Shown here: in pieces, positions 1-64,000 of the stretch | How positions within the stretch are numbered: the first letter of the stretch is position 1 | How the letters are laid out: each line of letters opens with the position of its first letter | Origin: Deltaproteobacteria bacterium | GTDB taxonomy: Bacteria > Myxococcota_A > UBA796 > GCA-2862545 | Assembly (NCBI GenBank): GCA_007693595.1 | Contig: REDI01000028.1 | Coordinates: 1-64,000, forward strand | Direction: 5' to 3' | DNA length: 64,000 nt | Made by a program: the position numbers and the translations under genes | The notes under the pieces: generated by a model | What the model was told of the DNA's origin: nothing | Seen by the model: only the letters and a program-made list of their open reading frames with translations | Databases searched by the model: none

Positions 1-1
1 G

Positions 2-480
2 ATCCCAGAGCCCGAGGTCGAGATCTCCTACGACCCCGAGAGCGGCTGGCCCGAGGCGCCGGTGTGTGACTGGTCGTGCGAAGCAGGCTTTGGCCTGTGG
101 GAGGGCGAGTGCCTGATGACCACCATGGTCGACTGCGACCCTGAAGGAGCACCCGAGAACGCCACGGCCGACCTCGTCGAAGTGTCCATCTCCTACGATG
201 AGGAGTCCGGCTGGCCCAATCCACCGCTCTGCGAGAACTGGACCTGCGATCCGGGCTTCGGCGACTGGAACAGCGAGTGCCTCTCCGAGACCACCACCGG
301 GTGCGTCGATGATCCCCCCGACAACGCGGAGACGACCGATCCGGATCAGATGGTCTCGATCATCTGGAGCGACGAGAGCGGCTGGTCCGATCCTGCGGTT
401 TGTGACTGGGAGTGCGTCGAGGATTTTCATCTCGACGAGATCGACCCCATCTGCGTCCAAGACGTCTCCATCGGCTCCTG
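2..480 (+). repeat. Three tandem 55-57-codon cysteine-rich repeats
   Basis: The isoleucine codon of the ISY/IIW anchor recurs at 23, 188 and 359, giving spacings of 165 and 171 bases. Each unit encodes SGW, then a C-x(2-4)-C pair, then an acidic stretch ending in cysteine. The first unit may be preceded by more copies outside the window. Confidence 0.75.
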
Positions 481-1363
481 CTGGGTCCAGTGGCCGCAAG
501 AGATCGACACCTGGCCGGGTGTCTCGACCGCCTTTTACGGGGTAGTCGAGGCCGGCGACGTACCCGTCGAGGAGGGGCGCACCCTAGGTCTTCGCGCCGA
601 GCTCTGCTGGTCCGCCGAGCCGATCTTCGAAGACACGTCCATCGAGTCACTCACCTGTGAACCAGGCGTCTACAACGTAGACGGAATGCCAGGCATGGGC
701 AACTACGAGTACGAGACCCGCGTCGCCTTCGAGGAACCAGGGCAGTTCGAGTACGTCTACGCCTTCTCGGGGGACGGCGGGGCGAGCTGGAAGCTGTGCG
801 ATCGCTCCGAGCGGCCGCCCGACGACCAGCCTCAGCTCGACGGTCCCGGTGAGCTGACGGTCTTCGTCGGACCACCCAACCACAACTTCGCGGAGTGGGA
901 CGACGAGGCGGATCGGCCGTTGGGCTGGTTCTTCTGGGAAGGGATGATCACCGAGCAGATCGTCCGCGAGAGCGACGACGATCCCCACATCTTCGTCGGC
1001 GACACCTCGGCCCGTGTCACGAGGGTCTCGGACGAGAACGAGGAAAATACGATGTGGTCGCCGGTCGTAGCGGTCGAGCCAGGCGAGCTCTTCCAGGCCA
1101 CGATGTGGTACTTCGACAACGACCCCACGGTCCGAGCAAACATCGCCTACGAGTTCCTTGACGAAGAGATGAACTTGGTAGATCGACGCTTCGTCCTGAG
1201 CTATACCTCGGACCAAGACCAATGGCAGACGAGGCAAACAGAGGCCGTGGCGCCCGAGGGAGCCGTCTTGCTCCGGATCGGGGGTAGACTCTACCGCCAG
1301 ACCAGCGAGTCACCCGTCGGGGGCCAGGTGATCATCGGGGCCGCCTCGATCGAGCGCCTCTGA
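2..1363 (+). CDS. Cysteine-rich repeat exported protein, 5'-truncated
   Basis: The frame is already open at base 2, so the true start is outside the window and the GTG at 62 is internal. The visible part has three tandem units of about 55 residues, each with an ISYDxESGW-like strand followed by four cysteines (CxW..C..GFG.W...C). A beta-sandwich-like region follows (around 'GSCWVQWP' to 'WKLCDRSE') with further cysteines. The last 155 residues resemble a carbohydrate-binding-like jelly roll ('GWFFWEG', 'RVTRVSDE', 'IGAASIERL'). The paired cysteines and acidic composition point to a secreted or surface protein. The biological role is unknown; binding to a surface polymer is inference only. The gene converges on the membrane-protein gene downstream. 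Confidence 0.75.
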   Translation: MPEPEVEISYDPESGWPEAPVCDWSCEAGFGLWEGECLMTTMVDCDPEGAPENATADLVEVSISYDEESGWPNPPLCENWTCDPGFGDWNSECLSETTTGCVDDPPDNAETTDPDQMVSIIWSDESGWSDPAVCDWECVEDFHLDEIDPICVQDVSIGSCWVQWPQEIDTWPGVSTAFYGVVEAGDVPVEEGRTLGLRAELCWSAEPIFEDTSIESLTCEPGVYNVDGMPGMGNYEYETRVAFEEPGQFEYVYAFSGDGGASWKLCDRSERPPDDQPQLDGPGELTVFVGPPNHNFAEWDDEADRPLGWFFWEGMITEQIVRESDDDPHIFVGDTSARVTRVSDENEENTMWSPVVAVEPGELFQATMWYFDNDPTVRANIAYEFLDEEMNLVDRRFVLSYTSDQDQWQTRQTEAVAPEGAVLLRIGGRLYRQTSESPVGGQVIIGAASIERL

Positions 1364-1391
1364 CGAGAGCTGTCGCGCTTGGCCCGGAGGC

Positions 1392-1410
1392 GCTACCGTC
1401 TGCCGGTGGC
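1392..1410. terminator. Hairpin between convergent genes
   Basis: GCTACCG (1392-1398) can pair with CGGTGGC (1404-1410) around a five-base loop, with one G-T pair. It lies in the 50-base gap between two converging genes, so it could end transcription from either side. There is no U-tract, so this is only a candidate. Confidence 0.3.
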
Positions 1411-1413
1411 CCC

Positions 1414-2220
1414 TTAGGCGCCGACCGGGACGGTGACCTCGGAGTCCCCCTCGGTCTCGGCGGGGAAGGCCACCCGATAGCAACGAACCATGAAGACGAT
1501 GGCGTACAGTGGCCCCAGCAGGGGGATCATGCCCGCTACCATGTTCGCGACAAAGCCTACGGCGAAGGTGGTGAGGACCCAGCCAGGCTGCTCGCGCAGG
1601 ATGCGGATGGATCGGGTCAGACCCTCGCGGATGGACTTTCCGTCGAGCTCGCAGGCGAAGGGGAACCACATCAGCAGGACGGCGGGGATCAGGGCCCCGA
1701 TGTAGCAGAAGAGCATGCCGACGAGGAGCGCGACGGAGAAGATGCCGTTCGAGAAGATATCTTTGGCAGGCTGTTCCCCCGCCTTCTTGAATACGGCTCC
1801 GAAGGAAGCCTCGGAGACCCCTCGGAGGTGCTCGTCGATCACCCGCAGGGTGCCACCGCTGATGGGGGCGACCACGAGGAGCAGACCTACGATGAGAATG
1901 CCGTAGAAGAGCACGAAGCTACCGATGAACATGAAGGTCGTGATCAGAGCCCCTATCGTCCCTGCCCCCCCGTCGCCGAGGAGGGGGTGAAGGACGGCAC
2001 CCACCGCCATACCCGTAGGAACGCTGCCGATCATACAACCATAGAGGCAGCAAATCGAGAGCGGCACGATGACGAACGACGCGACGAAGACCGAGAGCAC
2101 CTGGGCGAGGATGGCCATGAGGAGCGGGCCGACGTTGTCCATGAGCACGTTGATCGACTCGGTCGCGATCTCGACCGGAGACTGCAGCGCGCCATCGGGG
2201 GTGGGTGAGGCTGTTGACAT
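1414..2220 (-). CDS. Multi-pass inner-membrane protein
   Basis: A 268-residue protein with about five or six long hydrophobic segments, for example around residues 30-60, 85-115, 160-190 and 220-250. It has a short acidic N-terminal leader without a cleavable signal. Its general look, with helices separated by short loops and a 'GKSIREGLTRSIRILREQPG' cytoplasmic loop, recalls the DUF975/glycerophosphodiester-phosphodiesterase-associated membrane families, but I cannot assign it firmly. The start ATG at 2220 is preceded by AAGGAG at good spacing. It is transcribed divergently from the MscS-type channel gene and converges with the repeat-protein gene. No enzymatic motif is visible. Confidence 0.65.
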   Translation of the reverse strand: MSTASPTPDGALQSPVEIATESINVLMDNVGPLLMAILAQVLSVFVASFVIVPLSICCLYGCMIGSVPTGMAVGAVLHPLLGDGGAGTIGALITTFMFIGSFVLFYGILIVGLLLVVAPISGGTLRVIDEHLRGVSEASFGAVFKKAGEQPAKDIFSNGIFSVALLVGMLFCYIGALIPAVLLMWFPFACELDGKSIREGLTRSIRILREQPGWVLTTFAVGFVANMVAGMIPLLGPLYAIVFMVRCYRVAFPAETEGDSEVTVPVGA

Positions 2221-2326
2221 CGTGTGACTCCTTGAATGGGCGGCGGTCTAGCACAATGGGTGGAGTGTGGCCATTGCTACACGCAGATTTTCTTGGTGGC
2301 GCCCCGCCTCAGCTAGACTTTCCCGC

Positions 2327-3844
2327 ATGGTGCTCCTACTCCTTCTGCTCCGTCTCGAGCCCGCACTCGCCCTCGACCCCCCTCACGAAGATCTTGATGA
2401 GCCAGCCCACGAAGGGGGCTCTGACGATCACGAGGAGGGGATCGATCCCCGAACGCCTCAAGATCTGCGAACCGAGACGTACCTGCGCCGGATCTTCGCG
2501 CAGATCGAGGGCCTCTCTAGGGTCTCGGTCGAGGTGAGCGCTGGGGTGGCCCGTCTGACGGGAAGCGTCCAACGCATCGACGACCGCGAGGCTGCGAAGG
2601 CGATCGCCGCGAAGCCCTCCTGGATCGTCTGGGTCGACGACCAGCTCGAGATGGACCTCCCGGAGGAACCTCCGGTGCCCGCGCCGGACATCGCGCTCCA
2701 GAAGCGCCTTTCGGGCCTATTTGCGGAGGTCGAAGCCCTGCGAGAGATACAGGTTGAGGTTCGCAACGGCGTGGTCCGACTCCGTGGGGAGGTCCCCTCT
2801 CTCGACGACCAGAAGGCGGCGATCGCCCTCGCCGAGCGCACCCAGGGGGTGATCTTCGTCGATGACGCCCTGATGGTCGCGACCTCGGTCGAGAAGCGGG
2901 TCGCCCCGGCGGTCAAGGCCCTCCAGACCCGCGCGCGCGACCTCTACTCCCGCCTCCCGCTCTTCGGGATCGGGCTGATCCTATTGGTGCTGTTCTGGTA
3001 TGGAAGTCGATGGATCTCTTCGTTGATCTTCACTCGTCGGTGGACCAAAGAGCGCCCGCTCATGATCGGGCTCTTTCAGGGGTCAACCCGAGTCGGGATC
3101 TTCCTGCTCGGGCTGGTCCTGGTGCTCGATCTGCTCGACCTGACCACGATCGTCGGCGCGATGCTCGGCACGGCGGGCATCCTGGGCGTCGCGCTGGGCT
3201 TCGCGTTCCGCGACATCGTCGAGAACTATCTCGCGAGCATTATCCTCACGGTTCGTCAGCCCTTCGCTCGCGGGGACACCATCGAGGTCGCGGGGCAGAC
3301 GGGGAGGGTGCTTCGGCTCACCCTGCGCGAGACCGTGCTCGTCACGGCCGATGGCAACCATCTTCGGGTGCCCAACGCCACGGTCTTCAAGAGCGTGATG
3401 CAGAACTTCTCGACCAACCCCCTCCGGCGCTTCCGCTTCACCGTCAGCGTCGCCGCCGACCAACCGCTCGACGCGGTGCTCACGATCATCCGCGACACCC
3501 TCCGTGGCGTCGAGGGGGTGCTCGACGATCCCGCCGCCTCGGTTTCGGTAGATGCTCTGACCGACAGCGGAGTCACCCTCTCGGTCGCCGCGTGGGTCAA
3601 CCAGCGTGAGACCGCGTTTGGCGCGGTTCGAACCCGCGCCATCAAGCGGGTGAAGGCAGCGTTGGACGCTGGGGGCATCCATCGGCCCGAGTCTCAGGTG
3701 AGGGTCTATGCCGGGGAGCGCGATCGGTACGCCAGGACCGCGCCACCGCCGAGCTCCACAGAACCCATCGACATCCTCGAAGACAAAGAAGAGCCCTTCC
3801 TGACGGACCGGGAGGACGAGCACGAGAGCAACCTTCTCCGCTGA
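2327..3844 (+). CDS. Mechanosensitive channel (MscS family) with two BON domains
   Basis: MscS-type channels open under membrane tension and release solutes during osmotic downshock. The ATG at 2327 gives a signal peptide (MVLLLLLLRLEPALA); the frame extends upstream to a GTG at 2267, but that start would put 20 basic residues before the signal. Two BON modules follow at about residues 45-110 and 120-185 ('VSVEVSAGVARLTGSV', 'IQVEVRNGVVRLRGEV'). Then come three membrane segments, the last being the pore helix ('GTAGILGVALGFAFRD'), and the MscS beta domain with 'QPFARGDTIEV' and 'VPNATVF'. BON domains usually bind membranes or polymers, so they may anchor the channel to the envelope; this is inference. 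The length of 505 residues is longer than plain MscS (about 286). Confidence 0.92.
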   Translation: MVLLLLLLRLEPALALDPPHEDLDEPAHEGGSDDHEEGIDPRTPQDLRTETYLRRIFAQIEGLSRVSVEVSAGVARLTGSVQRIDDREAAKAIAAKPSWIVWVDDQLEMDLPEEPPVPAPDIALQKRLSGLFAEVEALREIQVEVRNGVVRLRGEVPSLDDQKAAIALAERTQGVIFVDDALMVATSVEKRVAPAVKALQTRARDLYSRLPLFGIGLILLVLFWYGSRWISSLIFTRRWTKERPLMIGLFQGSTRVGIFLLGLVLVLDLLDLTTIVGAMLGTAGILGVALGFAFRDIVENYLASIILTVRQPFARGDTIEVAGQTGRVLRLTLRETVLVTADGNHLRVPNATVFKSVMQNFSTNPLRRFRFTVSVAADQPLDAVLTIIRDTLRGVEGVLDDPAASVSVDALTDSGVTLSVAAWVNQRETAFGAVRTRAIKRVKAALDAGGIHRPESQVRVYAGERDRYARTAPPPSSTEPIDILEDKEEPFLTDREDEHESNLLR

Positions 3845-3933
3845 GCCTGCTCTGAGCGGCTCTCCTTGGCGATGGCTGCCGAAGGTGGCGTGAGGGGTTG
3901 AGCGGGGTAGAGGAGGGGTCCTCTGGAGGAACT

Positions 3934-4383
3934 GTGCGTCTTGTCTTGTTCGTTGTCGCGCTCCTGAGCGGGTGTGGATGGTTCACTACCGCACCACCCC
4001 AAGAGCCGGAGCCGCCCGCGCAGCTCTCCTCGATGGACCGCGGGGCGGGGCCGCCCTCCCACTGGCTCCACGTGCCCGACATCGCCATGTGCTCACGGTG
4101 CATCTTCGAGGTCCGCGGTGGCCTCAAGAAGACCACCGGCGTCCAGAGGCAGAACATCGACGCGCAGACCGGGCTGATTCGAGTCTACCACGACGGCGAG
4201 ACCCGCGGCGAGACCCTGGTGAGCGTCGCCGAGAGCTTCGGCTACTCGGCCCGGATCGTACCCGAGAGTGAGGCGCGCAAGATCTTCTCTAAGAACCGTA
4301 AGAACTCGCCCACCGATCGTCCTGACGACGCCCCCTCCGCGCCGACATCTTCCGAGCCGACCCCTCCCTCCGACTCCCCCTGA
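3934..4383 (+). CDS. Lipoprotein with heavy-metal-associated (HMA) domain
   Basis: The GTG at 3934, just after GGAGGA, gives a lipoprotein signal (MRLVLFVVALLSGC). A linker is followed by an HMA-like ferredoxin fold at about residues 55-115 of 149. Its metal-binding loop reads MCSRCIFEV, close to the MxCxxC loop of MerP and CopZ, followed by 'GVQRQNIDAQTGLIRVYHDG'. The C-terminal 35 residues are rich in Ser, Pro and Asp and probably disordered. HMA domains bind Cu(I), Zn or Hg through the two cysteines; placing one on a lipid-anchored envelope protein suggests metal delivery or capture outside the cytoplasm. The gene sits between the BON-MscS gene and the prolyl oligopeptidase gene on the same strand. 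Confidence 0.8.
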   Translation: MRLVLFVVALLSGCGWFTTAPPQEPEPPAQLSSMDRGAGPPSHWLHVPDIAMCSRCIFEVRGGLKKTTGVQRQNIDAQTGLIRVYHDGETRGETLVSVAESFGYSARIVPESEARKIFSKNRKNSPTDRPDDAPSAPTSSEPTPPSDSP

Positions 4384-4405
4384 GTCTTCTCCCTCTGGAG
4401 CCCTC

Positions 4406-6538
4406 ATGGCAAGCCCTAAGACTTCCGCCAGCCTCCTCGCGGCCCTGCTGGCCACCTCCCCGGCCCACGCCAACGACGACGATCCCCGGATCTGGCTCGA
4501 AGAGGTCAAGGGCGAGCGGGCGATGGAATGGGTGGAGCAGCAGAATGAGCGCTCCACCTCCACCCTGACTCAGGACCCCTCCTTCGAAGAGATCCGCGCC
4601 CGCCTACTTCAGGCCTACGACAGCGACGATCGGATCCCGACCGTCTCCAAGCGAGGGCACTTCCTCTACAACTTCTGGCGCGATGCCCAACACCCTCGGG
4701 GGGTGTGGCGGCGGACCACCCTCGAAGAGTACCGCCGAGACACCCCGAGCTGGGAGGTCCTGCTCGACCTCGACGCCCTGGCTGAGCGTGAGGCCGAGAA
4801 CTGGGTGTGGTCGGGGAGCACCTGCCTGCCCCCTGATTACGAGCGGTGCCTGATCCAGCTCTCGAAGGGCGGCGCGGACGCCACCGTGGTCCGAGAGTAC
4901 GACATCGCGACCCGCTCCTTCATCGAAGGCGGCTTCGAGCTCCCCGAGGCCAAGTCTCGCGTGTCGTGGATCGACCGCGACACGCTCTTCGTCGCGACCG
5001 ACTTCGGCCAGGGCTCCATGACGACCTCGGGCTACCCGCGCGTGGTCAAGGTCTGGAGCCGGGGTACGCCGATCGAACAGGCAGAGAAGCTCTTCGAAGG
5101 TGCGGAGCCCGACGTGGCCGTCGGGGCCTATCGCGACCACACCAAGGGCTTTGAGCGCGACATCATCTACCGGGCCATCACCTTTTACACCAACGAGACC
5201 TGGCTTCGCGACAAGAAGGGTGCCTTGGTCCGGCTCGAGAAGCCCGACAGCGCCAAAGTCTCTTTCTGGAGAGACTACGCGCTTTTCGAGCTGCGCGATG
5301 ACTGGGATCTCAGCGGGCGAACCTTCAAGAAGGGATCGCTGCTCGCCGCGCCCCTCAAGCGTTGGCTCAGAGGCCGACGCGACGTGCAGGTCCTCTTCGA
5401 GCCCACGCCCACGACCTCGCTCACGAGCTTCTCGGGCACGCGGAACCACCTGCTCGTCAACAGCCTCGACAACGTCCAGAGCCGGATCGAGGTCCTCACC
5501 CCCGGCAAGAAGGGCTGGTCCCGCGAGGCCCTCCCTGGCTTGCTGGAGCTCGGGCAGGTCTCGGCGAGCGCGGTCGATCCCGATGATAGCGACGCCTACT
5601 GGCTCAACCTCACCGGCTTCCTCACCCCGAGCACGCTCTCGTATGGGGTGATCGGGCAAGGCCAGGCCGAGCCTCTCAAGCAACTCCCGACCTTCTTCCG
5701 CGCCGAGGGGCTCGCGGTCTCACAGCACTTCGCCACCTCCAAAGATGGCACGAAGGTTCCTTATTTTCAGATCGCACCCGAGGGCCTCCCCCTCGACGGT
5801 TCGAGCCCCACCTTGCTCTACGGCTACGGCGGCTTCGAGGTCTCGCTCCTCCCAAGCTACAACGCCACCAACGGCATCGGCTGGATCGAGCGGGGTGGGG
5901 TCTACGTACTCGCCAACATCCGTGGTGGAGGCGAGTTCGGCCCCCGGTGGCACCAGGCAGCGCTCAAGCAGAACCGCCACCGCGCCTACGAAGACTTCGC
6001 CGCCATCGCCAGAGATCTGGTGGAGCGAAAGGTGACCTCTCCCGAGAAGCTCGGGACGCGCGGCGGGTCGAACGGCGGGCTGCTCATGGGCAATATGTAT
6101 ACGCTGTACCCAGAGCTGTTCGGTGCGGTGGTCTGCCAAGTCCCGCTGCTCGATATGCGGCGCTATCACCTGCTGCTCGCGGGCCCCTCGTGGATGGGCG
6201 AGTACGGAGATCCCGAGGATCCCGAGCAGTGGTCTTTCATCAAGACCTTCTCGCCCTACCACAACGTGGGTCAGGCCGAGTTTCCCCCCATGCTGATCAC
6301 CACCTCGACGCTCGACGATCGTGTGCACCCTGGTCACGCCCGCAAGATGGCTCACCTGCTGCTGGAGCGCGACGAGGACGTCCTCTACTACGAGAACATC
6401 GAGGGAGGTCACGGGGGGGCGGCGAATAATGAGCAGTCCGCCCACATGAACGCGTTGGCCTTTACCTTCCTTTGGCGCAGCCTCTCCGAAGCGGAACAGG
6501 TGCCCGAGTCCACCGGCGAGGGCGAATCGAGGCCCTAG
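4406..6538 (+). CDS. Prolyl oligopeptidase, S9A family, exported
   Basis: This serine peptidase family cleaves short peptides after proline. The ATG at 4406, preceded by TGGAG, yields a signal peptide (MASPKTSASLLAALLATSPAHA), so the 710-residue enzyme probably acts in the periplasm. The N-terminal part is a seven-bladed propeller gating the active site ('DDPRIWLEEVKGERAMEWV', 'VWRRTTLEEY'). The C-terminal alpha/beta hydrolase domain has the nucleophile Ser555 in GGSNGG, Asp638 in DDRVHPGH and His669 in GGHGG. 'VLANIRGGGEFGPRWH' is the typical S9A segment. All catalytic residues are present and the length is normal. The upstream frame to 4268 is overlap with the lipoprotein gene and not used. 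Confidence 0.95.
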   Translation: MASPKTSASLLAALLATSPAHANDDDPRIWLEEVKGERAMEWVEQQNERSTSTLTQDPSFEEIRARLLQAYDSDDRIPTVSKRGHFLYNFWRDAQHPRGVWRRTTLEEYRRDTPSWEVLLDLDALAEREAENWVWSGSTCLPPDYERCLIQLSKGGADATVVREYDIATRSFIEGGFELPEAKSRVSWIDRDTLFVATDFGQGSMTTSGYPRVVKVWSRGTPIEQAEKLFEGAEPDVAVGAYRDHTKGFERDIIYRAITFYTNETWLRDKKGALVRLEKPDSAKVSFWRDYALFELRDDWDLSGRTFKKGSLLAAPLKRWLRGRRDVQVLFEPTPTTSLTSFSGTRNHLLVNSLDNVQSRIEVLTPGKKGWSREALPGLLELGQVSASAVDPDDSDAYWLNLTGFLTPSTLSYGVIGQGQAEPLKQLPTFFRAEGLAVSQHFATSKDGTKVPYFQIAPEGLPLDGSSPTLLYGYGGFEVSLLPSYNATNGIGWIERGGVYVLANIRGGGEFGPRWHQAALKQNRHRAYEDFAAIARDLVERKVTSPEKLGTRGGSNGGLLMGNMYTLYPELFGAVVCQVPLLDMRRYHLLLAGPSWMGEYGDPEDPEQWSFIKTFSPYHNVGQAEFPPMLITTSTLDDRVHPGHARKMAHLLLERDEDVLYYENIEGGHGGAANNEQSAHMNALAFTFLWRSLSEAEQVPESTGEGESRP

Positions 6539-6546
6539 CCCCGTGC

Positions 6547-8523
6547 CTACCGGCCCTTGCGCCGACCCCGGAACCGCTTGCGCCACGGGCGCTTCTCTTC
6601 GGGCGGGATGAGGTGGACCGGCGACTTGCCTATTAGATCCTCACGCCCAGCCTCGCGGAGGGCCTCACGGGCCAGCTCGTGCTGGGAGGGATCCCAGTAG
6701 AGGAGCAGCGACTTCTGGAGCTTCTTCTCGCGCAGGCCGCGCGCGACGTGCACCGGCTGCCCGTCGAGGGGGTCGATTCCCGTGAAATACATGGCGGAAG
6801 CCACGCTCATGGGAGTCGGGATGAAGTCTTGTACCTGACGCGGCTTGTAGCCTTCCTTCTTGAGCCAGAGGGCCAGCTCGATCATGTCGTCGAGGGTGCA
6901 GCCAGGGTGTCCGCTGATGAAGTAGGGGATCTCGTACTGCTCTTTGCCCGCGTTGTTCGAGGCGCACTGGAACATCTCGGTGAAGCGCTCGTAAGCCTTG
7001 ACCGGAGGTTTCTTCATGCGCTTGAGCACGCCGGGCGCGACGTGCTCGGGAGCGACCGAGAGGTGGCCCCCGACGTGGTGATGCGCGAGCTCCTCGACGT
7101 ATTCGGGGCTGCGTTCTGCCAGATCGGTACGTACCCCCGAGGCGATAAAGACATTCTTCACGCCCTCCTCGGCCCGGGCTTGCTTCATGACGTCGATGAC
7201 CGGGCCGTGGTCGGTGCCCAGGTTCGGGCAGATGAAGGGATGGACGCACGAGAGCCGGCGGCACTTGGACTCCGCCTTCTCGCTCGTGCAGCGCATCTTG
7301 TACATGTTCGCAGTGGGTCCCCCTAGATCGGTGATCGTGCCCCGAAAGTCGCCCATGCGACGGATGGCGCGGATCTCGCGGAGGACCGAGGCGGAGGAGC
7401 GGCTCTGGATCACCCGCCCTTCGTGCTCGGTGATGGAGCAAAAGGTGCAGCCACCGAAGCACCCACGCATCAGCACGACCGAGTGTTTGACGGTCTCGAA
7501 GGCGGGGATCTGTTCGGTGTATCGCGGGTGGGGCGCGCGGTTGAACGGTAGATCGTAGAGCTCGTCCATCGAGACACTCGACGAGGCTCCGCTGCCCGTA
7601 TCGTCGTCCAAGGGTAGGGCAGGGGGGTTGTAGTAGACGCAGCGGTCGCCGTGAGGTTGCAAGAGCGCACGGGCGTTCTTGGGGTTGGTCTCGAGCTGAA
7701 AGGCCTTGGCCATCTTGGCATAGGCCACCTTATCGCTTCGAACCTGCTCGTAGCTTGGAAGCAGAAGCGGCTTGCCGTCGCGGATCTTGGCGGAGGTGTC
7801 GGCAAGCGCAGCCTCCGTCTGCACCTTGTTCAGCATATAGGCGGTACCGCGCACATCGCGGAGCTCGCTGATGGGCTCCCCCTCATCGAGTCGGCGCGCG
7901 ATCTCGAGGATGGGTCGCTCCCCCATGCCGAAGACGAGCATGTCCGCCTTGCTGTCGACCAGAATCGAGCGACGCACCTTGTCGGACCAGTAGTCGTAGT
8001 GAGCGATCCGACGGAGGCTCGCCTCGATCCCGCCGAGGATGATCGGGACGTTCTTGTAGGCCTCGCGACAGCGCTGCGCGTAGACGATGGTGGCCCGATC
8101 CGGACGGGCCCCCGTGGCTCCGCCCGGGCTGTATTGGTCTTCGGAGCGGTTCTTTTTTTGAGCCGTGAGGCGGTTGAGCATGGAGTCGAGATTGCCCGCC
8201 GAGATCCCGAAGAAGAGGCGAGGCGGACCGAGAGCCTTGAAGGGCTCGGCGGACTGCCAGTCGGGCTGTGGGAGGAGGCCGACCCGGTAGCCCCGGCCCT
8301 CGAGGAAGCGGGCGATGAGCACCGGCCCGAAGGCCGGGTGGTCGACGTAGGCGTCGCCGCTGACGATGATGATGTCGACCTGATCCCAGCCCCTCGCTCT
8401 GAGATCCGCCTGGCAGGTGGGCAGAAAGGGGTGGTCATAGGTGCCGTGTTCGCCGGTCGGCTCAGGCGCGGGCTTGTCGCCCGTGTTCGCGAAGCGGCTG
8501 CCATGAACGTCGCCCATTCCCAT
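6547..8523 (-). CDS. ygiQ: YgiQ family radical SAM protein
   Basis: A 658-residue member of the UPF0313/YgiQ family of radical SAM proteins, whose substrate is not established. The N-terminal half is the conserved YgiQ domain ('[17 protein letters not shown]', '[13 protein letters not shown]'-like region, '[16 protein letters not shown]'-like region). The radical SAM cluster motif is in '[16 protein letters not shown]' (CxxxCxxC). The C-terminus carries '[10 protein letters not shown]' and ends in a very basic tail ('[15 protein letters not shown]'). The ATG at 8523 is preceded by GAGGAGG at six bases. It ends nine bases from the oppositely oriented prolyl oligopeptidase gene. Confidence 0.93.
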
Positions 8524-8589
8524 CCGGTCCTCCTCTCGAGCGAGGCCTGTATCCTGAGATTCGTAAGGGCGCGAAGATTGTCCAGATCC

Positions 8590-9756
8590 TCAGGGGGTGA
8601 GCCACCGCACCAAGAAGGCGACAGAGATCCCGAGGTAGTTGCCCAACGCCAGCCCCACGAGCCCCGCGGTCACGCCGCTCACGAGGATCTCGCGGTTCTT
8701 CAACGCGCGGGCCACCGGCGGGATGAAGGGGGGACCGTAGAGCGCCGCGACCGACGTGATGACCGTCGTGTCGCGGTCCACCCGGAAGAGCCAGCACAAA
8801 GCGGCGTGCAGCGCCACGGCGAGGAAGACGACCAGCGTCGTGTAGCCCAGCAGGACGGGATCCGCGCCGAGCACTCGCCTCCAGGTGGCGAGCGTCCCGA
8901 TCGCCACGCAGAAGACCAGGAGCAGGTAGTCACCGACCGCGTAAAGCCCCGGAAAACATCGTATCTTCTTGATGAAGGACGCCCCGATCGCCACGGTGGT
9001 CGCGCCGATGATCGCGGTGGGCTCCTCGAGCGCAGGCTGGATGAGGGCGATGAGCTGACTCAGCCCGATGCCCGGCAGCACCAGACCGAGCCCGATCCCG
9101 AAGCTCACGACGACCGAGCCGATCCCCGTAGGCCCGGGAGGCTCGCGCATCGGGGCCTCCCCGGGGCTCAGACCTCCTTGAAACGGCCTGAGGAATCGTC
9201 CGTAGATCCAAGGTCCAACACTCAAAAGCACCAGGAACCAGACGCCCGTTACCACCACGTCGCTGGTGTGCACCACCCCCCATGTGACCGAGTCGACCTC
9301 GAGCGCGCGGCCGATAGCAGCCAGGTTGACCGTTCCTCCGCTGTAGACACCGACCAGCATGCCGCTGACCTTCCACAGCTCGGGGTGCACGCCCCGAAAG
9401 GCGAGCGCACACCCCGTGGCCACGATCATGATCGATGCGATGGATAAGGCTGAGCCGAGGAGCGTGACCGGCGCAAGCCTGAGCCAGCGCATGAAGTCGG
9501 TCGAGGCGATGAGCAGCCCGAGCGCGAGCATCACCGCCACGCCGGCGATCAGGTTGATGTTCTCTTCGGCAGGGGCGAGCTCGCCCGCGACCTCGGCCCC
9601 CGCATCGAAGCCCAGCGCGTTGCCCGCCCCGATCCCGATGACGTAGCAAAGGATGACCGGACTGATCGCCCGAAGGACCCCGCTGCGCCGACAGCCCCAG
9701 AGCACCAAGCCAGGCACGCCCAGGACGAGGCCGAGCTGTGCGGCGAGGGTCCACAC
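8590..9756 (-). CDS. DUF819 family membrane protein
   Basis: A 388-residue polytopic protein with about ten hydrophobic segments, matching the DUF819 (YjcL-like) family in features such as 'GVYSGGTVNLAAIGRAL' and 'GASFIKKIRCFPGLYAVGDYLLLVFCVAIG'. Members are predicted integral membrane transport-like proteins with no proven substrate. The start is a GTG at 9756 with no clear ribosome site, only six bases after the stop of the upstream hydrolase gene, so translation is probably coupled. The cytoplasmic loops are short, except for about 20 residues near 'FLRPFQGGLSPGEAPMREPP'. Confidence 0.85.
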   Translation of the reverse strand: MWTLAAQLGLVLGVPGLVLWGCRRSGVLRAISPVILCYVIGIGAGNALGFDAGAEVAGELAPAEENINLIAGVAVMLALGLLIASTDFMRWLRLAPVTLLGSALSIASIMIVATGCALAFRGVHPELWKVSGMLVGVYSGGTVNLAAIGRALEVDSVTWGVVHTSDVVVTGVWFLVLLSVGPWIYGRFLRPFQGGLSPGEAPMREPPGPTGIGSVVVSFGIGLGLVLPGIGLSQLIALIQPALEEPTAIIGATTVAIGASFIKKIRCFPGLYAVGDYLLLVFCVAIGTLATWRRVLGADPVLLGYTTLVVFLAVALHAALCWLFRVDRDTTVITSVAALYGPPFIPPVARALKNREILVSGVTAGLVGLALGNYLGISVAFLVRWLTP

Positions 9757-9762
9757 GGAGCG

Positions 9763-10872
9763 TCAGTCCAAGGTAGCTTGCGAGAAGATCCCGCCTTGCA
9801 CACCAGGGCCCGAGCCTTCGAGCTCCGCTTCGAAGAAGGCGGTCGCATAGTGCCGCAAGATGGGATGGGAGAGTTCGAAATCGAGGAAGCCATCCTCGCA
9901 GGATTCGTCTGGAGGATCGTCAGGGATGTAGCCCGGGCAGCCATCCGTCGCGAGGTTCGTGAGCTGGTTGAGGATGAGGCTGTTCACGTCGTCTCGAGGC
10001 CGCAGGATCTCGTCGGCGACCGTCCCCAGATCGAGCTCGCACAGGTCGCTGAACGCGAGGTGACCGCCGCCGCGCAGGCTCAAGAGCTGGCTGTTCACGG
10101 ACTCGGACTCGGCCTCGACCACCCGGCTGTGGGGCACGATGCCATCGCAGGTGGCCGACATGAACAGCGAGGGCACGTCCCGTTCGATGACAGCACCTCC
10201 GCCCATGGGGAGCAGGGCGGAGAAGCGCTCGTTGTCGGACCCGACCCTCGACGTGGTTCCTCCACCGGCGGAGTGGCCGAGCATGCCGATCTTATCGACA
10301 TCCAGGGCCGCGAGGAAGGGGCCGGTCAGGTTGGCGTCGTCGATCCAGTCCAAGGCCGCCTCGACGTGGGCGGGGGCGGGGTCGTCGCCACCGATGCCAA
10401 GGTTGCAGCCAGGCAAGGGAGGGCTGAACAAGCACGGGAGCTGATCGGAGAGGTTTCGGCCCGGATGATCGGGAGCGATCACGACGAAGCCGCGGCTCGC
10501 CAAGTGGACCGTCAAGTCATAGGACTGAAGGCGCATGCCACCGAACCCATGGCTGAAGATCAGCACGGGGTAGGGGCGCTCGGGCTGGCGAATGCGGGCG
10601 TCGCGGTAGGCTCCCGTGAGGGGATCGGCGAGGTCCAGGTCGTCGCCGAGGAGCTCTTGCACCTCGACGGGAACCCATCGCAGCACGTCGAGGGGGTCTT
10701 GATGCCCATCGAGGGCCTCATCGCCCGCGGGGTACCAGACCTCGGCGGTCGTCGGCCCCAGATCGATGGACACCACCCCGACAGGCGCCGCCGAGATCGC
10801 GGGATCCTCGTCGCGCTCAATCGGCTCAGGGTTGACGCAGCCCATCAGAATAAAGGCAGGTAGAAGGCGCAT
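9763..10872 (-). CDS. Lipoprotein alpha/beta hydrolase (PAF-AH/chlorophyllase-like)
   Basis: The 369-residue product begins with a short lipoprotein signal (MRLLPAFILMGC). The hydrolase core shows 'YPVLIFSHGFGG' (oxyanion strand), 'VVIAPDHPG' and the nucleophile elbow GHSAGG, with candidate acid and histidine in 'SATCDGIVPHSRVV' and 'RGGGHLAFSDLC'. This pattern fits platelet-activating-factor acetylhydrolase, chlorophyllase or polyester-hydrolase-like esterases. The substrate is unknown; a lipid or ester in the envelope is likely from the location. The ATG at 10872 follows AAGGAA at good spacing. Four cysteines in the last third may form disulfides. It heads a two-gene unit with the DUF819 protein. 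Confidence 0.88.
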   Translation of the reverse strand: MRLLPAFILMGCVNPEPIERDEDPAISAAPVGVVSIDLGPTTAEVWYPAGDEALDGHQDPLDVLRWVPVEVQELLGDDLDLADPLTGAYRDARIRQPERPYPVLIFSHGFGGMRLQSYDLTVHLASRGFVVIAPDHPGRNLSDQLPCLFSPPLPGCNLGIGGDDPAPAHVEAALDWIDDANLTGPFLAALDVDKIGMLGHSAGGGTTSRVGSDNERFSALLPMGGGAVIERDVPSLFMSATCDGIVPHSRVVEAESESVNSQLLSLRGGGHLAFSDLCELDLGTVADEILRPRDDVNSLILNQLTNLATDGCPGYIPDDPPDESCEDGFLDFELSHPILRHYATAFFEAELEGSGPGVQGGIFSQATLD

Positions 10873-10911
10873 AGGCTTCCTTGGGGTTCAGGTGGTTCCT
10901 AGGTGGACGTT

Positions 10912-12438
10912 CTAATCCCGAGCGCGACGGAAGCCCGAGTCCCAGGCCTGGCTCTCGGCGCAGAACCACTGGGCTCCGGTGGAGCCCTCGACCTGGACCT
11001 GCGCGTAGCTTCTGGACTGCGGTGTGTAGAAAAGCTTTCGGCCATCGTCGAGGACAACCCCTTTGATCAAGTCGTGTCCGTCTTCCTTGGGCACGATCCG
11101 GTGAGGGGGCAGGGGGGGGAGCGGCGGCGGGTTGGGACCGCAGCCCGGATCGTCGGCGTCGATCTTCTTGTCGTAGTCGTTGTCGACGCCGTCGGCGCAG
11201 GCCACAGGGCTGTCCATGCTCTCGGCGTCGGGGCGGCCACGGAGCCACTTGTCGTCGATGTCGTTCCAGAGCTTGTTGAAGGTCTCGAGGTAGGCCTGAC
11301 CGTAGGAGCGACTGAAGATGACGACCGTGTTCTCGTCGTTGCCGCGGTGACCAGCGCTCGTCCAGTTCATCGAGCCTGAGATGATGATCTTGCCGTCGAC
11401 GACCGCGGACTTGGCGTGCATCTTCCCGCCCCAGGTCTCGATCTTGACCGGGATCCCGGCAGAGCGCAACACCTCGTGCTTGGTGTAGCCGTTGGTCGCG
11501 GCCGTCGCGTCCATGAGGATCCGAACCTTCACGCCGCGCTGATGGGCGGCGATCAGGTCGGCGGTGATGTTCTTGTCGGTCAGGAAGAAGACGGCGACGT
11601 CGATGCTCTTCTTGGCCTTCTGGAGGTGGGGGCGCACCGCGCGCACCATCGGCTCGTCTTGGGGGCTGAAGAAGACCTCGATCGTCAGGTCGTCTCCGAG
11701 CTTGAGACGCTTGCGCTCCCCATCGGCGACCTTTTCGTTGTGGTAGCGGTCATGGACCCACATCTGTTCGAACTCTTTTGTGTACCACCCCGCGATCTTG
11801 GGGTGGTTGAGCACCGTGACGATGTTCGCGTTGTACCCACCCGTTCCCGAATCGGAGAGATTGGTACTGCCCGTCCATACGCTGAGCTGATCTGCGATGA
11901 TGAACTTGTGGTGCATGATGTCGCCTTGAAACTCGAGGGCCTCTCGGCTGGCGTGCACGCCGACGAGACACTTATCGCCGAGGTCGTAGCCTAGACACTG
12001 GGCAGGTCCCAAGAACCCTGCCGGAGACTCGCAGCGTGCGGTGCGCGGGTCGTAGGGCTTGCGTTTGGCGGCGGTGCGCTTGTCGGACTTGTAGTCGTCG
12101 CGAACGGCGTCGCCGAGCTCGGCTTCGAGCTTGGGGGTAGAGGTGTAATAGTTGTGGTTCTTGATGTCTTTGTCGACGACGACCCGAACGCGCACCCCGC
12201 GGTCACGGGCGGCGAGGATCGCTCGGTAGATCTTGCTCTGGTTTCGCAGACCATAAATCGCGATATCGAGGGACTCCTCGGCGGACTCGATCAGGTTCAG
12301 GGCTGCTTTGCAGTGCGCGGTGGTGCACTGGTCGAGCGGCGCTGTAAAGCCCTCGGGATCGTTGAAGTAGAACTCGAGGGGCCCCGAAGTCGCGACGGTG
12401 GGAGCGAGGAGGGCGAGGGTGGTCAACACAAAGCGCAT
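10912..12438 (-). CDS. Exported phospholipase D-family protein
   Basis: The 508-residue protein starts with a signal peptide (MRFVLTTLALLAPTVATSG). It carries both HKD motifs of the PLD superfamily: 'HHKFIIADQLSVWTGSTN' and 'HAKSAVVDGKIIISGSMN', each HxKx4D followed by a GSxN element, so the two-lobed active site is complete. Family members hydrolyse or transfer phosphodiester bonds in lipids or nucleic acids; which one applies here cannot be told. After the catalytic part lies 'CADGVDNDYDKKIDADDPGC', a calcium-loop-like motif frequent in exported proteins of Myxococcota-type bacteria, then a proline-rich stretch and a small C-terminal domain ('DGRKLFYTPQSRSYAQVQ'). GGAG precedes the ATG. Confidence 0.92.
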   Translation of the reverse strand: MRFVLTTLALLAPTVATSGPLEFYFNDPEGFTAPLDQCTTAHCKAALNLIESAEESLDIAIYGLRNQSKIYRAILAARDRGVRVRVVVDKDIKNHNYYTSTPKLEAELGDAVRDDYKSDKRTAAKRKPYDPRTARCESPAGFLGPAQCLGYDLGDKCLVGVHASREALEFQGDIMHHKFIIADQLSVWTGSTNLSDSGTGGYNANIVTVLNHPKIAGWYTKEFEQMWVHDRYHNEKVADGERKRLKLGDDLTIEVFFSPQDEPMVRAVRPHLQKAKKSIDVAVFFLTDKNITADLIAAHQRGVKVRILMDATAATNGYTKHEVLRSAGIPVKIETWGGKMHAKSAVVDGKIIISGSMNWTSAGHRGNDENTVVIFSRSYGQAYLETFNKLWNDIDDKWLRGRPDAESMDSPVACADGVDNDYDKKIDADDPGCGPNPPPLPPLPPHRIVPKEDGHDLIKGVVLDDGRKLFYTPQSRSYAQVQVEGSTGAQWFCAESQAWDSGFRRARD

Positions 12439-12623
12439 GCGAAACTCCGAGCGATCGTTCGTAGAACCCCGGCCGGGCCTACAGCGTCCATAGCCTATCG
12501 GATCCGCACTTCGATCGCGCGCTGGCTTCGTGATGGCGCCTCGATCGTGTCGCAGGGCACCGTCCCGCCAGAGCTGGTTGCCCGGTGGGTTGCGCGTCCA
12601 TACCCTGCGCGCACGGAGGCCTC

Positions 12624-13688
12624 GTGTTCGATCCGACCCGCGCCCTGCTCGAGTGGTACGACCGCCATCAACGGACCCTTCCCTGGCGAACCGACCCGAC
12701 CCCCTACCACGTGCTCCTGAGCGAGTTCATGCTCCAGCAGACCCGCGTAGAGACCGTGATCCCCTACTTCGAACGCTTTATCGCCCGGTGGCCCACCCTG
12801 TCCGATCTGGCGGGTGCGAGCTCCGAGGACGTCATGGAGGCCTGGGCGGGGCTGGGCTACTATCGCCGAGCCCGCAACCTGCACGCAGCGGCCAAGATGG
12901 CCGTCGCACAAGGAGGGCTCAGGGCGGATCCTGAGGCGATCCGAGCCCTCCCGGGGGTCGGGGCCTATACGGCAGGTGCGATCGCCTCCATCGCCTTCGG
13001 GCTGCCGGAGCCCGCGGTCGACGGAAACGTCGACCGGGTCATCAGCCGCCTCTCCGCCCTGCGGGAGGACCCGACCAAGGCCAAGGGAAAGCGGTTGATT
13101 CGAGAGAAGGTGATGGAGCTCCAGCCTGCGGAGCGAGCCGGTGACTTCAACCAGGCCCTCATGGAGCTTGGGGCCACCCTGTGCAGCCCGCGGAGCCCGA
13201 GCTGCCTGGTCTGCCCCTGGTCCGAAGGGTGCGAGGCCCGCGCGCTCGGCATCGCCGAGTCCCTCCCCAACAAGCCGAAGAAGAAGCAGCCTGTACCCGA
13301 GCGTGGGGTCTCGGGCCTGCTCTGGACGGGCCAGGGGTGGCTCATGGGCAGGCGGCCGCCGGACATGCGCCTCGGGGGGCTCTGGGAGCCTCCTTCAGGC
13401 TTGATCCTGGCGGGGGAGTCGTCCTCGGACGCGGTGATCCGCGTGATGCGGGATCATGCGGGGGTCGAGGTCGAGGTGGTGCGGAGCCTCGGTGAGGTCC
13501 TGCACGTCTTTACCCATCGCCGCCTGACCCGAGAGGTCTTTGAGGTCAGGCCGCGCGGCGTCATGGAGCCTTGCGCGAGCGCGTCCTACGATGCCATCGA
13601 GACGGTGCCCTTGGGTGATTCTCGGGGGATGTCCAAGCTCGCTCGAAAGACCTTGGCGCTGGGAGGGGCCCTCACCCAGGAGCCTTGA
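12624..13688 (+). CDS. mutY: A/G-specific adenine glycosylase
   Basis: MutY removes adenine mispaired with 8-oxoguanine during base-excision repair. The GTG at 12624 lies four bases after GGAGG, giving 354 residues that begin MFDPTRALLEWYDRHQRTLPW. The HhH-GPD core is clear: 'MLQQTRVETVIPYFERF' with the catalytic glutamate just upstream, 'LPGVGAYTAGAIASIAFG' (helix-hairpin-helix) and 'AVDGNVDRVISRL' with the catalytic aspartate. The iron-sulfur loop has four cysteines spaced C-x6-C-x2-C-x5-C at 'CSPRSPSCLVCPWSEGC'. The C-terminal Nudix-like 8-oxoG recognition domain follows ('GLWEPPSG', 'HVFTHRRLTREVFE'). Length and features are typical. Confidence 0.96.
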   Translation: MFDPTRALLEWYDRHQRTLPWRTDPTPYHVLLSEFMLQQTRVETVIPYFERFIARWPTLSDLAGASSEDVMEAWAGLGYYRRARNLHAAAKMAVAQGGLRADPEAIRALPGVGAYTAGAIASIAFGLPEPAVDGNVDRVISRLSALREDPTKAKGKRLIREKVMELQPAERAGDFNQALMELGATLCSPRSPSCLVCPWSEGCEARALGIAESLPNKPKKKQPVPERGVSGLLWTGQGWLMGRRPPDMRLGGLWEPPSGLILAGESSSDAVIRVMRDHAGVEVEVVRSLGEVLHVFTHRRLTREVFEVRPRGVMEPCASASYDAIETVPLGDSRGMSKLARKTLALGGALTQEP

Positions 13689-13777
13689 CCGCGCGCGGAG
13701 GTGCCCGGGCAGCGCTACGCGATGAGGAAGAGCCGCCTCGCGCCCCTTCCGAGGGTCGGATAGGCCCCTCCGTGCCT

Positions 13778-13797
13778 CTCGCCTCGCCTCGCCTCGC
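13778..13797 (+). repeat. (CTCGC)4 tandem pentanucleotide
   Basis: Four perfect copies of CTCGC lie just before the start of the CinA-type gene at 13811. As a short tandem it could vary by slippage, but it is outside the coding region and too small to claim a function. Confidence 0.7.
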
Positions 13798-13810
13798 CTA
13801 GGAGTAGCCC

Positions 13811-14527
13811 ATGCCCACCGTCGCAGGCATCATCGTCGGTAACGAGATCCTCAGTGGGAAGTTCGCCGACCAGAACGGGCCCCACCTGATCGAGCGCACG
13901 CGGGCGCTGGGAGCCGACCTGATGCGTCTGGTTACGGTGCCGGATGTGCGGCAGGTCATCGCCGAAGAGGTCGCTCGGTGCGCCGAGCGCTTCGATCAGG
14001 TGATCACCTCTGGCGGGGTCGGGCCGACCCACGACGACGTCACCCTCGAGAGCGTCGCGATGGCCTTCGGCACCAAGGTCGCCCGCCATCCCGAGCTCGA
14101 GCAACTCCTCGAGCGCTACGGGCTCACAAACCCTCACGCCATGCGCATGGCAGAGGTCCCGGAAGGCTCGATCCTTCATCGAGGTTCGGGCACGAGCTTT
14201 CCGGTCGTGCAGTTTCAGAACGTCTGGATCCTCCCAGGGGTGCCCAAGCTCTTCCAACAGAAGCTCCTCGCGGTCGAGCCTTCTCTCAGCGGCGAGTCCA
14301 TGCAGACCCGGCGCCTCTACACCGACGAGCACGAGACCGAGATCGCGGCCCGTCTCCAGCGCGTCCAGCTCGCCCATCCTTCGGTTGAGGTCGGCTCCTA
14401 TCCCCGCTTCTCCGAGGGTCCTCCCCACGTGATCGTCACCCTGGAGTCCCGCGACACCCCGTCGCTCGACGCGGCCTTCCAGACCCTGCAGAAGGCGCTA
14501 CGCCTGATCGCGCCTCCCGTCGAATGA
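13811..14527 (+). CDS. CinA-type molybdopterin-binding domain protein
   Basis: The 238-residue protein is the N-terminal CinA/competence-damage-inducible A domain, which shares the fold of MoaB/MogA. Diagnostic stretches are 'AGIIVGNEILSGKFADQN', 'VITSGGVGPTHDDVT' and 'FQNVWILPGVPKLFQ'. In full-length CinA this domain is a nucleotide pyrophosphatase and the C-terminal part is an NMN deamidase; the latter is absent here. Stand-alone versions of this length are common, so it is not a truncation. The exact reaction cannot be inferred. The ATG at 13811 is preceded by TAGGAG at a suitable distance. Confidence 0.88.
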   Translation: MPTVAGIIVGNEILSGKFADQNGPHLIERTRALGADLMRLVTVPDVRQVIAEEVARCAERFDQVITSGGVGPTHDDVTLESVAMAFGTKVARHPELEQLLERYGLTNPHAMRMAEVPEGSILHRGSGTSFPVVQFQNVWILPGVPKLFQQKLLAVEPSLSGESMQTRRLYTDEHETEIAARLQRVQLAHPSVEVGSYPRFSEGPPHVIVTLESRDTPSLDAAFQTLQKALRLIAPPVE

Positions 14528-14624
14528 CCAGGGACCTCAACCCGTCACGTCGTGTCGAAGGCCCTTGCGCCCTCGCGTCAGACTGTCCAGACTAAAGCAA
14601 GCGCTAACCAACGACCGGATCTCC

Positions 14625-16190
14625 ATGAGACACGCCGTACACGTGACCGCCAACTTCTTTGGCACGGTCGTCGAACACACCGTGGCAGAGCAAGGGCAGT
14701 CTGTGGTTCTCGACGGCCGCTCCTCCATCGCCTTGCCGTTGCCGCCTGAGGTCCCCTTTATCGCACGGATCCACTGGAGGGGCCCGGCGACCGTACTGAT
14801 CGAGGAAGCCGACGGCACGAGCCACTTGCTCGAGCGCGAGGGCCGGGTTCGGCTCGATCTGGATCCCATCGAGATCGAGTTTCGGCTCGATCCCAGGTAT
14901 CCTCTGCTGAGGCTCCCGCAGACCCGCGCCTTCATGGCGGCGCTCCAGGGCTTCGTGCTGCTCACGGTGCCGGTCTTGGTCTTGGGCCTGCTCCCTGCCC
15001 AGCTCGGCGCAGTGAACACGGCCTGGTGCGCGTCGTGGGTGGGCGACGCGCTCCCGCCCGAGCACATCCCCTTGGTCCGCGACGTCATGAAGGCGTGCCA
15101 CCCGCCCCAGCAGTCCCATACGCAAGGCGACGCCATCCCGCAGGACCGCATGGCCGAGTACCTCGAGCGCATCCTTCGCAACCAGATCGACAAAGATGAG
15201 GGTACTCGGCGGCTCGAGCGAGGGGATCGCCAGCATGGGGAGCGCAAGGTAGACGACTTCTACATGCCAGCAGGTGACGACGGGCCCAAGTCCCGCATGG
15301 GCGGCGCTTCCGAGACCGCCCTGCGCCCGGAGCGCCACCCCGGCCGAACCAAAAAAGAAGAGCCCCCCCCCGAAGACCAGCCCCCCGAGCCCGAGGTCCT
15401 CGCCGTCGACCAGGGCACCCCCATCGAGCGTGTCGAGCCGGAGCCCACCATCGTCCCGGTCCCCGACGACCCCCCCCCCGACGAGACCCTGCCCGAGGTC
15501 GACCGCACCCAAGAGGAGCGCGCCGAAGATCGCGAAGGGTGGGGGATCCGCGACTGGTACGACCAAGCCCAACTCGACGAGGACCAAGAGCGCATCAAGG
15601 TCATGACCGATCTGGCGAAGCGTATGCTCAAGATCGACCCCGACGATCCGAACGCGCTGAGCTTGCTCGCCTTTTATCAGTACCTCAACGAGGACCACAA
15701 GGGCGCGATCAAGACCTATGATCGGCTGATCGAGCTCTTTCCGAACAGCGCGGCCGCCTACAACAACAAGGCTCTCGCCTACAAGCGGCTCGGTCAGTAC
15801 CAAGAAGAAGAGAACCTCTATCACCTCGCGCTGCAGATCCAGCCTGACGACTACACCGCCCTGAACAACCTCGCGGTCAACCTCGCTCACCAAAAGCGCC
15901 ACGACGAGGCCCTGCAGATCATGGAAGACCTCGAGCGCCGCAAGCCCAACGAGGCCTACGCCAACCTCCATCGGGCCAAGATCTTCGCTGAGATGGGCGA
16001 CGACGAGCGGGCCCTTCATTACCTCGAGCTTTCACTCAAGGGGATGGCGGAGCTGGGCACCATGCATAGTATCGAGTTTCGACAAGACATTCGGGTCGAC
16101 CCCTCCTTCGACGAGCTTCGAAAGACCCGGCGGTTCAAGCAATTGCTGTGGCAATATTATGGTGATGACTCGCCTCTACCCACAGACTGA
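14625..16190 (+). CDS. Membrane-anchored TPR protein with disordered linker
   Basis: From the ATG at 14625 the product has 521 residues in four parts. Residues 1-100 form a beta-rich domain ('AVHVTANFFGTVVEHTVAEQ', 'GRVRLDLDPIEIEF'). One membrane segment follows at about 105-130 ('LQGFVLLTVPVLVLGLLPA'). A 200-residue linker is full of Glu and Pro ('PPPEDQPPEPEV') and probably disordered. At least four TPR units at about 330-490 follow ('DPDDPNALSLLAFYQYLNED', 'AAYNNKALAYKRLGQYQEE'). The N-terminal domain plus membrane helix resembles the protein encoded just downstream. TPRs bind other proteins, so a scaffolding role in an envelope machine is plausible but unproven. The start is chosen on domain integrity; no strong ribosome site is seen. 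Confidence 0.8.
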   Translation: MRHAVHVTANFFGTVVEHTVAEQGQSVVLDGRSSIALPLPPEVPFIARIHWRGPATVLIEEADGTSHLLEREGRVRLDLDPIEIEFRLDPRYPLLRLPQTRAFMAALQGFVLLTVPVLVLGLLPAQLGAVNTAWCASWVGDALPPEHIPLVRDVMKACHPPQQSHTQGDAIPQDRMAEYLERILRNQIDKDEGTRRLERGDRQHGERKVDDFYMPAGDDGPKSRMGGASETALRPERHPGRTKKEEPPPEDQPPEPEVLAVDQGTPIERVEPEPTIVPVPDDPPPDETLPEVDRTQEERAEDREGWGIRDWYDQAQLDEDQERIKVMTDLAKRMLKIDPDDPNALSLLAFYQYLNEDHKGAIKTYDRLIELFPNSAAAYNNKALAYKRLGQYQEEENLYHLALQIQPDDYTALNNLAVNLAHQKRHDEALQIMEDLERRKPNEAYANLHRAKIFAEMGDDERALHYLELSLKGMAELGTMHSIEFRQDIRVDPSFDELRKTRRFKQLLWQYYGDDSPLPTD

Positions 16191-16252
16191 GCGGCGAACG
16201 ACCGCCCGAGCTCCCCGCGCCCATCCGGGAACCGCGGGGTCCCGTTCGATGT

Positions 16253-16272
16253 CCCACCTGGCAGGAGGTGGG
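16253..16272 (+). promoter_or_regulatory. Hairpin covering the ribosome-binding site of the next gene
   Basis: CCCACCT (16253-16259) pairs perfectly with AGGTGGG (16266-16272), with GGCAGG as loop. The ribosome site AGGAGG (16263-16268) is half in the loop and half in the stem, directly before the TTG start at 16275. Folding would limit ribosome access, so translation may depend on ribosomes or factors opening it. Confidence 0.45.
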
Positions 16273-16274
16273 CG

Positions 16275-16802
16275 TTGAGGCTTCACGTCAGCATCGCTAT
16301 TGGTGAGAACGTCGTCCAAGACGAGGTCCTCGACGTCGTCGACGGGCTGCGGATCGGCGAGCACGACGACGCGGCGGTGTGCTTTCCCGGCGCTGACCTC
16401 ATCGCCTCCAGACACGGGGCTGGGCTGCGGATCGGTGGGCACCGCTTGATCGAAGGCGAGACCCTCAGGCTGCACTACGGCGAGATCCGGGTCACCCTCG
16501 ATCTGATGAGCCCGGATCCCTCCAAGACTCCGCGGACGATCCCCTTCGATGTCGCGATGCCGATCCTGCTGGCGGGGGTGGTGCTGCTCATGCTCACAAG
16601 TCAGGTGGCGCAGCAAGTCTTGATCCAGAAGGCCGACACCTCCTCTCAGGTGGCCCGCGCGGTCGAGGCGCTCCTCCTGCCCCCTGAGGTGCGGGTGCTC
16701 GGGCCGCCTCAAGCCTTTGTGCCACGCGATATCAACCGCCTTCCCCAGACGACCTCGGTGCGCTACATCGACGATGCACAGCGGGGCGGTCAGGCGCGTT
16801 AA
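16275..16802 (+). CDS. Single-pass membrane protein with FHA-like N-terminal domain
   Basis: AGGAGG lies six bases before a TTG at 16275, which gives 175 residues starting MRLHVSIAIGENVV; no better start exists. Residues 1-85 form a beta-rich domain with FHA-like rhythm ('GLRIGEHDDAAVCFPG', 'GAGLRIGGHRLIEGETLRL'), though the conserved FHA Arg/Ser/His set is not clearly present. A membrane helix follows at about 98-120 ('MPILLAGVVLLMLTSQVA') and then a short extracytoplasmic tail. The architecture echoes the first 130 residues of the upstream TPR protein, suggesting two paralogues with different C-termini. Function is unknown. The gene is 84 bases after the TPR gene and 40 bases before coaD. 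Confidence 0.7.
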   Translation: MRLHVSIAIGENVVQDEVLDVVDGLRIGEHDDAAVCFPGADLIASRHGAGLRIGGHRLIEGETLRLHYGEIRVTLDLMSPDPSKTPRTIPFDVAMPILLAGVVLLMLTSQVAQQVLIQKADTSSQVARAVEALLLPPEVRVLGPPQAFVPRDINRLPQTTSVRYIDDAQRGGQAR

Positions 16803-16841
16803 CCACGCCTCCGTAGCGGGCGTCTCCCCGCTGGAGGTTCG

Positions 16842-17336
16842 ATGACATCGCGCCGAACTGCGATCTACGCTGGCTCTTTCGACCCGATCACCGTCGGCCA
16901 CCTCGACGTGATCCAGCGTGGCGCCAAGCTCTACGACCGGCTCATCGTCGCGGTGGGGCTCAACCCCGCCAAGCGCTACTGGTTCGATCTGAACGACCGG
17001 CTGGCTCTGGTCAAGGCGGTAACGACCGATCTGCCACACGTCGAGGTGGTGCCCTTTCACGGCCTCCTGGTCGAGGCGGCCCGCGAGCATGGCGCCGAGG
17101 TCATCTTGCGCGGCCTTCGAGCCCTCTCCGACTTCGACAGCGAGTTCAGATACGGCCTCGCCAACCGCGATCTCTCGGACCTCGAGACCCTCTTCATGCT
17201 GACCGACCCTGAGCACCTCTTTGTGTCGAGTTCGATCGTCAAAGAGATCGCGACCAACGGCGGCGATGTCTCGCGCTACGTGCCCGGCCCGGTGGTCGAC
17301 GCGATCCGAGCCCGACTCCAGGGTCGCGAGGATTGA
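16842..17336 (+). CDS. coaD: Phosphopantetheine adenylyltransferase
   Basis: CoaD transfers AMP from ATP to 4'-phosphopantetheine, the penultimate step of coenzyme A synthesis. The 164 residues show 'AIYAGSFDPITVGHLDVI' with the TxGH-type nucleotide loop (here TVGH), 'ILRGLRALSDFDSEFRYGL', and the second ATP motif 'FVSSSIVKEIATNGGDVS'. Length is typical of bacterial CoaD (about 160). GGAGG precedes the ATG by a few bases. It is followed closely by glmS on the same strand. The type III pantothenate kinase gene coaX is about 44 kb away in the same window. Confidence 0.97.
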   Translation: MTSRRTAIYAGSFDPITVGHLDVIQRGAKLYDRLIVAVGLNPAKRYWFDLNDRLALVKAVTTDLPHVEVVPFHGLLVEAAREHGAEVILRGLRALSDFDSEFRYGLANRDLSDLETLFMLTDPEHLFVSSSIVKEIATNGGDVSRYVPGPVVDAIRARLQGRED

Positions 17337-17405
17337 TCTGAAAGCCTCGTCGCGCTCGCGACAAGGACCAGTCGAGGCCGCTCTGGCGGCGCACGGAGAA
17401 GACGC

Positions 17406-19235
17406 ATGTGTGGAATTGTAGGATATATAGGCTCAGACCTCGCTTGCGAGCGTCTCATCGAAGGGCTGCGTCGGCTGGAGTATCGGGGCTATGACTCCGC
17501 GGGCGTCGCCCTTATCGATCCTCAGGGCGACCTGTGGGCGAGGAAGCGAGTCGGGCGGGTTGCCGAGCTGGACGACGCGGTCTTCGATGCCCCCGAGGCC
17601 CAGATCGGCATCGCCCACACCCGGTGGGCGACCCACGGCGGCATCACCGAACCGAACGCGCACCCTCACCTCGACGCGACCCGACAGATCGCGGTGGTTC
17701 ACAACGGCATCATCGAGAACATGCACGCCTTGCGTCAGCAGCTTGAGAGCGAGGGGGTCCACTTCCGCTCCGAGACCGACACCGAGGTCCTCCCACACCT
17801 CATCCGAAAGTTCTACAGGGGAGATCCCGTGGCCGCCGTACGCGCCACCCTGCGGCTCGTCCGCGGCACCTATGGGATCGCGGTCCTCTTCGCCGATCAC
17901 CCGGATCGCATCGTGGCGGCCCGACTTGGCTCCCCGCTCGTCGTCGGGCTCGGCGAAGGCGAGACGGTGCTAGCCAGCGACCCTCAGGCGATCATCGAGC
18001 TGACGCGCCGGGTGGTCTACCTCGACGACCGCGAGATCGCCGTGATCAGCCGTGACGGCGTCAAGGTGGAGCGCCTCGACGGGAGGACCCGCGACGCCGA
18101 CATCACCCTGATCGACGACGAGGCATACGGTGTCGCCGATCTCCAGGGTTTTCCACACTTCATGCTCAAGGAGATCCACGAGCAGCCCGAGAGCATTCAG
18201 CGGTGTCTGCGCGGCCGCATCCAAGGCGAAGAAGGCAACGCCAAGCTGGGGGGCTTCCAGATGGATCCCCGCGCATTGGTCCGGATCGAGCGGGTCATCG
18301 CCCTGGGATGCGGGACGAGCTACCACGCGGGCATGGTCGGCGCGATGGCCCTCGAGTCCCTGGCCAGGGTGCCCGCGCGCGCCGAGGTCGCCTCCGAGTT
18401 TCGTTATCGCAACCCGATCATCCCCCGCGACGCACTCTTTCTGGCCGTGAGCCAGTCCGGCGAGACCATGGACACCCTCGGCGCGGTCCAGGAGGTGCTC
18501 GTGAAGGGCGGCCACGTGGCCGGGGTGGTCAACGTCGTCGGAAGCACCATCGCGCGCACCACCGGCAAGGGGGTCTATGTCCACTCGGGACCCGAGATCG
18601 CGGTCGCCTCGACGAAGGCGTTCACCTCGCAGGTGACGGCCCTGATGGTCTTCACCCTCATGGTCGCCCGCACCCGCAACCTCTCGCTGGACGCGGGCCG
18701 ACAGATGGCGCGCGCCCTCGAAGAGTTGCCGGCGAAGGTCCATGCCTACCTGCGCGACCCCGGCCCCATCCAGGTGGCGGTCGAGGCGGTCACCGAGGCC
18801 CCATACGTGCTCTTCCTCGGCCGGGGCTTCTCGTACCCCGTCGCGCTCGAAGGGGCGCTAAAGCTCAAAGAGATCGCCTACATCCCCTGCGAGGCCTACC
18901 CTTCGGGCGAGATGAAGCACGGGCCCATCGCCATGATCGACCAAGGCGCCCCCGTGCTCTTCCTCGCGCCCGCCGATCAGCACCGCGACAAGAACATCTC
19001 GAACCTCAAGGAAGTCCAGGCTCGCGGCGCGCGCCTGATCGTGGTGCACACCGAGGGCGACGACGAGCTCGCTGAGCTCGCCGACCTCTCCATCCCGGTC
19101 CCCGCGGTCCCCGACTACCTCAGCCCCCTGATCACTGTGCTTCCTCTACAGCTCTTGGCCTACCATGCGGGGCTGGCCCTGGGCCGCGACGTCGACAAGC
19201 CACGCAACCTCGCCAAGAGCGTGACGGTCGAGTAG
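17406..19235 (+). CDS. glmS: Glutamine-fructose-6-phosphate aminotransferase (isomerizing)
   Basis: GlmS makes glucosamine-6-phosphate from fructose-6-phosphate and glutamine, the entry to peptidoglycan and lipopolysaccharide amino sugars. The 609-residue product starts MCGIVGYIG, with Cys2 as the glutaminase nucleophile after Met removal. The N-terminal Ntn-hydrolase domain has 'HTRWATHGGITEPNAHPH'. Two SIS sugar-isomerase domains follow ('GCGTSYHAGMVGAMALES', 'VSQSGETMDTLGAV', 'LGRGFSYPVALEGALKLKE', 'GEMKHGPIAMID'). The C-terminus 'PRNLAKSVTVE' is canonical. Only 69 bases separate it from coaD, too little for a glmS ribozyme. Confidence 0.98.
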   Translation: MCGIVGYIGSDLACERLIEGLRRLEYRGYDSAGVALIDPQGDLWARKRVGRVAELDDAVFDAPEAQIGIAHTRWATHGGITEPNAHPHLDATRQIAVVHNGIIENMHALRQQLESEGVHFRSETDTEVLPHLIRKFYRGDPVAAVRATLRLVRGTYGIAVLFADHPDRIVAARLGSPLVVGLGEGETVLASDPQAIIELTRRVVYLDDREIAVISRDGVKVERLDGRTRDADITLIDDEAYGVADLQGFPHFMLKEIHEQPESIQRCLRGRIQGEEGNAKLGGFQMDPRALVRIERVIALGCGTSYHAGMVGAMALESLARVPARAEVASEFRYRNPIIPRDALFLAVSQSGETMDTLGAVQEVLVKGGHVAGVVNVVGSTIARTTGKGVYVHSGPEIAVASTKAFTSQVTALMVFTLMVARTRNLSLDAGRQMARALEELPAKVHAYLRDPGPIQVAVEAVTEAPYVLFLGRGFSYPVALEGALKLKEIAYIPCEAYPSGEMKHGPIAMIDQGAPVLFLAPADQHRDKNISNLKEVQARGARLIVVHTEGDDELAELADLSIPVPAVPDYLSPLITVLPLQLLAYHAGLALGRDVDKPRNLAKSVTVE

Positions 19236-19328
19236 CGTCCGCCGTGTCAGCGGATCGCGAAAGCTCTGTGGGGGAGCGGGCCTGGGGGAGTGGCCGTGCT
19301 ATACGACGGTGCCCTCCAGGAGGCGTGC

Positions 19329-20522
19329 ATGGGTATCGAGGTCCGCCCGATCAGCTTTCCCAAAGACACCATCGCCTTCTGCAAGGTCTGGTGGACGATC
19401 TACCGAGACGATCCACACTGGGTGCCCCCGCTCCTCGCAGAGCGTAAGGCCTTCTTTCATCCAACGAAGAACCCTTACTATAAGCAGGCCGAGGTCCAGG
19501 CCTTCATCGCGTACCGCGACGGCAAGGCCGTCGGCACCATCGGCGCCTGCGTCGACCGCAAGGTCCTCGAGCACTACCCGGGGGCGGCGACCTTCGGCTT
19601 CTTCGAGTTCGTACACGACGAGGCGGTCGCCAAGGCCCTGCTCGACGCCGCAGGCGGCTGGGCCCGCGACCGGGGCGCCAACCGCCTGATGGGCCCGTTC
19701 AACTGGAGCTCGAACCATGAGTTCGGCCTGCTGGTCGACGGCTTTCAGACCGATCCCTGCATCGCCAACCCGCACAATCGCGACTACTATCCCGCGGTCT
19801 ACGCCGCGCTCGGTCTGCTTCCCGCGATGACCTGGTACGCCTACTGGATGGACTACGGCCCCCAGCCTCCCCGCATCGCCCGGATCGCCGATCGTCTGCT
19901 CGAACGCCGACCCGAGATCAAGCTCCGCTCGGTGCGCCTCGACCGCTGGGACGAAGAGATGGCGATCCTCAAAGAGATCTACAACGACGCCTGGCGGGAC
20001 AACTGGGGTCATGTCGCGATCGAGATGGAGGAGTTCGACTACCTCGCCAAGAGCTTCAAGCCGCTGGTCGCGACCGACCTGTGCTACGTGGTCGAGGTCC
20101 ACGGTGAGCCCGCCGCGGTGGGGGTCACCTTCCCCGACTACAACCAGATCGCCAAGAAGATGAACGGGCGCGTGCTCCCTTTCGGCTGGGCGCACTGGGT
20201 CTTCGGCAAGAAGAAGGTGAATAAGCTCAGGGTGTTCATCCTCGGCGTCAAGAAGGATTTTCAGCATCTCCCGCTGGGCGCGCCCATGTATGCTCAGACC
20301 TGGAAGGCGGGGCGAGCCCGCAAGGTCATCGGCGCCGAGGCGAGCCTGATCTTGCACAGCAACGTCGGCATGCGCGGCGCGCTCGAGAAGATGGGGGCGT
20401 ACATCTACAAGACGTACCGCGCCTTTGAGCTCCCCCTCACCGAAGAGGCCCCGCCGATCACTCACGATGTGGGCGAGATCGTACCGGCCAAGCCTATCGG
20501 TGCCACTCTCGTGTTGGACTGA
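19329..20522 (+). CDS. GNAT-like N-acetyltransferase-fold protein
   Basis: AGGAGG five bases upstream fixes the ATG at 19329, giving 397 residues. The sequence resembles a conserved family annotated as GNAT-fold proteins ('DPHWVPPLLAERKAFFHPTK', 'AFIAYRDGKAVGTIGACVD', 'RDRGANRLMGPFNWSSNHEF', 'GLLVDGFQ'). The second half repeats GNAT-like elements ('YVVEVHGEPAAVGVTFPDYN', 'ALEKMGAYIYKTYRAFELPL'), so it may be a tandem acetyltransferase fold. Family members have no well-defined substrate that I can name. There is no signal peptide, so it is cytoplasmic. It is followed eight bases later by a lipoprotein gene. Confidence 0.75.
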   Translation: MGIEVRPISFPKDTIAFCKVWWTIYRDDPHWVPPLLAERKAFFHPTKNPYYKQAEVQAFIAYRDGKAVGTIGACVDRKVLEHYPGAATFGFFEFVHDEAVAKALLDAAGGWARDRGANRLMGPFNWSSNHEFGLLVDGFQTDPCIANPHNRDYYPAVYAALGLLPAMTWYAYWMDYGPQPPRIARIADRLLERRPEIKLRSVRLDRWDEEMAILKEIYNDAWRDNWGHVAIEMEEFDYLAKSFKPLVATDLCYVVEVHGEPAAVGVTFPDYNQIAKKMNGRVLPFGWAHWVFGKKKVNKLRVFILGVKKDFQHLPLGAPMYAQTWKAGRARKVIGAEASLILHSNVGMRGALEKMGAYIYKTYRAFELPLTEEAPPITHDVGEIVPAKPIGATLVLD

Positions 20523-20529
20523 GCGCGCC

Positions 20530-21705
20530 ATGATCCGAACAACGCTGCTCTCGGTCGTGCTCCTTGGAGCAGGCTGCTTCGTCGACGCAGCCAAGGTGCC
20601 GAGCCATCAGGCTTTCTCGGGCCCCGAAGCGCAGAAGGTCCGGCCGGTGAGCTTCGCGGTGGTCGGATCGACCCGGTCGCTCGCCTACGGGGCCAAGGCC
20701 GAGCCGAAGGCACCGAGGCAGCTCATCGAAGACGTGCGCACCCAGGTCTCGGTCCGAGGGATCGACGCCGTGATCCTCACGGGGGGCTTCGTCCGGCGCT
20801 CTACGGCCGACGAGTGGAGCCGCTTTGGCAAGCGGTGGTCCGATCTGCTGGCGAGCGAGCGCCCCAGCGACAACAAGGCCCGCGTGCCGGTGCTCGCGCT
20901 CCCAGGGGCGTCTGAGCGCCTCGGCGACAAGAGACTGGTCGGCTTTGGTGCAGCCTTTCCCGGCGCAACCCAAGACATCGGACTCGACCGGGTCGCGTCT
21001 TGGGGCGCGACCGATCTGAGCGTCGACGGCACCACTTGGCGCCTGCTCTTCGCCGACACCCACCGCAGGGCGCTTGGGAGCCGCTGGCAGGAGCAGCTCT
21101 TCTGGCTGCCCAAGGCGGTGAGCGAGGGCAGCTATGACCGCCTGCTCGTCTTCATGCCCGAGCCCCGGATCACGTTGGCCAAGGGCGCCACCATGAACCG
21201 CGACGGCGCCGCGGTAGAGCTCATCGAGATCATCGAGGAGTACGCCGGGCTCGACAAGCTCACCGCCGTGATCTCAGGCGGCCCCTCCACCAACGAGCTC
21301 TACCTTCCTACGGGTAGCTTCGGGGAGGCCTACCTGGTCGCGGGCAACGCGGGGCTCTCGGGGCCGACCCTGCTCCGCGCGGGGCCCGCCGATGACGCGG
21401 GCTTCAAGGATCTCGGACTGGAGCCCGGCTTCGACCTCGCGCTGATGCGTGAACTCGACCTCCTCGCCGACGCCGAGCAGGTCCCCCAGTCCATCGTCGA
21501 CAAGGCCCGCGCTCGAGGATCCTGGGAGACCTACACCCCGCGATACGACGGCGACGCCTTCCCGGTTCAAGGCTGGTGGATAGTGACCCTCCACGGCCAA
21601 GCCCTCACCTTGACCTATCGGGCGCGCCGCGCCGATGGTACCTTCCACGATGTGCACACCCTCGGTCGAGGGGGACGCGGTGGCTGGAAAGCGATCTCAG
21701 AGTAG
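20530..21705 (+). CDS. Lipoprotein with degenerate metallophosphoesterase fold
   Basis: The 391-residue product begins with a lipoprotein signal (MIRTTLLSVVLLGAGC). The order of elements matches calcineurin-like phosphoesterases, but nearly every metal ligand is replaced. The first GDxH block reads 'FAVVGSTRS', the GDxxD block reads 'VILTGGFVRR', the GNHD block reads 'LALPGASERLG', the histidine block reads 'LLVFMPEPR', and the GHxH block reads 'VISGGPSTNELYL'. If the alignment holds, this is a catalytically dead pseudoenzyme kept for binding or structure. A C-terminal beta domain follows ('YDGDAFPVQGWWIVTLHGQA'). The next lipoprotein gene begins three bases after the stop, so the two are probably translated together. 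Confidence 0.7.
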   Translation: MIRTTLLSVVLLGAGCFVDAAKVPSHQAFSGPEAQKVRPVSFAVVGSTRSLAYGAKAEPKAPRQLIEDVRTQVSVRGIDAVILTGGFVRRSTADEWSRFGKRWSDLLASERPSDNKARVPVLALPGASERLGDKRLVGFGAAFPGATQDIGLDRVASWGATDLSVDGTTWRLLFADTHRRALGSRWQEQLFWLPKAVSEGSYDRLLVFMPEPRITLAKGATMNRDGAAVELIEIIEEYAGLDKLTAVISGGPSTNELYLPTGSFGEAYLVAGNAGLSGPTLLRAGPADDAGFKDLGLEPGFDLALMRELDLLADAEQVPQSIVDKARARGSWETYTPRYDGDAFPVQGWWIVTLHGQALTLTYRARRADGTFHDVHTLGRGGRGGWKAISE

Positions 21706-21708
21706 ATA

Positions 21709-22092
21709 ATGCGTGCCCTAATCTTCAGTTTCCTCATGCTGCTCGGAGCCTGCGATCCCGAAAATGACGGGGATCCCGACGACTCCGACCCCAGCGGTCC
21801 GCACGAGCGCCCCGTCGAGAGCGACACGATCCGGGGCTGCGCTGAGACCTATATCGTGACCGATGGCCCCGAGATCCCTCAGGTAGGCCTGTCGTGGAAC
21901 CTGGTCATGCGCTGCATCTACGAAGACGAGACGCAGAGCACCCTGGGTGGCCCCATGATCGTCAGCGCTCAGCCTCACCACGCCGTCCAGATCCAAGACA
22001 ACAAGGTCACCTTCCTCGAGGCGGGTGAGCTCACCCTTCGGATGCAGGTCGGAGCTTACCGAGAGCGCATGGACGTCCTCGTCCTGGAGTGA
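21709..22092 (+). CDS. Small lipoprotein, function unknown
   Basis: A 127-residue protein with a clear lipoprotein signal (MRALIFSFLMLLGAC) followed by a Asp/Pro/Glu-rich tether ('DPENDGDPDDSDPSGP'). The remaining 80 residues look like one small beta-sandwich ('DGPEIPQVGLSWNLVMRCIY', 'VTFLEAGELTLRMQVGAYRE') with two cysteines that could pair. It starts three bases after the pseudo-phosphoesterase lipoprotein and ends 30 bases before the SUV3-like helicase gene. No family was recognised. Confidence 0.75.
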   Translation: MRALIFSFLMLLGACDPENDGDPDDSDPSGPHERPVESDTIRGCAETYIVTDGPEIPQVGLSWNLVMRCIYEDETQSTLGGPMIVSAQPHHAVQIQDNKVTFLEAGELTLRMQVGAYRERMDVLVLE

Positions 22093-22122
22093 TCTCACGC
22101 CGCGTCGCGTTAGGTCTGGAGC

Positions 22123-24540
22123 ATGCCGACCCTCTCCGAGCGTCTCTCTGGCTCTGGCCGCGCAGGAACGCGCGCTGTGCTCGGGCCGACCAATACGGGC
22201 AAGACCCATCTCGCGCTCGAGCGTATGCTCCTGCATCGAACGGGCATGATCGGCCTTCCACTCCGGCTGCTCGCCCGCGAGGTGTACGAGCGGCTGGTCG
22301 CCAGGGCCGGGGAGGGGGCGGTGGCCCTCATCACCGGCGAAGAGAAGATCAAGCCTTCGACCGCACGATATTACGTGTGCACCGTCGAGGCGATGCCGAT
22401 GGACCGGGCGGTGCACTTCCTGGCGGTCGACGAGGTCCAGCTCGCGGCCCATCGAACCCGTGGCCACGTCTTCACCGATCGCCTGCTGCACGCTCGGGGC
22501 GTCGACGAGACCCTCTTTTTAGGCTCGGACACCATCGCCCCCGCCCTGGAGCAGCTCCTCCCCGGCGTTCAGATCAGCGCGCAGCCCCGGCTGAGCGAGC
22601 TGCGACACCGCGGGCACGTCAAGCTCAGGGCGGTGCCCAAGCGGTCCGCGGTGGTGGCCTTCTCGGCCGAGCAGGTCTACGCCCACGCCGAGCGGCTCCG
22701 CGCGCGCCACGGTGGCTGCGCCCTGGTCCTGGGGGCCCTCTCTCCGCGCACTCGCAACGCCCAGGTCGAGCTGTATCAGTCCGGTGCCGTCGATCACCTG
22801 GTGGCGACCGACGCCATCGGCATGGGGCTCAACATGGACATCACCCACGTCGCCTTCGCGGATCGGAGCAAGTTCGACGGCCGAAACCACCGCCCCTTGG
22901 GCGACGCGGAGCTCGCTCAGATCGCGGGTCGCGCAGGTCGCCACACGCGCGAGGGCACCTTCGGCACGACCGGAGGCTGTCCTCCTCTTCGTCCCGAGAC
23001 GATCGAGGCCCTCGAAGCGCACCGCTTCCCCCCCATCCCCCGCCTTTGGTGGCGCAACCCTCAGCTGGACTTCTCGAGCCCCGAAGCGTTACTCGCCTCT
23101 CTCGAGGCCAGGGCCCCTCACCGGATGCTCCGTCGCATGGCTGACGCCGAAGACCACCGCACCCTCACCGCGCTGCTCGACCTCGCGGAGGTGCGGGCCC
23201 GGCTGGGCTCCGAGGCCGACCTGCGGCTGCTCTGGGAGGTCGCGCAGATCCCGGACTACCGAAAGACGCTCACGAGCCAGCACGCCGAGCTCCTGGCCGA
23301 GGTCTACGCGCTGCTAACCGATGAAGGAGCCCTTTCGTATTCATGGATCGCAGAGCGTCTGGATCGCCTGGATCGCAATCAAGGGGACCTCGACGCCCTC
23401 ATGACCCGGATCGCCTATGTCCGGACTTGGGCCTACGTGAGCCACCGAGCGGACTGGAACGAAGATCCCTCCGGCGCTCAGCAACAGGCCCACGCGATCG
23501 AAGACCGCCTCTCGGACGCCCTTCACGACAAGCTCACCGCCCGCTTCGTCGACCACGCCATCGCCGTATCCGTGCCAGGTCTCACGCTCCCTCGTGCCGA
23601 GGTGCTGGAGGATGGGGGGATCCACGTCGCGGGGGTGGAGCGCGGGCGCTTGGCGGGCCTGGAGCTCGTCAAGGCAGGGGAGGGGAGCGCCGCTGAGCCG
23701 GTGCGACGGGCCGCTATCGACGCGCTCCGCGACCGGGTTCGCGCGCTCTGCGACGACGACGACGAGGCCTTCGCCATCACTCGGACCGGGGAGCTGCGCT
23801 GGCGCGACACGCCGGTCGCGACGTTGCAGCCCGGGGACGTGCTGGCCCGGCCCCGGATCCGGCTGCGCCACTTCCCCGAGCTCGACTCCCTGTCGGTCGC
23901 GGCGGTCGGAGACCGTCTGCGCCGGCTCACGGAGGCGAAGGTCGGAACCTTGATCGGGAGCCTCTGGCGGCGACCCGGACGCCAGCTCCCGCCCCTCGGC
24001 CTCGACGTGCTGCTGGCGCTTGAGCGCGGCCTGGGTACCGCCGAGATCGACGAGGTCACACACGCTCTCGAAGCGCTCGACCGAGGCGACCGAAACCGGC
24101 TCGCCCGCCTCGATGTGCGCATCGGCTGCCGCGTCCTCTATCTGCCAGGCGCCCTCAAGCCCGCAGCCCGAGCTCTTCGGGCCACCCTCTGGCGTGTCCA
24201 CCACGGCGAGGCCCCTGCCCTACCTGCCGACGGTGCGACCTGCGTCGAGGTTCAGGGCCCATCGAACTTCTACCTCTCCATCGGCTTTCCGACGTCGGGG
24301 GGGTACGCGGTACGGGCCGACGTGCTCGAGAGAGTCTACGCCCTGGCCCGCCGGCTGGGGCGCGCTGGCCCCTTTGGGCTCCCCCCCGAGGTCCCGAGCT
24401 GGCTGGGGAGCGATCGCGAGATCGCAGGGCGAGTGCTCGACGGACTTGGTTATCAGAGGGTCGATCTGTCCCCCGAGCCCCGATTCGTACCCCCACCGCC
24501 TCGGCGCGACCGTCCGTCGCGCTCCCCGAGGAGACGATGA
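22123..24540 (+). CDS. SUV3-like DExH-box RNA helicase
   Basis: The 805-residue protein has the SUV3 helicase core, known from mitochondria and many alphaproteobacteria, where it unwinds RNA or DNA 3' to 5'. Walker A is GPTNTGKT (21-28); motif II is DEVQ (103-106); 'GLPLRLLAREVYERL' and 'ALITGEEKI' are characteristic of the family. The second RecA domain has 'TDAIGMGLNMDITHVAFADR' and motif VI QIAGRAGR (266-273). A long helical C-terminal region follows and ends in a basic tail. The ATG at 22123 has GGAG upstream. The last four bases overlap the next gene (ATGA). There is no degradosome partner such as PNPase in the window. Confidence 0.9.
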   Translation: MPTLSERLSGSGRAGTRAVLGPTNTGKTHLALERMLLHRTGMIGLPLRLLAREVYERLVARAGEGAVALITGEEKIKPSTARYYVCTVEAMPMDRAVHFLAVDEVQLAAHRTRGHVFTDRLLHARGVDETLFLGSDTIAPALEQLLPGVQISAQPRLSELRHRGHVKLRAVPKRSAVVAFSAEQVYAHAERLRARHGGCALVLGALSPRTRNAQVELYQSGAVDHLVATDAIGMGLNMDITHVAFADRSKFDGRNHRPLGDAELAQIAGRAGRHTREGTFGTTGGCPPLRPETIEALEAHRFPPIPRLWWRNPQLDFSSPEALLASLEARAPHRMLRRMADAEDHRTLTALLDLAEVRARLGSEADLRLLWEVAQIPDYRKTLTSQHAELLAEVYALLTDEGALSYSWIAERLDRLDRNQGDLDALMTRIAYVRTWAYVSHRADWNEDPSGAQQQAHAIEDRLSDALHDKLTARFVDHAIAVSVPGLTLPRAEVLEDGGIHVAGVERGRLAGLELVKAGEGSAAEPVRRAAIDALRDRVRALCDDDDEAFAITRTGELRWRDTPVATLQPGDVLARPRIRLRHFPELDSLSVAAVGDRLRRLTEAKVGTLIGSLWRRPGRQLPPLGLDVLLALERGLGTAEIDEVTHALEALDRGDRNRLARLDVRIGCRVLYLPGALKPAARALRATLWRVHHGEAPALPADGATCVEVQGPSNFYLSIGFPTSGGYAVRADVLERVYALARRLGRAGPFGLPPEVPSWLGSDREIAGRVLDGLGYQRVDLSPEPRFVPPPPRRDRPSRSPRRR

Positions 24541-25412
24541 GCCCAGAGACAACCACCCTCGACCACGACCGAAGGGTCTCGGCGCTGCGCGCGCTCCAGG
24601 CCGCAGCCCCCTTCGTGCGTCGACGCCTCCAGCCCCCGGCCCTCGAGATCCTCTCTCCGACCTGCACGCTGCGCTACAGCGACCGTGCCCGAGGCCGTCC
24701 GCTCCCGCTGGCCGACATCTACCGGCCCGCCCAGCCCCAGGGAGCCCCCACCGCCATCCTCGTTCATGGGGGGGGCTTTCTTGGGGGGCGGCGCGACATG
24801 TCTTCGGTCGCCGTGCTCGCGACCGATTTGGTTCGACGCGGCTTTCTGGTAGCCTCGATCGACTATTGCCTGGCGCGTCCCTTCGGCCCCGGCCTGGCCG
24901 AGCAGGTCGAAGACGTGCGTCTCGCCCTGCGCTGGTGGATGGACGAAGCCAAGAACCAAGGGGGTGATCCCGCTCGGACCGCGCTGGTGGGGCTCTCGGC
25001 GGGCGGCGCCCTGGCCCTGCTCGCCCACGAGGAGGGCACCTTCGAACGCTTCGTGGGGATCTATGGGGCCTACGACTTCAGGCTTCTCCCCGCCAGGTGG
25101 GCGACGGTCAGCCTGTTGACCCGCAGGGCACGGCGCACCGAGCACCTGCGCCACTCCCCCTTGCTCCGAGGAGACTTTGCGCAACCGGCCCTGCTGGTTC
25201 ACGGAGTCGACGATCCCCTCGCTCCCAAGGAGCACACGCTGCGCCTGGCGGAGCTGCGTCGCCAGGCTGGGCTGCCCACCCAGACCGTGCTGCTCCCCGG
25301 TGCAGTGCACGGCTACCTCCAAGACGGCGCGGCACATCCCCACAGCATCGCCACGTTCGAGGCGATAGGATCCTTCCTCGATCCACTCCTGCGTGCTCCG
25401 GAGCCGACCTGA
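24537..25412 (+). CDS. Alpha/beta hydrolase (HSL/BD-FAE-like)
   Basis: The ATG overlaps the helicase stop as ATGA, implying coupled translation. The 291-residue product has an HGGG oxyanion motif ('AILVHGGGFLGGRRDM'), the nucleophile elbow GLSAGG, a candidate acid in 'VHGVDDPLAPKEH' and histidine in 'LPGAVHGYLQDG'. This is the pattern of hormone-sensitive-lipase-type carboxylesterases and related feruloyl esterases or kynurenine formamidases. There is no signal peptide. The substrate is unknown. The gene is the second of a four-gene chain with almost no spacing. Confidence 0.88.
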   Translation: MSPETTTLDHDRRVSALRALQAAAPFVRRRLQPPALEILSPTCTLRYSDRARGRPLPLADIYRPAQPQGAPTAILVHGGGFLGGRRDMSSVAVLATDLVRRGFLVASIDYCLARPFGPGLAEQVEDVRLALRWWMDEAKNQGGDPARTALVGLSAGGALALLAHEEGTFERFVGIYGAYDFRLLPARWATVSLLTRRARRTEHLRHSPLLRGDFAQPALLVHGVDDPLAPKEHTLRLAELRRQAGLPTQTVLLPGAVHGYLQDGAAHPHSIATFEAIGSFLDPLLRAPEPT

Positions 25413-25414
25413 CC

Positions 25415-26935
25415 ATGCTCCCCCTGCTGCTCGCCGTCGCGCTCGCCACCCCTGCGGGGTCCGAGGCCGAGGTCCCCGTCAACGTGCTGGTGATCACGGT
25501 CGATGCCCTCCGCCCGGATCGGATGGCCCTCTACGGCTACGACCGGCCTACCACCCCCTACCTCGACCAGATCGCCGACGAGCTCTTCCTCTTCGATCGA
25601 GCCTTCGCGACGGGGGCGTGGACAAGCCCAGGAATCGCCTCGATCTTCACGGGCCTGCATCCCCCCGCCCACGGACAGGGGAGCCGCTACGACTACATCG
25701 ACGAGCGTCTGTATACTCCCCTCGATGCGCTTCGGCGGAGCGGTCGCGTCGCCATCGCGCGGTCCGTCGAGGATCCCACGATCCGTGGCCTGGGCTTCAC
25801 CAAGGCTTACCTACCGCTCCTAGACGACAGCTCCAAGGTGATCGAGTGGCTCATCACCCAGCCTGAGGGGTGGGTGATGTGGATGCACCTCAAGCCGACG
25901 CATCTGCCTTACGATCCGAGCCCCTTCCACGAGCGCCGCTTTGGGGGGCACAAGCTCGACACACCTTCCATTCGAGCGATCCGCAAGCACGGCACCGTCT
26001 ACCCCGAAGACTACGGCCTGCCCTGGGACCCTCCCGTCATCGCCTCCTTCACCCTCGAGGAGCAGAAGGTGGTGAGAGATCTCTACGATGGCACCGTCGC
26101 GGACGCCGACGCAGAGCTCGGCCGGATCATCGAGCGGCTGCGCCAGAGCGGCCACCTCGGTCGGACCCTCCTCGTGATCTCTGCAGACCACGGCGAGGAG
26201 CTCTTCGAGCACGGCTGGGTCGGGCACGCCTCGACCGGCTATCGCGGAAAGGTCTACGACGAGCTGATCCGCGTGCCCTTGCTCGTGCGCATGCCCGACG
26301 GCTCGCTGAGCGGGCGGACCGACGCCTTGGTCTCGCACATCGACGTCATGCCCACCGTCTTCGAGGCCCTGAGCCTCGATCAGGCTGAGGTCGACGGGGG
26401 GATGCAGGGCGTCTCCCTGCTGCCCCTGATGCGCGGTGACGTACAGGGGGTCCACGATCGTGTCTTCGCTCGAACGACCTTCAAGGGCTGGACCTGCCCC
26501 TTCGAGGAGTCGCGCGACGGGGCGACCGCCGTTCGGACCAACTTCCGCAAGCTGATCCGGCTCCGGCGCGGTGATCAGATCACCCACGAAGCCTACGACC
26601 TCGCCACCGATCCCGCAGAGCAGAACGACCTCTTCGAGAAGGATCGGGATCGCTTCGCAGACCTCGTGGAGGCCCTGGAGCGCTACGACCGCGAGAACAC
26701 CGATCATGCGGCGCAGCTCATGTTCACCGTGGCCGAACGTCGGATCGAGGAGCTCCAACGGGCTGCCCGCGATCAAGACGCGGTCGCGGCGGCGCGGATC
26801 TGGACAGCCTGGGTCGAGCTGGAGCGTACCTACGCCAATGAGTGGGTGGTGGCCATGGAACAGCCCCGGTTCGCCGGGCGGTGGGCGCGACTCCGGCGCA
26901 CAGCCGAGCGGCTCCGAGAGCGAGCATCGCAGTGA
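25415..26935 (+). CDS. Sulfatase-fold enzyme with Thr at the nucleophile site, exported
   Basis: The ATG at 25415, two bases after the previous stop, gives 506 residues with a signal peptide (MLPLLLAVALATPAGSEAE). The alkaline-phosphatase/sulfatase fold is shown by 'VNVLVITVDALRPDRMALYG' (metal ligand Asp), 'VISADHGEELFEHGWVGHAS' and 'DLATDPAEQNDLFEKDRDRF'. The nucleophile region reads 'GAWTSPGIASIFTGLHPP'. The classical CxPxR formylglycine motif is replaced by TSPGI, so it should not be a formylglycine-dependent sulfatase. Thr nucleophiles occur in phosphoethanolamine and lipoteichoic-acid type transferases of this superfamily. Its immediate partner is a VanZ-type membrane protein. Confidence 0.82.
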   Translation: MLPLLLAVALATPAGSEAEVPVNVLVITVDALRPDRMALYGYDRPTTPYLDQIADELFLFDRAFATGAWTSPGIASIFTGLHPPAHGQGSRYDYIDERLYTPLDALRRSGRVAIARSVEDPTIRGLGFTKAYLPLLDDSSKVIEWLITQPEGWVMWMHLKPTHLPYDPSPFHERRFGGHKLDTPSIRAIRKHGTVYPEDYGLPWDPPVIASFTLEEQKVVRDLYDGTVADADAELGRIIERLRQSGHLGRTLLVISADHGEELFEHGWVGHASTGYRGKVYDELIRVPLLVRMPDGSLSGRTDALVSHIDVMPTVFEALSLDQAEVDGGMQGVSLLPLMRGDVQGVHDRVFARTTFKGWTCPFEESRDGATAVRTNFRKLIRLRRGDQITHEAYDLATDPAEQNDLFEKDRDRFADLVEALERYDRENTDHAAQLMFTVAERRIEELQRAARDQDAVAAARIWTAWVELERTYANEWVVAMEQPRFAGRWARLRRTAERLRERASQ

Positions 26936-28920
26936 GGGAGTCGACCCGGCGCGGCCTCGGCCACACCTTGGGGAGCTGGCTGCCGGTGGTGGGAGCCTTC
27001 CTCCTGATCCTCACCACCATCCCTTTCGGGACGTTGATCGCACATAGCCTGTACCGCCTACAGCCCGATCCCGTCACCGAGCGGGTCGACCTGCCTCGGG
27101 CCGCGGTCGAGATCGCCGAGCTCCCGACCGGGCGAGTGGTCCGCTACGAGGATGGCCGGATCGGCTTGTTCGAGGGTCCCGAGTCCTGGGTCGTGCCCCA
27201 ACTGCCCGCCCCCTGCGAAGAGCTCGGTCACTGGCGCGCCTATGATGCCGTCCTCTGCCCGATGCGTTGCGAGGGCGCAGCGATCCTCCGCGTCGAAGGC
27301 CAGGGCAAGATCGACATCACCTTGCTCGAGCCCGGCGGCGAGGCGGTCTCGGGGCTGGTGGCCGCCACCGAGACCTTCGTCGGCACCGAGGACGGGCGGG
27401 TCCTCGTCTTCGAGGGCGAAGAGATCGTGCACAGCCTCGAGATCGGCTCGGAGCCCGTGGTGCGGATCCGCTATTTTTCCGGCTTTCTCGCGGCTCTGCT
27501 CGGCGAGCAGGTCGTCTTCTTTCTCCCCGATCCCGACCGAGGCTTCCGCGAGACCGCTCGCCTCGAGCTCGGGGGGCGGGCGCTGGACCTCGATCGGGCC
27601 GTCGACGAGCGCTTCTTCATGTTGACCCCCGATCGGCTCTTCCTATTGGACGTACAGGACCCGGAGGCACCTCGGATCCTCTCGACCCTCGAAACACCGC
27701 ACGAGCTGCGGCGCATCAAGATGCTGGCGCCTTCGGTGGGGGTGGGGACTCATCCGGAGCACCCCGCCCAGATCCTGCGCGATACCGGCGTGGGTCCGCT
27801 GTGGTGGAGGGCGGCTCGGGGTGAGCTTGCCGCCTCGGCCCACTGCGCGGGGAGCTGGGGGGCGCTGGTGTGTGTCGGCTCAGACGCCTCAGAGATCCGG
27901 TCCTTTGATCCCTTTGCCTCTCGAAACCTCGTGATCTTCGGCGTGGCGGGACTCTCGGGGCTCGCGGGCGTGGTCTTGGTGGGAGCCTTCCTCTATCGCC
28001 CGCCGGAGCGCTGGATCGTGCGGTTGGTTTGGGTCGGCCTGTGCCTGATCGTGCTGGGGAGCCTGCTCGCTGGAACCCTACAGACTCCCATCGAGGCCCT
28101 GCACATCTTAGAGTATGGCCTGCTCGGCGCGCTGTTGTACCGGGCCGTGACCCGCGAGTTGGGCTCCGGTCCTGCCGCCGCGGTGCTCGCGGCGAGCGTG
28201 GCCTTCGCGCTCGCGCTCCTCGATGAGGGCCTCCAGTGGTTCTACCCAGGGCGCACGGGCACCTTCGACGATGTCCTCCTCGACGGACAGGCCGCGGCGG
28301 TCGGGGTGGCTCTGGGCTGGCTCGGACTGCGCGTAGGCTACGGCGAGCCAAGAGTGCCTTGGGGGTGGCCCCTCCTCGCGGTCGCCCTCCTCATTCCACC
28401 GAGCCTCGGGCTGGTCCACGCGAGCGCGGGCTTCGGACACCTGCATCGGCACCAGGAGCTGCGCTGGACCAGCGCCTATCGAACCGAAGACCTCGCCTCG
28501 CGCGATGGAAGCGATGAGGCCATCGAGGCCATCGAGGCCGCCGTGGCGATGGATGCGGCCCACTACCTGCGCACCTACGGCAAGGACCCGTACCTCCACG
28601 AGCTGAGGGTCCGGCTCTACCGAAGGGATCAACGTCTGCTGCGCGGTGATCCCGAGGTCGCGTGCGCAGAGCAGCGCATCTTGGACCACGCCTTCTCACA
28701 GACCCTCGCCGACACGAGCTTCGCGTGGGGCGAGGCGGAGCGAGAGCGGTGCAGGGAGCTCGAGACGGGTCCGTATCACTCTCCGGTGGGCGAGGGCCGG
28801 GTGACGGCGCTCAGCCCCCTGGCCGCGTGGAGCTTGGCGCTCGCGCTCTCCTTGGGGCTGGCCGGGCTCGGCGTATGGGTGCTCCGGCGCTCGGAGAGCT
28901 CTCGGGCTTCCGTACGCTGA
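26932..28920 (+). CDS. Beta-propeller and VanZ-domain membrane protein
   Basis: The GTG at 26932 overlaps the previous stop (GTGA), giving 662 residues. A membrane helix near the N-terminus ('LPVVGAFLLILTTIPFGTLI') is followed by about 290 residues of short strand repeats that look like an extracytoplasmic propeller ('VRYEDGRIGLFEG', 'TFVGTEDGRVLVFEGEEIVH', 'FFMLTPDRLFLLDVQDPEAP'). Next come a helix at 'LVIFGVAGLSGLAGVVLVG' and a VanZ-like four-helix bundle ('LHILEYGLLGALLYRAV', 'LDEGLQWFYPGRTGTFDDVL'). A C-terminal region with a helix near the end follows. VanZ-like domains are linked to envelope glycan or antibiotic tolerance. The tight coupling with the sulfatase-fold enzyme suggests both act on one envelope substrate. 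Confidence 0.75.
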   Translation: MRESTRRGLGHTLGSWLPVVGAFLLILTTIPFGTLIAHSLYRLQPDPVTERVDLPRAAVEIAELPTGRVVRYEDGRIGLFEGPESWVVPQLPAPCEELGHWRAYDAVLCPMRCEGAAILRVEGQGKIDITLLEPGGEAVSGLVAATETFVGTEDGRVLVFEGEEIVHSLEIGSEPVVRIRYFSGFLAALLGEQVVFFLPDPDRGFRETARLELGGRALDLDRAVDERFFMLTPDRLFLLDVQDPEAPRILSTLETPHELRRIKMLAPSVGVGTHPEHPAQILRDTGVGPLWWRAARGELAASAHCAGSWGALVCVGSDASEIRSFDPFASRNLVIFGVAGLSGLAGVVLVGAFLYRPPERWIVRLVWVGLCLIVLGSLLAGTLQTPIEALHILEYGLLGALLYRAVTRELGSGPAAAVLAASVAFALALLDEGLQWFYPGRTGTFDDVLLDGQAAAVGVALGWLGLRVGYGEPRVPWGWPLLAVALLIPPSLGLVHASAGFGHLHRHQELRWTSAYRTEDLASRDGSDEAIEAIEAAVAMDAAHYLRTYGKDPYLHELRVRLYRRDQRLLRGDPEVACAEQRILDHAFSQTLADTSFAWGEAERERCRELETGPYHSPVGEGRVTALSPLAAWSLALALSLGLAGLGVWVLRRSESSRASVR

Positions 28921-29042
28921 CGCATGGCTGACACGTTCACGAAAGTTTTCTGCGTTGAGCCGAGGCCGGAGGTTCCGTCGAATGACACTGGCGGCGGAAA
29001 CGTCTACACTCCGTAGATAGCCACACCGTCTATGGATCGAAT

Positions 29043-29573
29043 ATGATCGACTTTTCTCGTGCACTCTATTCGCACTGCGATCACTCCCGAGGTCGAGCAC
29101 CTCACGTCGATGTTGCCTTGGACCTGCTGATGGAGCGGCTCATGGGCGCGGCGGCGGAGCCCACCCGCATCGCGACCTTTCTCCAAGGTGCGACGGTTGA
29201 CCTCCCCGAAGATCACGAGTTCCGTCTTCATGTCTGGTGCCACCTCCCTCGCGCCCATCCACGCTTCCCGACGGCGGATCGCGGCCTGTTCTGTCTGGTC
29301 CGCTCGGTCGACGAGCGAGGGCTGCTCGGGACGAGCTTCGGGGGAGCCGGCTGGCTCGGCACCCCTTTGCAGCCCCACACCCGCCCCCAGACGGGGGACT
29401 GGATCGACGCGATGGTGACGGCCCAGGGCTATGAAGAGCTGCCTGATGCCGAGTGGCTGGAGCCATGCGGGGGACCGTTCGTCGAGCAAGTGTTGAGCTT
29501 TTACCTGGCTCGACACCTCGAAGGCATGGTCAACCACACCATCCTCGAAGAGCGGCTCGCCCGCCGTGGTTGA
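29043..29573 (+). CDS. Hypothetical cytoplasmic protein
   Basis: A 176-residue protein with no signal peptide or membrane segment. It has mixed alpha/beta character ('VDVALDLLMERLMGAA', 'VDLPEDHEFRLHVWCHL', 'CLVRSVDERGLLGTSFGGAGW', 'FVEQVLSFYLARHLEGMVN'). No family was recognised. The gene stands alone after a 122-base gap and ends three bases from the oppositely oriented PFKFB-like gene. No good ribosome site precedes the ATG, so the start is uncertain. Codon use is like its neighbours. Confidence 0.6.
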   Translation: MIDFSRALYSHCDHSRGRAPHVDVALDLLMERLMGAAAEPTRIATFLQGATVDLPEDHEFRLHVWCHLPRAHPRFPTADRGLFCLVRSVDERGLLGTSFGGAGWLGTPLQPHTRPQTGDWIDAMVTAQGYEELPDAEWLEPCGGPFVEQVLSFYLARHLEGMVNHTILEERLARRG

Positions 29574-29576
29574 GGC

Positions 29577-30806
29577 TCAGGGGATCAGGGTGTGCCGGGT
29601 CTCGGCCGAGCCATAGGCTCGTGGGGTCAGCTCGATGAGGGTGTTCAGCGGGATGTCGATCTGTGGGACCTGCTCCGCAGACTCGTCAGCAAAATAGGCG
29701 TATAAGGAACGGATCACCGCGTTGTGCGCAATCACGAGCACCGGGCGCCGCTGGCGCTCCAGCTCGATCAACACCGGATCGAGACGCTGGAGCACATCGA
29801 GGTAGGACTCGCCGCGCGGATAGCGGTATCTGAGCTTGTCGGCTCCCCGCTCCGCAAACTCCTCGGGAGCTTGATCGCGCACCTCGGCGTAGGTCCAGCC
29901 GTCGTAGACCCCGGCATCGATCTCATCGAGGGGCTTCCAGGGGCGGAAGCTACGGCCAAGCTCGGCCGCGGTCTCGCGGGTGCGACGCAAGGTGCTCGTC
30001 CAGACCACCAGATCCGGCACATTCTGGCGGTCGAAGAACTGCTTCAGCGCACGCCCGTACGCTCGCCCGCGCGCGGTAAGCCCCGCGTTCCCGCCAATCC
30101 GGTCTTGAACATTGAAGAGGCTCTCGCCGTGGCGCGTGAGCCAGATCCGTCGGGGGCTCAAGTGAAGGTTCATCAAGAAGGGGACGATTCGACTCGGTAG
30201 GTAGCCGGTGAGGCGATGGACTTGGAGCTGTCGACCGGCATCGATGATGCGCACCCAGCTCGCGTCAGGCTCGTCCACTGGCTCGTAGGCGCGCTCGTAC
30301 ATCGCGATCCGACGCTTGAAGTCTGCGACAGCCTGATCGGGGTCCACGTCTCGGTAGTCCGGGGACCGGAGCTTGGTCTCGCGGATGGTGTGGTCGAGCA
30401 CGGCGGGATCGTCGCAGACCGATTCGACGAAGAGCACACGGCACCCCGCCGCCTCGCAGGTCTCGCGGACCCAGCGGCGCCGGGCCTTGGTGCTGTTCGT
30501 CGCGTCATAGAGGCCAACCTCTCCGCCCGCCTGCAGCCAGCCCAGCATGTCCTTCAAGGCGGCCTCGGCCATGGCTCGGCGGGCGGCCACGCCCTCGGGG
30601 TTGGTCGGATCGAAGAAGTCGGCAGGTTGTTGCGCCCCGAGGCGCTCCCTTCGGTAGTTTCCGACGTTGAAGACCCGAGCGGCGCGGCCCTGCCAGCGAA
30701 GATACCTCGACAGCTTACGGGCGGTGTAGGTCTTGCCGCGCGCGGGCAAGCCGACCATGACGATGACCAGTCGATCGCTCGCGGGGTGGTCGAGGGTCGG
30801 GGGCAT
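29577..30806 (-). CDS. 6-phosphofructo-2-kinase / fructose-2,6-bisphosphatase (PFKFB-like)
   Basis: A 409-residue bifunctional enzyme that, by homology, makes and breaks fructose-2,6-bisphosphate. The kinase half has Walker A GLPARGKT (19-26), 'FNVGNYRRE' and 'DATNSTKARRRWV'. The phosphatase half has the phospho-His motif LTRHGES (223-229), 'RIGGNAGLTARGRAYGRAL', 'VWTSTLRRTRETA', 'EIDAGVYDGWTYAEV', 'RYRYPRGESYLDVLQRL' and 'VIAHNAVIRSLYAYF'. These are nearly those of animal and yeast PFKFB core domains, without their N- and C-terminal regulatory extensions. Both catalytic halves look intact. GGAG precedes the ATG. It diverges from the gamma carbonic anhydrase gene across 58 bases. Confidence 0.93.
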   Translation of the reverse strand: MPPTLDHPASDRLVIVMVGLPARGKTYTARKLSRYLRWQGRAARVFNVGNYRRERLGAQQPADFFDPTNPEGVAARRAMAEAALKDMLGWLQAGGEVGLYDATNSTKARRRWVRETCEAAGCRVLFVESVCDDPAVLDHTIRETKLRSPDYRDVDPDQAVADFKRRIAMYERAYEPVDEPDASWVRIIDAGRQLQVHRLTGYLPSRIVPFLMNLHLSPRRIWLTRHGESLFNVQDRIGGNAGLTARGRAYGRALKQFFDRQNVPDLVVWTSTLRRTRETAAELGRSFRPWKPLDEIDAGVYDGWTYAEVRDQAPEEFAERGADKLRYRYPRGESYLDVLQRLDPVLIELERQRRPVLVIAHNAVIRSLYAYFADESAEQVPQIDIPLNTLIELTPRAYGSAETRHTLIP

Positions 30807-30864
30807 CGATACTCCGGGGGAGGCTGGGTCGTGCCCGCCCTAACCTGACCGCCCCGGAGGGCTC

Positions 30865-31398
30865 ATGGCTCGCGCAGATGTTCTCGATCCCAAGCACACA
30901 GTGATCGATCCCGAGGCCTTCGTCGCCAAGGGAGCTGTGGTCATCGGAGATGTGCACGTCGGAGCCTTGGCCTCGGTGTGGTTCGGGGTCGTCGTGCGCG
31001 GAGACATGGCGCCGATCCGCATCGGAGCTCGAACCAACGTCCAAGACAACTCGGTCCTGCACGTCGACGCGGGCTTCCCATGCACGTTGCACGAAGGGGT
31101 CACCATCGGCCATGGCTGCATCGTCCATGGGTGTACCGTCGGCGCAGGGAGCTTGGTGGGGATGGGCTCGATCCTGATGAATGGCGTCGTCATCGGCGAG
31201 GACTGCCTGGTCGCGGCCGGCTCGCTGCTCCCCGAGGGCAAGACCTACGCAGCGCGTAGCCTGATCATGGGGCGGCCGGGGCGCGTGGTGCGCACCCTCA
31301 CCGATGCCGACATCGGCCAACTTCGCCGCGGCACCGAACACTACGTCGCCGCGGGGCAGGCCTACGTCGCCGCAGGCTTAGATGTGCGGACCCGCTGA
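30865..31398 (+). CDS. Gamma carbonic anhydrase family protein
   Basis: A 177-residue left-handed beta-helix protein with the hexapeptide rhythm (for example 'FVAKGAVVIGDVHVGALASV', 'VGAGSLVGMGSILMNGVVIG'). The zinc-ligand histidines expected for the YrdA/gamma-CA family are present in 'DNSVLHVDAG' and 'VTIGHGCIVHGC'. Such proteins form trimers; only some are active carbonic anhydrases. GGAGG lies just before the ATG. The 3' end overlaps the convergent downstream gene by 37 bases. Possible roles include bicarbonate supply, but the context gives no further clue. Confidence 0.9.
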   Translation: MARADVLDPKHTVIDPEAFVAKGAVVIGDVHVGALASVWFGVVVRGDMAPIRIGARTNVQDNSVLHVDAGFPCTLHEGVTIGHGCIVHGCTVGAGSLVGMGSILMNGVVIGEDCLVAAGSLLPEGKTYAARSLIMGRPGRVVRTLTDADIGQLRRGTEHYVAAGQAYVAAGLDVRTR

Positions 31399-32000
31399 AG
31401 CTCCACCAGGATCCGCGCCAGGAACCACCCCAGGAGCGGGCGGGCCCAGATCCCCTCCTCGAGCGTCGGGCCGAGGCCCATCAGGCTGCGGAGACGTTGC
31501 GTCAAGGGCTGCGTCGAGGGGGCGGGGCGATCGCGGCGCGCCAAGGTCTGGTCATGCAGCGTAGGAGCGGCGTGGCGGAGCGCATCCGCGACCTGGATCC
31601 ACCGAGCCGCAAGCTCAGGGTCACCCTTGGCCCCGGACGCGACCGCGAGGGTCACCTGATCGAAGAGATCGGGCTCCCGACGCAGCTCGGCCTCGAGACT
31701 CGCGAGGATCGAGGCCGGGGGCTGCCAGTCCGGCGACACGCCCCGATAGGCGGCGGCGGCCGCCAAGCCGATCACAAAGCAGCTCCTTGCATCGGACAGG
31801 CCGGGCAAGGGGGCGAGCTGTCGCCCCTGGTCGAGGGCCTGGAGCGTTCGACCCGCCATGGCGAGCGTGCCGGCGCCGATACGCACCCGCGCATCGAGTT
31901 GGAAGAGCAGTGGCAGCCCTGAGGGTGGGAGAGGGGCGGGAAGAACCGGCTCGATCCCCGGTTGGGAGGCCCACCGCACGATCGACATCGAGCCGAGCAT
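31362..32000 (-). CDS. Hypothetical protein coupled to pepP
   Basis: A 212-residue protein, mostly alpha-helical and rich in Ala, Leu and Arg, without a signal peptide. Its ATG overlaps the pepP stop by one base (TGATG), so it is likely translated by ribosomes finishing pepP. The N-terminal third has short strands ('LPLLFQLDARVRIGAGTLAM'), the middle is helical ('SILASLEAELRREPDLFDQV', 'LAARWIQVADALRHAAP'). No family was recognised. The 3' end overlaps the gamma carbonic anhydrase gene tail to tail by 37 bases. Confidence 0.6.
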   Translation of the reverse strand: MLGSMSIVRWASQPGIEPVLPAPLPPSGLPLLFQLDARVRIGAGTLAMAGRTLQALDQGRQLAPLPGLSDARSCFVIGLAAAAAYRGVSPDWQPPASILASLEAELRREPDLFDQVTLAVASGAKGDPELAARWIQVADALRHAAPTLHDQTLARRDRPAPSTQPLTQRLRSLMGLGPTLEEGIWARPLLGWFLARILVELQRVRTSKPAAT

Positions 32001-33313
32001 CAGCGCGCAACGCGGCAGAGGGCCTCGACCTCGTCGGGGGTCTTGGGGATCCCCTCGGTCAGGATGATGGGATCGCCCTCGGTGATCAGCACGTCATCCT
32101 CGATTCGAACGCCGATCCCCCGGAGCGCCTCGGGGGCCTCGTCGTCGTCAATGGCGATGTAGAGGCCCGGCTCGACCGTCACGACCATGCCCGGCTCGAG
32201 GGGTCTGCTCGCGCCCCCTTGGTGGTAGAGCCCGACGTCGTGCACGTCGAGGCCGAGCCAGTGCCCCGTGCCGTGCATATAGTAGCGCTTATAGCTGCCG
32301 TCCTCGATGCGAGCGTCCACCTCGCCCTCGAGCAGCCCGAGGGAGATCATGCCCTCGACGAGCACGCGCAGCGCCGCCTCGTGCATGGCCCGATAGGGCT
32401 TGGTCGCGCGGGCCTCCGCGAAGGCGGCCTCTTGGGCCCTCAGCACCACCTCGACCACCTGGCGCTGAGCTCGAGAGTATCGACCGGAAGCCGGGAAGGT
32501 CCGGGTGACATCCGCGGTGTAAAAGCAGTACTCCGCGCCGGCGTCCACGAGCACCAGATCGCCGTCTTCGATCACCTGGTCATTCTCGATGTAGTGGAGG
32601 ATGCACGCGTTGTGTCCTGCGGCGACGATGCTTGTATAGCCGGGTCCGGAGCCACCTTCCCGGCGGAAGTTGTAGGTCAGCAGGGCATCGAGTTCCCACT
32701 CGCCCACGCCCGGAGCCACTTCGGTATAGAGCGCGCGGAAGGCCTGTTCCGTGATGCGCGCGCACTCCTTGATGACCTCGATCTCGTCGGGGCCCTTGCG
32801 AAGCCGAAGCTCATGGAGCAAGACCGCCGGATCCTTGAAGGTGTGAGGGACGTCTTGGTAGGTCCGCCGGCTCTTTCGGAGCGAGGCGCGAAGGGCAGCC
32901 TTGAGCAAGGCGTCGTGATCTGGATCTCGCCCAAAGGCGTAGTGGAGCGTGGAGATGCCCTGGAGCCCATCGAGCAGCTTGTCGGGGAGCTGCTCGATGG
33001 GGAAGGCGGCGTCGAGCCCGAAGTCTTCGACCGCTCCCGTAGGACCTGGCCGATACCCTGTCCAGATCTCGAGCTCCTCGTTCTTTGGCTGAACAAAGAG
33101 GGTGAATGGGGACTCTCCGTGGCGCACGAGCAGCGCGGCCTCGGGTTGGGTCCAGCCGGTGAGCCAGTAGAGATCGCTGTCGGGACGGTAGCGATACTCC
33201 GCGTCGCCGTTGCGGATGGGGTGGGGGCTGCTGAAGAGGAGCACCGCCTCGTGAGGGCCGAGGGCCTCGATCAGGCGTTGACGATGAGCAGCAAAGTCGG
33301 GCACCGGCCCCAT
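32000..33313 (-). CDS. pepP: Xaa-Pro aminopeptidase
   Basis: PepP removes N-terminal residues that precede proline. GGGAGG before the ATG at 33313 supports a 437-residue product (MGPVPDFAAHRQRLIEAL) rather than longer starts. The N-terminal creatinase-like domain ('YRYRPDSDLYWLTGWTQPE') is followed by the pita-bread domain. Metal ligands are visible in 'VLVDAGAEYCFYTADVTRTF' (two Asp), 'MHGTGHWLGLDVHDVG' (His), 'VVTVEPGLYI' (Glu) and 'GVRIEDDVLITEG' (Glu). Length matches bacterial PepP (about 440). It is cytoplasmic and coupled to the following unknown gene. Confidence 0.96.
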   Translation of the reverse strand: MGPVPDFAAHRQRLIEALGPHEAVLLFSSPHPIRNGDAEYRYRPDSDLYWLTGWTQPEAALLVRHGESPFTLFVQPKNEELEIWTGYRPGPTGAVEDFGLDAAFPIEQLPDKLLDGLQGISTLHYAFGRDPDHDALLKAALRASLRKSRRTYQDVPHTFKDPAVLLHELRLRKGPDEIEVIKECARITEQAFRALYTEVAPGVGEWELDALLTYNFRREGGSGPGYTSIVAAGHNACILHYIENDQVIEDGDLVLVDAGAEYCFYTADVTRTFPASGRYSRAQRQVVEVVLRAQEAAFAEARATKPYRAMHEAALRVLVEGMISLGLLEGEVDARIEDGSYKRYYMHGTGHWLGLDVHDVGLYHQGGASRPLEPGMVVTVEPGLYIAIDDDEAPEALRGIGVRIEDDVLITEGDPIILTEGIPKTPDEVEALCRVAR

Positions 33314-33426
33314 GGACACCTCCCTCGGTCGACAGGAGGTGTAGCGCAAGCCTGAGCGAGCGTCGATCAAGCGCGGCCGATCGACCGGACCGAGGGCATG
33401 AGCTAGGCTACGGAGAGAGGTCCCCG

Positions 33427-34200
33427 ATGTCCGACGCTCCCCGACTTCCCCCGTTGCCCGATGGGGTGCTCACAGACCTGGAGCACTGGGCCCGGCTGTC
33501 GGGGTGGACGCGCCACCACCTGAGGGCCGTGGAACGCTTCTGGCGCCACATGGGTGAGCCTTCCCCCCTTCGGATCCTCGATGTCGGATGCGGTCACGGC
33601 GGACTGCTGGAGGAGCTCTCGTCGTGGGCCGAACGCATGGGGATAGATCTTGAGCTCTTGGGAGTGGAACAGTGCCCCGATCTCGCGGAACGCGCGCGCA
33701 ACCGGCTCGGAGGGCGCGCGACGGTCCTCTGTCGCCCCCTCAACGATCTCGGCCTGCCCTCGGGGTGCATGCACCTCGTCACCTGTGCCCTGTTGCTTCA
33801 TCGGCTGTCCTCGATCGATCGGATCGCGGTGGTGCGGGAGCTGCGGAGGGTTGCTCGCACCGCCTACCTCTTCGACGTCACCCCCTCCGTCGCGGGGGAG
33901 GTCGGCGCTCGCCTGATCCCATGGCTCACCGGACTACACCACGCTCCCCCCGAGGCCTGGGTTCAGACCCTTGAGCGCGCGCCGAGCCCTTCGGATCTCG
34001 CCCACTTAGTGCGCCACCTGCCGGTCCGGGTCGTTCGGGTCTTTCCGAGTGCGATCTGCACCGAGCCTGAGCCCGCTGCTCGAGACCGCGTCTCGGTCGA
34101 GTCCACGGGCAGAGTACGATACAGCCTCTCCGACCTCCCGCCTGGCCTGGTCGGGGCCGAGCGATGCCGGCTCCTCGATCCTGCCAGACCCCTCGGCTGA
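33427..34200 (+). CDS. Class I SAM-dependent methyltransferase
   Basis: A 257-residue protein with a Rossmann methyltransferase core: motif I 'LRILDVGCGHGGLLEEL', the acidic end of strand 2 in 'LLGVEQCPDLAERARNRLGG', and motif IV region 'LPSGCMHLVTCALLLHRL'. The N-terminal 35 residues ('LPPLPDGVLTDLEHWARLSG') are helical. The substrate is unknown; the family includes methylases of small molecules and proteins. The gene is single and diverges from pepP across 113 bases. The last 60 residues contain many arginines and prolines without recognisable motifs. Confidence 0.8.
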   Translation: MSDAPRLPPLPDGVLTDLEHWARLSGWTRHHLRAVERFWRHMGEPSPLRILDVGCGHGGLLEELSSWAERMGIDLELLGVEQCPDLAERARNRLGGRATVLCRPLNDLGLPSGCMHLVTCALLLHRLSSIDRIAVVRELRRVARTAYLFDVTPSVAGEVGARLIPWLTGLHHAPPEAWVQTLERAPSPSDLAHLVRHLPVRVVRVFPSAICTEPEPAARDRVSVESTGRVRYSLSDLPPGLVGAERCRLLDPARPLG

Positions 34201-34270
34201 CCCTTCCAGAGGACGCCCTTGGCGCTGAAGATGGACCCCACACCGGCCGTGAGCACTTGCGCCCCCCGAT

Positions 34271-34288
34271 AGGATCAGGCAGGATCAG
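34271..34288 (+). repeat. Direct repeat AGGATCAG x2
   Basis: AGGATCAG occurs at 34271-34278 and 34281-34288, ten bases apart (one helical turn), in the leader of the Sel1-repeat gene. Such spacing is typical for activator sites but also easily arises by chance. Confidence 0.4.
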
Positions 34289-34345
34289 AGTCGTCGGGGT
34301 GGGCTGCTGGGTGGCCGGACCCGTCCTATACCGATGGAAAGCACC

Positions 34346-36142
34346 ATGAAACCTACGAAAACCCTTCTCTGCTCCTTCGCTGGAGCCCTGATGGTCGCAG
34401 GCTTAGCTGCCGCAGCGCCCGCCCATGCTGCCCCAAGCAAGCAGGCGCTGAGTTCCGCCCTCGAGGCCCTACGACTCGACTTTGGCAAGGACGGGATCGT
34501 GGGCTCTCCCGACGAGATCGCCGGTCGGTACCAAGAAGCCTGCGACGCGGGATACGAGCTCGCGTGCCGCTGGTCCTCCTGGAGAAACACCGACGGGCTC
34601 CCCTCGATCGCCGATGCAGGGCAGGCCTTTCAGGGGCGCTGCTCGCGCAACGATCCGGTGGCGTGCATCGTCAAGGGCTGGTCGGTCGAGGCGGAGCCCA
34701 TCCCGGAGAACCTCTCGGGACCCGACCGGGTCAAGGCGACCGACGCGAGGCTGGGGCGCGCCTATCCTCACTACGTCACCGGCTGCGACTCCGGCTTCCC
34801 CGGAGCATGCCACGAGCTCGCTCGCTACAGCATGGAGCGGTTTCAGCTCGGGGTGGGGGATCCCAAGTTGCTCGAGCGGCGGGAGCGGGGGGCCCGAACC
34901 GTCTACGACATCGCCGGCTGCAAGAAGGGCTTTCAGCCCTCCTGCGTCGCGCTGGGTCAGCTTCAACCCCAGAGCCCCGAGCTCATGGACGACAAGGGCT
35001 CTGCCGGGATGCTCTACAGCAACGCCTGCGATGCGGGCTACGTCGATGGTTGCTACAACCTGAGCCTGCTTCTGGCCAACCAGCGTAGCCTCGAAGACAA
35101 CCGCCATCGCTTCGACGATCTCTGCGATCGCGGTCACCGGGAGTCCTGTGTCTGGGTCGCTCGCTCCTACCGCGAAGACGATGCGGGCGACGCCCAGTCG
35201 CTCAACGCTTGGCGGCGCGCCTGCCTGCTCCAAGACGCGCGAGGCTGCCGCATCGCAGGCGAGGCGGTCGAAGATCAGTCGCCGGCGCAGGCGATCGCCG
35301 TTCATCGCATGGGCTGCGCCCTGGGTGACGGAGACTCCTGCGGTCGGCTCGGCTTGCTCCTCGTCGGCAAGGAGCGGGCCACCGACGCGCTGGAGCCCCT
35401 CGATCGAGGCTGCGCTGCCGGCATGTCTGCCGCCTGCGTGAAGGTGGGCCTGATGCGCCTCGAAGGTCAGCTCGTCGAACCGGATCCCGTGCGCGCCCGA
35501 CGCGACCTCCGCGCGGGCTGCCCCGAAGAGGGGGAGCGCAGTCCCGACGCGTGTAGCGCCTTGGGCCGCATCTACGAAGACGGCTTTGGCGTCGATCGAG
35601 ATCGCGCCATCGCAGCCGGCTTCTACCGACACGCCTGCCGCGCCGACCATATGCAGTCCTGCTTCCGCCTCGGCGAGTCCGTCATGGGCCTCCAGCGGGC
35701 CTCTCAGTCTGAGACCCTGCTGGCCTGGGCACTCGATGGCTTTGTCAAGGCCTGCGACTCGGGGATCGAGCAGGCCTGCATGCCTGCAGCCCAGCTCTAC
35801 GCCAGCGGCCCCTCTTCGGTGCGCGACCACGCCGAGGCGCGGCGACGGTACCAGCAACTCTGTACCGAAGCCAACGACGCCCTCGGGTGCCGCCGGTATG
35901 GAACCTTCCTCTTGGATCGACCCACCGAACCCGACGACCCAGCCCGCGCCCGAGAGGCCTTTCAGATGGGGATGGATCTCGGCGACAGCGAGAGCACCCG
36001 CCAACTCGCACGCCTCTACTGGTACGGACGCGGTGGGCCGACGCGGCGCGGCAAGGCTCGTCGGCTCTTCCGCCAAGCATGTCGCGATGGGAACGGCATG
36101 GCCTGTGGTGGCGTGCGACAGCCCGACTTCGTGAGGCCCTGA
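34346..36142 (+). CDS. Exported Sel1-like/TPR repeat protein rich in cysteine
   Basis: The ATG at 34346 gives a signal peptide (MKPTKTLLCSFAGALMVAGLAAAAPAHA); the ATG at 34334 would add four residues. The 598-residue product is built from about a dozen Sel1-like helical repeats of 36-40 residues. Many carry a pair of cysteines in the pattern C..G....C ('CDSGFPGACHELARYSM', 'CDAGYVDGCYNLSLLLA', 'CAAGMSAACVKVGLMRL'), typical of exported Sel1 proteins whose repeats are locked by disulfides. Such proteins act as scaffolds in the periplasm or on the surface. The partner is unknown. It lies upstream of tRNA-Gln on the same strand. Confidence 0.85.
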   Translation: MKPTKTLLCSFAGALMVAGLAAAAPAHAAPSKQALSSALEALRLDFGKDGIVGSPDEIAGRYQEACDAGYELACRWSSWRNTDGLPSIADAGQAFQGRCSRNDPVACIVKGWSVEAEPIPENLSGPDRVKATDARLGRAYPHYVTGCDSGFPGACHELARYSMERFQLGVGDPKLLERRERGARTVYDIAGCKKGFQPSCVALGQLQPQSPELMDDKGSAGMLYSNACDAGYVDGCYNLSLLLANQRSLEDNRHRFDDLCDRGHRESCVWVARSYREDDAGDAQSLNAWRRACLLQDARGCRIAGEAVEDQSPAQAIAVHRMGCALGDGDSCGRLGLLLVGKERATDALEPLDRGCAAGMSAACVKVGLMRLEGQLVEPDPVRARRDLRAGCPEEGERSPDACSALGRIYEDGFGVDRDRAIAAGFYRHACRADHMQSCFRLGESVMGLQRASQSETLLAWALDGFVKACDSGIEQACMPAAQLYASGPSSVRDHAEARRRYQQLCTEANDALGCRRYGTFLLDRPTEPDDPARAREAFQMGMDLGDSESTRQLARLYWYGRGGPTRRGKARRLFRQACRDGNGMACGGVRQPDFVRP

Positions 36143-36224
36143 GCCCGACCATCTGCGCTGCGTTCGATTCCGCTCTGGCCAGCCTCGCTGGGGTCCGTTA
36201 GACCTCCGACGCCGCTGCGCACCT

Positions 36225-36296
36225 TGGGCAGTAGTTCAATGGCAGAACACCGGTTTTTGGTACCGGGGGTTGTAGGTTCGAATCCTACCTGCCCAG
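36225..36296 (+). tRNA. tRNA-Gln (anticodon TTG)
   Basis: A full cloverleaf folds: acceptor TGGGCAG/CTGCCCA, D stem GTTC/GAAC, anticodon stem CCGGT/ACCGG with loop TTTTGGT (anticodon TTG at 36257-36259), and T stem GTAGG/CCTAC with loop TTCGAAT. The variable loop has five bases and the discriminator base is G. The CCA end is not encoded and must be added. Confidence 0.95.
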
Positions 36297-36319
36297 GGTG
36301 CGCTGCCCCGGCGCGGAGG

Positions 36320-36355
36320 GGAGGTGGGGCAGCGAGGTCTCGCTGCCCCACCTCC
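36320..36355. terminator. Strong 17-bp hairpin after tRNA-Gln
   Basis: The arms 36320-36336 and 36339-36355 are perfect inverted repeats of 17 bases separated by two bases (the tip would open to a small loop). It lies between tRNA-Gln (plus strand) and a converging lipoprotein gene, so it can work in both directions. No U-tract follows. The upstream CGCTGCCCC at 36301-36309 can compete for the left arm (36327-36335), offering an alternative fold. Confidence 0.65.
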
Positions 36356-36364
36356 ACCCGCTCC

Positions 36365-37429
36365 TCAGTCTTGAGCGAGCGTGAGCGAGCCGCTGATGTC
36401 GAGCTCGATCATCTCCAAGGTCAGCTCCCTGGACTGGTAGCGCTCGTCGGCGGCGGTGATCGTGAGCCCGGCTGGGCCGACCCCGCCGATCTCGTACTCC
36501 ACCGTGTCGTCCGCGCAGGCGGCGGTGGTCTGCTCGGTGAAGATCATGACGTGAAGCTCGTAGGTGCCCGCGTCGAGCTCGATCGGCCCTACCCCCGCGC
36601 AGAAGGGCTGCTCATCGCCGGTACAGTCGAAGTTGTCGTCGGAGAAGGCCAGGGTGCACTCGTCCCCATCGGGCTGCTTGAGGGCCACCACCGGATCGAA
36701 GGACAGGGCTGCGTTCGGAGCATCGACCGTGAGGGTGACTTCGCCCGACTCGGGGACGTCGATCTCGAAGATCTCGACCGCGTAGAGATCGCAGTCGAAG
36801 GTCCCCCCGAGGGTCACAGCCTCGATGTCGGGCGAGATGGGGTCACCATCAAAGTCGCGGATCGCCGGGTTCTGGCATTCATTGATGAACCGATCGCTGT
36901 TGTCGACCTCGTCCGTGACGTCCTCGAACTCGTCCATGGCGGAGAAGGTAAAGGTGTCCCCATCGACGCTGAGGTTGTGACCGAGCTCGGTCGCGACCCA
37001 TGGGATCTCGATGGAGGTCGAGTAGAGCCACAGCGCGCTCTGCTGGGACCCAGCGTCATCAGAGTAGACCTCGTAGGCCAGCGACAGCGAGGGCACCATG
37101 TCTCCGGTGCGGAGGCCGAAGACTTGGGCATAGACGTCATCGGCGCACTGGGCTCCGCTGCGATCCGTGGTGACGTTGGTGTCGAGCGCGAACTGCCAGA
37201 GATCGTACTCCGGGTAGGACAGGTCTTCAGGGGTGCCCGTAAAGCTGAGATCGTAGTCGCAGGAATCTATGCCCCCGATGACCGATTCAAAGCTGATGGA
37301 GCCGCTCAGGGAGCTGTAGCCCTCGTGGGACGCCGAGCTCGAGGAGTCCGTTCCAGAGGGCAGCGTGGTGTCGTCGCCGTTGCAGCCCACCAGGGCCAGA
37401 CCAAGAAATATCGCAGGAAGGTGCTTCAT
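36365..37429 (-). CDS. Lipoprotein with PPC-like beta domain
   Basis: A 354-residue acidic protein with a lipoprotein signal (MKHLPAIFLGLALVGC) and a Ser/Thr-rich tether. The central region contains several cysteines and aromatic beta strands ('YPEYDLWQFALDTNVTTD', 'GLRTGDMVPSLSLAYEVYSD'). The C-terminal third ('DLYAVEIFEIDVPESGEVTL', 'LDAGTYELHVMIFTEQT') resembles bacterial pre-peptidase C-terminal (PPC) beta-sandwich domains. No catalytic motif is present, so a binding or structural role at the outer membrane is likely. It is the last gene of the minus-strand block and ends at the hairpin that follows tRNA-Gln. Confidence 0.78.
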   Translation of the reverse strand: MKHLPAIFLGLALVGCNGDDTTLPSGTDSSSSASHEGYSSLSGSISFESVIGGIDSCDYDLSFTGTPEDLSYPEYDLWQFALDTNVTTDRSGAQCADDVYAQVFGLRTGDMVPSLSLAYEVYSDDAGSQQSALWLYSTSIEIPWVATELGHNLSVDGDTFTFSAMDEFEDVTDEVDNSDRFINECQNPAIRDFDGDPISPDIEAVTLGGTFDCDLYAVEIFEIDVPESGEVTLTVDAPNAALSFDPVVALKQPDGDECTLAFSDDNFDCTGDEQPFCAGVGPIELDAGTYELHVMIFTEQTTAACADDTVEYEIGGVGPAGLTITAADERYQSRELTLEMIELDISGSLTLAQD

Positions 37430-37515
37430 TATGAGTCTCCAGCTCTCAGTGTGCGCTCAGGGAGTATCTCAGAAGCCCGCCTAGGGCAACCGGAAGTTTC
37501 GGTCGAGAGCGCGGC

Positions 37516-38268
37516 TCAGTCCTGCAAACTCGCCAGACGCCTACCCTTTCTGGCGGACTTGACCACCGCCTCGCGGAGCATCTTGGGGGCCCCACCGCGG
37601 ACCTGGTGGATCCAGGGCTCGGCGGCGTCGGGGTCGCACAGCGCCCAGGCGACCAGGATCCGTCGGAGCCCCTTGCGCACCGAGGGGTCTGGATCGTGGA
37701 TCGCCACCTCAAGAAAGCCGCGGAGGGCCTCGCGCTGAGGCTCATCGACGAATCGGACCGCCGTCGAGCGGAGTCGAGCGCGGAGGGGGGCTGCGGCGGG
37801 TCCCTCGATCTCGTGCGGGAGAAAGGCCATCGCCGCCATGACGGTGGCTCGCCGAACCGCGACGTGCGCGTCGTGCGGGGCAGGCACCAAGGGCGTTCCG
37901 GTGGCGAGGTGCGAGGGACCGAGCACGAGCCACCCGAAGGCGTCGGCGGTGAGGACATCGTCGAGACGGTGGAGCCAGTCCTGGGCGATGTCGAAGACCT
38001 CGTGCGGGGCGTCGGGTAGCAGTGCGGCGAGCAGCCCGACGGCGATGAGGCCGTCTTCGAAGGCGGTGCCGAAGAGCGTCGAGAGCTCGGCCTCATCTGC
38101 CAGGCTCGGGGGGGTCTCGCTCCACGCCGCCGCGGCGACTCGGGCGATCTCGCCATCGGGCACGCCGCGAAGCCCGCGGAGGGTGCGGACCTCGCGGGCG
38201 CGCTTCCTGGCGAGGTCCGCGTCAGCAACCGCGTCGAGGAGCTCAGAGAGGATCTCGGCGTCAAGCAT
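37516..38268 (-). CDS. HEAT-like helical repeat protein
   Basis: A 250-residue, mostly helical, acidic protein without a signal peptide. The second half has HEAT-like paired helices ('VAVRRATVMAAMAFLPHEIE', 'LRGFLEVAIHDPDPSVRKGL', 'ILVAWALCDPDAAEPWIHQV', 'MLREAVVKSARKGRRLASLQ'). The last segments faintly resemble AlkD-type DNA-alkylation-repair HEAT proteins, but this is not enough to claim glycosylase activity. The start ATG overlaps the stop of the hydrolase gene by eight bases (ATGCTTGA), making it the third gene of a coupled trio behind the NACHT-SUMF1 gene. Confidence 0.7.
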   Translation of the reverse strand: MLDAEILSELLDAVADADLARKRAREVRTLRGLRGVPDGEIARVAAAAWSETPPSLADEAELSTLFGTAFEDGLIAVGLLAALLPDAPHEVFDIAQDWLHRLDDVLTADAFGWLVLGPSHLATGTPLVPAPHDAHVAVRRATVMAAMAFLPHEIEGPAAAPLRARLRSTAVRFVDEPQREALRGFLEVAIHDPDPSVRKGLRRILVAWALCDPDAAEPWIHQVRGGAPKMLREAVVKSARKGRRLASLQD

Positions 38269-39118
38269 TCAGGTGTTCCTTGAGCAAGGCGATGAGCGCC
38301 TGCGGGCATTCGTGGTGAGGGTGGTGGCCGACGCCCTCGAGCACGATCCGATCGGCGTGCAAGAGGTTGGCGCGGCGCTCCGCGAGATCGGGGACGCCCT
38401 GCATCGGCGAGGCCCCACCCTCGACGAGGAGGGTCGGCGCCTCGATCGCGCGCAGGAAGGCCATGAAGCGGTGTGCCGAGAAGGCTTGGTGGGAACGGGC
38501 CCTGTGGAGGGGATCGAAGGTCCAGATCAGCCCACCCCCAGGGACCGGCGCTGTGGTGCGGGCGGCCAGGGCACGGGCGGTGGGCTCCGAGAGGGTCGGA
38601 TTGGCGCGGCGCATGCGCACCACGGCCTCTTCGAGATCCGCCAGGGGCCGGTGAGCGGGGGGATCGAGGCGCTGGCGGAGGGCCTGGCGCGCCTGTTGCA
38701 CCGCCCTAGGCTCCCCGTCGGGTGGACCCAGACCTTCGATGAGGACCAGCTTGCGGACCTGAGCGGGACGACACGCCGCGTAGAGCGCGGCGATGGTGCC
38801 ACCCATAGAGTGCCCGACCAGATCCACCTGCCCCCCGAGGTCCTCGACCAAGGCCGCGACGTCGGCCACATAGTCCCAAAAGGGGTAGCTGCCCCCAACG
38901 CCCGCGTGGTCCGAGAGCCCATGACCGCGATGATCCGGGGCGACGACCCATCGGGGAGCGAGGCCGATCGCGATGGGGTCCCAGGCCGCGCTCTGCTCCA
39001 GATAGCCGTGGAGGATCAGGAGAGGCACGCCCGAAGCGATGCCGTGCTCCCGTACGCAGAGCCGCAGTCCTCGGGGGTCGGTCTGAACCCTTCGCTCACG
39101 AGGTGGTGCCCGAGTCAT
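38261..39118 (-). CDS. Alpha/beta hydrolase
   Basis: The ATG at 39118 overlaps the NACHT-SUMF1 stop as ATGA. The 285-residue product has the oxyanion stretch 'PLLILHGYLEQSAAWDP', 'VAPDHRGHGLSDHAG', the nucleophile elbow GHSMGG, and a C-terminal histidine region 'IVLEGVGHHPHHECPQAL'. It belongs to the large epoxide-hydrolase/proline-iminopeptidase-like group; the substrate is unknown. The cap region ('MRRANPTLSEPTARALAART') is helical. There is no signal peptide. Its translation is tied to both neighbours, so the three proteins are probably made in fixed ratio. Confidence 0.88.
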   Translation of the reverse strand: MTRAPPRERRVQTDPRGLRLCVREHGIASGVPLLILHGYLEQSAAWDPIAIGLAPRWVVAPDHRGHGLSDHAGVGGSYPFWDYVADVAALVEDLGGQVDLVGHSMGGTIAALYAACRPAQVRKLVLIEGLGPPDGEPRAVQQARQALRQRLDPPAHRPLADLEEAVVRMRRANPTLSEPTARALAARTTAPVPGGGLIWTFDPLHRARSHQAFSAHRFMAFLRAIEAPTLLVEGGASPMQGVPDLAERRANLLHADRIVLEGVGHHPHHECPQALIALLKEHLNA

Positions 39119-40824
39119 TCGGCGTCGTCCCAAGCCAAGCGAAGACCCGCCTTGAGGTTGCCCGAGAGCCGATGGGACAACCTGAGGCTCGCTCGGCTCA
39201 CGGCGGCAGGATGCGTAAAGCAGCCGCCCATCACGACGCGCCCTCGATCCTCTCGCCCACGATAGGCGCTGGAGGTGTATTCGAACACACCGCCCGCGGC
39301 ACCATAGAGCGAGCTCTCGCCGCTGGCTCCCAGGGCGCGGGTAGGCAGGGGCTTTCGGACGCCGAGCTCCGCCACCACCGCGGCAGGTCGAAAGTGATCG
39401 CCCCAGGGCCACCGTCGACCGTCGATACAGCGCACGGCCTTCTCCCACTCGTCGGCCGTCGGCAACCTCGCGCCGCACCACCGGGCGTACCGATCGGCGT
39501 CCTCGGGCCAGATCCCGTAGACCGGGACGTGGAGATCGGCGCGGGGCATCCGGCGCGCGGGTCCCCAGTGGGGGAGGTAGTTCGCGTCGATCCGATCGTC
39601 GGGATGCTCCTTGAGAAAGGCAGCCCAACCCTGATTTGTGACGGGATGTCGGTCGATCCAGAAGGGTTCGGGGAGGTGAGCGATGCGGAGCGGCCGCTCG
39701 TCCGCCGAGAGGTCTCCCCCTGCCACGAAGTTCCCCCGTGGGATCCAGACGCGGCGCGCCCCCTCAGAGAAGCGCACCCCCATCGGGCCGGTTCGGCCAA
39801 CCAAGAACACCCGCATCGCCTCCGTGATGCGGCGCCCTGACAGCGAGTCCGGTCCGCGGCCTTGGTTCTGGCGAAGCGCCGGCGCGATCCGACTGCTGAG
39901 CAGAAACTCGAAGACGCTCCGGTGCCCGAAGCGGAGCCCGCCTGAGAGCTCGTTGACAAAGAGCGCGCGTCGCAGTCCCTCGGGTAGGCCTGCGCGACCC
40001 AGGCGCTCCGGCGAGATGAGCGGAGGCTCGAGGCCATAGTGATTCTGGACGAAGGCCTCCCAGGCGAGCTCTTCGAGGGCTGCGACCGCAGCCGAGTGAC
40101 CCGGCCCAGTCGACAGAGCATGCCGGATCCAGGCGTCGAAGACTCCCCATGGCTGGATGGGGCGCCCCGGCTCGATGTAGGGCAGCGCGGCGTGGAGCGC
40201 CCGAAACAAGACGGGCGAGGTCGCAAGCTCGAGCATGCCCTCAACGCTCTGGAGCAGGGCCGCCGCACCGGGAAGACCCGCCAAGCTCTCGCGAACGACG
40301 GTGGGGTCCAGCGGATCGAGCAGCCAGGTCTGCACCCCGGGCCGCCCCAGGGAGTCGACCTGCTCTGGATCGTGCTCGAACTCTGTTCGGAACCAGCCAG
40401 GCCGACAGGTGAGCACCCAGCGGGGGCCCACGAGTGAGGTCAGGGCCTCGAAGAGATCCTGAGAGCTGGATTGGCCACAGGCGGCGGGCTGGACCTCGTC
40501 GAGCCCGTCGAGAAGCAGGATGCGCTCCCCCGCACGGACCTCAGCCAAGCGCGCTCGTCCGATGGCGCGCACCAGACCCTCCTCGACCGTCGTCGCGCGA
40601 CAGGCCACCCGAAGCGGCACCACCGTACAAGGTGGAACGCTGGGGTCCGCGGCGAGCCGCTCACACAGGGTGCTCTTGCCCGAGCCGAAGGCGCCGAGCA
40701 GGACGAGCCCTGATGCCCCGTCCTGCAGTTGGCTCCGAAGCGCAGGGAAGGTGCGGCCGACGGGCGTGCGCACGATCACCTGTCCATCGAGATCCAGTGC
40801 GGTCGCGGTCATCGGGACGAACAT
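39115..40824 (-). CDS. NACHT-type NTPase fused to SUMF1-like domain
   Basis: The product (569 residues from ATG 40824) joins two modules. The N-terminal STAND/NACHT NTPase has Walker A GAFGSGKST (44-52), Walker B RILLLDGLDE (101-110) and a sensor 'WVLTCRPGWF' (136-145), followed by helical arms. The C-terminal 215 residues match the FGE/SUMF1 fold: 'VWIPRGNFVAGG', 'PFWIDRHPVTNQGWAAFL', 'YARWCGARLPTADEWEKAVR', 'SLYGAAGGVFEYTSSAY' and 'MGGCFTHPAAVSRASLR'. Only one cysteine remains where formylglycine-generating enzymes need a pair, so that activity is doubtful. NACHT proteins are switches that assemble on sensing a trigger, often in immunity; the SUMF1 part may be sensor or effector. The start is uncertain; a second ATG is at 40812. 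Confidence 0.85.
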   Translation of the reverse strand: MFVPMTATALDLDGQVIVRTPVGRTFPALRSQLQDGASGLVLLGAFGSGKSTLCERLAADPSVPPCTVVPLRVACRATTVEEGLVRAIGRARLAEVRAGERILLLDGLDEVQPAACGQSSSQDLFEALTSLVGPRWVLTCRPGWFRTEFEHDPEQVDSLGRPGVQTWLLDPLDPTVVRESLAGLPGAAALLQSVEGMLELATSPVLFRALHAALPYIEPGRPIQPWGVFDAWIRHALSTGPGHSAAVAALEELAWEAFVQNHYGLEPPLISPERLGRAGLPEGLRRALFVNELSGGLRFGHRSVFEFLLSSRIAPALRQNQGRGPDSLSGRRITEAMRVFLVGRTGPMGVRFSEGARRVWIPRGNFVAGGDLSADERPLRIAHLPEPFWIDRHPVTNQGWAAFLKEHPDDRIDANYLPHWGPARRMPRADLHVPVYGIWPEDADRYARWCGARLPTADEWEKAVRCIDGRRWPWGDHFRPAAVVAELGVRKPLPTRALGASGESSLYGAAGGVFEYTSSAYRGREDRGRVVMGGCFTHPAAVSRASLRLSHRLSGNLKAGLRLAWDDAE

Positions 40825-40886
40825 GGGGGGTGCGTAACCGCTGCCCGTGAGCCGAGCCTGTCGCGAAGCCGCGAGGGTCGGCGGGC

Positions 40887-41420
40887 TTACTCCTGGCCGA
40901 TGGACTCGTAGAGACCCACCAGGCGCCCCTCGCGGGCGTAGAAACAACGATAGCTGAGCGCGTCGACGCCAGCGGCGGCGGTGTATTGCTTGCGAGTCCA
41001 GAGATCGAAGGCGTGGGTGAGCTTGGCGCTCACGTTGGGGGAGCCGTCGGTGACGTAGATCTGCCGTAGCGAGGGCACCGAGGTCAGCACGACGGGCACG
41101 TCCAGCAGGGCGGCGGCAGCGCGTAGGAAGTCGGGATCGAGCAGGCGACTGGCCGTGTATATCCCTCCGGCCTGAAAGCTGAGCAAGAGCGGGCGCTCGG
41201 TGTGCTCATGCCGATGGACGACCTCCCAGCTCGCGGGCACGCCGGCGAGCTCATGAACCGCGAAGGTTAGGACCTCGGACCAGTCCATGCCGAGCTCGTC
41301 GAGCGCATCCCAGCGTAGAAAGTCAAGGCCTTTCGGTGAGCCTCGGGCGACGGCGGCGAGCGGGACCTGGGCGCTCACTCTGGGCCACAGGACGCTCCTG
41401 TGCGCGCACCGCTGAGCCAT
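40887..41420 (-). CDS. Hypothetical protein downstream of the two-component system
   Basis: GAGGAG eight bases upstream supports the ATG at 41420, giving 177 residues. There is no signal peptide or membrane segment. Mixed alpha/beta segments are seen ('WSEVLTFAVHELAGVPASWE', 'PLLLSFQAGGIYTASRLLDP', 'VPVVLTSVPSLRQIYVTDGS', 'LSYRCFYAREGRLVGLYESI'). No family was recognised. It lies 90 bases after the response regulator and 62 bases before the NACHT-SUMF1 gene on the same strand, so it may belong to either unit. Confidence 0.65.
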   Translation of the reverse strand: MAQRCAHRSVLWPRVSAQVPLAAVARGSPKGLDFLRWDALDELGMDWSEVLTFAVHELAGVPASWEVVHRHEHTERPLLLSFQAGGIYTASRLLDPDFLRAAAALLDVPVVLTSVPSLRQIYVTDGSPNVSAKLTHAFDLWTRKQYTAAAGVDALSYRCFYAREGRLVGLYESIGQE

Positions 41421-41510
41421 AGCCCAGTCTCCTCGCCGGAGGACAGGCAGAAGGGGGGTCGGGCTCGTGGAGGTCCGATCGGGTCTTCCGCGGCGCAGGG
41501 CGCGCACGCC

Positions 41511-42200
41511 TCAGACCTCGAAGCGATAGCCGGTGCCGTGCACCGTGAGGATGTGCCTGGGCTCGGAGGGGACCGGCTCGATCTTTTTGCGGAGCTTGAG
41601 GATCTGGTTGTCGACCGTGCGGGTGGTGATCGCAGACTTGTAACCCCAGACGTTCTCGAGCAGCTCATCGCGACTCACGTCGCGTCCCCGGTGGGCGATG
41701 AGGTAGCCCAGGGTGCCGGCCTCGTGGGTGGTCAAGCTGAGCTCCTCGCCGTCTTTGTAGAGGCGACGACGTCGAAGGTCGACCTGAACATTGCCGAACT
41801 TAAAGGAGTCGGGCGTGCGGGTGTCTTCGGGGCGATCGCGAAGCCGGGCCTTGATGCGCGCGATGAGCTCTCGGCTCGAGAAGGGCTTGGTGACGTAGTC
41901 ATCTGCACCCATCTCAAGACCCATCACGCGGTCTATCTCTTCGGTCTTGGCCGTGAGCATGATGATCGGTAGGCCGCTGAACTCCTGTTTGACCTGGCGC
42001 AAGAAGGCGAGACCATCCATGCCGGGCAGCATGATGTCGCTCACGATGAGATCCGCAGGAGACTCCCGCAGCGCAAGGAGCCCGGCTTCGGCGGTGTCGA
42101 AGTGCCTTACCTCGAAGCGCTCGTGCTTTAGGGCGGCCACGAGGCCCTCGGCGATGGTGGGGTCATCTTCGATGATCAGGATCGAGGCTTGAGGATCCAC
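41511..42200 (-). CDS. OmpR-family response regulator
   Basis: The GTG at 42200, a few bases after GGAGG, gives 229 residues. The receiver domain has 'ILIIEDDPTIAEGLVAAL', the phospho-acceptor Asp in 'DLIVSDIMLPGMDG', the Thr in 'IIMLTAKTEE' and the Lys in 'GADDYVTKPFSSRELIARIK'. The C-terminal winged helix has 'LSLTTHEAGTLGYLIAHRGR', 'DELLENVWGYKSAITTRTVD' and 'ILTVHGTGYRFEV', typical of the OmpR/PhoB DNA-binding domain. It is encoded just after the histidine kinase and a small lipoprotein and is almost certainly the kinase's partner. Confidence 0.95.
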   Translation of the reverse strand: MDPQASILIIEDDPTIAEGLVAALKHERFEVRHFDTAEAGLLALRESPADLIVSDIMLPGMDGLAFLRQVKQEFSGLPIIMLTAKTEEIDRVMGLEMGADDYVTKPFSSRELIARIKARLRDRPEDTRTPDSFKFGNVQVDLRRRRLYKDGEELSLTTHEAGTLGYLIAHRGRDVSRDELLENVWGYKSAITTRTVDNQILKLRKKIEPVPSEPRHILTVHGTGYRFEV

Positions 42201-42281
42201 GCAGACCTCCGCAGGGTGAGAACAGGTCGGTGACTTAGGTACGAGAGCCACCACCGGCAAGGGCGATCGACTCGGGAGATA

Positions 42282-42569
42282 CTACTCGGGGCAGCTCACC
42301 CGTTTGAGCTCCACCTGACCCACCACCGTTCCCATGAAGTTGACCTTGAGCATTCGACACTTATCCCCGTCGGGCGCGTACCAGGTCATGTGGTCGTCAT
42401 CGGAGGAGGCTGGCTCGCCCAGGGCTTTGGTGAGGTTCTCTTGAGCCCTCTCCTTGGGTTGCATCGCGGGCGTGCTCTCTTTGGCGCTCTCAAGCTTCTC
42501 GACGGTGAGCGTGGAGCCTCCGAAGTTACAAGCCACGAGCAGAGCGGTGAGCGCAAGGAACCTCGACAT
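42282..42569 (-). CDS. Small BamE/SmpA-like lipoprotein between kinase and regulator
   Basis: GGAGGAAGG just upstream supports the ATG at 42569, giving 95 residues with a lipoprotein signal (MSRFLALTALLVAC). The mature part resembles the SmpA/OmlA (BamE-like) fold: an N-terminal helix ('TVEKLESAKESTPA'), 'AQENLTKALGEPASS' (the LGxP turn), 'MTWYAPDGDKCRMLKV' and 'FMGTVVGQVELKRV'. It sits between the histidine kinase (67-base gap) and the response regulator, on the same strand, so it may sense or tune the kinase from the periplasmic side. This role is inference; the fold assignment is tentative. Confidence 0.7.
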   Translation of the reverse strand: MSRFLALTALLVACNFGGSTLTVEKLESAKESTPAMQPKERAQENLTKALGEPASSDDDHMTWYAPDGDKCRMLKVNFMGTVVGQVELKRVSCPE

Positions 42570-42636
42570 CCTTCCTCCAATGTTCAGATGGTGCATGCTC
42601 GCAGAGCCGAAGGGCCAGCGCAAGCCCATGCGGGCA

Positions 42637-44688
42637 TCAACTGGCCGGCTCGCCCCGAAGACGCAGGGTGAAGGTACTTCCACCGTCCGTGCCATCCGTG
42701 CAGCTCACGGTGCCTCGGTGACGGGCGGCGGTGGCAGCCACTTGAGAGAGCCCCAGACCGTGCCCCCCGGACGTCCCTCGGTTGGGTCCTTCGATCCGCA
42801 CGAAGCGCTCGAAGACCTTCTTGCGCATGGCGGGCGGGACCCCGAGCCCGTTGTCGGTGACTCGGATCACCGCGTCGCGACCATCCTGGGTGAGTTCCAG
42901 GCTCACCCGACAGGTGGGCTTGGAAGGGTCTCGATACTTCAGCGCGTTGTCGAGCAGGCTTCCGATCGCGTCACGGACGGCGCGAGGGTCTCCGTTGACC
43001 TGGGGCGCCTCGTCGACATCGGCCTCGAGCTGCACCCCATGCTGCTCCATGCGCGGACCCCAGATGTCGACCAGCTCGAACACCAGCTCCTCGACGTCGA
43101 AGAGCTCTGGAGCCGGGAGGGTACGCTTCTTGCTGAAGTTGAGGAGCTCGTCGATCCGCTGGGTGAGACGATCGGTCTCTTCGACGATCCGCTGGGCCAT
43201 GTCTCGGCGGCCGCGATCTCCCTGGAAGGCCCCTAGCTCGAGGTTCTCGGCCATGACCTTGATCCCTGCGAGCGGCGTCTTGAGCTCGTGCGTGACGCGG
43301 GTGGTGAGCTCGCGCTGACGCTTGAGGAGCTCTTCGCGACTGCGGGCGTAGGTGATCTGGATCGAGAGCGCTGCGATCCCGACGAGCAGCACCACGGCGG
43401 TGAAGGTGAGGGGGACGAGCCACTGCGTCTGCAAGCTCGCGATCCGCGCTTGCAGCGCGTTGTCGTAGAGACCGACGCGCAGGTGGGTGAGGGTGCGCGA
43501 GAAAGGAACTTGTACGACGACCTCGCTCTCTGGAAAGCGCTTCCCCATCTCCCACTGTCCAGAGGCGTTGAGGATGACCATGTGATCCCGATCGCGTAGG
43601 CTCGTCGCGAGGAAGTTCGAGAGCACCGCCTGCGCGTCGAGCTGGAGCGCCACCCCTACATGGGTGCCGCCCGCGGTCTCGACGATACCGTAATAGATGA
43701 GGTAGGAGCGATCGACGTACTGGTCACGAATGAGCCGTGGCTCTCGGGAGGTGAGGGCGACAGGCTCGGGGGCGAGCTGGAGCCTCACCTCGTTATAGGC
43801 ACGGATCCGTCGATCGAGCCCCTCGAAGGCCATGGTGAGGCGCTGTTCCTTGGCCAGCCGGCCGTGGGTTCGCAGCTCATCGAGGAGCGCCCAGCGCCAG
43901 GTATCAAGCCCGATGGCATCGGGAGCCTCGAGGTCGGCGAGCTCCCGGCCGGTGCTGTAGTAGAGGTCGATCGAAGCCTCTTCTTGTCCTTCGATCATCA
44001 AGAGCTCAGCGCGTCGCGTGCGGTGCACGATCATGCGATCGGCGAGGAGCCCGAGCTCGAGGCCTTGCCTGAGCGTCATGTCGGGAGGCAGAGGGGTCGA
44101 TTCGAGCGCGCGCCGCGCCTCGGCGGACTGACCCGCGCGCTCAAGCACTCGGGCGGCCTCGATCGAAGCCTCGATCCGGACGCTCAGCGAGGCCTCGGCG
44201 CACTCGGTCAGGTAGGCCTCGGCCACCGCTGCCGGGCCTGCTCCCGCGAGAAACTGGAGCTGTTGAGCCTTCGCGATGCAGGGGTGCTCTCGAGCGAAGA
44301 GGCGGTCGGAACGCTGCTTGGCGCGGGGATAGAGGATCTGGGACCGGGAGCGCGAGGCGTCGGCCCGTGGACCCGCGCGAGCGGGCTCCCACAGGACCAT
44401 CGACTCGACGTAGAAGAGCTGGTCTTGAATGTTCTCGAGGGCCGCCTCGGGGTGTTCAACCTGCTCGGCGGCGGAGTTCAAGGCCGCCCGGAGGCGATCG
44501 AGGAGCTGCTCTTCCCAGTTTCTGACTCGCTCCTCGAGGCGATCCTCGGCCTGCCTTCGAACGCCCTGGTAGAGCTGATCGCGGAGCGAGACGAACTGTG
44601 CGATGCCCACGACGGCGAGGACCACCAGGGTTAAGCCCTGGACCCATGGCATGAACTTCCGCACCTTCTGGTAGGGGGCGAACTCCAT
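42637..44688 (-). CDS. Sensor histidine kinase with large periplasmic domain
   Basis: The 683-residue protein has a first membrane helix at about 14-36, an extracytoplasmic region of nearly 390 residues, a second helix at about 423-446, and a cytoplasmic kinase core. The H-box is 'VTHELKTPLAG' with His467; the N-box is 'LLDNALKY'; G1 is 'DNGLGV'; G2 is 'GGHGLGLS'. The sensor part begins with helices resembling coiled coils or TPR ('VRRQAEDRLEERVRNWEEQL', 'IEAARVLERAGQSAEARRAL') and ends in a Cache-like domain ('SYLIYYGIVETAGGTHVGVA', 'VILNASGQWEMGKRFPESE'). No HAMP domain is evident. The signal is unknown. The regulator and a small lipoprotein follow. Confidence 0.94.
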   Translation of the reverse strand: MEFAPYQKVRKFMPWVQGLTLVVLAVVGIAQFVSLRDQLYQGVRRQAEDRLEERVRNWEEQLLDRLRAALNSAAEQVEHPEAALENIQDQLFYVESMVLWEPARAGPRADASRSRSQILYPRAKQRSDRLFAREHPCIAKAQQLQFLAGAGPAAVAEAYLTECAEASLSVRIEASIEAARVLERAGQSAEARRALESTPLPPDMTLRQGLELGLLADRMIVHRTRRAELLMIEGQEEASIDLYYSTGRELADLEAPDAIGLDTWRWALLDELRTHGRLAKEQRLTMAFEGLDRRIRAYNEVRLQLAPEPVALTSREPRLIRDQYVDRSYLIYYGIVETAGGTHVGVALQLDAQAVLSNFLATSLRDRDHMVILNASGQWEMGKRFPESEVVVQVPFSRTLTHLRVGLYDNALQARIASLQTQWLVPLTFTAVVLLVGIAALSIQITYARSREELLKRQRELTTRVTHELKTPLAGIKVMAENLELGAFQGDRGRRDMAQRIVEETDRLTQRIDELLNFSKKRTLPAPELFDVEELVFELVDIWGPRMEQHGVQLEADVDEAPQVNGDPRAVRDAIGSLLDNALKYRDPSKPTCRVSLELTQDGRDAVIRVTDNGLGVPPAMRKKVFERFVRIEGPNRGTSGGHGLGLSQVAATAARHRGTVSCTDGTDGGSTFTLRLRGEPAS

Positions 44689-44770
44689 CCTGGGACCGAT
44701 AGCCCGACCGGGTCAGCCCGGCCCGTCACGCCGCGAAGGGGAGGCGGCCGAGATGGCACAGGCCGGCCGC

Positions 44771-45661
44771 TCAGGGCTCCGCGTGGGCGAGGGCTTGACG
44801 CGCGATCGGCTGAACGTGAGAGGGAGAGCCAGTGGCGGCCTGAAGCAAGACCTTGCGGGCCGCGAGGACCTCGTCGGTGGAGAGGGGGCGTAGCCGGTGC
44901 CGGACGAGGAGCATGCGTCCGAGGGCGTCGGCGGCGTTGATCTGGTCGGAGACCTCGCCCCGGAGGATGCGCTCCGCGAGGACCTCGACCGTGAGGCGCT
45001 CCCCACGGCGAGCGAGCACTGCGAGGGTCTCGAGTTCGGGGGCTCGGCGGGTGGCGATTAGACCTAGCAGGAGACGCTCCGGGTCGACCCCGAAGCCCTC
45101 GAGCGTGGTAAAGGCGGGCTCGTGCCCCATGGCGGCGCGCTCGGCGTGTAGGCGGATCGCCAGCCCGATCTCACCCCGCTGCTCCAACAGCGCTGCGGCG
45201 CGCTCGAGCTCCACATCGCTGATGACGCGCGGCGTGCGCTCCTTGGGCTGGGCTCCGAGGATGGCGTCTGCGTAGGCTGCGCACCGAGCCTGAGCGGGAT
45301 CGAGCCCCCGGCGGCGCCAGATCTTGGTTGGCTGGACGAGGTACTCCTCGGTGGGCAGATCGGTGAGGAAGCTCGCTCGGCTCGTCGCGGCGCGTCGGTG
45401 GCGAATCGCTCGGATGGCGAGCGAGGCCCGCTCGCGCACCAGCGCTCCCTCGACACGCACGAGCTCTCGGAGCAAGGGCAGCTCTTCGGGCCCCCCGACC
45501 CGACCCAGCAGCGCGATCCCCTCGAGGGTGGCCTCGTCAGCCGGGACCTCGCCGGGAGGATAGACCGAGAGCTGGCCAGCGACCGTAGAGACGACGTCGT
45601 CCCCATAGGCCGAGGGCGTGACCACACCCAAGATCAACACGGCGAAGACCGCGGCACGCAC
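44771..45661 (-). CDS. Exported helical repeat protein
   Basis: A 296-residue protein with a signal peptide (MRAAVFAVLILGVVTPSAYG) and no other membrane segment. It is built of helices with HEAT-like pattern at the N-terminal end ('ATLEGIALLGRVGGPEELPL', 'LVRERASLAIRAIRHRRAAT') and TPR- or HEAT-like pairs later ('AAALLEQRGEIGLAIRLHAE', 'NAADALGRMLLVRHRLRPLS'). Two sections line up with the general look of PBS-lyase HEAT repeats. It is the first gene of the minus-strand block, 82 bases upstream of the histidine kinase, and diverges from the FG-GAP lipoprotein gene. Function is unknown. Confidence 0.7.
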   Translation of the reverse strand: MRAAVFAVLILGVVTPSAYGDDVVSTVAGQLSVYPPGEVPADEATLEGIALLGRVGGPEELPLLRELVRVEGALVRERASLAIRAIRHRRAATSRASFLTDLPTEEYLVQPTKIWRRRGLDPAQARCAAYADAILGAQPKERTPRVISDVELERAAALLEQRGEIGLAIRLHAERAAMGHEPAFTTLEGFGVDPERLLLGLIATRRAPELETLAVLARRGERLTVEVLAERILRGEVSDQINAADALGRMLLVRHRLRPLSTDEVLAARKVLLQAATGSPSHVQPIARQALAHAEP

Positions 45662-45735
45662 AAGCCACCTCCTCCAACACAGCTTAGCGGAACACGGAAG
45701 CCTCTGCTTGAACTCATGTCACCACCGGAGCACTC

Positions 45736-46950
45736 GTGCGGCTCACGTTCCTCCCGCTCGTCCTCGCCTCGTGCTGGCCTGCCAGCCCAAGAGAGTCGGG
45801 AAGTGGCCCTCCGTTTCCAGAAGAGGAGCTCCCAGCCCTCCTCCTGGCCATGTCGGACTTCAAGACCGATGAGGCGGGCTCTCCCGTCCTGCAGCCCGCC
45901 CGAACCGAGCTGCTTCGATTTCACGAAGATCGTCTTCAGAGCACATCTTTTCGCGACCAACACTCCACCGTTTTTCACAAGGCCATCTTCTGGCGTGGCG
46001 GGGTGTTGACCATCGGCGGCGACGGGGCGCGCGTGGTGCACTGGTCATCCGCGGACGGAGCGATGGAACCCCACGTGCTCTTCGAGGCTCGCTTCGGCGG
46101 GGAGCACGATCGGATCCGCGACCTCGAGCTAGGCGACGTCACAGGAGATGGCCTTGAGGAGATCGTGATCGCGACCCACGATCAAGGGATCATCGGCGTC
46201 GGACAAGAGTCCGAGGCCGGCTGGAGCTGGACCGAGTTGGGGCGTAGACCCCGGACCTTCGTGCACGAGATCGAGCTGGGCGACCTCGACGGAGACGGCG
46301 TGCTCGAGATCTACGCTACCCCCTCCGAACCGAACCGGAGCACGGGCGAGGCGCAGCCCGGCGGCGTCGAGCGATGGCTCTTCCGCGAGCAGGTCTTCGT
46401 CCGCGAGCCGCTCGTCTCTTGGACCCAGACCCACGCCAAAGAGATCCTCATCGCCGATCTAGGCGACGGCCCCTGGCTCTTCGCGGTCAAGGAGGGGGTG
46501 AGCGACGCGGGGGGAGGGCTGAGCGTCCCGGTTCAGGTCGTTCGACTCGACCTCGACGAGAAGGGCTGGACGGAGCACCCCGTCGCGACCTTGTACGGAG
46601 AGCGTCAGTCTCGCTTTCTCGTGGCAGGCGATCTCGAGGGCAGCGGAACGCCCTCTCTGGTGGCGACGGGCATGAAGACGGGGGTTTGGCGCATCGATCG
46701 GCGAGGAGACACCTTCATTCCAAGACAGATCGATAGCGGCTCCGGAGGTTTCGAGCAGGCCGCGCTCATCGCCGATCTGGATCAGGATGGGCGCTCCGAG
46801 CTCTACGTGATGAGTGAGGCCCCAGGAAAGCCCCGTGTTCTCCACCGCTACGACTGGGGGGATGGGTCGATGCGGCGCCGGCGGATCTTCGAGATCGAGG
46901 GAGCGGGCATCGTCTGGGGCCTGGACGCCGGAACCTTCCCGGGCCTCTGA
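45736..46950 (+). CDS. FG-GAP/VCBS-type lipoprotein
   Basis: The GTG at 45736 follows GGAG at five bases and gives 404 residues. The signal ends in a lipobox (MRLTFLPLVLASC). Several blades carry calcium-loop FG-GAP/VCBS motifs: 'LGDVTGDGLEEIVIATHD', 'LGDLDGDGVLEIYATPS', and 'IADLDQDGRSELYVMSE', which are D-x-D/T-GDG loops typical of integrin-like seven-bladed propellers. The fold therefore is a probable lipid-anchored beta-propeller with calcium sites. Its ligand is unknown. It diverges from the exported HEAT protein gene across 74 bases. Confidence 0.85.
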   Translation: MRLTFLPLVLASCWPASPRESGSGPPFPEEELPALLLAMSDFKTDEAGSPVLQPARTELLRFHEDRLQSTSFRDQHSTVFHKAIFWRGGVLTIGGDGARVVHWSSADGAMEPHVLFEARFGGEHDRIRDLELGDVTGDGLEEIVIATHDQGIIGVGQESEAGWSWTELGRRPRTFVHEIELGDLDGDGVLEIYATPSEPNRSTGEAQPGGVERWLFREQVFVREPLVSWTQTHAKEILIADLGDGPWLFAVKEGVSDAGGGLSVPVQVVRLDLDEKGWTEHPVATLYGERQSRFLVAGDLEGSGTPSLVATGMKTGVWRIDRRGDTFIPRQIDSGSGGFEQAALIADLDQDGRSELYVMSEAPGKPRVLHRYDWGDGSMRRRRIFEIEGAGIVWGLDAGTFPGL

Positions 46951-46970
46951 AACCTTGGCACATACGCTCT

Positions 46971-46999
46971 TTGTCGACGGTTTCACGCCTCGTCGAGAG
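46971..46999. terminator. Weak hairpin between convergent genes
   Basis: TCGACG (46974-46979) pairs with CGTCGA (46991-46996), and two more pairs form past a mismatch. It lies between the FG-GAP lipoprotein gene and the converging subtilase gene. No U-tract follows in either direction, so this is a weak call. Confidence 0.25.
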
Positions 47000-47010
47000 C
47001 GGTCGGTGCG

Positions 47011-48300
47011 CTAAGGGCTCAGCAGGACCTGTGCAGCGCGTCGGCTGTCGAGGGGCACCCCGATCCGAGGGAGGGAACCTGGGGCGGTCGAGAGCGGACG
47101 ACCCGAGATCTTGAGGCCATCCCGCAGCGTATCGGGCGGGAGAGGCGCCCCTCGCAGCTCGATGGCCACCCCTTGCAGGGCCACGCAGGCCCCCGCCACG
47201 ACGGCCGCTGCCCCCGAGGTGCCGCCAAACCGCGCGGTGTAGGCTCTCGTCCAGTCGCCCTCGGGGAAGTAGAGGTCCGGCTCGCCGTCGCGTCCATAAG
47301 GGGCATGGAGGTGGCCCGAGCGGGTGTGTAGATCGACGCGCGCGCCGTGACCCGAGTAGTTCGCGGGTCGCCCATGCGCAGCGTTTGAGGCCCCGATCAT
47401 GATGCCCCCATGATCGTTCGAGGGATCGAACCACCCTTCGAAGAAGGGAGCGTCGAGATCGACACCCCCGTTGCCTGTAGGCTCGACAACCGTGATCCCT
47501 GCCGCTGTCGCCAGCGCGATGGCGTCGAAGGTGGCAGGATCCGCGCTGACCGGACCCAAGCCTGGCGTGAGCGCCATCTGTTGTTCGATGAGCAGCACAT
47601 CTCCCGGCGCGAGCTCCTGGGCCGCCAGGAGCAGCGCTTCTGCGACATCGTAGGAAGGGGTGAAGGGGTAGACGATCCGAAGCTGGACCTGGGGCGCGAT
47701 CCCTGTGACCCCGAAGCCGTCGTCCCCGGAGCCGATCAGTCCAAACACCGCGTTGCCGTGGTACTCGAACTGCCGGACGGACTGACCGGGCCCGACCTCG
47801 GGGGGGTTGCTCTGGAAGGCCTCGTGGTCCGGATCGAAGGCATACTCGATCACGCTGACCCGCACCCCATCGCCTGCGGCCCCTGGCCAGCCTCTCAGCC
47901 AGGCGACTCCGACGCCCTCGGGCGGAGGGTCGAGTAAGGCCTGATCGGAGTCGAAGTTGGGCGTGTCCGACGGAGGAGGTACAGGCTCGGGGTGCCCCCA
48001 CGCCGCTTCGACCACGCCCGCGCCGCGGAGGGCGGAGAGGCTGGTCGAGGGGACCCTCCACACCCTGCTTGGGTCGCGGAGGTCTGGGTGATCACGCAGG
48101 ACGTTGCTGATCCACGGTCGACTGCTGGCCCCCACCTGCCAGCCCCGCTCCAGGTGTTCGGCGACCCCTGGCTGGCTCGGATCCGCCCCTGCTGTGAGGC
48201 GCACAGAGACCAGCTCGTGCTCGAGCGGAAGCCACGGCACATCGCTCCCCGGTGGGGCAGGCACCGCCCACGCGGTTAGCAGGAACAGCCACCACAACAC
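47011..48300 (-). CDS. Subtilase-family protein with altered catalytic Asp
   Basis: GAGGAGG before a GTG at 48300 supports a 429-residue protein whose signal peptide begins MLWWLFLLTAWAVPAPPG. The S8 peptidase fold shows the His motif 'FEYHGNAVFGLIGSGDDG', the oxyanion Asn in 'VVEPTGNGG' and the nucleophile in 'FGGTSGAAAVVAG'. The usual Asp motif (DTG) reads 'VSVIEYAFDPDHEAF', with Glu-Tyr-Ala in its place. Also GTSxAAP is GTSGAAA. It is thus either a weakened enzyme or a pseudoprotease, or uses a nearby Asp ('FDPDH'). The N-terminal 100 residues look like an I9-type prodomain region. It diverges from greB. Confidence 0.82.
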   Translation of the reverse strand: MLWWLFLLTAWAVPAPPGSDVPWLPLEHELVSVRLTAGADPSQPGVAEHLERGWQVGASSRPWISNVLRDHPDLRDPSRVWRVPSTSLSALRGAGVVEAAWGHPEPVPPPSDTPNFDSDQALLDPPPEGVGVAWLRGWPGAAGDGVRVSVIEYAFDPDHEAFQSNPPEVGPGQSVRQFEYHGNAVFGLIGSGDDGFGVTGIAPQVQLRIVYPFTPSYDVAEALLLAAQELAPGDVLLIEQQMALTPGLGPVSADPATFDAIALATAAGITVVEPTGNGGVDLDAPFFEGWFDPSNDHGGIMIGASNAAHGRPANYSGHGARVDLHTRSGHLHAPYGRDGEPDLYFPEGDWTRAYTARFGGTSGAAAVVAGACVALQGVAIELRGAPLPPDTLRDGLKISGRPLSTAPGSLPRIGVPLDSRRAAQVLLSP

Positions 48301-48373
48301 ACCGACCTCCTCGCCCTCTGCGGTACACTCAACCGTAGCGCAGACCGCGCTACGTCGCTTGCCTGAGGCCCTC

Positions 48374-48898
48374 TTGAGCTCGCCCAACTACATCACCGCC
48401 CGAGGTCTGGAGCGCATCACCCGCGAGATGCGCTGGCTTCAACGGGTCGAGCGCCCCCGCATCACCGCCGAGGTTGCCTGGGCTGCCTCCCTCGGGGATC
48501 GGTCCGAGAACGCAGAATACATCTACGGGAAGAAGCGACTCCGCGAGATCGACCGACGCCTGCGCTTCCTGACCGGCCGACTCGACAACGTGATCCCGGT
48601 AGATCCTGCGAGCCAGGCAGCGGTCGCCAACGGACGCATCCTCTTCGGCGCGACCGTCGACCTGGTTGACGAAGAGGACCGAGAGCGCACCTACCGCATC
48701 TTCGGTGAGGACGAGGTCGACGTCAGCCAGGGCGTGCTCTCGTACAAGAGCCCCATCGCCCGAGCCCTCATGGGGCACGAGGAAGGCGATGAGGTCAGCT
48801 TTCGAGCACCGGGTGGCTCCCGCAACGTCGAGGTCCTCGCCGTGCGCTACGAGGCCCAAGCCCCGCTGCCCGACGATCTCTTCGCCATCGAGGAGTAA
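48374..48898 (+). CDS. greB: Transcription elongation factor GreB
   Basis: GreB rescues backtracked RNA polymerase by stimulating transcript cleavage through the secondary channel. The likely start is TTG at 48374, with GAGG six bases upstream, giving 174 residues (MSSPNYITARGLERITREMR); another TTG is at 48359. The coiled-coil tip with its acidic residues is 'AASLGDRSENAEYIYGKKRL', followed by 'REIDRRLRFLTGRLDNV', diagnostic for GreB rather than GreA ('WAASLGDRSENA'). The C-terminal FKBP-like domain has 'SPIARALMGHEEGDEVSF'. It shares a divergent 74-base region with the subtilase gene. Confidence 0.93.
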   Translation: MSSPNYITARGLERITREMRWLQRVERPRITAEVAWAASLGDRSENAEYIYGKKRLREIDRRLRFLTGRLDNVIPVDPASQAAVANGRILFGATVDLVDEEDRERTYRIFGEDEVDVSQGVLSYKSPIARALMGHEEGDEVSFRAPGGSRNVEVLAVRYEAQAPLPDDLFAIEE

Positions 48899-48921
48899 GC
48901 CCCCAGGGTCGGCTCCTCGGC

Positions 48922-49527
48922 TCAGACCCCTAGGGCCTCCCGCGCGACCTGCTCGAGCCACGCATCGACCGCGAGCTGCTGCTGAGGCTCGAGTTGATCG
49001 ATCCGCCGGCGAATGCGCTGAACTCGCTGGGTGACCGAGGCGCGCGAGAGTCCGCGCTGCCGGGCGAGCTCCGCCTTGCTGCCCGCCTCGATCAAGGCTC
49101 GGAGGTACGCCTCGTCGGCTTCGGGCAGGGGGAGGTCAGGCACGAGGTGCACCAGATCGTCTGGTCGTGGAGCGTGGCTATTCCATCGCTCGATCTCGGG
49201 GCGATCGTCGCGAAGCGCCTTCTTCTCGCGCGCCTTGCGCTTGATCTTGCGCCAGAGCGTGCGGTCCGAGATCGTTCGGACGAAGGCGATCAGCTCCCCG
49301 AGGGTCTCCCCTCGGAACTGTGCTAGGGAGGTGGCGATGAGCTGGTAGAGCACGTCGGCGACGACCTCTTCGCACTCGCAGGCCGAGAGAAGGTCGGGGG
49401 CCGCTTGACGCGCGACCCCGTTGATCCGCCGTTCGATGTAGCCCGCCAGCGTCCCGTACAGCGCCCGGGCTTCAGGGCTGTGGCGGTCCGCGACGAGCCT
49501 CTGGATGTCGTCTTGCAGGTCGCTCAT
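48922..49527 (-). CDS. RNA polymerase sigma factor, ECF-like
   Basis: A 201-residue protein with a sigma region 2-like helix set ('CECEEVVADVLYQLIATSLA', 'TLGELIAFVRTISDRTLWRK', 'IKRKAREKKALRDDRPEIER') and a sigma region 4 helix-turn-helix ('SKAELARQRGLSRASVTQRV', 'QRIRRRIDQLEPQQQL'). The size is that of group 4 (ECF) factors. No anti-sigma factor gene is adjacent. Its ATG is one base after the stop of a small exported-protein gene (TAAGATG), which itself overlaps a TPR gene, so the three are coupled. It ends 23 bases from greB, converging. Confidence 0.85.
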   Translation of the reverse strand: MSDLQDDIQRLVADRHSPEARALYGTLAGYIERRINGVARQAAPDLLSACECEEVVADVLYQLIATSLAQFRGETLGELIAFVRTISDRTLWRKIKRKAREKKALRDDRPEIERWNSHAPRPDDLVHLVPDLPLPEADEAYLRALIEAGSKAELARQRGLSRASVTQRVQRIRRRIDQLEPQQQLAVDAWLEQVAREALGV

Positions 49528-49528
49528 C

Positions 49529-49735
49529 TTAGAAGCCGTTGCTGATCTGGGTCGTGGGGCGGCCGCGGGTCTTGAAGGTGTGAGGAGTCCCCTTGCTGCG
49601 CTCGGCGCCTTGGTTCGGAGGTGGGGGGGCCTGCTCGCAGGTCGCGTCGAGGAAGACGGGGTGCGGACACGGATCGGGAGCTGAGACTCCGAAGAGCGCT
49701 AGCCACCAAGCGAAGATGGGGGCGAAGAGGGTCAT
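49529..49735 (-). CDS. Tiny exported proline-rich protein
   Basis: A 68-residue protein with a hydrophobic N-terminus that can serve as a signal peptide (MTLFAPIFAWWLALFGVSA), then two cysteines and a proline-rich, basic tail ('EQAPPPPNQGAERSKG'). Its ATG overlaps the TPR stop by four bases (ATGA), and the sigma factor ATG comes one base after its stop. Coupling on both sides argues strongly that it is a real gene despite its size. No family was recognised. It could be a membrane-anchored modulator of the sigma factor, but this is only inference from position. Confidence 0.65.
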   Translation of the reverse strand: MTLFAPIFAWWLALFGVSAPDPCPHPVFLDATCEQAPPPPNQGAERSKGTPHTFKTRGRPTTQISNGF

Positions 49736-50343
49736 GGATCACGCTCCAGGTTGGTGAGGGGGCGAAGGTCGGGATCATCGTGGAGGCGCTCATCGAGGGC
49801 GCGAACGAAGGACGCCGGCAGCACTCGGCGGAGATGGGAGAGCAGATCGACCGCCTCGTCGATCTCGCCCAGCCGCACCAAGGCGCAGAGCAGGTTGCCG
49901 ACGTTCTCCGGGGTGCGTTGACGCTCCAGAGCGCGGGCGAAGTAATCGAGGGCGACCTCGTAGTGCCCCTGTAAGAAGGCGAGCACGCCTCGATGTCGAT
50001 CGACGCTAGCGAGGTTGGCCTCGAGGCTCGCGCCCCCCGCAGACAGGGCGGCGCTCTCTTGCTCGGCCGCCCACCTCGCGGCCTCGGCGTAGTTCTTCAC
50101 CTTTGGGCTCGCGGCGATGACGTGCAAGGCGGAGTAGAGATGCACCGCATCGAGCCGGCCCTCGCGATGGAGCGCGCGGGCCAGCCCACGGCACTCGTCA
50201 GGGTGCTTACTCGGATCGGCCAGGGCGGCGGCGACCGTGGAGAGGGCCTCGTGGAAACGACCATCGACCTGCTCTACCGGGGTCAGGTAGGCTTCTTGAT
50301 CGACGGCTTGGAGCACGCGCTCAAGGATGGACTGAACACTCAT
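49732..50343 (-). CDS. TPR-like protein heading the sigma-factor operon
   Basis: A 203-residue helical protein without a signal peptide. It contains TPR-like pairs ('RHRGVLAFLQGHYEVALDYF', 'NVGNLLCALVRLGEIDEAVD', 'LLSHLRRVLPASFVRALDER') after an N-terminal region of longer helices. GAGG lies before the ATG at 50343. It is the first gene of a coupled set with the tiny exported protein and the sigma factor. Cytoplasmic TPR proteins bind other proteins, so it may hold or deliver the sigma factor, replacing a classical anti-sigma factor. That role is an inference. Confidence 0.75.
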   Translation of the reverse strand: MSVQSILERVLQAVDQEAYLTPVEQVDGRFHEALSTVAAALADPSKHPDECRGLARALHREGRLDAVHLYSALHVIAASPKVKNYAEAARWAAEQESAALSAGGASLEANLASVDRHRGVLAFLQGHYEVALDYFARALERQRTPENVGNLLCALVRLGEIDEAVDLLSHLRRVLPASFVRALDERLHDDPDLRPLTNLERDP

Positions 50344-50361
50344 GGAGACCTCAACCGTCCT

Positions 50362-50376
50362 GTCAGTGTTCCTGAC
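50362..50376. promoter_or_regulatory. Palindromic operator-like site upstream of the sigma operon
   Basis: GTCAG (50362-50366) and CTGAC (50372-50376) form an inverted repeat with five bases between, 19 bases before the TPR gene start. Nearby CGTCT is repeated at 50381-50385 and 50391-50395. Position and symmetry suggest a repressor or sigma-factor site, unproven. Confidence 0.4.
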
Positions 50377-50563
50377 GGAGCGTCTGTAAACGTCTCGGAG
50401 ATGTCATTTCTTACAGGGGCGTGAAAACACCCCACCACGACCGCTGTCGCGAGGCTTGATGGCTCCGTGAAAGACGTGGCTTCGTCGCGGGGTTCAAGCG
50501 GCCCGATACACCCCTGGACACCTTGCCAAGGTGGGCTCTGAGCGCCGGCGCGCGCATCGCGAC

Positions 50564-50968
50564 TCAGAAGAAGCGGCCGCGACCTTCGAGCTGCTCCGCC
50601 TCGGTCTTGCAGTCGATGCACATGCGGGCGACGGGGCGAGCCATGAGACGCTTGAAGGTGATCGGCGCTCCGCAGGACTCGCAGGTGCCGTACTCGCCTT
50701 GATTGATCGTCTCGAGGGCGTGGCGGATCTTTTTGAGCAGCCGGCGTTCGCGATCGGCCATGCGCAGGGCGAAGTCCCGGTTGGACTCCGTGATGGCGAT
50801 GTCGAGCTCATCGGCTTCGACCTCGCGAACCTGGGAGGCGTCGTGGACGGCCTGGCGACCGCTGTCGAGCAGATCGTGGAGTTGTTTTTGCAGCATCTCG
50901 TGGAGCTCAGCCAGCTCCGACTCGGACAGGTACTCATCGGGAGGGAAGTTGGTCGAGGCGGCGGGCAT
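50564..50968 (-). CDS. dksA: DksA/TraR-family transcription regulator
   Basis: GGAGG before the ATG at 50968 gives 134 residues. DksA binds the RNA polymerase secondary channel and, with ppGpp, tunes rRNA and amino-acid promoters. The coiled-coil has the acidic tip motif DxxDxA as 'DELDIA', followed by 'RERRLLKKIRHALETINQGE'. The zinc finger is 'YGTCESCGAPITFKRL' and 'MCIDCKTEAEQ', with all four cysteines present. The length is close to E. coli DksA (151). Upstream of its start lies a 298-base divergent region shared with ileS. Confidence 0.93.
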   Translation of the reverse strand: MPAASTNFPPDEYLSESELAELHEMLQKQLHDLLDSGRQAVHDASQVREVEADELDIAITESNRDFALRMADRERRLLKKIRHALETINQGEYGTCESCGAPITFKRLMARPVARMCIDCKTEAEQLEGRGRFF

Positions 50969-51266
50969 GAGGGCCTCCAGAAGTAGGGGAGCAGGGGTTG
51001 CGGCCAGCCAGTCTAATGCATCCGCGTCGCTATGGGAAGGGCAGGCAGCCCAAGAAGCCCGCGATGGGCGGCTAGACCGCTCGCGGGGCTCGCGTTCATC
51101 GAAGCTCGACTCCTGGTGCCCTCCAGGCTGACCGCTCGACGGATCACGCGATATAGCGCTCCTTCCGAGCGAGAAAACCTGCGTCCCTCTCCGACGAAGC
51201 AGCGTCCCTGACCTGCCGACACGAGCCGATCCCATTAGGGACGGGTGCCATCTTGGAGTGCACCGC
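50969..51266. other. Divergent dksA/ileS intergenic region
   Basis: This 298-base gap is the longest without a gene. It must hold promoters for dksA and ileS. I found no convincing sigma-70 boxes, T-box leader or strong terminator. Short open frames across it are on varied strands and lack supporting ribosome sites. Confidence 0.5.
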
Positions 51267-54200
51267 ATGTTCGACCGTCTGCCGTCTCCCGCAAAGCTCG
51301 AAGATCAGATCCTCGACCTGTGGGATCGCGAGCGTATTTTCGAACGCTCGCTTGAGCGTGCCCAGGGAAGAGAGCCCTTCGTCTTCTTCGAAGGCCCACC
51401 GACCGCCAACGGGCTGCCCCACAATGGGCACGTCCTGACCCGCGTCATCAAAGACGTGATCCCTCGCTACAAGACCATGCGGGGCCACCTGGTGCGGCGC
51501 AAGGCCGGCTGGGACACCCACGGCCTGCCGGTCGAGATCGAGGTGCAGAAGGCCATGGGGCTCAAGGGTCGCCAAGGGATCCTCGACCACGGAATGGCGA
51601 ACTTCAACCGCGCGTGCCGCGACTCGGTCTTCCGCTACGTCGAGGAGTGGGACACGCTGACCCGTCAGATCGGCTTCTGGGTGGATCTCGACGACCCTTA
51701 CGTGACCTTTCACCGCGAGTACGTCGAGTCGGTGTGGTGGGCGCTCTCGCGCCTGCTCGACAAGGGCCTGCTCTATCAAGGCCACAAGGTCGTCTGGTGG
51801 TGGCCACAGGGGGGCACCACCCTCTCGGCCGCCGAGGTCGGCCTCGGCTATCGGGAGGTCGACGATCCCGCGATAACCGTCCGCTTTCGCGATGTTGATG
51901 ACCCGAGCACATCCTACCTGGCCTGGACCACGACCCCCTGGACCCTCCCCTCGAACGTCGCGCTGGCGGTAGGCGAGAGCATCTCCTACGCGCGCTGTGC
52001 CGATCCCGATGGGGGCACCGTGATCCTCGCCGCCGACCTGGCCGAGTCCTACGATCTCGAGATCCTCGATCGTCTGCCCGCCTCGGCGCTTCTCGGCCGA
52101 CGCTACACCCCACTGTACGACTTCGGTCCTCCCACCGAGGGGGAGGCCTTCGTGATCGTCTCGGGCGAGCACGTCACGACCGACGCTGGCACCGGCATCG
52201 TGCACACCGCCCCGGCCTTCGGCGAAGACGACATGAAGGTCGCCGAGCGCCAGGGGCTCGGTCTTCTCCAGCACATCCGGCCCGATGGCACCTTCGGGCC
52301 GAACACCCCGTGGGACGGAGTGTTCTGCAAAGACGCAGACCGCGCGATCATCGCGGAGCTGCGCGAGCGGGGGCTGCTCTTCAAGCGCGACGCCTACCGC
52401 CACGACTACCCCTTCAGCTACCGCGCTGACGATGAGCCACTCATCCAGTACGCCCGCCCAACCTGGTTCATCCGAACCACCGCCGTCATCGACGCGGTGA
52501 TCGAGAACAACCGGAAGATCGCCTGGCTGCCCGAGCACATCCGCGATGGACGCTTCGGCGACTTCCTTCGCAACAACGTCGACTGGGCCCTGTCTCGGGA
52601 GCGCTTCTGGGGAACGCCGCTCAACCTCTGGATCTGCGAGGACTGCGGCCAGATGCGAGCCCCCGCCTCGCTGACCGATCTCGAGGACTGGGGCGCCCAG
52701 GGCATCGATCACAGCGTCGACGAGCACCTGCGGATCCACCGCCCTTGGATCGACCAGGTCACCCTGCCGTGTACCGCCTGCGCGGGCACCCAGCGCCGGG
52801 TGCCCGAGGTCATCGACTGCTGGTTCGACTCGGGCTGTATGCCCTTCGCCCAGTGGGGCTTTCCCCACAAAGGGCTCGAGGCCTTCCGCGAGCAGTTCCC
52901 GGCAGACTTCATCTCCGAGGCCATCGATCAGACGCGCGGCTGGTTCTACTCCCTGTTGATGATCGGGACCCTGCTCTTCGACGAAGAGACCGTGCAGGAG
53001 TACGATCTGGCGGTGGGCGAGGCCCCCGTGCCCTACAAGAGCTGCGTGGTCCTCGGCCACGTCAGCGATGTGGAGGGGCGTAAAGAGTCCAAGTCCAAGG
53101 GCAACTACACCTCGCCGAACCTCGTGCTGCGCGGCACGGCCAAGCTCTTCGTCCTGCCCGATCCCGAGCTGAAGCCGGGGACGGTGGGGCTCAAACCCGA
53201 TCAGGTGCGCAGCCTCGAGCTCGGCGCCAAGGAGCGGGTCACCCTCTCCTCGGCCGAGGCGGGCGAGGGCCGGAGCCTGACGGCCAAGGTCGTCTCCACT
53301 GAAGTCGGGCCAAAGGATAGCTGTCACCTTCACCCCGACGACATCGCGACCCTGGAGCTCGACGGCACGGTCTGGTTCACCCTCCCCGGCGAAGCCCCCG
53401 GCGCCGACGCCTTCCGCTGGCTCTTTTGCGCCAGCAATCCTCCGTGGTCCAAAACCCGCCTGTCTATGCGCAACATCCGCGAAGGGCAGCGCGAGTTCCT
53501 GATCCGGCTGCGCAACGTCTACCAGTTCTTCTCGATCTACGCAGATATCGCCTACGATAAGGGCAGCTTCGATCCGCGTAGCACCCCGCCGCGCCCGCCG
53601 AGCGCCCGACCCGCCCTCGACCGCTGGATCCTCGACCAGCTCGCTCGCACGACCGCCGAGATGACCGAGCAGCTCGACGGCTACGGGATCTACGGCGCCG
53701 CCCGAGCCCTGCTCCGCTTCGTCGACGATCTCTCGAACTGGTACGTGCGCCGCAGCCGCGCCCGCTTCTGGAGCGAGGGCGACGAGCTGGCCGACGCCTT
53801 GTGGACACTCTACGAGGTGCTGGTTCACACCGCGCGCCTGCTCGCCCCCTTCGTGCCGTTCACCGCAGAGGCCCTGTGGCGCGAGCTCGTCGTGGGAGCT
53901 GGGCGAACCGATCTGCCTCCGAGCGTGCACCTGGCGGACTGGCCGGAGCCCCAGCCGCTCCACCTCGACCCGGCCCTGCACGCCGACATGGCCCTGGTAC
54001 GTCAGCTCGCCAGCCTCGGGCTCGCCGCGCGCACCGCCTCCAAGGTCAAGGTCCGTCAGCCCCTCCAGGCCATCAGCGTGGTGCTCGCCGATCCCTCCCG
54101 GCAGCCCGCGGTCGAGGCCCTCTCCGAGCTCCTCAGCGATGAGCTCAACGTGCGCGAGATCCGCTTCGCCACCGACGCGAGCACGTTCGTAAACCTCAAG

Positions 54201-54731
54201 CTCAAGCCCGACTACAAGAAGCTCGGTCGCCGACTGGGCAAAGACATGAAGGCCTGCGCCGCCGCGTTGGCCCAACTCGATCCCACGCAAGCCAAGACGT
54301 CTCTCGATCAGGGCAGCCTCGGTCTCGAACTCGGCGACGGTCGCCACCTCGAGCTGACCCCCGAAGAGGTCATCGTACAGGTCGAAGCGCAAGGCACCTT
54401 CGAGGCCGCCAGCTCCCCCGAGGCCGTGGTCGCGCTGCACACCGAGATCGACCAAGACCTCCGGGCCGAAGGCTTCGTGCGCGAGCTCACCAGTCGAGTC
54501 CAAGGGGTCCGCAAGCAGCTCGATCTGGGCTTCACCCAGCGCATCGAGCTCTGGCTGAGCGGCGATCCCAACCGTCTGCTCTTCGTCAACCCGAGCTTCT
54601 TTTCCTACCTCGCCCGAGAGTGCTTGGTCCGGGGCGAGCCCCACCTCGGCGCCGACGCCCCCGAAGGCGTGCCCCGCTTCGAGGTCAACGTGGACGGCGA
54701 GCCGATCATCGTCGGGGTCCGAGCGCTCTAG
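51267..54731 (+). CDS. ileS: Isoleucyl-tRNA synthetase with altered KMSKS and insertion
   Basis: IleRS charges tRNA-Ile. The ATG at 51267 lies eight bases after GGAG and gives 1154 residues (MFDRLPSPAKLEDQILDLW). The HIGH signature is 'PPTANGLPHNGHVLTRVIKD'. The editing domain has 'AWTTTPWTLPSNVALAVG' and 'DAGTGIVHTAPAFGEDD'. Two CxxC pairs ('CEDCGQM', 'CTACAGT') can bind zinc. The catalytic loop near residue 606 reads KESKSKGN instead of KMSKS. After it comes an extra segment of about 90 residues (roughly 615-710) with beta-barrel-like strands before 'GADAFRWLFCASNPPWSKTR'. The anticodon domain follows. It resembles the type 2 IleRS group associated with mupirocin insensitivity in other bacteria. 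Confidence 0.96.
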   Translation: MFDRLPSPAKLEDQILDLWDRERIFERSLERAQGREPFVFFEGPPTANGLPHNGHVLTRVIKDVIPRYKTMRGHLVRRKAGWDTHGLPVEIEVQKAMGLKGRQGILDHGMANFNRACRDSVFRYVEEWDTLTRQIGFWVDLDDPYVTFHREYVESVWWALSRLLDKGLLYQGHKVVWWWPQGGTTLSAAEVGLGYREVDDPAITVRFRDVDDPSTSYLAWTTTPWTLPSNVALAVGESISYARCADPDGGTVILAADLAESYDLEILDRLPASALLGRRYTPLYDFGPPTEGEAFVIVSGEHVTTDAGTGIVHTAPAFGEDDMKVAERQGLGLLQHIRPDGTFGPNTPWDGVFCKDADRAIIAELRERGLLFKRDAYRHDYPFSYRADDEPLIQYARPTWFIRTTAVIDAVIENNRKIAWLPEHIRDGRFGDFLRNNVDWALSRERFWGTPLNLWICEDCGQMRAPASLTDLEDWGAQGIDHSVDEHLRIHRPWIDQVTLPCTACAGTQRRVPEVIDCWFDSGCMPFAQWGFPHKGLEAFREQFPADFISEAIDQTRGWFYSLLMIGTLLFDEETVQEYDLAVGEAPVPYKSCVVLGHVSDVEGRKESKSKGNYTSPNLVLRGTAKLFVLPDPELKPGTVGLKPDQVRSLELGAKERVTLSSAEAGEGRSLTAKVVSTEVGPKDSCHLHPDDIATLELDGTVWFTLPGEAPGADAFRWLFCASNPPWSKTRLSMRNIREGQREFLIRLRNVYQFFSIYADIAYDKGSFDPRSTPPRPPSARPALDRWILDQLARTTAEMTEQLDGYGIYGAARALLRFVDDLSNWYVRRSRARFWSEGDELADALWTLYEVLVHTARLLAPFVPFTAEALWRELVVGAGRTDLPPSVHLADWPEPQPLHLDPALHADMALVRQLASLGLAARTASKVKVRQPLQAISVVLADPSRQPAVEALSELLSDELNVREIRFATDASTFVNLKLKPDYKKLGRRLGKDMKACAAALAQLDPTQAKTSLDQGSLGLELGDGRHLELTPEEVIVQVEAQGTFEAASSPEAVVALHTEIDQDLRAEGFVRELTSRVQGVRKQLDLGFTQRIELWLSGDPNRLLFVNPSFFSYLARECLVRGEPHLGADAPEGVPRFEVNVDGEPIIVGVRAL

Positions 54732-54732
54732 C

Positions 54733-54757
54733 GGAGCGCTCTTGGGTGGGGCGCTCC
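54733..54757. terminator. Hairpin between convergent genes after ileS
   Basis: GGAGCGC (54733-54739) pairs perfectly with GCGCTCC (54751-54757), loop 11 bases, immediately after the ileS stop and overlapping the stop of the converging gene. No U-tract is present. Confidence 0.35.
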
Positions 54758-55818
54758 TAGCTCGGTGCATCCCAGATCAGCGGCCAGACCTCTTCAGCGC
54801 GTCGCTGACCGATCACCGCGGCCTTACAGAACCAGCGCCATCGCTCGACCCGGTCGTCCGGGGGGGGGTGCACGTCGACATCGTAGACGTGGGGCGCGTC
54901 GGAGACGTACTGGCCGCCGAGGAAGCGGAAGACCTGACCGAGCTGAAAGCTGGCGTTGCCGTCGCCGGTGGCGGTGAGCGCTCGGCCCGCACAGAGGGCC
55001 ACCCCGTCGAGGGCAGCGTCGAGGGGGGGGAGGATGGACTGTGAGGGGAGCTGCACGAGGTGGCTCGCGAGCTCGGCGAGCGCGTGGACCAGCACCAGAT
55101 CCCGGCCGCCGTCTTCGGCTGTGACCCGCGCGGCTGTCTCGACCCAGTCCTCGACGCGATCGCGCACGGTGAGCGAGAGCCGGTCGGTGATCCACTGCAG
55201 CGAGCCGTCGGCGAGCCAGGCGCGCACCTGATCTTCCTGGAAGTCGGGACCGAGCGGATCGCGGTCGAAGTCGTGAGAGGCGAGCACGCGGGTGATCGGC
55301 AGTCCGCGCTGCCCCGAGATGGCGCGCCCCGCTCGCAGGGCGAAGGCGACTCGGCTCAGCGGAGGGATCGGCGCCCCGAAGAGGATGTCGAGGATGAGGG
55401 TCTCGACAGACATCCCGGCGCCGGTCAAGGCCCTGCGCAGATCTTTGGCGAGGTGCCGCGCGTCGACCCGAGCGTCGCGGGTGAGTCGAACGTAGGCCTG
55501 GGTGGCAGGGTGGACGCCTTCTTGGCCGCGATCGACCTCAAACCATCCATCGGTCCCGTCGTTCTGGACCGAGAGCAGGAGCGGCTCAGTCGGCGGACCG
55601 GACACGACGACGGTCGCGCCCATGCCGTCTTTGCGGCCGACCCCGCACGACGCGAGCACCGGAGCGTGGACCACGGCGGGACCTGGGACGGGGGTGATGT
55701 CGTCGGGGTCTCCGACGATGTCGACGCGAAGGCGTAGTCCGAGCTGTCGGGCGCGGGTCATGAGCAAGATGGCGGCGGTGGTCGCGCCGGGGCTGCTGCC
55801 ACGAAGGGCGACGTCCAT
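54757..55818 (-). CDS. Hypothetical cytoplasmic protein
   Basis: GAGGA five bases upstream favours the ATG at 55818 over the GTG at 55836, giving 353 residues (MDVALRGSSPGATTAAILLM). There is no signal peptide. The N-terminal half looks alpha/beta ('LGLRLRVDIVGDPDDITPVP', 'PAVVHAPVLASCGVGRKDGM'), the C-terminal half is mostly helical ('VHALAELASHLVQLPSQSIL', 'VERWRWFCKAAVIGQRRAEE'). I recognise no family and no catalytic motif. It converges with ileS and is followed upstream by the KptA-Nudix gene on the same strand, 65 bases away. Confidence 0.65.
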   Translation of the reverse strand: MDVALRGSSPGATTAAILLMTRARQLGLRLRVDIVGDPDDITPVPGPAVVHAPVLASCGVGRKDGMGATVVVSGPPTEPLLLSVQNDGTDGWFEVDRGQEGVHPATQAYVRLTRDARVDARHLAKDLRRALTGAGMSVETLILDILFGAPIPPLSRVAFALRAGRAISGQRGLPITRVLASHDFDRDPLGPDFQEDQVRAWLADGSLQWITDRLSLTVRDRVEDWVETAARVTAEDGGRDLVLVHALAELASHLVQLPSQSILPPLDAALDGVALCAGRALTATGDGNASFQLGQVFRFLGGQYVSDAPHVYDVDVHPPPDDRVERWRWFCKAAVIGQRRAEEVWPLIWDAPS

Positions 55819-55883
55819 GAAGATCCTCGGGGTCACAGGGGAGCGTGGAGGGTAGCAGATGACGAGAGGCCTACGGAGAGGGC

Positions 55884-56900
55884 TCAGCGATGGCTGGGAT
55901 CGCGCAGGAGTTCGGCGACTCGCTTCATGACGGGCTGCAGGCTGCTGTGGGTCACGGCACGCACCGCTTCGTCGACGGGGAACCAGGCCACATCCGAGAT
56001 CCCTTCCGAAGCACGAGGCGTGAAGCCCTCGATGGGCTCCAGCGGCTCGAGCAGGTAGAGGTAGACGCTCTTCAGTCGAGGATGTCCCCCTGGGATGAGA
56101 AAGCCGTAGCGCGCCGTGTCGATGAACTTCATGACCTTGAGGGCCGCCGAGATCCCGAGCTCCTCTTGCACCTCGCGGATCGCCGTCGCTTCGGGCGTCT
56201 CGCCCGGCTCCAGCTTGCCCTTGGCGACCTCCCAGGTCGCGCCGGACCGGCGGGTCACCTTGACCAAGGCGAGCTCAAACCCGCCATCGGAGGCCCGTCG
56301 GACCGGGAATCCCCCGGCGGAGTGCTGCTCGGCGTAGCCCTCCTGTAGGTTGAGGATGGCGGAGGTGGGGATCGGGGAAGAGAGATACAGGCCCGTCTTT
56401 CGGTTTCGAAAGAACGAGACGCCTTTGCGTCGCGCGCGGCTGGCGTCGATCACGAGCACCTCAGGGAGGGCGCCCCGGAGCCGATGCGCCACCCGCCAGG
56501 CGTGAGCCTCGTCGCCCGAGAGATAGACGTGCCGCTCGGGTCCCGCGGTGAGGAGGTCTTGATCCCGGACCTCAGCGGCCCTCTCTGCCGTGGTCGCGTG
56601 GTAGAGGATGTCGGGTGGGGTGCAGCGAGGGTGGCGACGGGGCGCTCGCCACTTCTCCTTGGCGCGACTTCGGGAGAGCGCGCGGATCCGAAGCTCGCGG
56701 ACCTCGAAGCGCGTCGTTTGGGCTCCGGTGACCAGGTCACGAACCACGGTGGTGGTGACCTCGGTCCGCATAAGCTTAGACGCCGCTCGGCAAGCCTCCT
56801 CGAGCGGGACCCACCCCTGCTCGTCGGGCTTCAGCCCGCCTACCTCGGGGCGATGCCGAAGCAGGAAGGCGAGGGTCTTAGAGAGGCGAACACGATCCAT
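55884..56900 (-). CDS. KptA/Tpt1-like RNA 2'-phosphotransferase fused to Nudix hydrolase
   Basis: The 338-residue product joins two enzymes. Residues 1-180 match KptA/Tpt1, which removes an RNA 2'-phosphate using NAD+: 'LSKTLAFLLRHRPEVGGL' with Arg15-His16, 'GWVPLEEACRAA', 'ILYHATTAERAAEV', 'RHVYLSGDEAHAWRVAHR' and 'GVSFFRNRKTGLYLSSPIP'. The usual RAxQGHS segment is divergent ('IRALSRSRAKEKW', 72-84), so activity may be changed. Residues 200-335 form a Nudix domain with a complete Nudix box (228-250, starting GKLEPGET and containing REVQEELGI). Nudix enzymes hydrolyse nucleoside diphosphate derivatives, so the fusion may clean up ADP-ribose-phosphate products. The ATG at 56900 has no good upstream alternative. 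Confidence 0.9.
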   Translation of the reverse strand: MDRVRLSKTLAFLLRHRPEVGGLKPDEQGWVPLEEACRAASKLMRTEVTTTVVRDLVTGAQTTRFEVRELRIRALSRSRAKEKWRAPRRHPRCTPPDILYHATTAERAAEVRDQDLLTAGPERHVYLSGDEAHAWRVAHRLRGALPEVLVIDASRARRKGVSFFRNRKTGLYLSSPIPTSAILNLQEGYAEQHSAGGFPVRRASDGGFELALVKVTRRSGATWEVAKGKLEPGETPEATAIREVQEELGISAALKVMKFIDTARYGFLIPGGHPRLKSVYLYLLEPLEPIEGFTPRASEGISDVAWFPVDEAVRAVTHSSLQPVMKRVAELLRDPSHR

Positions 56901-56952
56901 GGGCTCCGCTCTAGGGCGTCCGACCCACCCGAGGGGGGGCGGTGAAGGGTAC

Positions 56953-57753
56953 CTATTCGGCCTGCTCGCGCCGCTCTGGCTTGCCGTGCTCGACTTCGTC
57001 GATGAGATCGCCGCCGGGATTATAAAGGCGGGCGCGATCGTAGCCGTTGTGCCAGATCGGCTTGGGTTGGCCGAGGAAGATCTGTAGCTGAAGCTCAGGG
57101 TCGCGCTGATGCTCCCCGCGCCCGGTGTGGACGAGCACGGTGTGACCCGCCGGGATCACGAGGCTCGGGAAGTCGAAGCGCTGCCCGTCAAAGTTTGTAA
57201 GGTAGAACCCTTCGACATCGAGGGGCTCTGCCGTAATGTTGCACACCCGCAGGTACTCCCCGTTGAGGTTGTACTCTTCGTTGCCACGAGCGCGGGCATG
57301 AAAGGAGCTGATGTGGAGCTCGCCTTGATACCGATCGGTGGACCAGATCCCCTTCTTAGCCTTTCTGGCCTTCTCTTGGGCCTTAAGCAGGGGGGTGGGG
57401 TCTTCGGGCTCGGGAGGGATCAGAAAGACGTGACCGAAGCCCTCTTCGATCAGGCGCAGCGAGAGGTCGTTCTTTCCGACCCGGACCCCGGCGATCAGGC
57501 GACCGTAGCCATCGCGCGGGTTGTCGGGATCGACGACGAGGGTCACCTTGCGGCCCAAGACGAGCTTCTCGGCGAGGCGCGTGGCCTCGGCGGCGAAGGG
57601 CTCGGGGGGGCGCTTCTCGGGGGCGTTCACCCACTTGACGCGCACTTTGTCGCCGTTGTCGAGAGTGACGGTATCGCCGTCGTAGACGTGCACCACCTGG
57701 GCGGTGGTCGGGACATCGGCGAGGCTGAGCAGTGCGAAGAGGAACCAGAACAT
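56953..57753 (-). CDS. Exported SNase-like nuclease with lamin-tail domain
   Basis: The ATG at 57753 gives 266 residues with a signal peptide (MFWFLFALLSLADV); nine more residues are possible upstream. Residues 20-135 match the thermonuclease OB fold: 'VVHVYDGDTVTLDNGDKVRV', the catalytic-type 'DGYGRLIAGVRVGKNDLSLR', and 'RLIEEGFGHVF'. The expected active-site Arg and Glu/Asp appear in 'VKWVNAPEKRPPEPFAAEA', where the usual 'RLxGIDAPE' Arg is replaced by Lys. A lamin-tail (LTD) immunoglobulin-like domain follows at about 145-255 ('GELHISSFHARARGNEEYNL', 'LVIPAGHTVLVHTGRGEH'). LTD is thought to bind membranes or polymers. It precedes the retropepsin gene region on the same strand. Confidence 0.85.
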   Translation of the reverse strand: MFWFLFALLSLADVPTTAQVVHVYDGDTVTLDNGDKVRVKWVNAPEKRPPEPFAAEATRLAEKLVLGRKVTLVVDPDNPRDGYGRLIAGVRVGKNDLSLRLIEEGFGHVFLIPPEPEDPTPLLKAQEKARKAKKGIWSTDRYQGELHISSFHARARGNEEYNLNGEYLRVCNITAEPLDVEGFYLTNFDGQRFDFPSLVIPAGHTVLVHTGRGEHQRDPELQLQIFLGQPKPIWHNGYDRARLYNPGGDLIDEVEHGKPERREQAE

Positions 57754-57784
57754 GCCGCCAACATAGCACCCGCTCGGCACATCG

Positions 57785-59818
57785 TCACCGCGGCTGCCTC
57801 AGGCTCTGGATCCGCTCGACCTGCCACTGCATGTAGACATCGTCGGGCAGCAGCCGCGCGGCCTCGGTGGAGGCGTGCAAGGCTTGGTCGATCTCTCCGC
57901 GGGCGACGTGCACGACGGCCTTGGTGTCGAGGTAGTCTGAGCGCGGTCCCTCGATCCGAAGCGCGCGGTCGACCAGCCGGAGCGCTCGGTCGAGATCCTG
58001 CTGCGCCAGGGCGAGGTACCAGGCCGTGCAGTTGTGCCGGCCGCTCCGGCTCGAAAAGGCCTCGCAGTCCCGCTCCAGCCCCTCGCTCAGGTAGGTCTGG
58101 ACGCGCTCTTCATCACCGATGACCCGATACGAAGCCACCAAGAAGTCCAACGGCCGAAGCTGGGGGTGCAGCCGCTCCGTCGCTTCGAGCAGATCGGACC
58201 GAAACGTCGCGATGTCGGCCTCGTCGCGCAGGAGCGAGGCGTAGAACCACTGCGCCTTGCCGTCGGTCGGGTATTCCCGCACGAGCTGGCGAACCCGCGC
58301 CATCGCACCATGGTGATCGCCCATCCTCAGCGCGAGCCGGGATCGGCGAAGCAAGAAGCCCGAGGGGTTCTGGCGGAGTCTGGCCGCCTGGATCAGGGCA
58401 TCGTTCGCCTCATCGAGCCGATCGGTGGCGGCCAGGGCGTCGGAGAGCGCCAGGTGGGCCTGCGCCGCCTCGGGGCGCACCAGCGCGGCCTCGCTCGCCA
58501 AGCGCAGCGCTTTTTCAACCTCGCCATCCAAGATCAGGCCGTTGACACCCGAGATGATCTCGTCTTCGTCGACCAAGCCCTCGGGCCCGAGATCGCCCAG
58601 GGCCTCCCACGCTGCGGGGAGGTCTGCCCGGTAGCGCAAGGCGCGGGCCAGGAGCACCCGACCCTCGGCGTCGTCAGGGTAGTTGTCGATCCAGCGGCGG
58701 AGATGCTCGATCGCACGGTCGGTTCGATCGAGGGCGATCAGGTAGCGCGCTCGCTGCAGATCGCGCTCCGGAGCGCGGGGGCCGAAGGCCTTGAGATCTT
58801 GGGCGAGGAGGATCTTGTGGCCGTCGCGCAAGCGCTTGGGGCCCCAGGAGCGCTTGAGGGCCAACCTTCCATCGACGGGATCGAGCCAGACTCGATGATC
58901 CGCGAGGAGCTGATGCCCGATGAGCCCCCGCGTCGCGAGGCTGGGCGCACCCCTGTGGGTGTCGTACCCGAGCCACTGCGCCTGAAGGTCTACGTCGAAG
59001 GTTCGGCCTCCGAGCTCGACCCGCTGAACGGGGATCCGTCGGGTCTGCTTGAGGAACTGGCTCGGCGGGAGGAACTCGCTGGCCCCGACGCCGTAGACCG
59101 GCTCCAGCCCCTCGGAGGCGACACCCGCGAAGGGGCGCCCGGTCGCGCCAGCGAAGAGCAGGGCGCTCGCTCCAGTGTCGAGCTGGACCGTGACGGTCTC
59201 GGTTACGACAGGGTCGGAGTCGGTCGTGACCGTGATGCGGGTCTCGATGGCGTTGCCCACCTGGCGGAGCTCGCCGCCTCGCTTGAGCGGGGGCCCGTCC
59301 CCTGGGCGCAGGAGCAGCATGCGGTCCTTGGGATAGTCGATGCGCAAGGTGAAGCGCTTCCAGGTTTCCATGCCCAGGATACCCGCGACAGGCATGAAGC
59401 CCGCGGTGCTGCTCACCCCGCGAACGCCGACGGCGAAGGGAACCTCTCGGAGGGTCGCGTCCCCGAGCACCAGCTCCGGCGCGACCGCGCGACCGGCGGT
59501 GGTGCGCCCGCTCAACCCCGCCAGGGAGTAGCGCTTCTCTTCGATCTCGAGCCCAAGCTCCTGCGCGACCTCCCGGTGCAGGACGTTGACGTCCGCTCCG
59601 GTGTCGACCAGGAAGAGCAAGTGAGGGGAGTCACCGATCGTGGCCTGGACGTAGATCCGGTTCGCTCCGGCGGCTGGGCGCAAGAGATCGAGCTTCACGC
59701 GGCGAGGCCCCTCCCAGCACAGAGAGCACCCCTCGTCCGAGAGCTGAGGGAGGCGGGGGCGCGCACAGCCTGCGAGCATCCCGAGGATCGCTAGCCCGAA
59801 AAGTGCGCGCACCGACAT
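57785..59818 (-). CDS. Lipoprotein with tandem retropepsin-like domains and TPRs
   Basis: The ATG at 59818 gives 677 residues with a lipoprotein signal (MSVRALFGLAILGMLAGC). Two retropepsin-like aspartic protease lobes follow. The first has 'HLLFLVDTGADVNVLHREVA' with Asp-Thr-Gly and 'VAGILGMETWKRFTLRIDYP'; the second has 'VTVQLDTGASALLFAGA' and 'TRGLIGHQLLADHRVWLDPV'. Retropepsins usually dimerise to form one site; here both halves are in one chain. From about residue 350, TPR-like helical repeats fill the rest ('LDRTDRAIEHLRRWIDNYPD', 'ALSDALAATDRLDEANDALI', 'VVHVARGEIDQALHASTEAA'). The substrate is unknown. AGGAGGG lies upstream. Confidence 0.85.
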   Translation of the reverse strand: MSVRALFGLAILGMLAGCARPRLPQLSDEGCSLCWEGPRRVKLDLLRPAAGANRIYVQATIGDSPHLLFLVDTGADVNVLHREVAQELGLEIEEKRYSLAGLSGRTTAGRAVAPELVLGDATLREVPFAVGVRGVSSTAGFMPVAGILGMETWKRFTLRIDYPKDRMLLLRPGDGPPLKRGGELRQVGNAIETRITVTTDSDPVVTETVTVQLDTGASALLFAGATGRPFAGVASEGLEPVYGVGASEFLPPSQFLKQTRRIPVQRVELGGRTFDVDLQAQWLGYDTHRGAPSLATRGLIGHQLLADHRVWLDPVDGRLALKRSWGPKRLRDGHKILLAQDLKAFGPRAPERDLQRARYLIALDRTDRAIEHLRRWIDNYPDDAEGRVLLARALRYRADLPAAWEALGDLGPEGLVDEDEIISGVNGLILDGEVEKALRLASEAALVRPEAAQAHLALSDALAATDRLDEANDALIQAARLRQNPSGFLLRRSRLALRMGDHHGAMARVRQLVREYPTDGKAQWFYASLLRDEADIATFRSDLLEATERLHPQLRPLDFLVASYRVIGDEERVQTYLSEGLERDCEAFSSRSGRHNCTAWYLALAQQDLDRALRLVDRALRIEGPRSDYLDTKAVVHVARGEIDQALHASTEAARLLPDDVYMQWQVERIQSLRQPR

Positions 59819-59828
59819 GCTCCTCTCA

Positions 59829-59848
59829 GCTACCCTCCTGAAGGTAGC
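59829..59848. promoter_or_regulatory. Inverted repeat in divergent promoter region
   Basis: GCTACC (59829-59834) and GGTAGC (59843-59848) are perfect inverted repeats, eight bases apart, followed by another GGTAGCC at 59861-59867. The site lies between the retropepsin gene (minus) and the EAD-like gene (plus), so it may be a shared operator. Confidence 0.35.
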
Positions 59849-59930
59849 CCCTCCGGGGCCGGTAGCCAACCTCCGCCCATCCCGAAGAGTCGTGCCTTCC
59901 CGGACAGGCCCGACGCGATACACTCTGACC

Positions 59931-60899
59931 ATGGAGCTCTCGCCCGAAGATCGCTCATCGCTCATAAGCCACCTGACGGTGCGGTTCTCGGACTACACAA
60001 CGCGTAGCTCCCTGGCGCGACAGGTGGGTCTGGGCGACGTGCAGCTCACGGGTCCCGCCGAGGCGGTCTGGACGGACCTTCTCTCGGAGGCCCTTCGACG
60101 GGAGCGTCTGATCCCGCTCCTGCGAGCAGCGGCGGAGGCTTCGCCAGGCGACGACACCCTCCGGCGCATCGCCGAGGCAGCCGCGGCGGGGCAGCTCCGG
60201 ATCCCCCCGGTGGAGCGGGCCTCTGACTGGCTCAAGTGGGCGGTCTTGGCGGGCGGGATCGTGGTGCTGCTCGGGGTGATCGCTGTGTTCGCCGATTCGG
60301 TACGAGCGGGCCGCGACGCCCCCGAGCCGGCCATGGCTGGGTCCTCGGAGTCCACCTCGGGCCCGATCCCTTCCCCCACCGCGGATCGCGCCGCGTCCGA
60401 ACGGCACCTCGAGCCCGAACCTCAGGCTGGGGACTCCAGCTCCGCGCCGGGGAACGAGCCCGAGGCGAGCGCTCCCCTCGACGCCCCTCCCGAGGTCGCG
60501 CTCGCGCCTCCCGCTGATCCTCAGGAGACAGACCCAGAAGCGACCCAGGAAGTGCCCGAACCCGCCGAATCCGAGATCGACATCGATCCCCCGCTCACCT
60601 CATCCGAGCCCGTCTCGCTCCCCTCGGGTCGCGGGCCCTGCCACGCGGAGCGGGGGGTTCTCTTGGGCTACGCCTACGCCGGCTCCAAGAAGCCTGGAGG
60701 GCGGGGCGACATCTGGCTTGTACGCCAGAGCGTCAACGTGCGCAGCGACTATCCCCGCCCCGAGAACAGCTGGAGCGCGCGCGCTGCGGTACGCTGTGTC
60801 TTGCCGACAGGCTCGCGCGTTGACCTGATCAAGGAACCCCTCGCAGTCGAGGGCGGGGCCTACTGGGTCCCCATCTACGGAGGCGCGGTCTCGCCATGA
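59931..60899 (+). CDS. EAD-like, single-pass membrane protein with SH3-like domain
   Basis: The ATG at 59931 gives 322 residues. Residues 1-90 are helical and resemble the effector-associated domain (EAD) class of death-like adaptor domains: 'MELSPEDRSSLISHLTVRFS', 'AVWTDLLSEALRRERLIPLL' and 'RAAAEASPGDDTLRRIAEAA', with the typical spacing of L, PGD and LRR. A membrane helix at about 100-122 ('LKWAVLAGGIVVLLGVIAVF') follows. A long Pro/Glu/Ser-rich linker then leads to an SH3-like domain ('VRQSVNVRSDYPRPENSWSA', 'VLPTGSRVDLIKEPLAVEGG'). The cytoplasmic adaptor plus outward binding domain suggests a signalling or immunity receptor. The coaX start overlaps its stop (ATGA). Confidence 0.72.
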   Translation: MELSPEDRSSLISHLTVRFSDYTTRSSLARQVGLGDVQLTGPAEAVWTDLLSEALRRERLIPLLRAAAEASPGDDTLRRIAEAAAAGQLRIPPVERASDWLKWAVLAGGIVVLLGVIAVFADSVRAGRDAPEPAMAGSSESTSGPIPSPTADRAASERHLEPEPQAGDSSSAPGNEPEASAPLDAPPEVALAPPADPQETDPEATQEVPEPAESEIDIDPPLTSSEPVSLPSGRGPCHAERGVLLGYAYAGSKKPGGRGDIWLVRQSVNVRSDYPRPENSWSARAAVRCVLPTGSRVDLIKEPLAVEGGAYWVPIYGGAVSP

Positions 60900-61663
60900 T
60901 TCTCGTCATCGACGTCGGAAATACCAACATCGTCCTCGGGATCATGGACGGCGAAGAGGTGGCTCGAACCTTCCGAGTGAGCACCACCGAGCGCACGACC
61001 GACGAGACGGGGGTCCTGCTCCTGACCCTGTTAGGGCACGTCGGCTTCCGACCCGGCAGCCTGCATGGCGCGATCATCGCCTCGGTCGTTCCCTCTGTCC
61101 AATACAGCCTCGAGAAGGCGCTTCGACGCTATCTGGACCTCGAGCCGCTCGTCGTCGGGCGGGGCGTCAAGACCGGCATGAAGATCCGCACCGACAACCC
61201 GCGCGAGGTCGGCGCCGACCGGATCGTCAACGCGGTCGCGGCGTGGCACAGGTATGGAGGTCCCGTGATTATCGTCGACTTCGGCACAGCGACCACCGTC
61301 GACTGCGTCAACGACAAGTGCGAGTATGTGGGGGGCGCCATCGCCCCCGGACTCCAGATCGCCGAAGAGGCGCTCTTCTCCCGCACGGCCAAGCTCCCTC
61401 GGGTCGAGGTCGCCCGCCCCAAGACCCCCATCGGCACCAACACCGTCGCCGCGATTCAGTCGGGACTGTTCTGGGGCTATGTCGGGCTCGTGGACAACCT
61501 CGTGCGCCGCTGTCAAGACACCCTCGGAGGCGCAGAAGTGGTGGCGACAGGAGGGCTGTCGAACCTCATCGCCCCTGAGGTCCCAGCCATCGGGCACGTA
61601 GACGGGTGGCTCACCCTGCGCGGTCTCGCGCAGATCTACGCCCGAAACGCGGACGAAGCATGA
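60896..61663 (+). CDS. coaX: Type III pantothenate kinase
   Basis: CoaX phosphorylates pantothenate with ATP, the first step of coenzyme A synthesis, and is insensitive to CoA feedback. The 255-residue ASKHA-fold protein starts 'MILVIDVGNTNIVLGIMDG' with the phosphate loop DVGNTN. Other family motifs are 'PLVVGRGVKTGMKIRTDNPR', 'EVGADRIVNAVAAWHRYG', 'IVDFGTATTVDCV', 'YVGGAIAPGLQIAEEAL' and 'VVATGGLSNLI'. The length is normal. The gene overlaps the EAD-like gene by four bases at its start and the next gene by four bases at its end, an unusual tight packing around a housekeeping gene. Confidence 0.97.
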   Translation: MILVIDVGNTNIVLGIMDGEEVARTFRVSTTERTTDETGVLLLTLLGHVGFRPGSLHGAIIASVVPSVQYSLEKALRRYLDLEPLVVGRGVKTGMKIRTDNPREVGADRIVNAVAAWHRYGGPVIIVDFGTATTVDCVNDKCEYVGGAIAPGLQIAEEALFSRTAKLPRVEVARPKTPIGTNTVAAIQSGLFWGYVGLVDNLVRRCQDTLGGAEVVATGGLSNLIAPEVPAIGHVDGWLTLRGLAQIYARNADEA

Positions 61664-62550
61664 CAAGCTCCAAGTTGACGAACGGAGCCCGTCGCGCCTA
61701 CCTTGCGGCCATGACTCGCTCCCCGATGCTGATCTGCGCCCTCGTGGCCGGCCCGCTCTCGCTCGCGCCGGCCGCCGCGCAGTCGCCCGCCGAAGACGAC
61801 CGTCCCCTGGCGATCCCCTCCGACACGTCGACCCCCGAGCCTCGGGCCCCCAAGCCCGATGACTCCCGTGACCAAGACTACTCTTACCGGCCTTCACCCA
61901 ACGCGCCCAAGGTCAAGGAACCCCGAGCGGGTCGGAGCGAGTCCAATAGCTTCCTCCACACCGACGTCGGCTACCGTCTCATCTGGTCCAGGAATAGCCT
62001 GATGCCGATCCGGCAGCGGGCGGGAGCCTTGGGTGATCGGCCGCATATGATGCACGGCCTCGTTGGCGGCATGATGGACCGCAAACTCTACGCGGCGGTC
62101 TCCTACGAGATGCCGGTAAACTATGGGCAAGGTAGCTTTCCCTTTGTTGCCGAGGCCCGCTTCGGGTGGTGGGACAACTTCTTTGGCGAGCCCGAGCGGC
62201 GAGGGGCCTTCGGCGCGATCGCGGGCACCGCGATCACCTACGTCGGCGTGCGCTGGGTCCACGACTACTTCCGAGGGAGCGGGCGGGAGTGGGCTGGGAC
62301 GGGAAGCGCCGGTGGCCTGGTGCTCGGCTACACCCGGTCCGCCCCGTTCGGCAAGCTCACCATCGTCTCCGACAGCCACTTCTCGCTCTACCTCCTCGGC
62401 TGGAGCGAGCGCCCGGACTTTCCACTCGGCCTGCTGAATCAGCGTATTTCCGTGGGGTTCGACCCCGTCTTTCTCGATGTACGCTTCCGCTTCGATCCCG
62501 GCACAGGCGATGAGATCTCGGTCGGGCTGTCCATGCAGAGCCTCTTCTGA
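61660..62550 (+). CDS. Probable outer-membrane beta-barrel protein
   Basis: The ATG at 61660 overlaps the coaX stop (ATGA) and gives 296 residues. An internal ATG at 61711 gives a more normal signal peptide (MTRSPMLICALVAGPLSLAPAAAQ), so the start is undecided. After a short acidic, proline-rich linker, the sequence consists of amphipathic strands separated by turns ('YAAVSYEMPVNYGQGSFPFV', 'SAGGLVLGYTRSAPFGKLTI', 'ISVGFDPVFLDVRFRFDPGT'). It ends in a C-terminal phenylalanine ('SVGLSMQSLF'), the signature of proteins inserted by BAM. Function is unknown. It may be co-translated with coaX. Confidence 0.72.
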   Translation: MTSSKLTNGARRAYLAAMTRSPMLICALVAGPLSLAPAAAQSPAEDDRPLAIPSDTSTPEPRAPKPDDSRDQDYSYRPSPNAPKVKEPRAGRSESNSFLHTDVGYRLIWSRNSLMPIRQRAGALGDRPHMMHGLVGGMMDRKLYAAVSYEMPVNYGQGSFPFVAEARFGWWDNFFGEPERRGAFGAIAGTAITYVGVRWVHDYFRGSGREWAGTGSAGGLVLGYTRSAPFGKLTIVSDSHFSLYLLGWSERPDFPLGLLNQRISVGFDPVFLDVRFRFDPGTGDEISVGLSMQSLF

Positions 62551-62622
62551 TCGCTTTGCGGGGTCACGGCCCCTGCCGCGTCGGGGCTGCCTTGATAGAC
62601 CCCCCCCGAACGCGGAGGCAGC

Positions 62623-64000
62623 ATGGAAGCGCAAGGGTGGATCGTATCGTTCGCAGGCGGCGAGGTCCGGGGGACACAGCCCAGCGTCGAGAAGCTCGGC
62701 CTCAAGGCGGCGGGGCTGGTCGAGCTCGCACAGCTCGGAGTGCCCGTGCCCGAGGGCTTCACCATCCTCACCTCAGCGTGCGAGGCCTTCCAGTCGGCCG
62801 ACGGCTGGCCCCGCGCCTTGACCCAGGAGCTCGATCAGGCGGTGACCGAGCTCGAAGAACGCACGGGGCGCACCCTGGGCGATCCCTCCAACCCGCTGCT
62901 GCTCGCCATCCGCTCAGGAGCCTCGGTTCCAATGCCGGGCATGATGGACACCGTGCTCGATCTGGGCTTGAACGACAAGACGGTGCGGGGCCTCGCCGAG
63001 CGTACCGGCGACCCGCGCTTCGCCTGGGACAGCTACCGCCGCTTCATCCAGATGTATGGCGACATCGTGCTCGGGGTCCACCACACCCGCTTCGTGAAGG
63101 CGCGCGAGGATCTCTACGGAGGAAAGCCCCTCGAAGAGCTGAGCGCCGAGGAGCTGGCCAAACTCTCGGAGCGCTACCGGCAGGTCATCGCGACCGCCGG
63201 GCGGACCTTTCCCCAGGGCCCCCGCGAGCAGCTCCGATCTGCCATTGAAGCGGTCTATCGGTCCTACAACAGCCACCGGGCACGCTACTATCGAAAGACG
63301 CACCAGATCGGCGATGATCTAGGAGTCGCCGTCACCGTCCAGCGCATGGTCTTTGGCAACCGCGCCGAGAGCTCCGGCACCGGCGTCTTGTCCACTCGCA
63401 ACCCCAAGACCGGCGAGCCCGGCGCCTTCGGGGAGTGGATACCCGGCGCGCAAGGCTCCGACGTCAGCCGGGGCGGGATCACGCCGGCTCCCCTCGCAGG
63501 CGACTCGACCACCGATCACGCGAGCCTTCAGGAGCGCTTCCCCGCGGTCTACGACGAGCTGATCCAACTCGGGGAGCGGCTCGAGGCCCATTTCCGTGAT
63601 CTACAAGAGCTCGAGTTCACCCTCGAGAACGGCACCCTCTGGGCCTTGCAGACCGGACCCGCGCCTCGGTCCGCCCAAGCTGCGGTCCGGGTGGTGGTGG
63701 ACCTGGCCCACGAAGGCGTGCTCAGCCGCCAAGAGGCCCTCTTGCGGGTCGACCCCGCCCAGCTCGAGCGCATGCTCCGCCCGATCGTCGCACCCGATGC
63801 CCGCCGGCGGGTGCTCGCCACTGGCCTCGACGCCTCGCCCGGCGCCGCCTGCGGTCGGGTCGTCTTCCATGCCGCCGACTGCCAGGAGCTCCTCGAGAAG
63901 GGGGAGCCGTCCATCTTGGTTCGTGTCGACACCTCGCCCGAAGACATCCAAGGCATGACCGTGGCCCAAGGGGTGCTCACCGCGCGGGGGGGCCAGACCT
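62623..64000 (+). CDS. ppdK: Pyruvate, phosphate dikinase, 3'-truncated by window end
   Basis: PPDK converts phosphoenolpyruvate, AMP and PPi to pyruvate and ATP, or the reverse. GGAGG four bases before the ATG at 62623 fixes the start (MEAQGWIVSFAGGEVRGTQ). The N-terminal ATP-grasp domain has 'LGLKAAGLVELAQLGVPVPE', 'AIRSGASVPMPGMMDTVLDL', 'AQRMVFGNRAESSGTGVL'-like and 'EWIPGAQGSDVSRGGITPAP'. The segment just before the phospho-His, 'SPEDIQGMTVAQGVLTARGG', ends the window, so the catalytic His and PEP-binding domain are not visible. One conserved Arg (LQTR) appears as Gly345 (LQTG). The gene is in a normal location for a full-length enzyme of about 880 residues. Confidence 0.95.
   Translation, partial: MEAQGWIVSFAGGEVRGTQPSVEKLGLKAAGLVELAQLGVPVPEGFTILTSACEAFQSADGWPRALTQELDQAVTELEERTGRTLGDPSNPLLLAIRSGASVPMPGMMDTVLDLGLNDKTVRGLAERTGDPRFAWDSYRRFIQMYGDIVLGVHHTRFVKAREDLYGGKPLEELSAEELAKLSERYRQVIATAGRTFPQGPREQLRSAIEAVYRSYNSHRARYYRKTHQIGDDLGVAVTVQRMVFGNRAESSGTGVLSTRNPKTGEPGAFGEWIPGAQGSDVSRGGITPAPLAGDSTTDHASLQERFPAVYDELIQLGERLEAHFRDLQELEFTLENGTLWALQTGPAPRSAQAAVRVVVDLAHEGVLSRQEALLRVDPAQLERMLRPIVAPDARRRVLATGLDASPGAACGRVVFHAADCQELLEKGEPSILVRVDTSPEDIQGMTVAQGVLTARGGQT

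Follow-up and report, generated by a model that had tools for sequence, protein, structure and literature searches.

A gene on the reverse strand of the window, the 64,000-nucleotide stretch of DNA analysed in this study, encodes a eukaryote-type PFKFB, the bifunctional 6-phosphofructo-2-kinase/fructose-2,6-bisphosphatase. Judging from its sequence, the gene is probably a functional PFK-2/FBPase-2, by which the level of fructose-2,6-bisphosphate (F2,6BP) would shift flux between gluconeogenesis and glycolysis, with class I fructose-1,6-bisphosphatase (FBPase) as the likeliest target in the window organism. The features of the gene are as follows.

29577..30806, reverse strand: PFKFB, bifunctional 6-phosphofructo-2-kinase/fructose-2,6-bisphosphatase, 409 aa (ORF, Pfam, phmmer, residue alignment, AlphaFold2 model)
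30153..30779, reverse strand: 6-phosphofructo-2-kinase domain, residues 10-218 (PF01591)
30729..30752, reverse strand: Walker A motif GLPARGKT, residues 19-26 (sequence; G19, G24, and K25 invariant in 106 homologs)
29610..30146, reverse strand: fructose-2,6-bisphosphatase domain, residues 221-399 (PF00300)
30123..30134, reverse strand: phosphatase RHGE motif, residues 225-228, with H226 as the expected phospho-histidine (R225 and H226 invariant in 106 homologs)
29982..29984, reverse strand: R275; Arg in PFKFB2 and Ser in PFKFB3 at the aligned position (R in 106/106 homologs)
29724..29726, reverse strand: H361, second catalytic histidine (invariant in 106 homologs)
30812..30815, reverse strand: GGAG Shine-Dalgarno-like motif, 5 nt before the ATG (sequence)

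The ORF comprises 409 codons and starts with an ATG at position 30806. The protein scored 258 bits against 6PF2K (PF01591; residues 10-218; cut-off, 27 bits) and 123 bits against His_Phos_1 (PF00300; residues 221-399; cut-off, 21.7 bits). The kinase is followed by the histidine phosphatase in one chain, which is the domain order of PFKFB. In a phmmer search against the PDB, human PFKFB3 scored 419 bits over residues 8-400 of the window protein, and any other histidine phosphatase scored about 50 bits or less. The identity to human PFKFB3 was about 50% end to end. The AlphaFold2 model (mean pLDDT, 89.8) has the overall PFKFB fold, with a TM-score of 0.95 and an rmsd of 1.7 to human PFKFB2 (5htk). 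The homology to PFKFB is far beyond chance, and the original prediction of a eukaryote-type PFKFB, as opposed to an unrelated kinase-phosphatase fusion, was borne out. It is the sole PF01591 gene in the 4.9-Mb window genome (G000).

The kinase and phosphatase motifs had also been predicted to be kept almost as in eukaryotes, and the residues were indeed conserved in the window protein and in 106 distinct bacterial homologs. All checked kinase positions, at the nucleotide site and at what is established as the fructose-6-phosphate site, are those of PFKFB3. Invariant residues of the kinase were the Walker A G and K, R52, R53, D101, T103, N104, K145, and R166. The phosphatase set is complete in the window protein, with RHG(E), Glu, the second His, and Arg at the PFKFB1/2 position; R225, H226, R275, E295, R320, K324, R328, H361, and R366 were invariant. 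The E228 position was occupied by E in 87 homologs and by Q in 19, and the R76 position by Leu in the Sorangium/Polyangium clade and in family f31. The Ser of PFKFB3 at the R275-equivalent position is associated with low phosphatase activity; hence, the Arg of the window protein suggests an active phosphatase. With nearly all catalytic residues invariant across the bacterial homologs, the gene copy is apparently intact.

PFKFB exceeded the Pfam cut-off in 83 of 379 sampled Myxococcota genomes (about a fifth), including 21 of the 71 genomes of the window organism's class and 15 of the 21 genomes of its family. A scan of genome contigs yielded 287 relatives; the best 80, which were listed, include loci from Polyangium and, as complete genomes, Sorangium cellulosum and Minicystis rosea. 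An earlier scan of genome contigs with a single sequence as the query yielded no relatives, and no full-length relative was found in the viral and plasmid collections. A Myxococcota-type PFKFB is also present on L026 and L093, MAG contigs whose titles, Rhodobacterales and Klebsiella pneumoniae, are probably erroneous.

The breadth of this distribution bears on the origin of the gene. One rival reading is a recent gain from a eukaryote, or contamination of the MAG, with no established role for the gene. Such an origin would fit the patchiness of PFKFB at the phylum level and the placement of human PFKFB3, whose long branch joins the bacterial tree close to its base; as the single eukaryotic sequence in the tree, it leaves the tree silent on the direction of transfer. 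The eukaryotic sequences compared were from vertebrates only, and the mean identity was 47% between human PFKFB3 and the bacterial homologs and 55% among the bacterial homologs. Against such an origin, the gene has a GC content of 66% (67% for the window), is intronless, and lies on a 180-kb contig; PFKFB occurs in most genomes of the same family and in the complete Sorangium and Minicystis genomes. The bacterial sequences also cluster largely by lineage. The breadth in Myxococcota and the lineage-like tree argue against contamination or a recent one-off transfer, and we consider either to be highly improbable.

In the preferred reading, a bifunctional PFK-2/FBPase-2, the kinase domain would convert fructose-6-phosphate and ATP to F2,6BP, and the phosphatase domain would hydrolyze F2,6BP via a phospho-histidine. 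The balance of these putative activities would set the F2,6BP level, the putative cellular signal, and thereby the flux between gluconeogenesis and glycolysis. A homologous bifunctional enzyme acting on another sugar phosphate, with a signal other than F2,6BP, would be in keeping with the functional breadth of the histidine phosphatase superfamily and with the Leu at the R76 position noted above. However, apart from that position, the residues that align with the PFKFB3 substrate sites do not vary across the phylum, and both domains are close to 50% identical to the vertebrate enzymes. A different substrate is thus unlikely.

The likeliest direct target in the window organism would be its single class I FBPase, inhibited by competition at the active site. 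G000 encodes one class I FBPase, which aligned with human FBP1 through the substrate-site segments, and no GlpX was found in this genome. Class I FBPase was present in 76 of the 83 PFKFB-positive Myxococcota genomes, compared with 126 of the 296 PFKFB-negative ones. The association held after stratification by family (CMH odds ratio, 9; p = 0.0016); this within-family signal comes chiefly from f18 and f31, each with two PFKFB-positive genomes. Class I FBPase was undetected in seven PFKFB-positive genomes, among which G106, G166, and G344 are 95-96% complete. In mammals and Leishmania, class I FBPase is inhibited competitively by F2,6BP (PMC5639204). The single enzyme in G000, the co-occurrence in the phylum, and the inhibition known elsewhere make class I FBPase the first candidate, and we infer that it is the best-supported target in the window organism. 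The gene neighborhood was also considered as a source of functional clues and was rejected: a divergent hexapeptide-repeat protein lies on the 5' side and a protein with no Pfam match on the 3' side, no glycolytic gene adjoins PFKFB in the window genome, and no neighbor family was kept across the phylum in 100 PFKFB loci.

The original prediction favored control of PPi-linked glycolysis, with a PPi-dependent phosphofructokinase (PFK) as the possible target and a pyruvate phosphate dikinase (PPDK) encoded in the window. The PPDK-like ORF, with PPDK_N matches, is present at 62623-64000 on the forward strand and runs past the window end; two more PPDK_N genes lie elsewhere in the genome. It is 32 kb from PFKFB, and no linkage between the two was seen. 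The window genome encodes two single-domain PFK-1s, on contigs C20 (GGDGT/PKTIDND) and C46 (GGNGS/ASIDND); both have Gly at position 104 and no GGDD motif. Under the accepted motif rules, Gly104 is indicative of the use of ATP rather than pyrophosphate. A PPi-PFK target is therefore unsupported in the window genome, and no F2,6BP site was identifiable in any of its phosphofructokinases. The C46 enzyme (L181, G000:C46:83487-84335) and its relatives form a Myxococcota single-domain PFK clade in which GGNGS replaces GGDGS (Asn for Asp at position 103 in E. coli numbering) alongside ASIDND; this clade lies near the tandem PFK halves in the tree.

In relatives, the PPi-PFK idea was partly rescued by the linkage of the two genes in family f14. 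PFKFB divergently adjoins a PFK gene in six f14 genomes, G075, G259, G263, G296, and G345 (genus g45) and G107 (genus g72). In the four g45 genomes checked, the paired PFK is the only PF00365 gene and has the GGDDT/PKTIDND motifs; the G107 partner, likewise the sole PF00365 gene, has GGDGT instead. As read from the sequences, roughly 60-100 bases separate the two start codons in g45 and about 275 bases do so in G107, so that one promoter region may serve both genes. In three other f14 genomes, G170, G224, and G282, the two genes were not adjacent. The PFKFB-positive genomes of f18, f26, and f31 that were checked have only GGDDT-type PFK. A looser tblastn search had placed a PFK beside almost every PFKFB; this result was rejected because the matches came from antisense PFKFB in an over-extended query ORF, and only those of f14 were real.

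In the textbook view, PFKFB and the tandem duplication of PFK-1 are eukaryotic inventions. A tandem two-domain PFK-1 was found in 4 of the 379 Myxococcota genomes, at the following loci.

L183/L285 (G037:C107): tandem PFK-1
L184/L286 (G014:C135): tandem PFK-1
L283 (G211:C271): tandem PFK-1
L284 (G266:C116): tandem PFK-1

Over residues 3-689, the G014 protein and human PFKL are co-linear (577 bits), and the G037 protein scored 596 bits against PFKM. The N-terminal half is of the catalytic type, and the motif of the C-terminal half, PATISNN or PATINNN, resembles PATVSNN/PATISNN of the human enzymes. In eukaryotic PFK-1, the C-terminal half forms the F2,6BP site (PMC12203962). In a tree of PFK halves, the bacterial N-terminal halves grouped with the human ones (100/99), and so did the C-terminal halves (100/99); independent duplications in bacteria and humans were rejected (AU p = 0.0003). 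The tandem clades lie among the Myxococcota single-domain PFKs (93/89). The alignment and tree place the tandem PFK-1s of Myxococcota and humans under one common duplication. The sampled neighbors of the tandem genes include ordinary peptidase families, which makes contamination unlikely, although it is conceivable for G211, whose contig is short. G014 and G037 combine the tandem PFK-1 with PFKFB and class I FBPase; no PFKFB match was found in G211 (94% complete), and G266 is only 67% complete. The window genome has single-domain PFKs only, and a tandem PFK-1 with a degenerate C-terminal half was absent from it. Some Myxococcota may have a full eukaryote-type F2,6BP circuit of PFKFB, tandem PFK-1 with a regulatory C-terminal half, and class I FBPase; PFKFB and the PFK-1 duplication would both have been present in this bacterial lineage and may have reached eukaryotes from there. 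We offer this only tentatively.

These PFKs raise the question of whether the main target of the bifunctional enzyme is PFK, with FBPase merely incidental. The divergent gene pair in two genera, the GGDD-type PFK as the only PFK in the checked f18, f26, and f31 genomes, and the combination of PFKFB with tandem PFK-1 in G014 and G037 would all accord with this reading, as would the activation of plant PPi-PFKs by F2,6BP (PMC12203962). Characterized bacterial PPi-PFKs, however, are reported to be non-allosteric (PMC12203962), PFKFB co-occurs with all PFK types, and no PF00365 match was found in G160 (97% complete), which has PFKFB. Moreover, the window genome has only the single-domain Gly104 enzymes. 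PFK as the main target is an alternative that we judge somewhat less probable than not. Alongside inhibition of class I FBPase, activation of PFK could form a second arm, acting on the PPi-type PFK in f14 and on the eukaryote-type tandem PFK-1 in a few genomes.

Other genes in the window include an 805-aa helicase at 22123-24540 (forward strand) with an 87-bit match to DEXQc_Suv3, the RNA helicase domain of mitochondrial Suv3. A KptA/Tpt1 RNA 2'-phosphotransferase fused to a NUDIX domain is encoded at 55884-56900 (reverse strand). A protein with the effector-associated domain EAD1 (27 bits) is encoded at 59817-60899 (forward strand), immediately preceding the gene for a type III pantothenate kinase.

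A 2026 preprint (PMC12873801) called the control of PFK by F2,6BP "eukaryote-specific," and a 2025 review (PMC12203962) presents the tandem duplication of PFK-1 as eukaryotic. A passage of a 2022 paper (PMC9721465, citing Rider et al. 2004) states that F2,6P2 has not been found in bacteria except Desulfovibrio desulfuricans. The original prediction was right that F2,6BP is rarely considered in bacteria, with D. desulfuricans as the cited exception. Given that precedent and the "eukaryote-specific" label, the window protein adds a new bacterial member to an already known family. In the literature searched, which stops short of many subscription papers, neither PFKFB nor a tandem PFK-1 was found to be reported for Myxococcota. 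The breadth in Myxococcota, the pairing with PFK, and the common PFK-1 duplication appear to be new. For some metabolic genes of eukaryotes, a myxococcal ancestry was put forward earlier (PMC3131387). Wide occurrence of bacterial PFKFB with conserved catalytic sites, the PFK pairing, and the common duplication would reopen the origin of F2,6BP control, and Sorangium, Polyangium, and Minicystis are culturable organisms for testing such control in bacteria.

Compared with vertebrate PFKFB1-4, the window protein has the same domain order, fold, and catalytic residues, with about 46-50% identity over about 400 residues, and shares the Arg at the R275 position with PFKFB2, unlike PFKFB3. It differs in being a bare 409-aa catalytic core with almost no N- and C-terminal regulatory tails, and hence lacks the phosphorylated extensions of the animal isoforms. 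D. desulfuricans, which belongs to another phylum, is a bacterium credited with F2,6BP in the literature. As in the plant system of F2KP, PPi-PFK, and cytosolic FBPase, the f14 genomes combine PFKFB, a PPi-type PFK, and class I FBPase; the f14 set differs in being bacterial and in having PFKFB and PFK as a divergent gene pair. Eukaryotic PFKM/PFKL share their duplication, including the degenerate C-terminal half, with the tandem PFKs of G014, G037, G211, and G266, which differ in being bacterial proteins of about 700 aa confined to these four sampled genomes.
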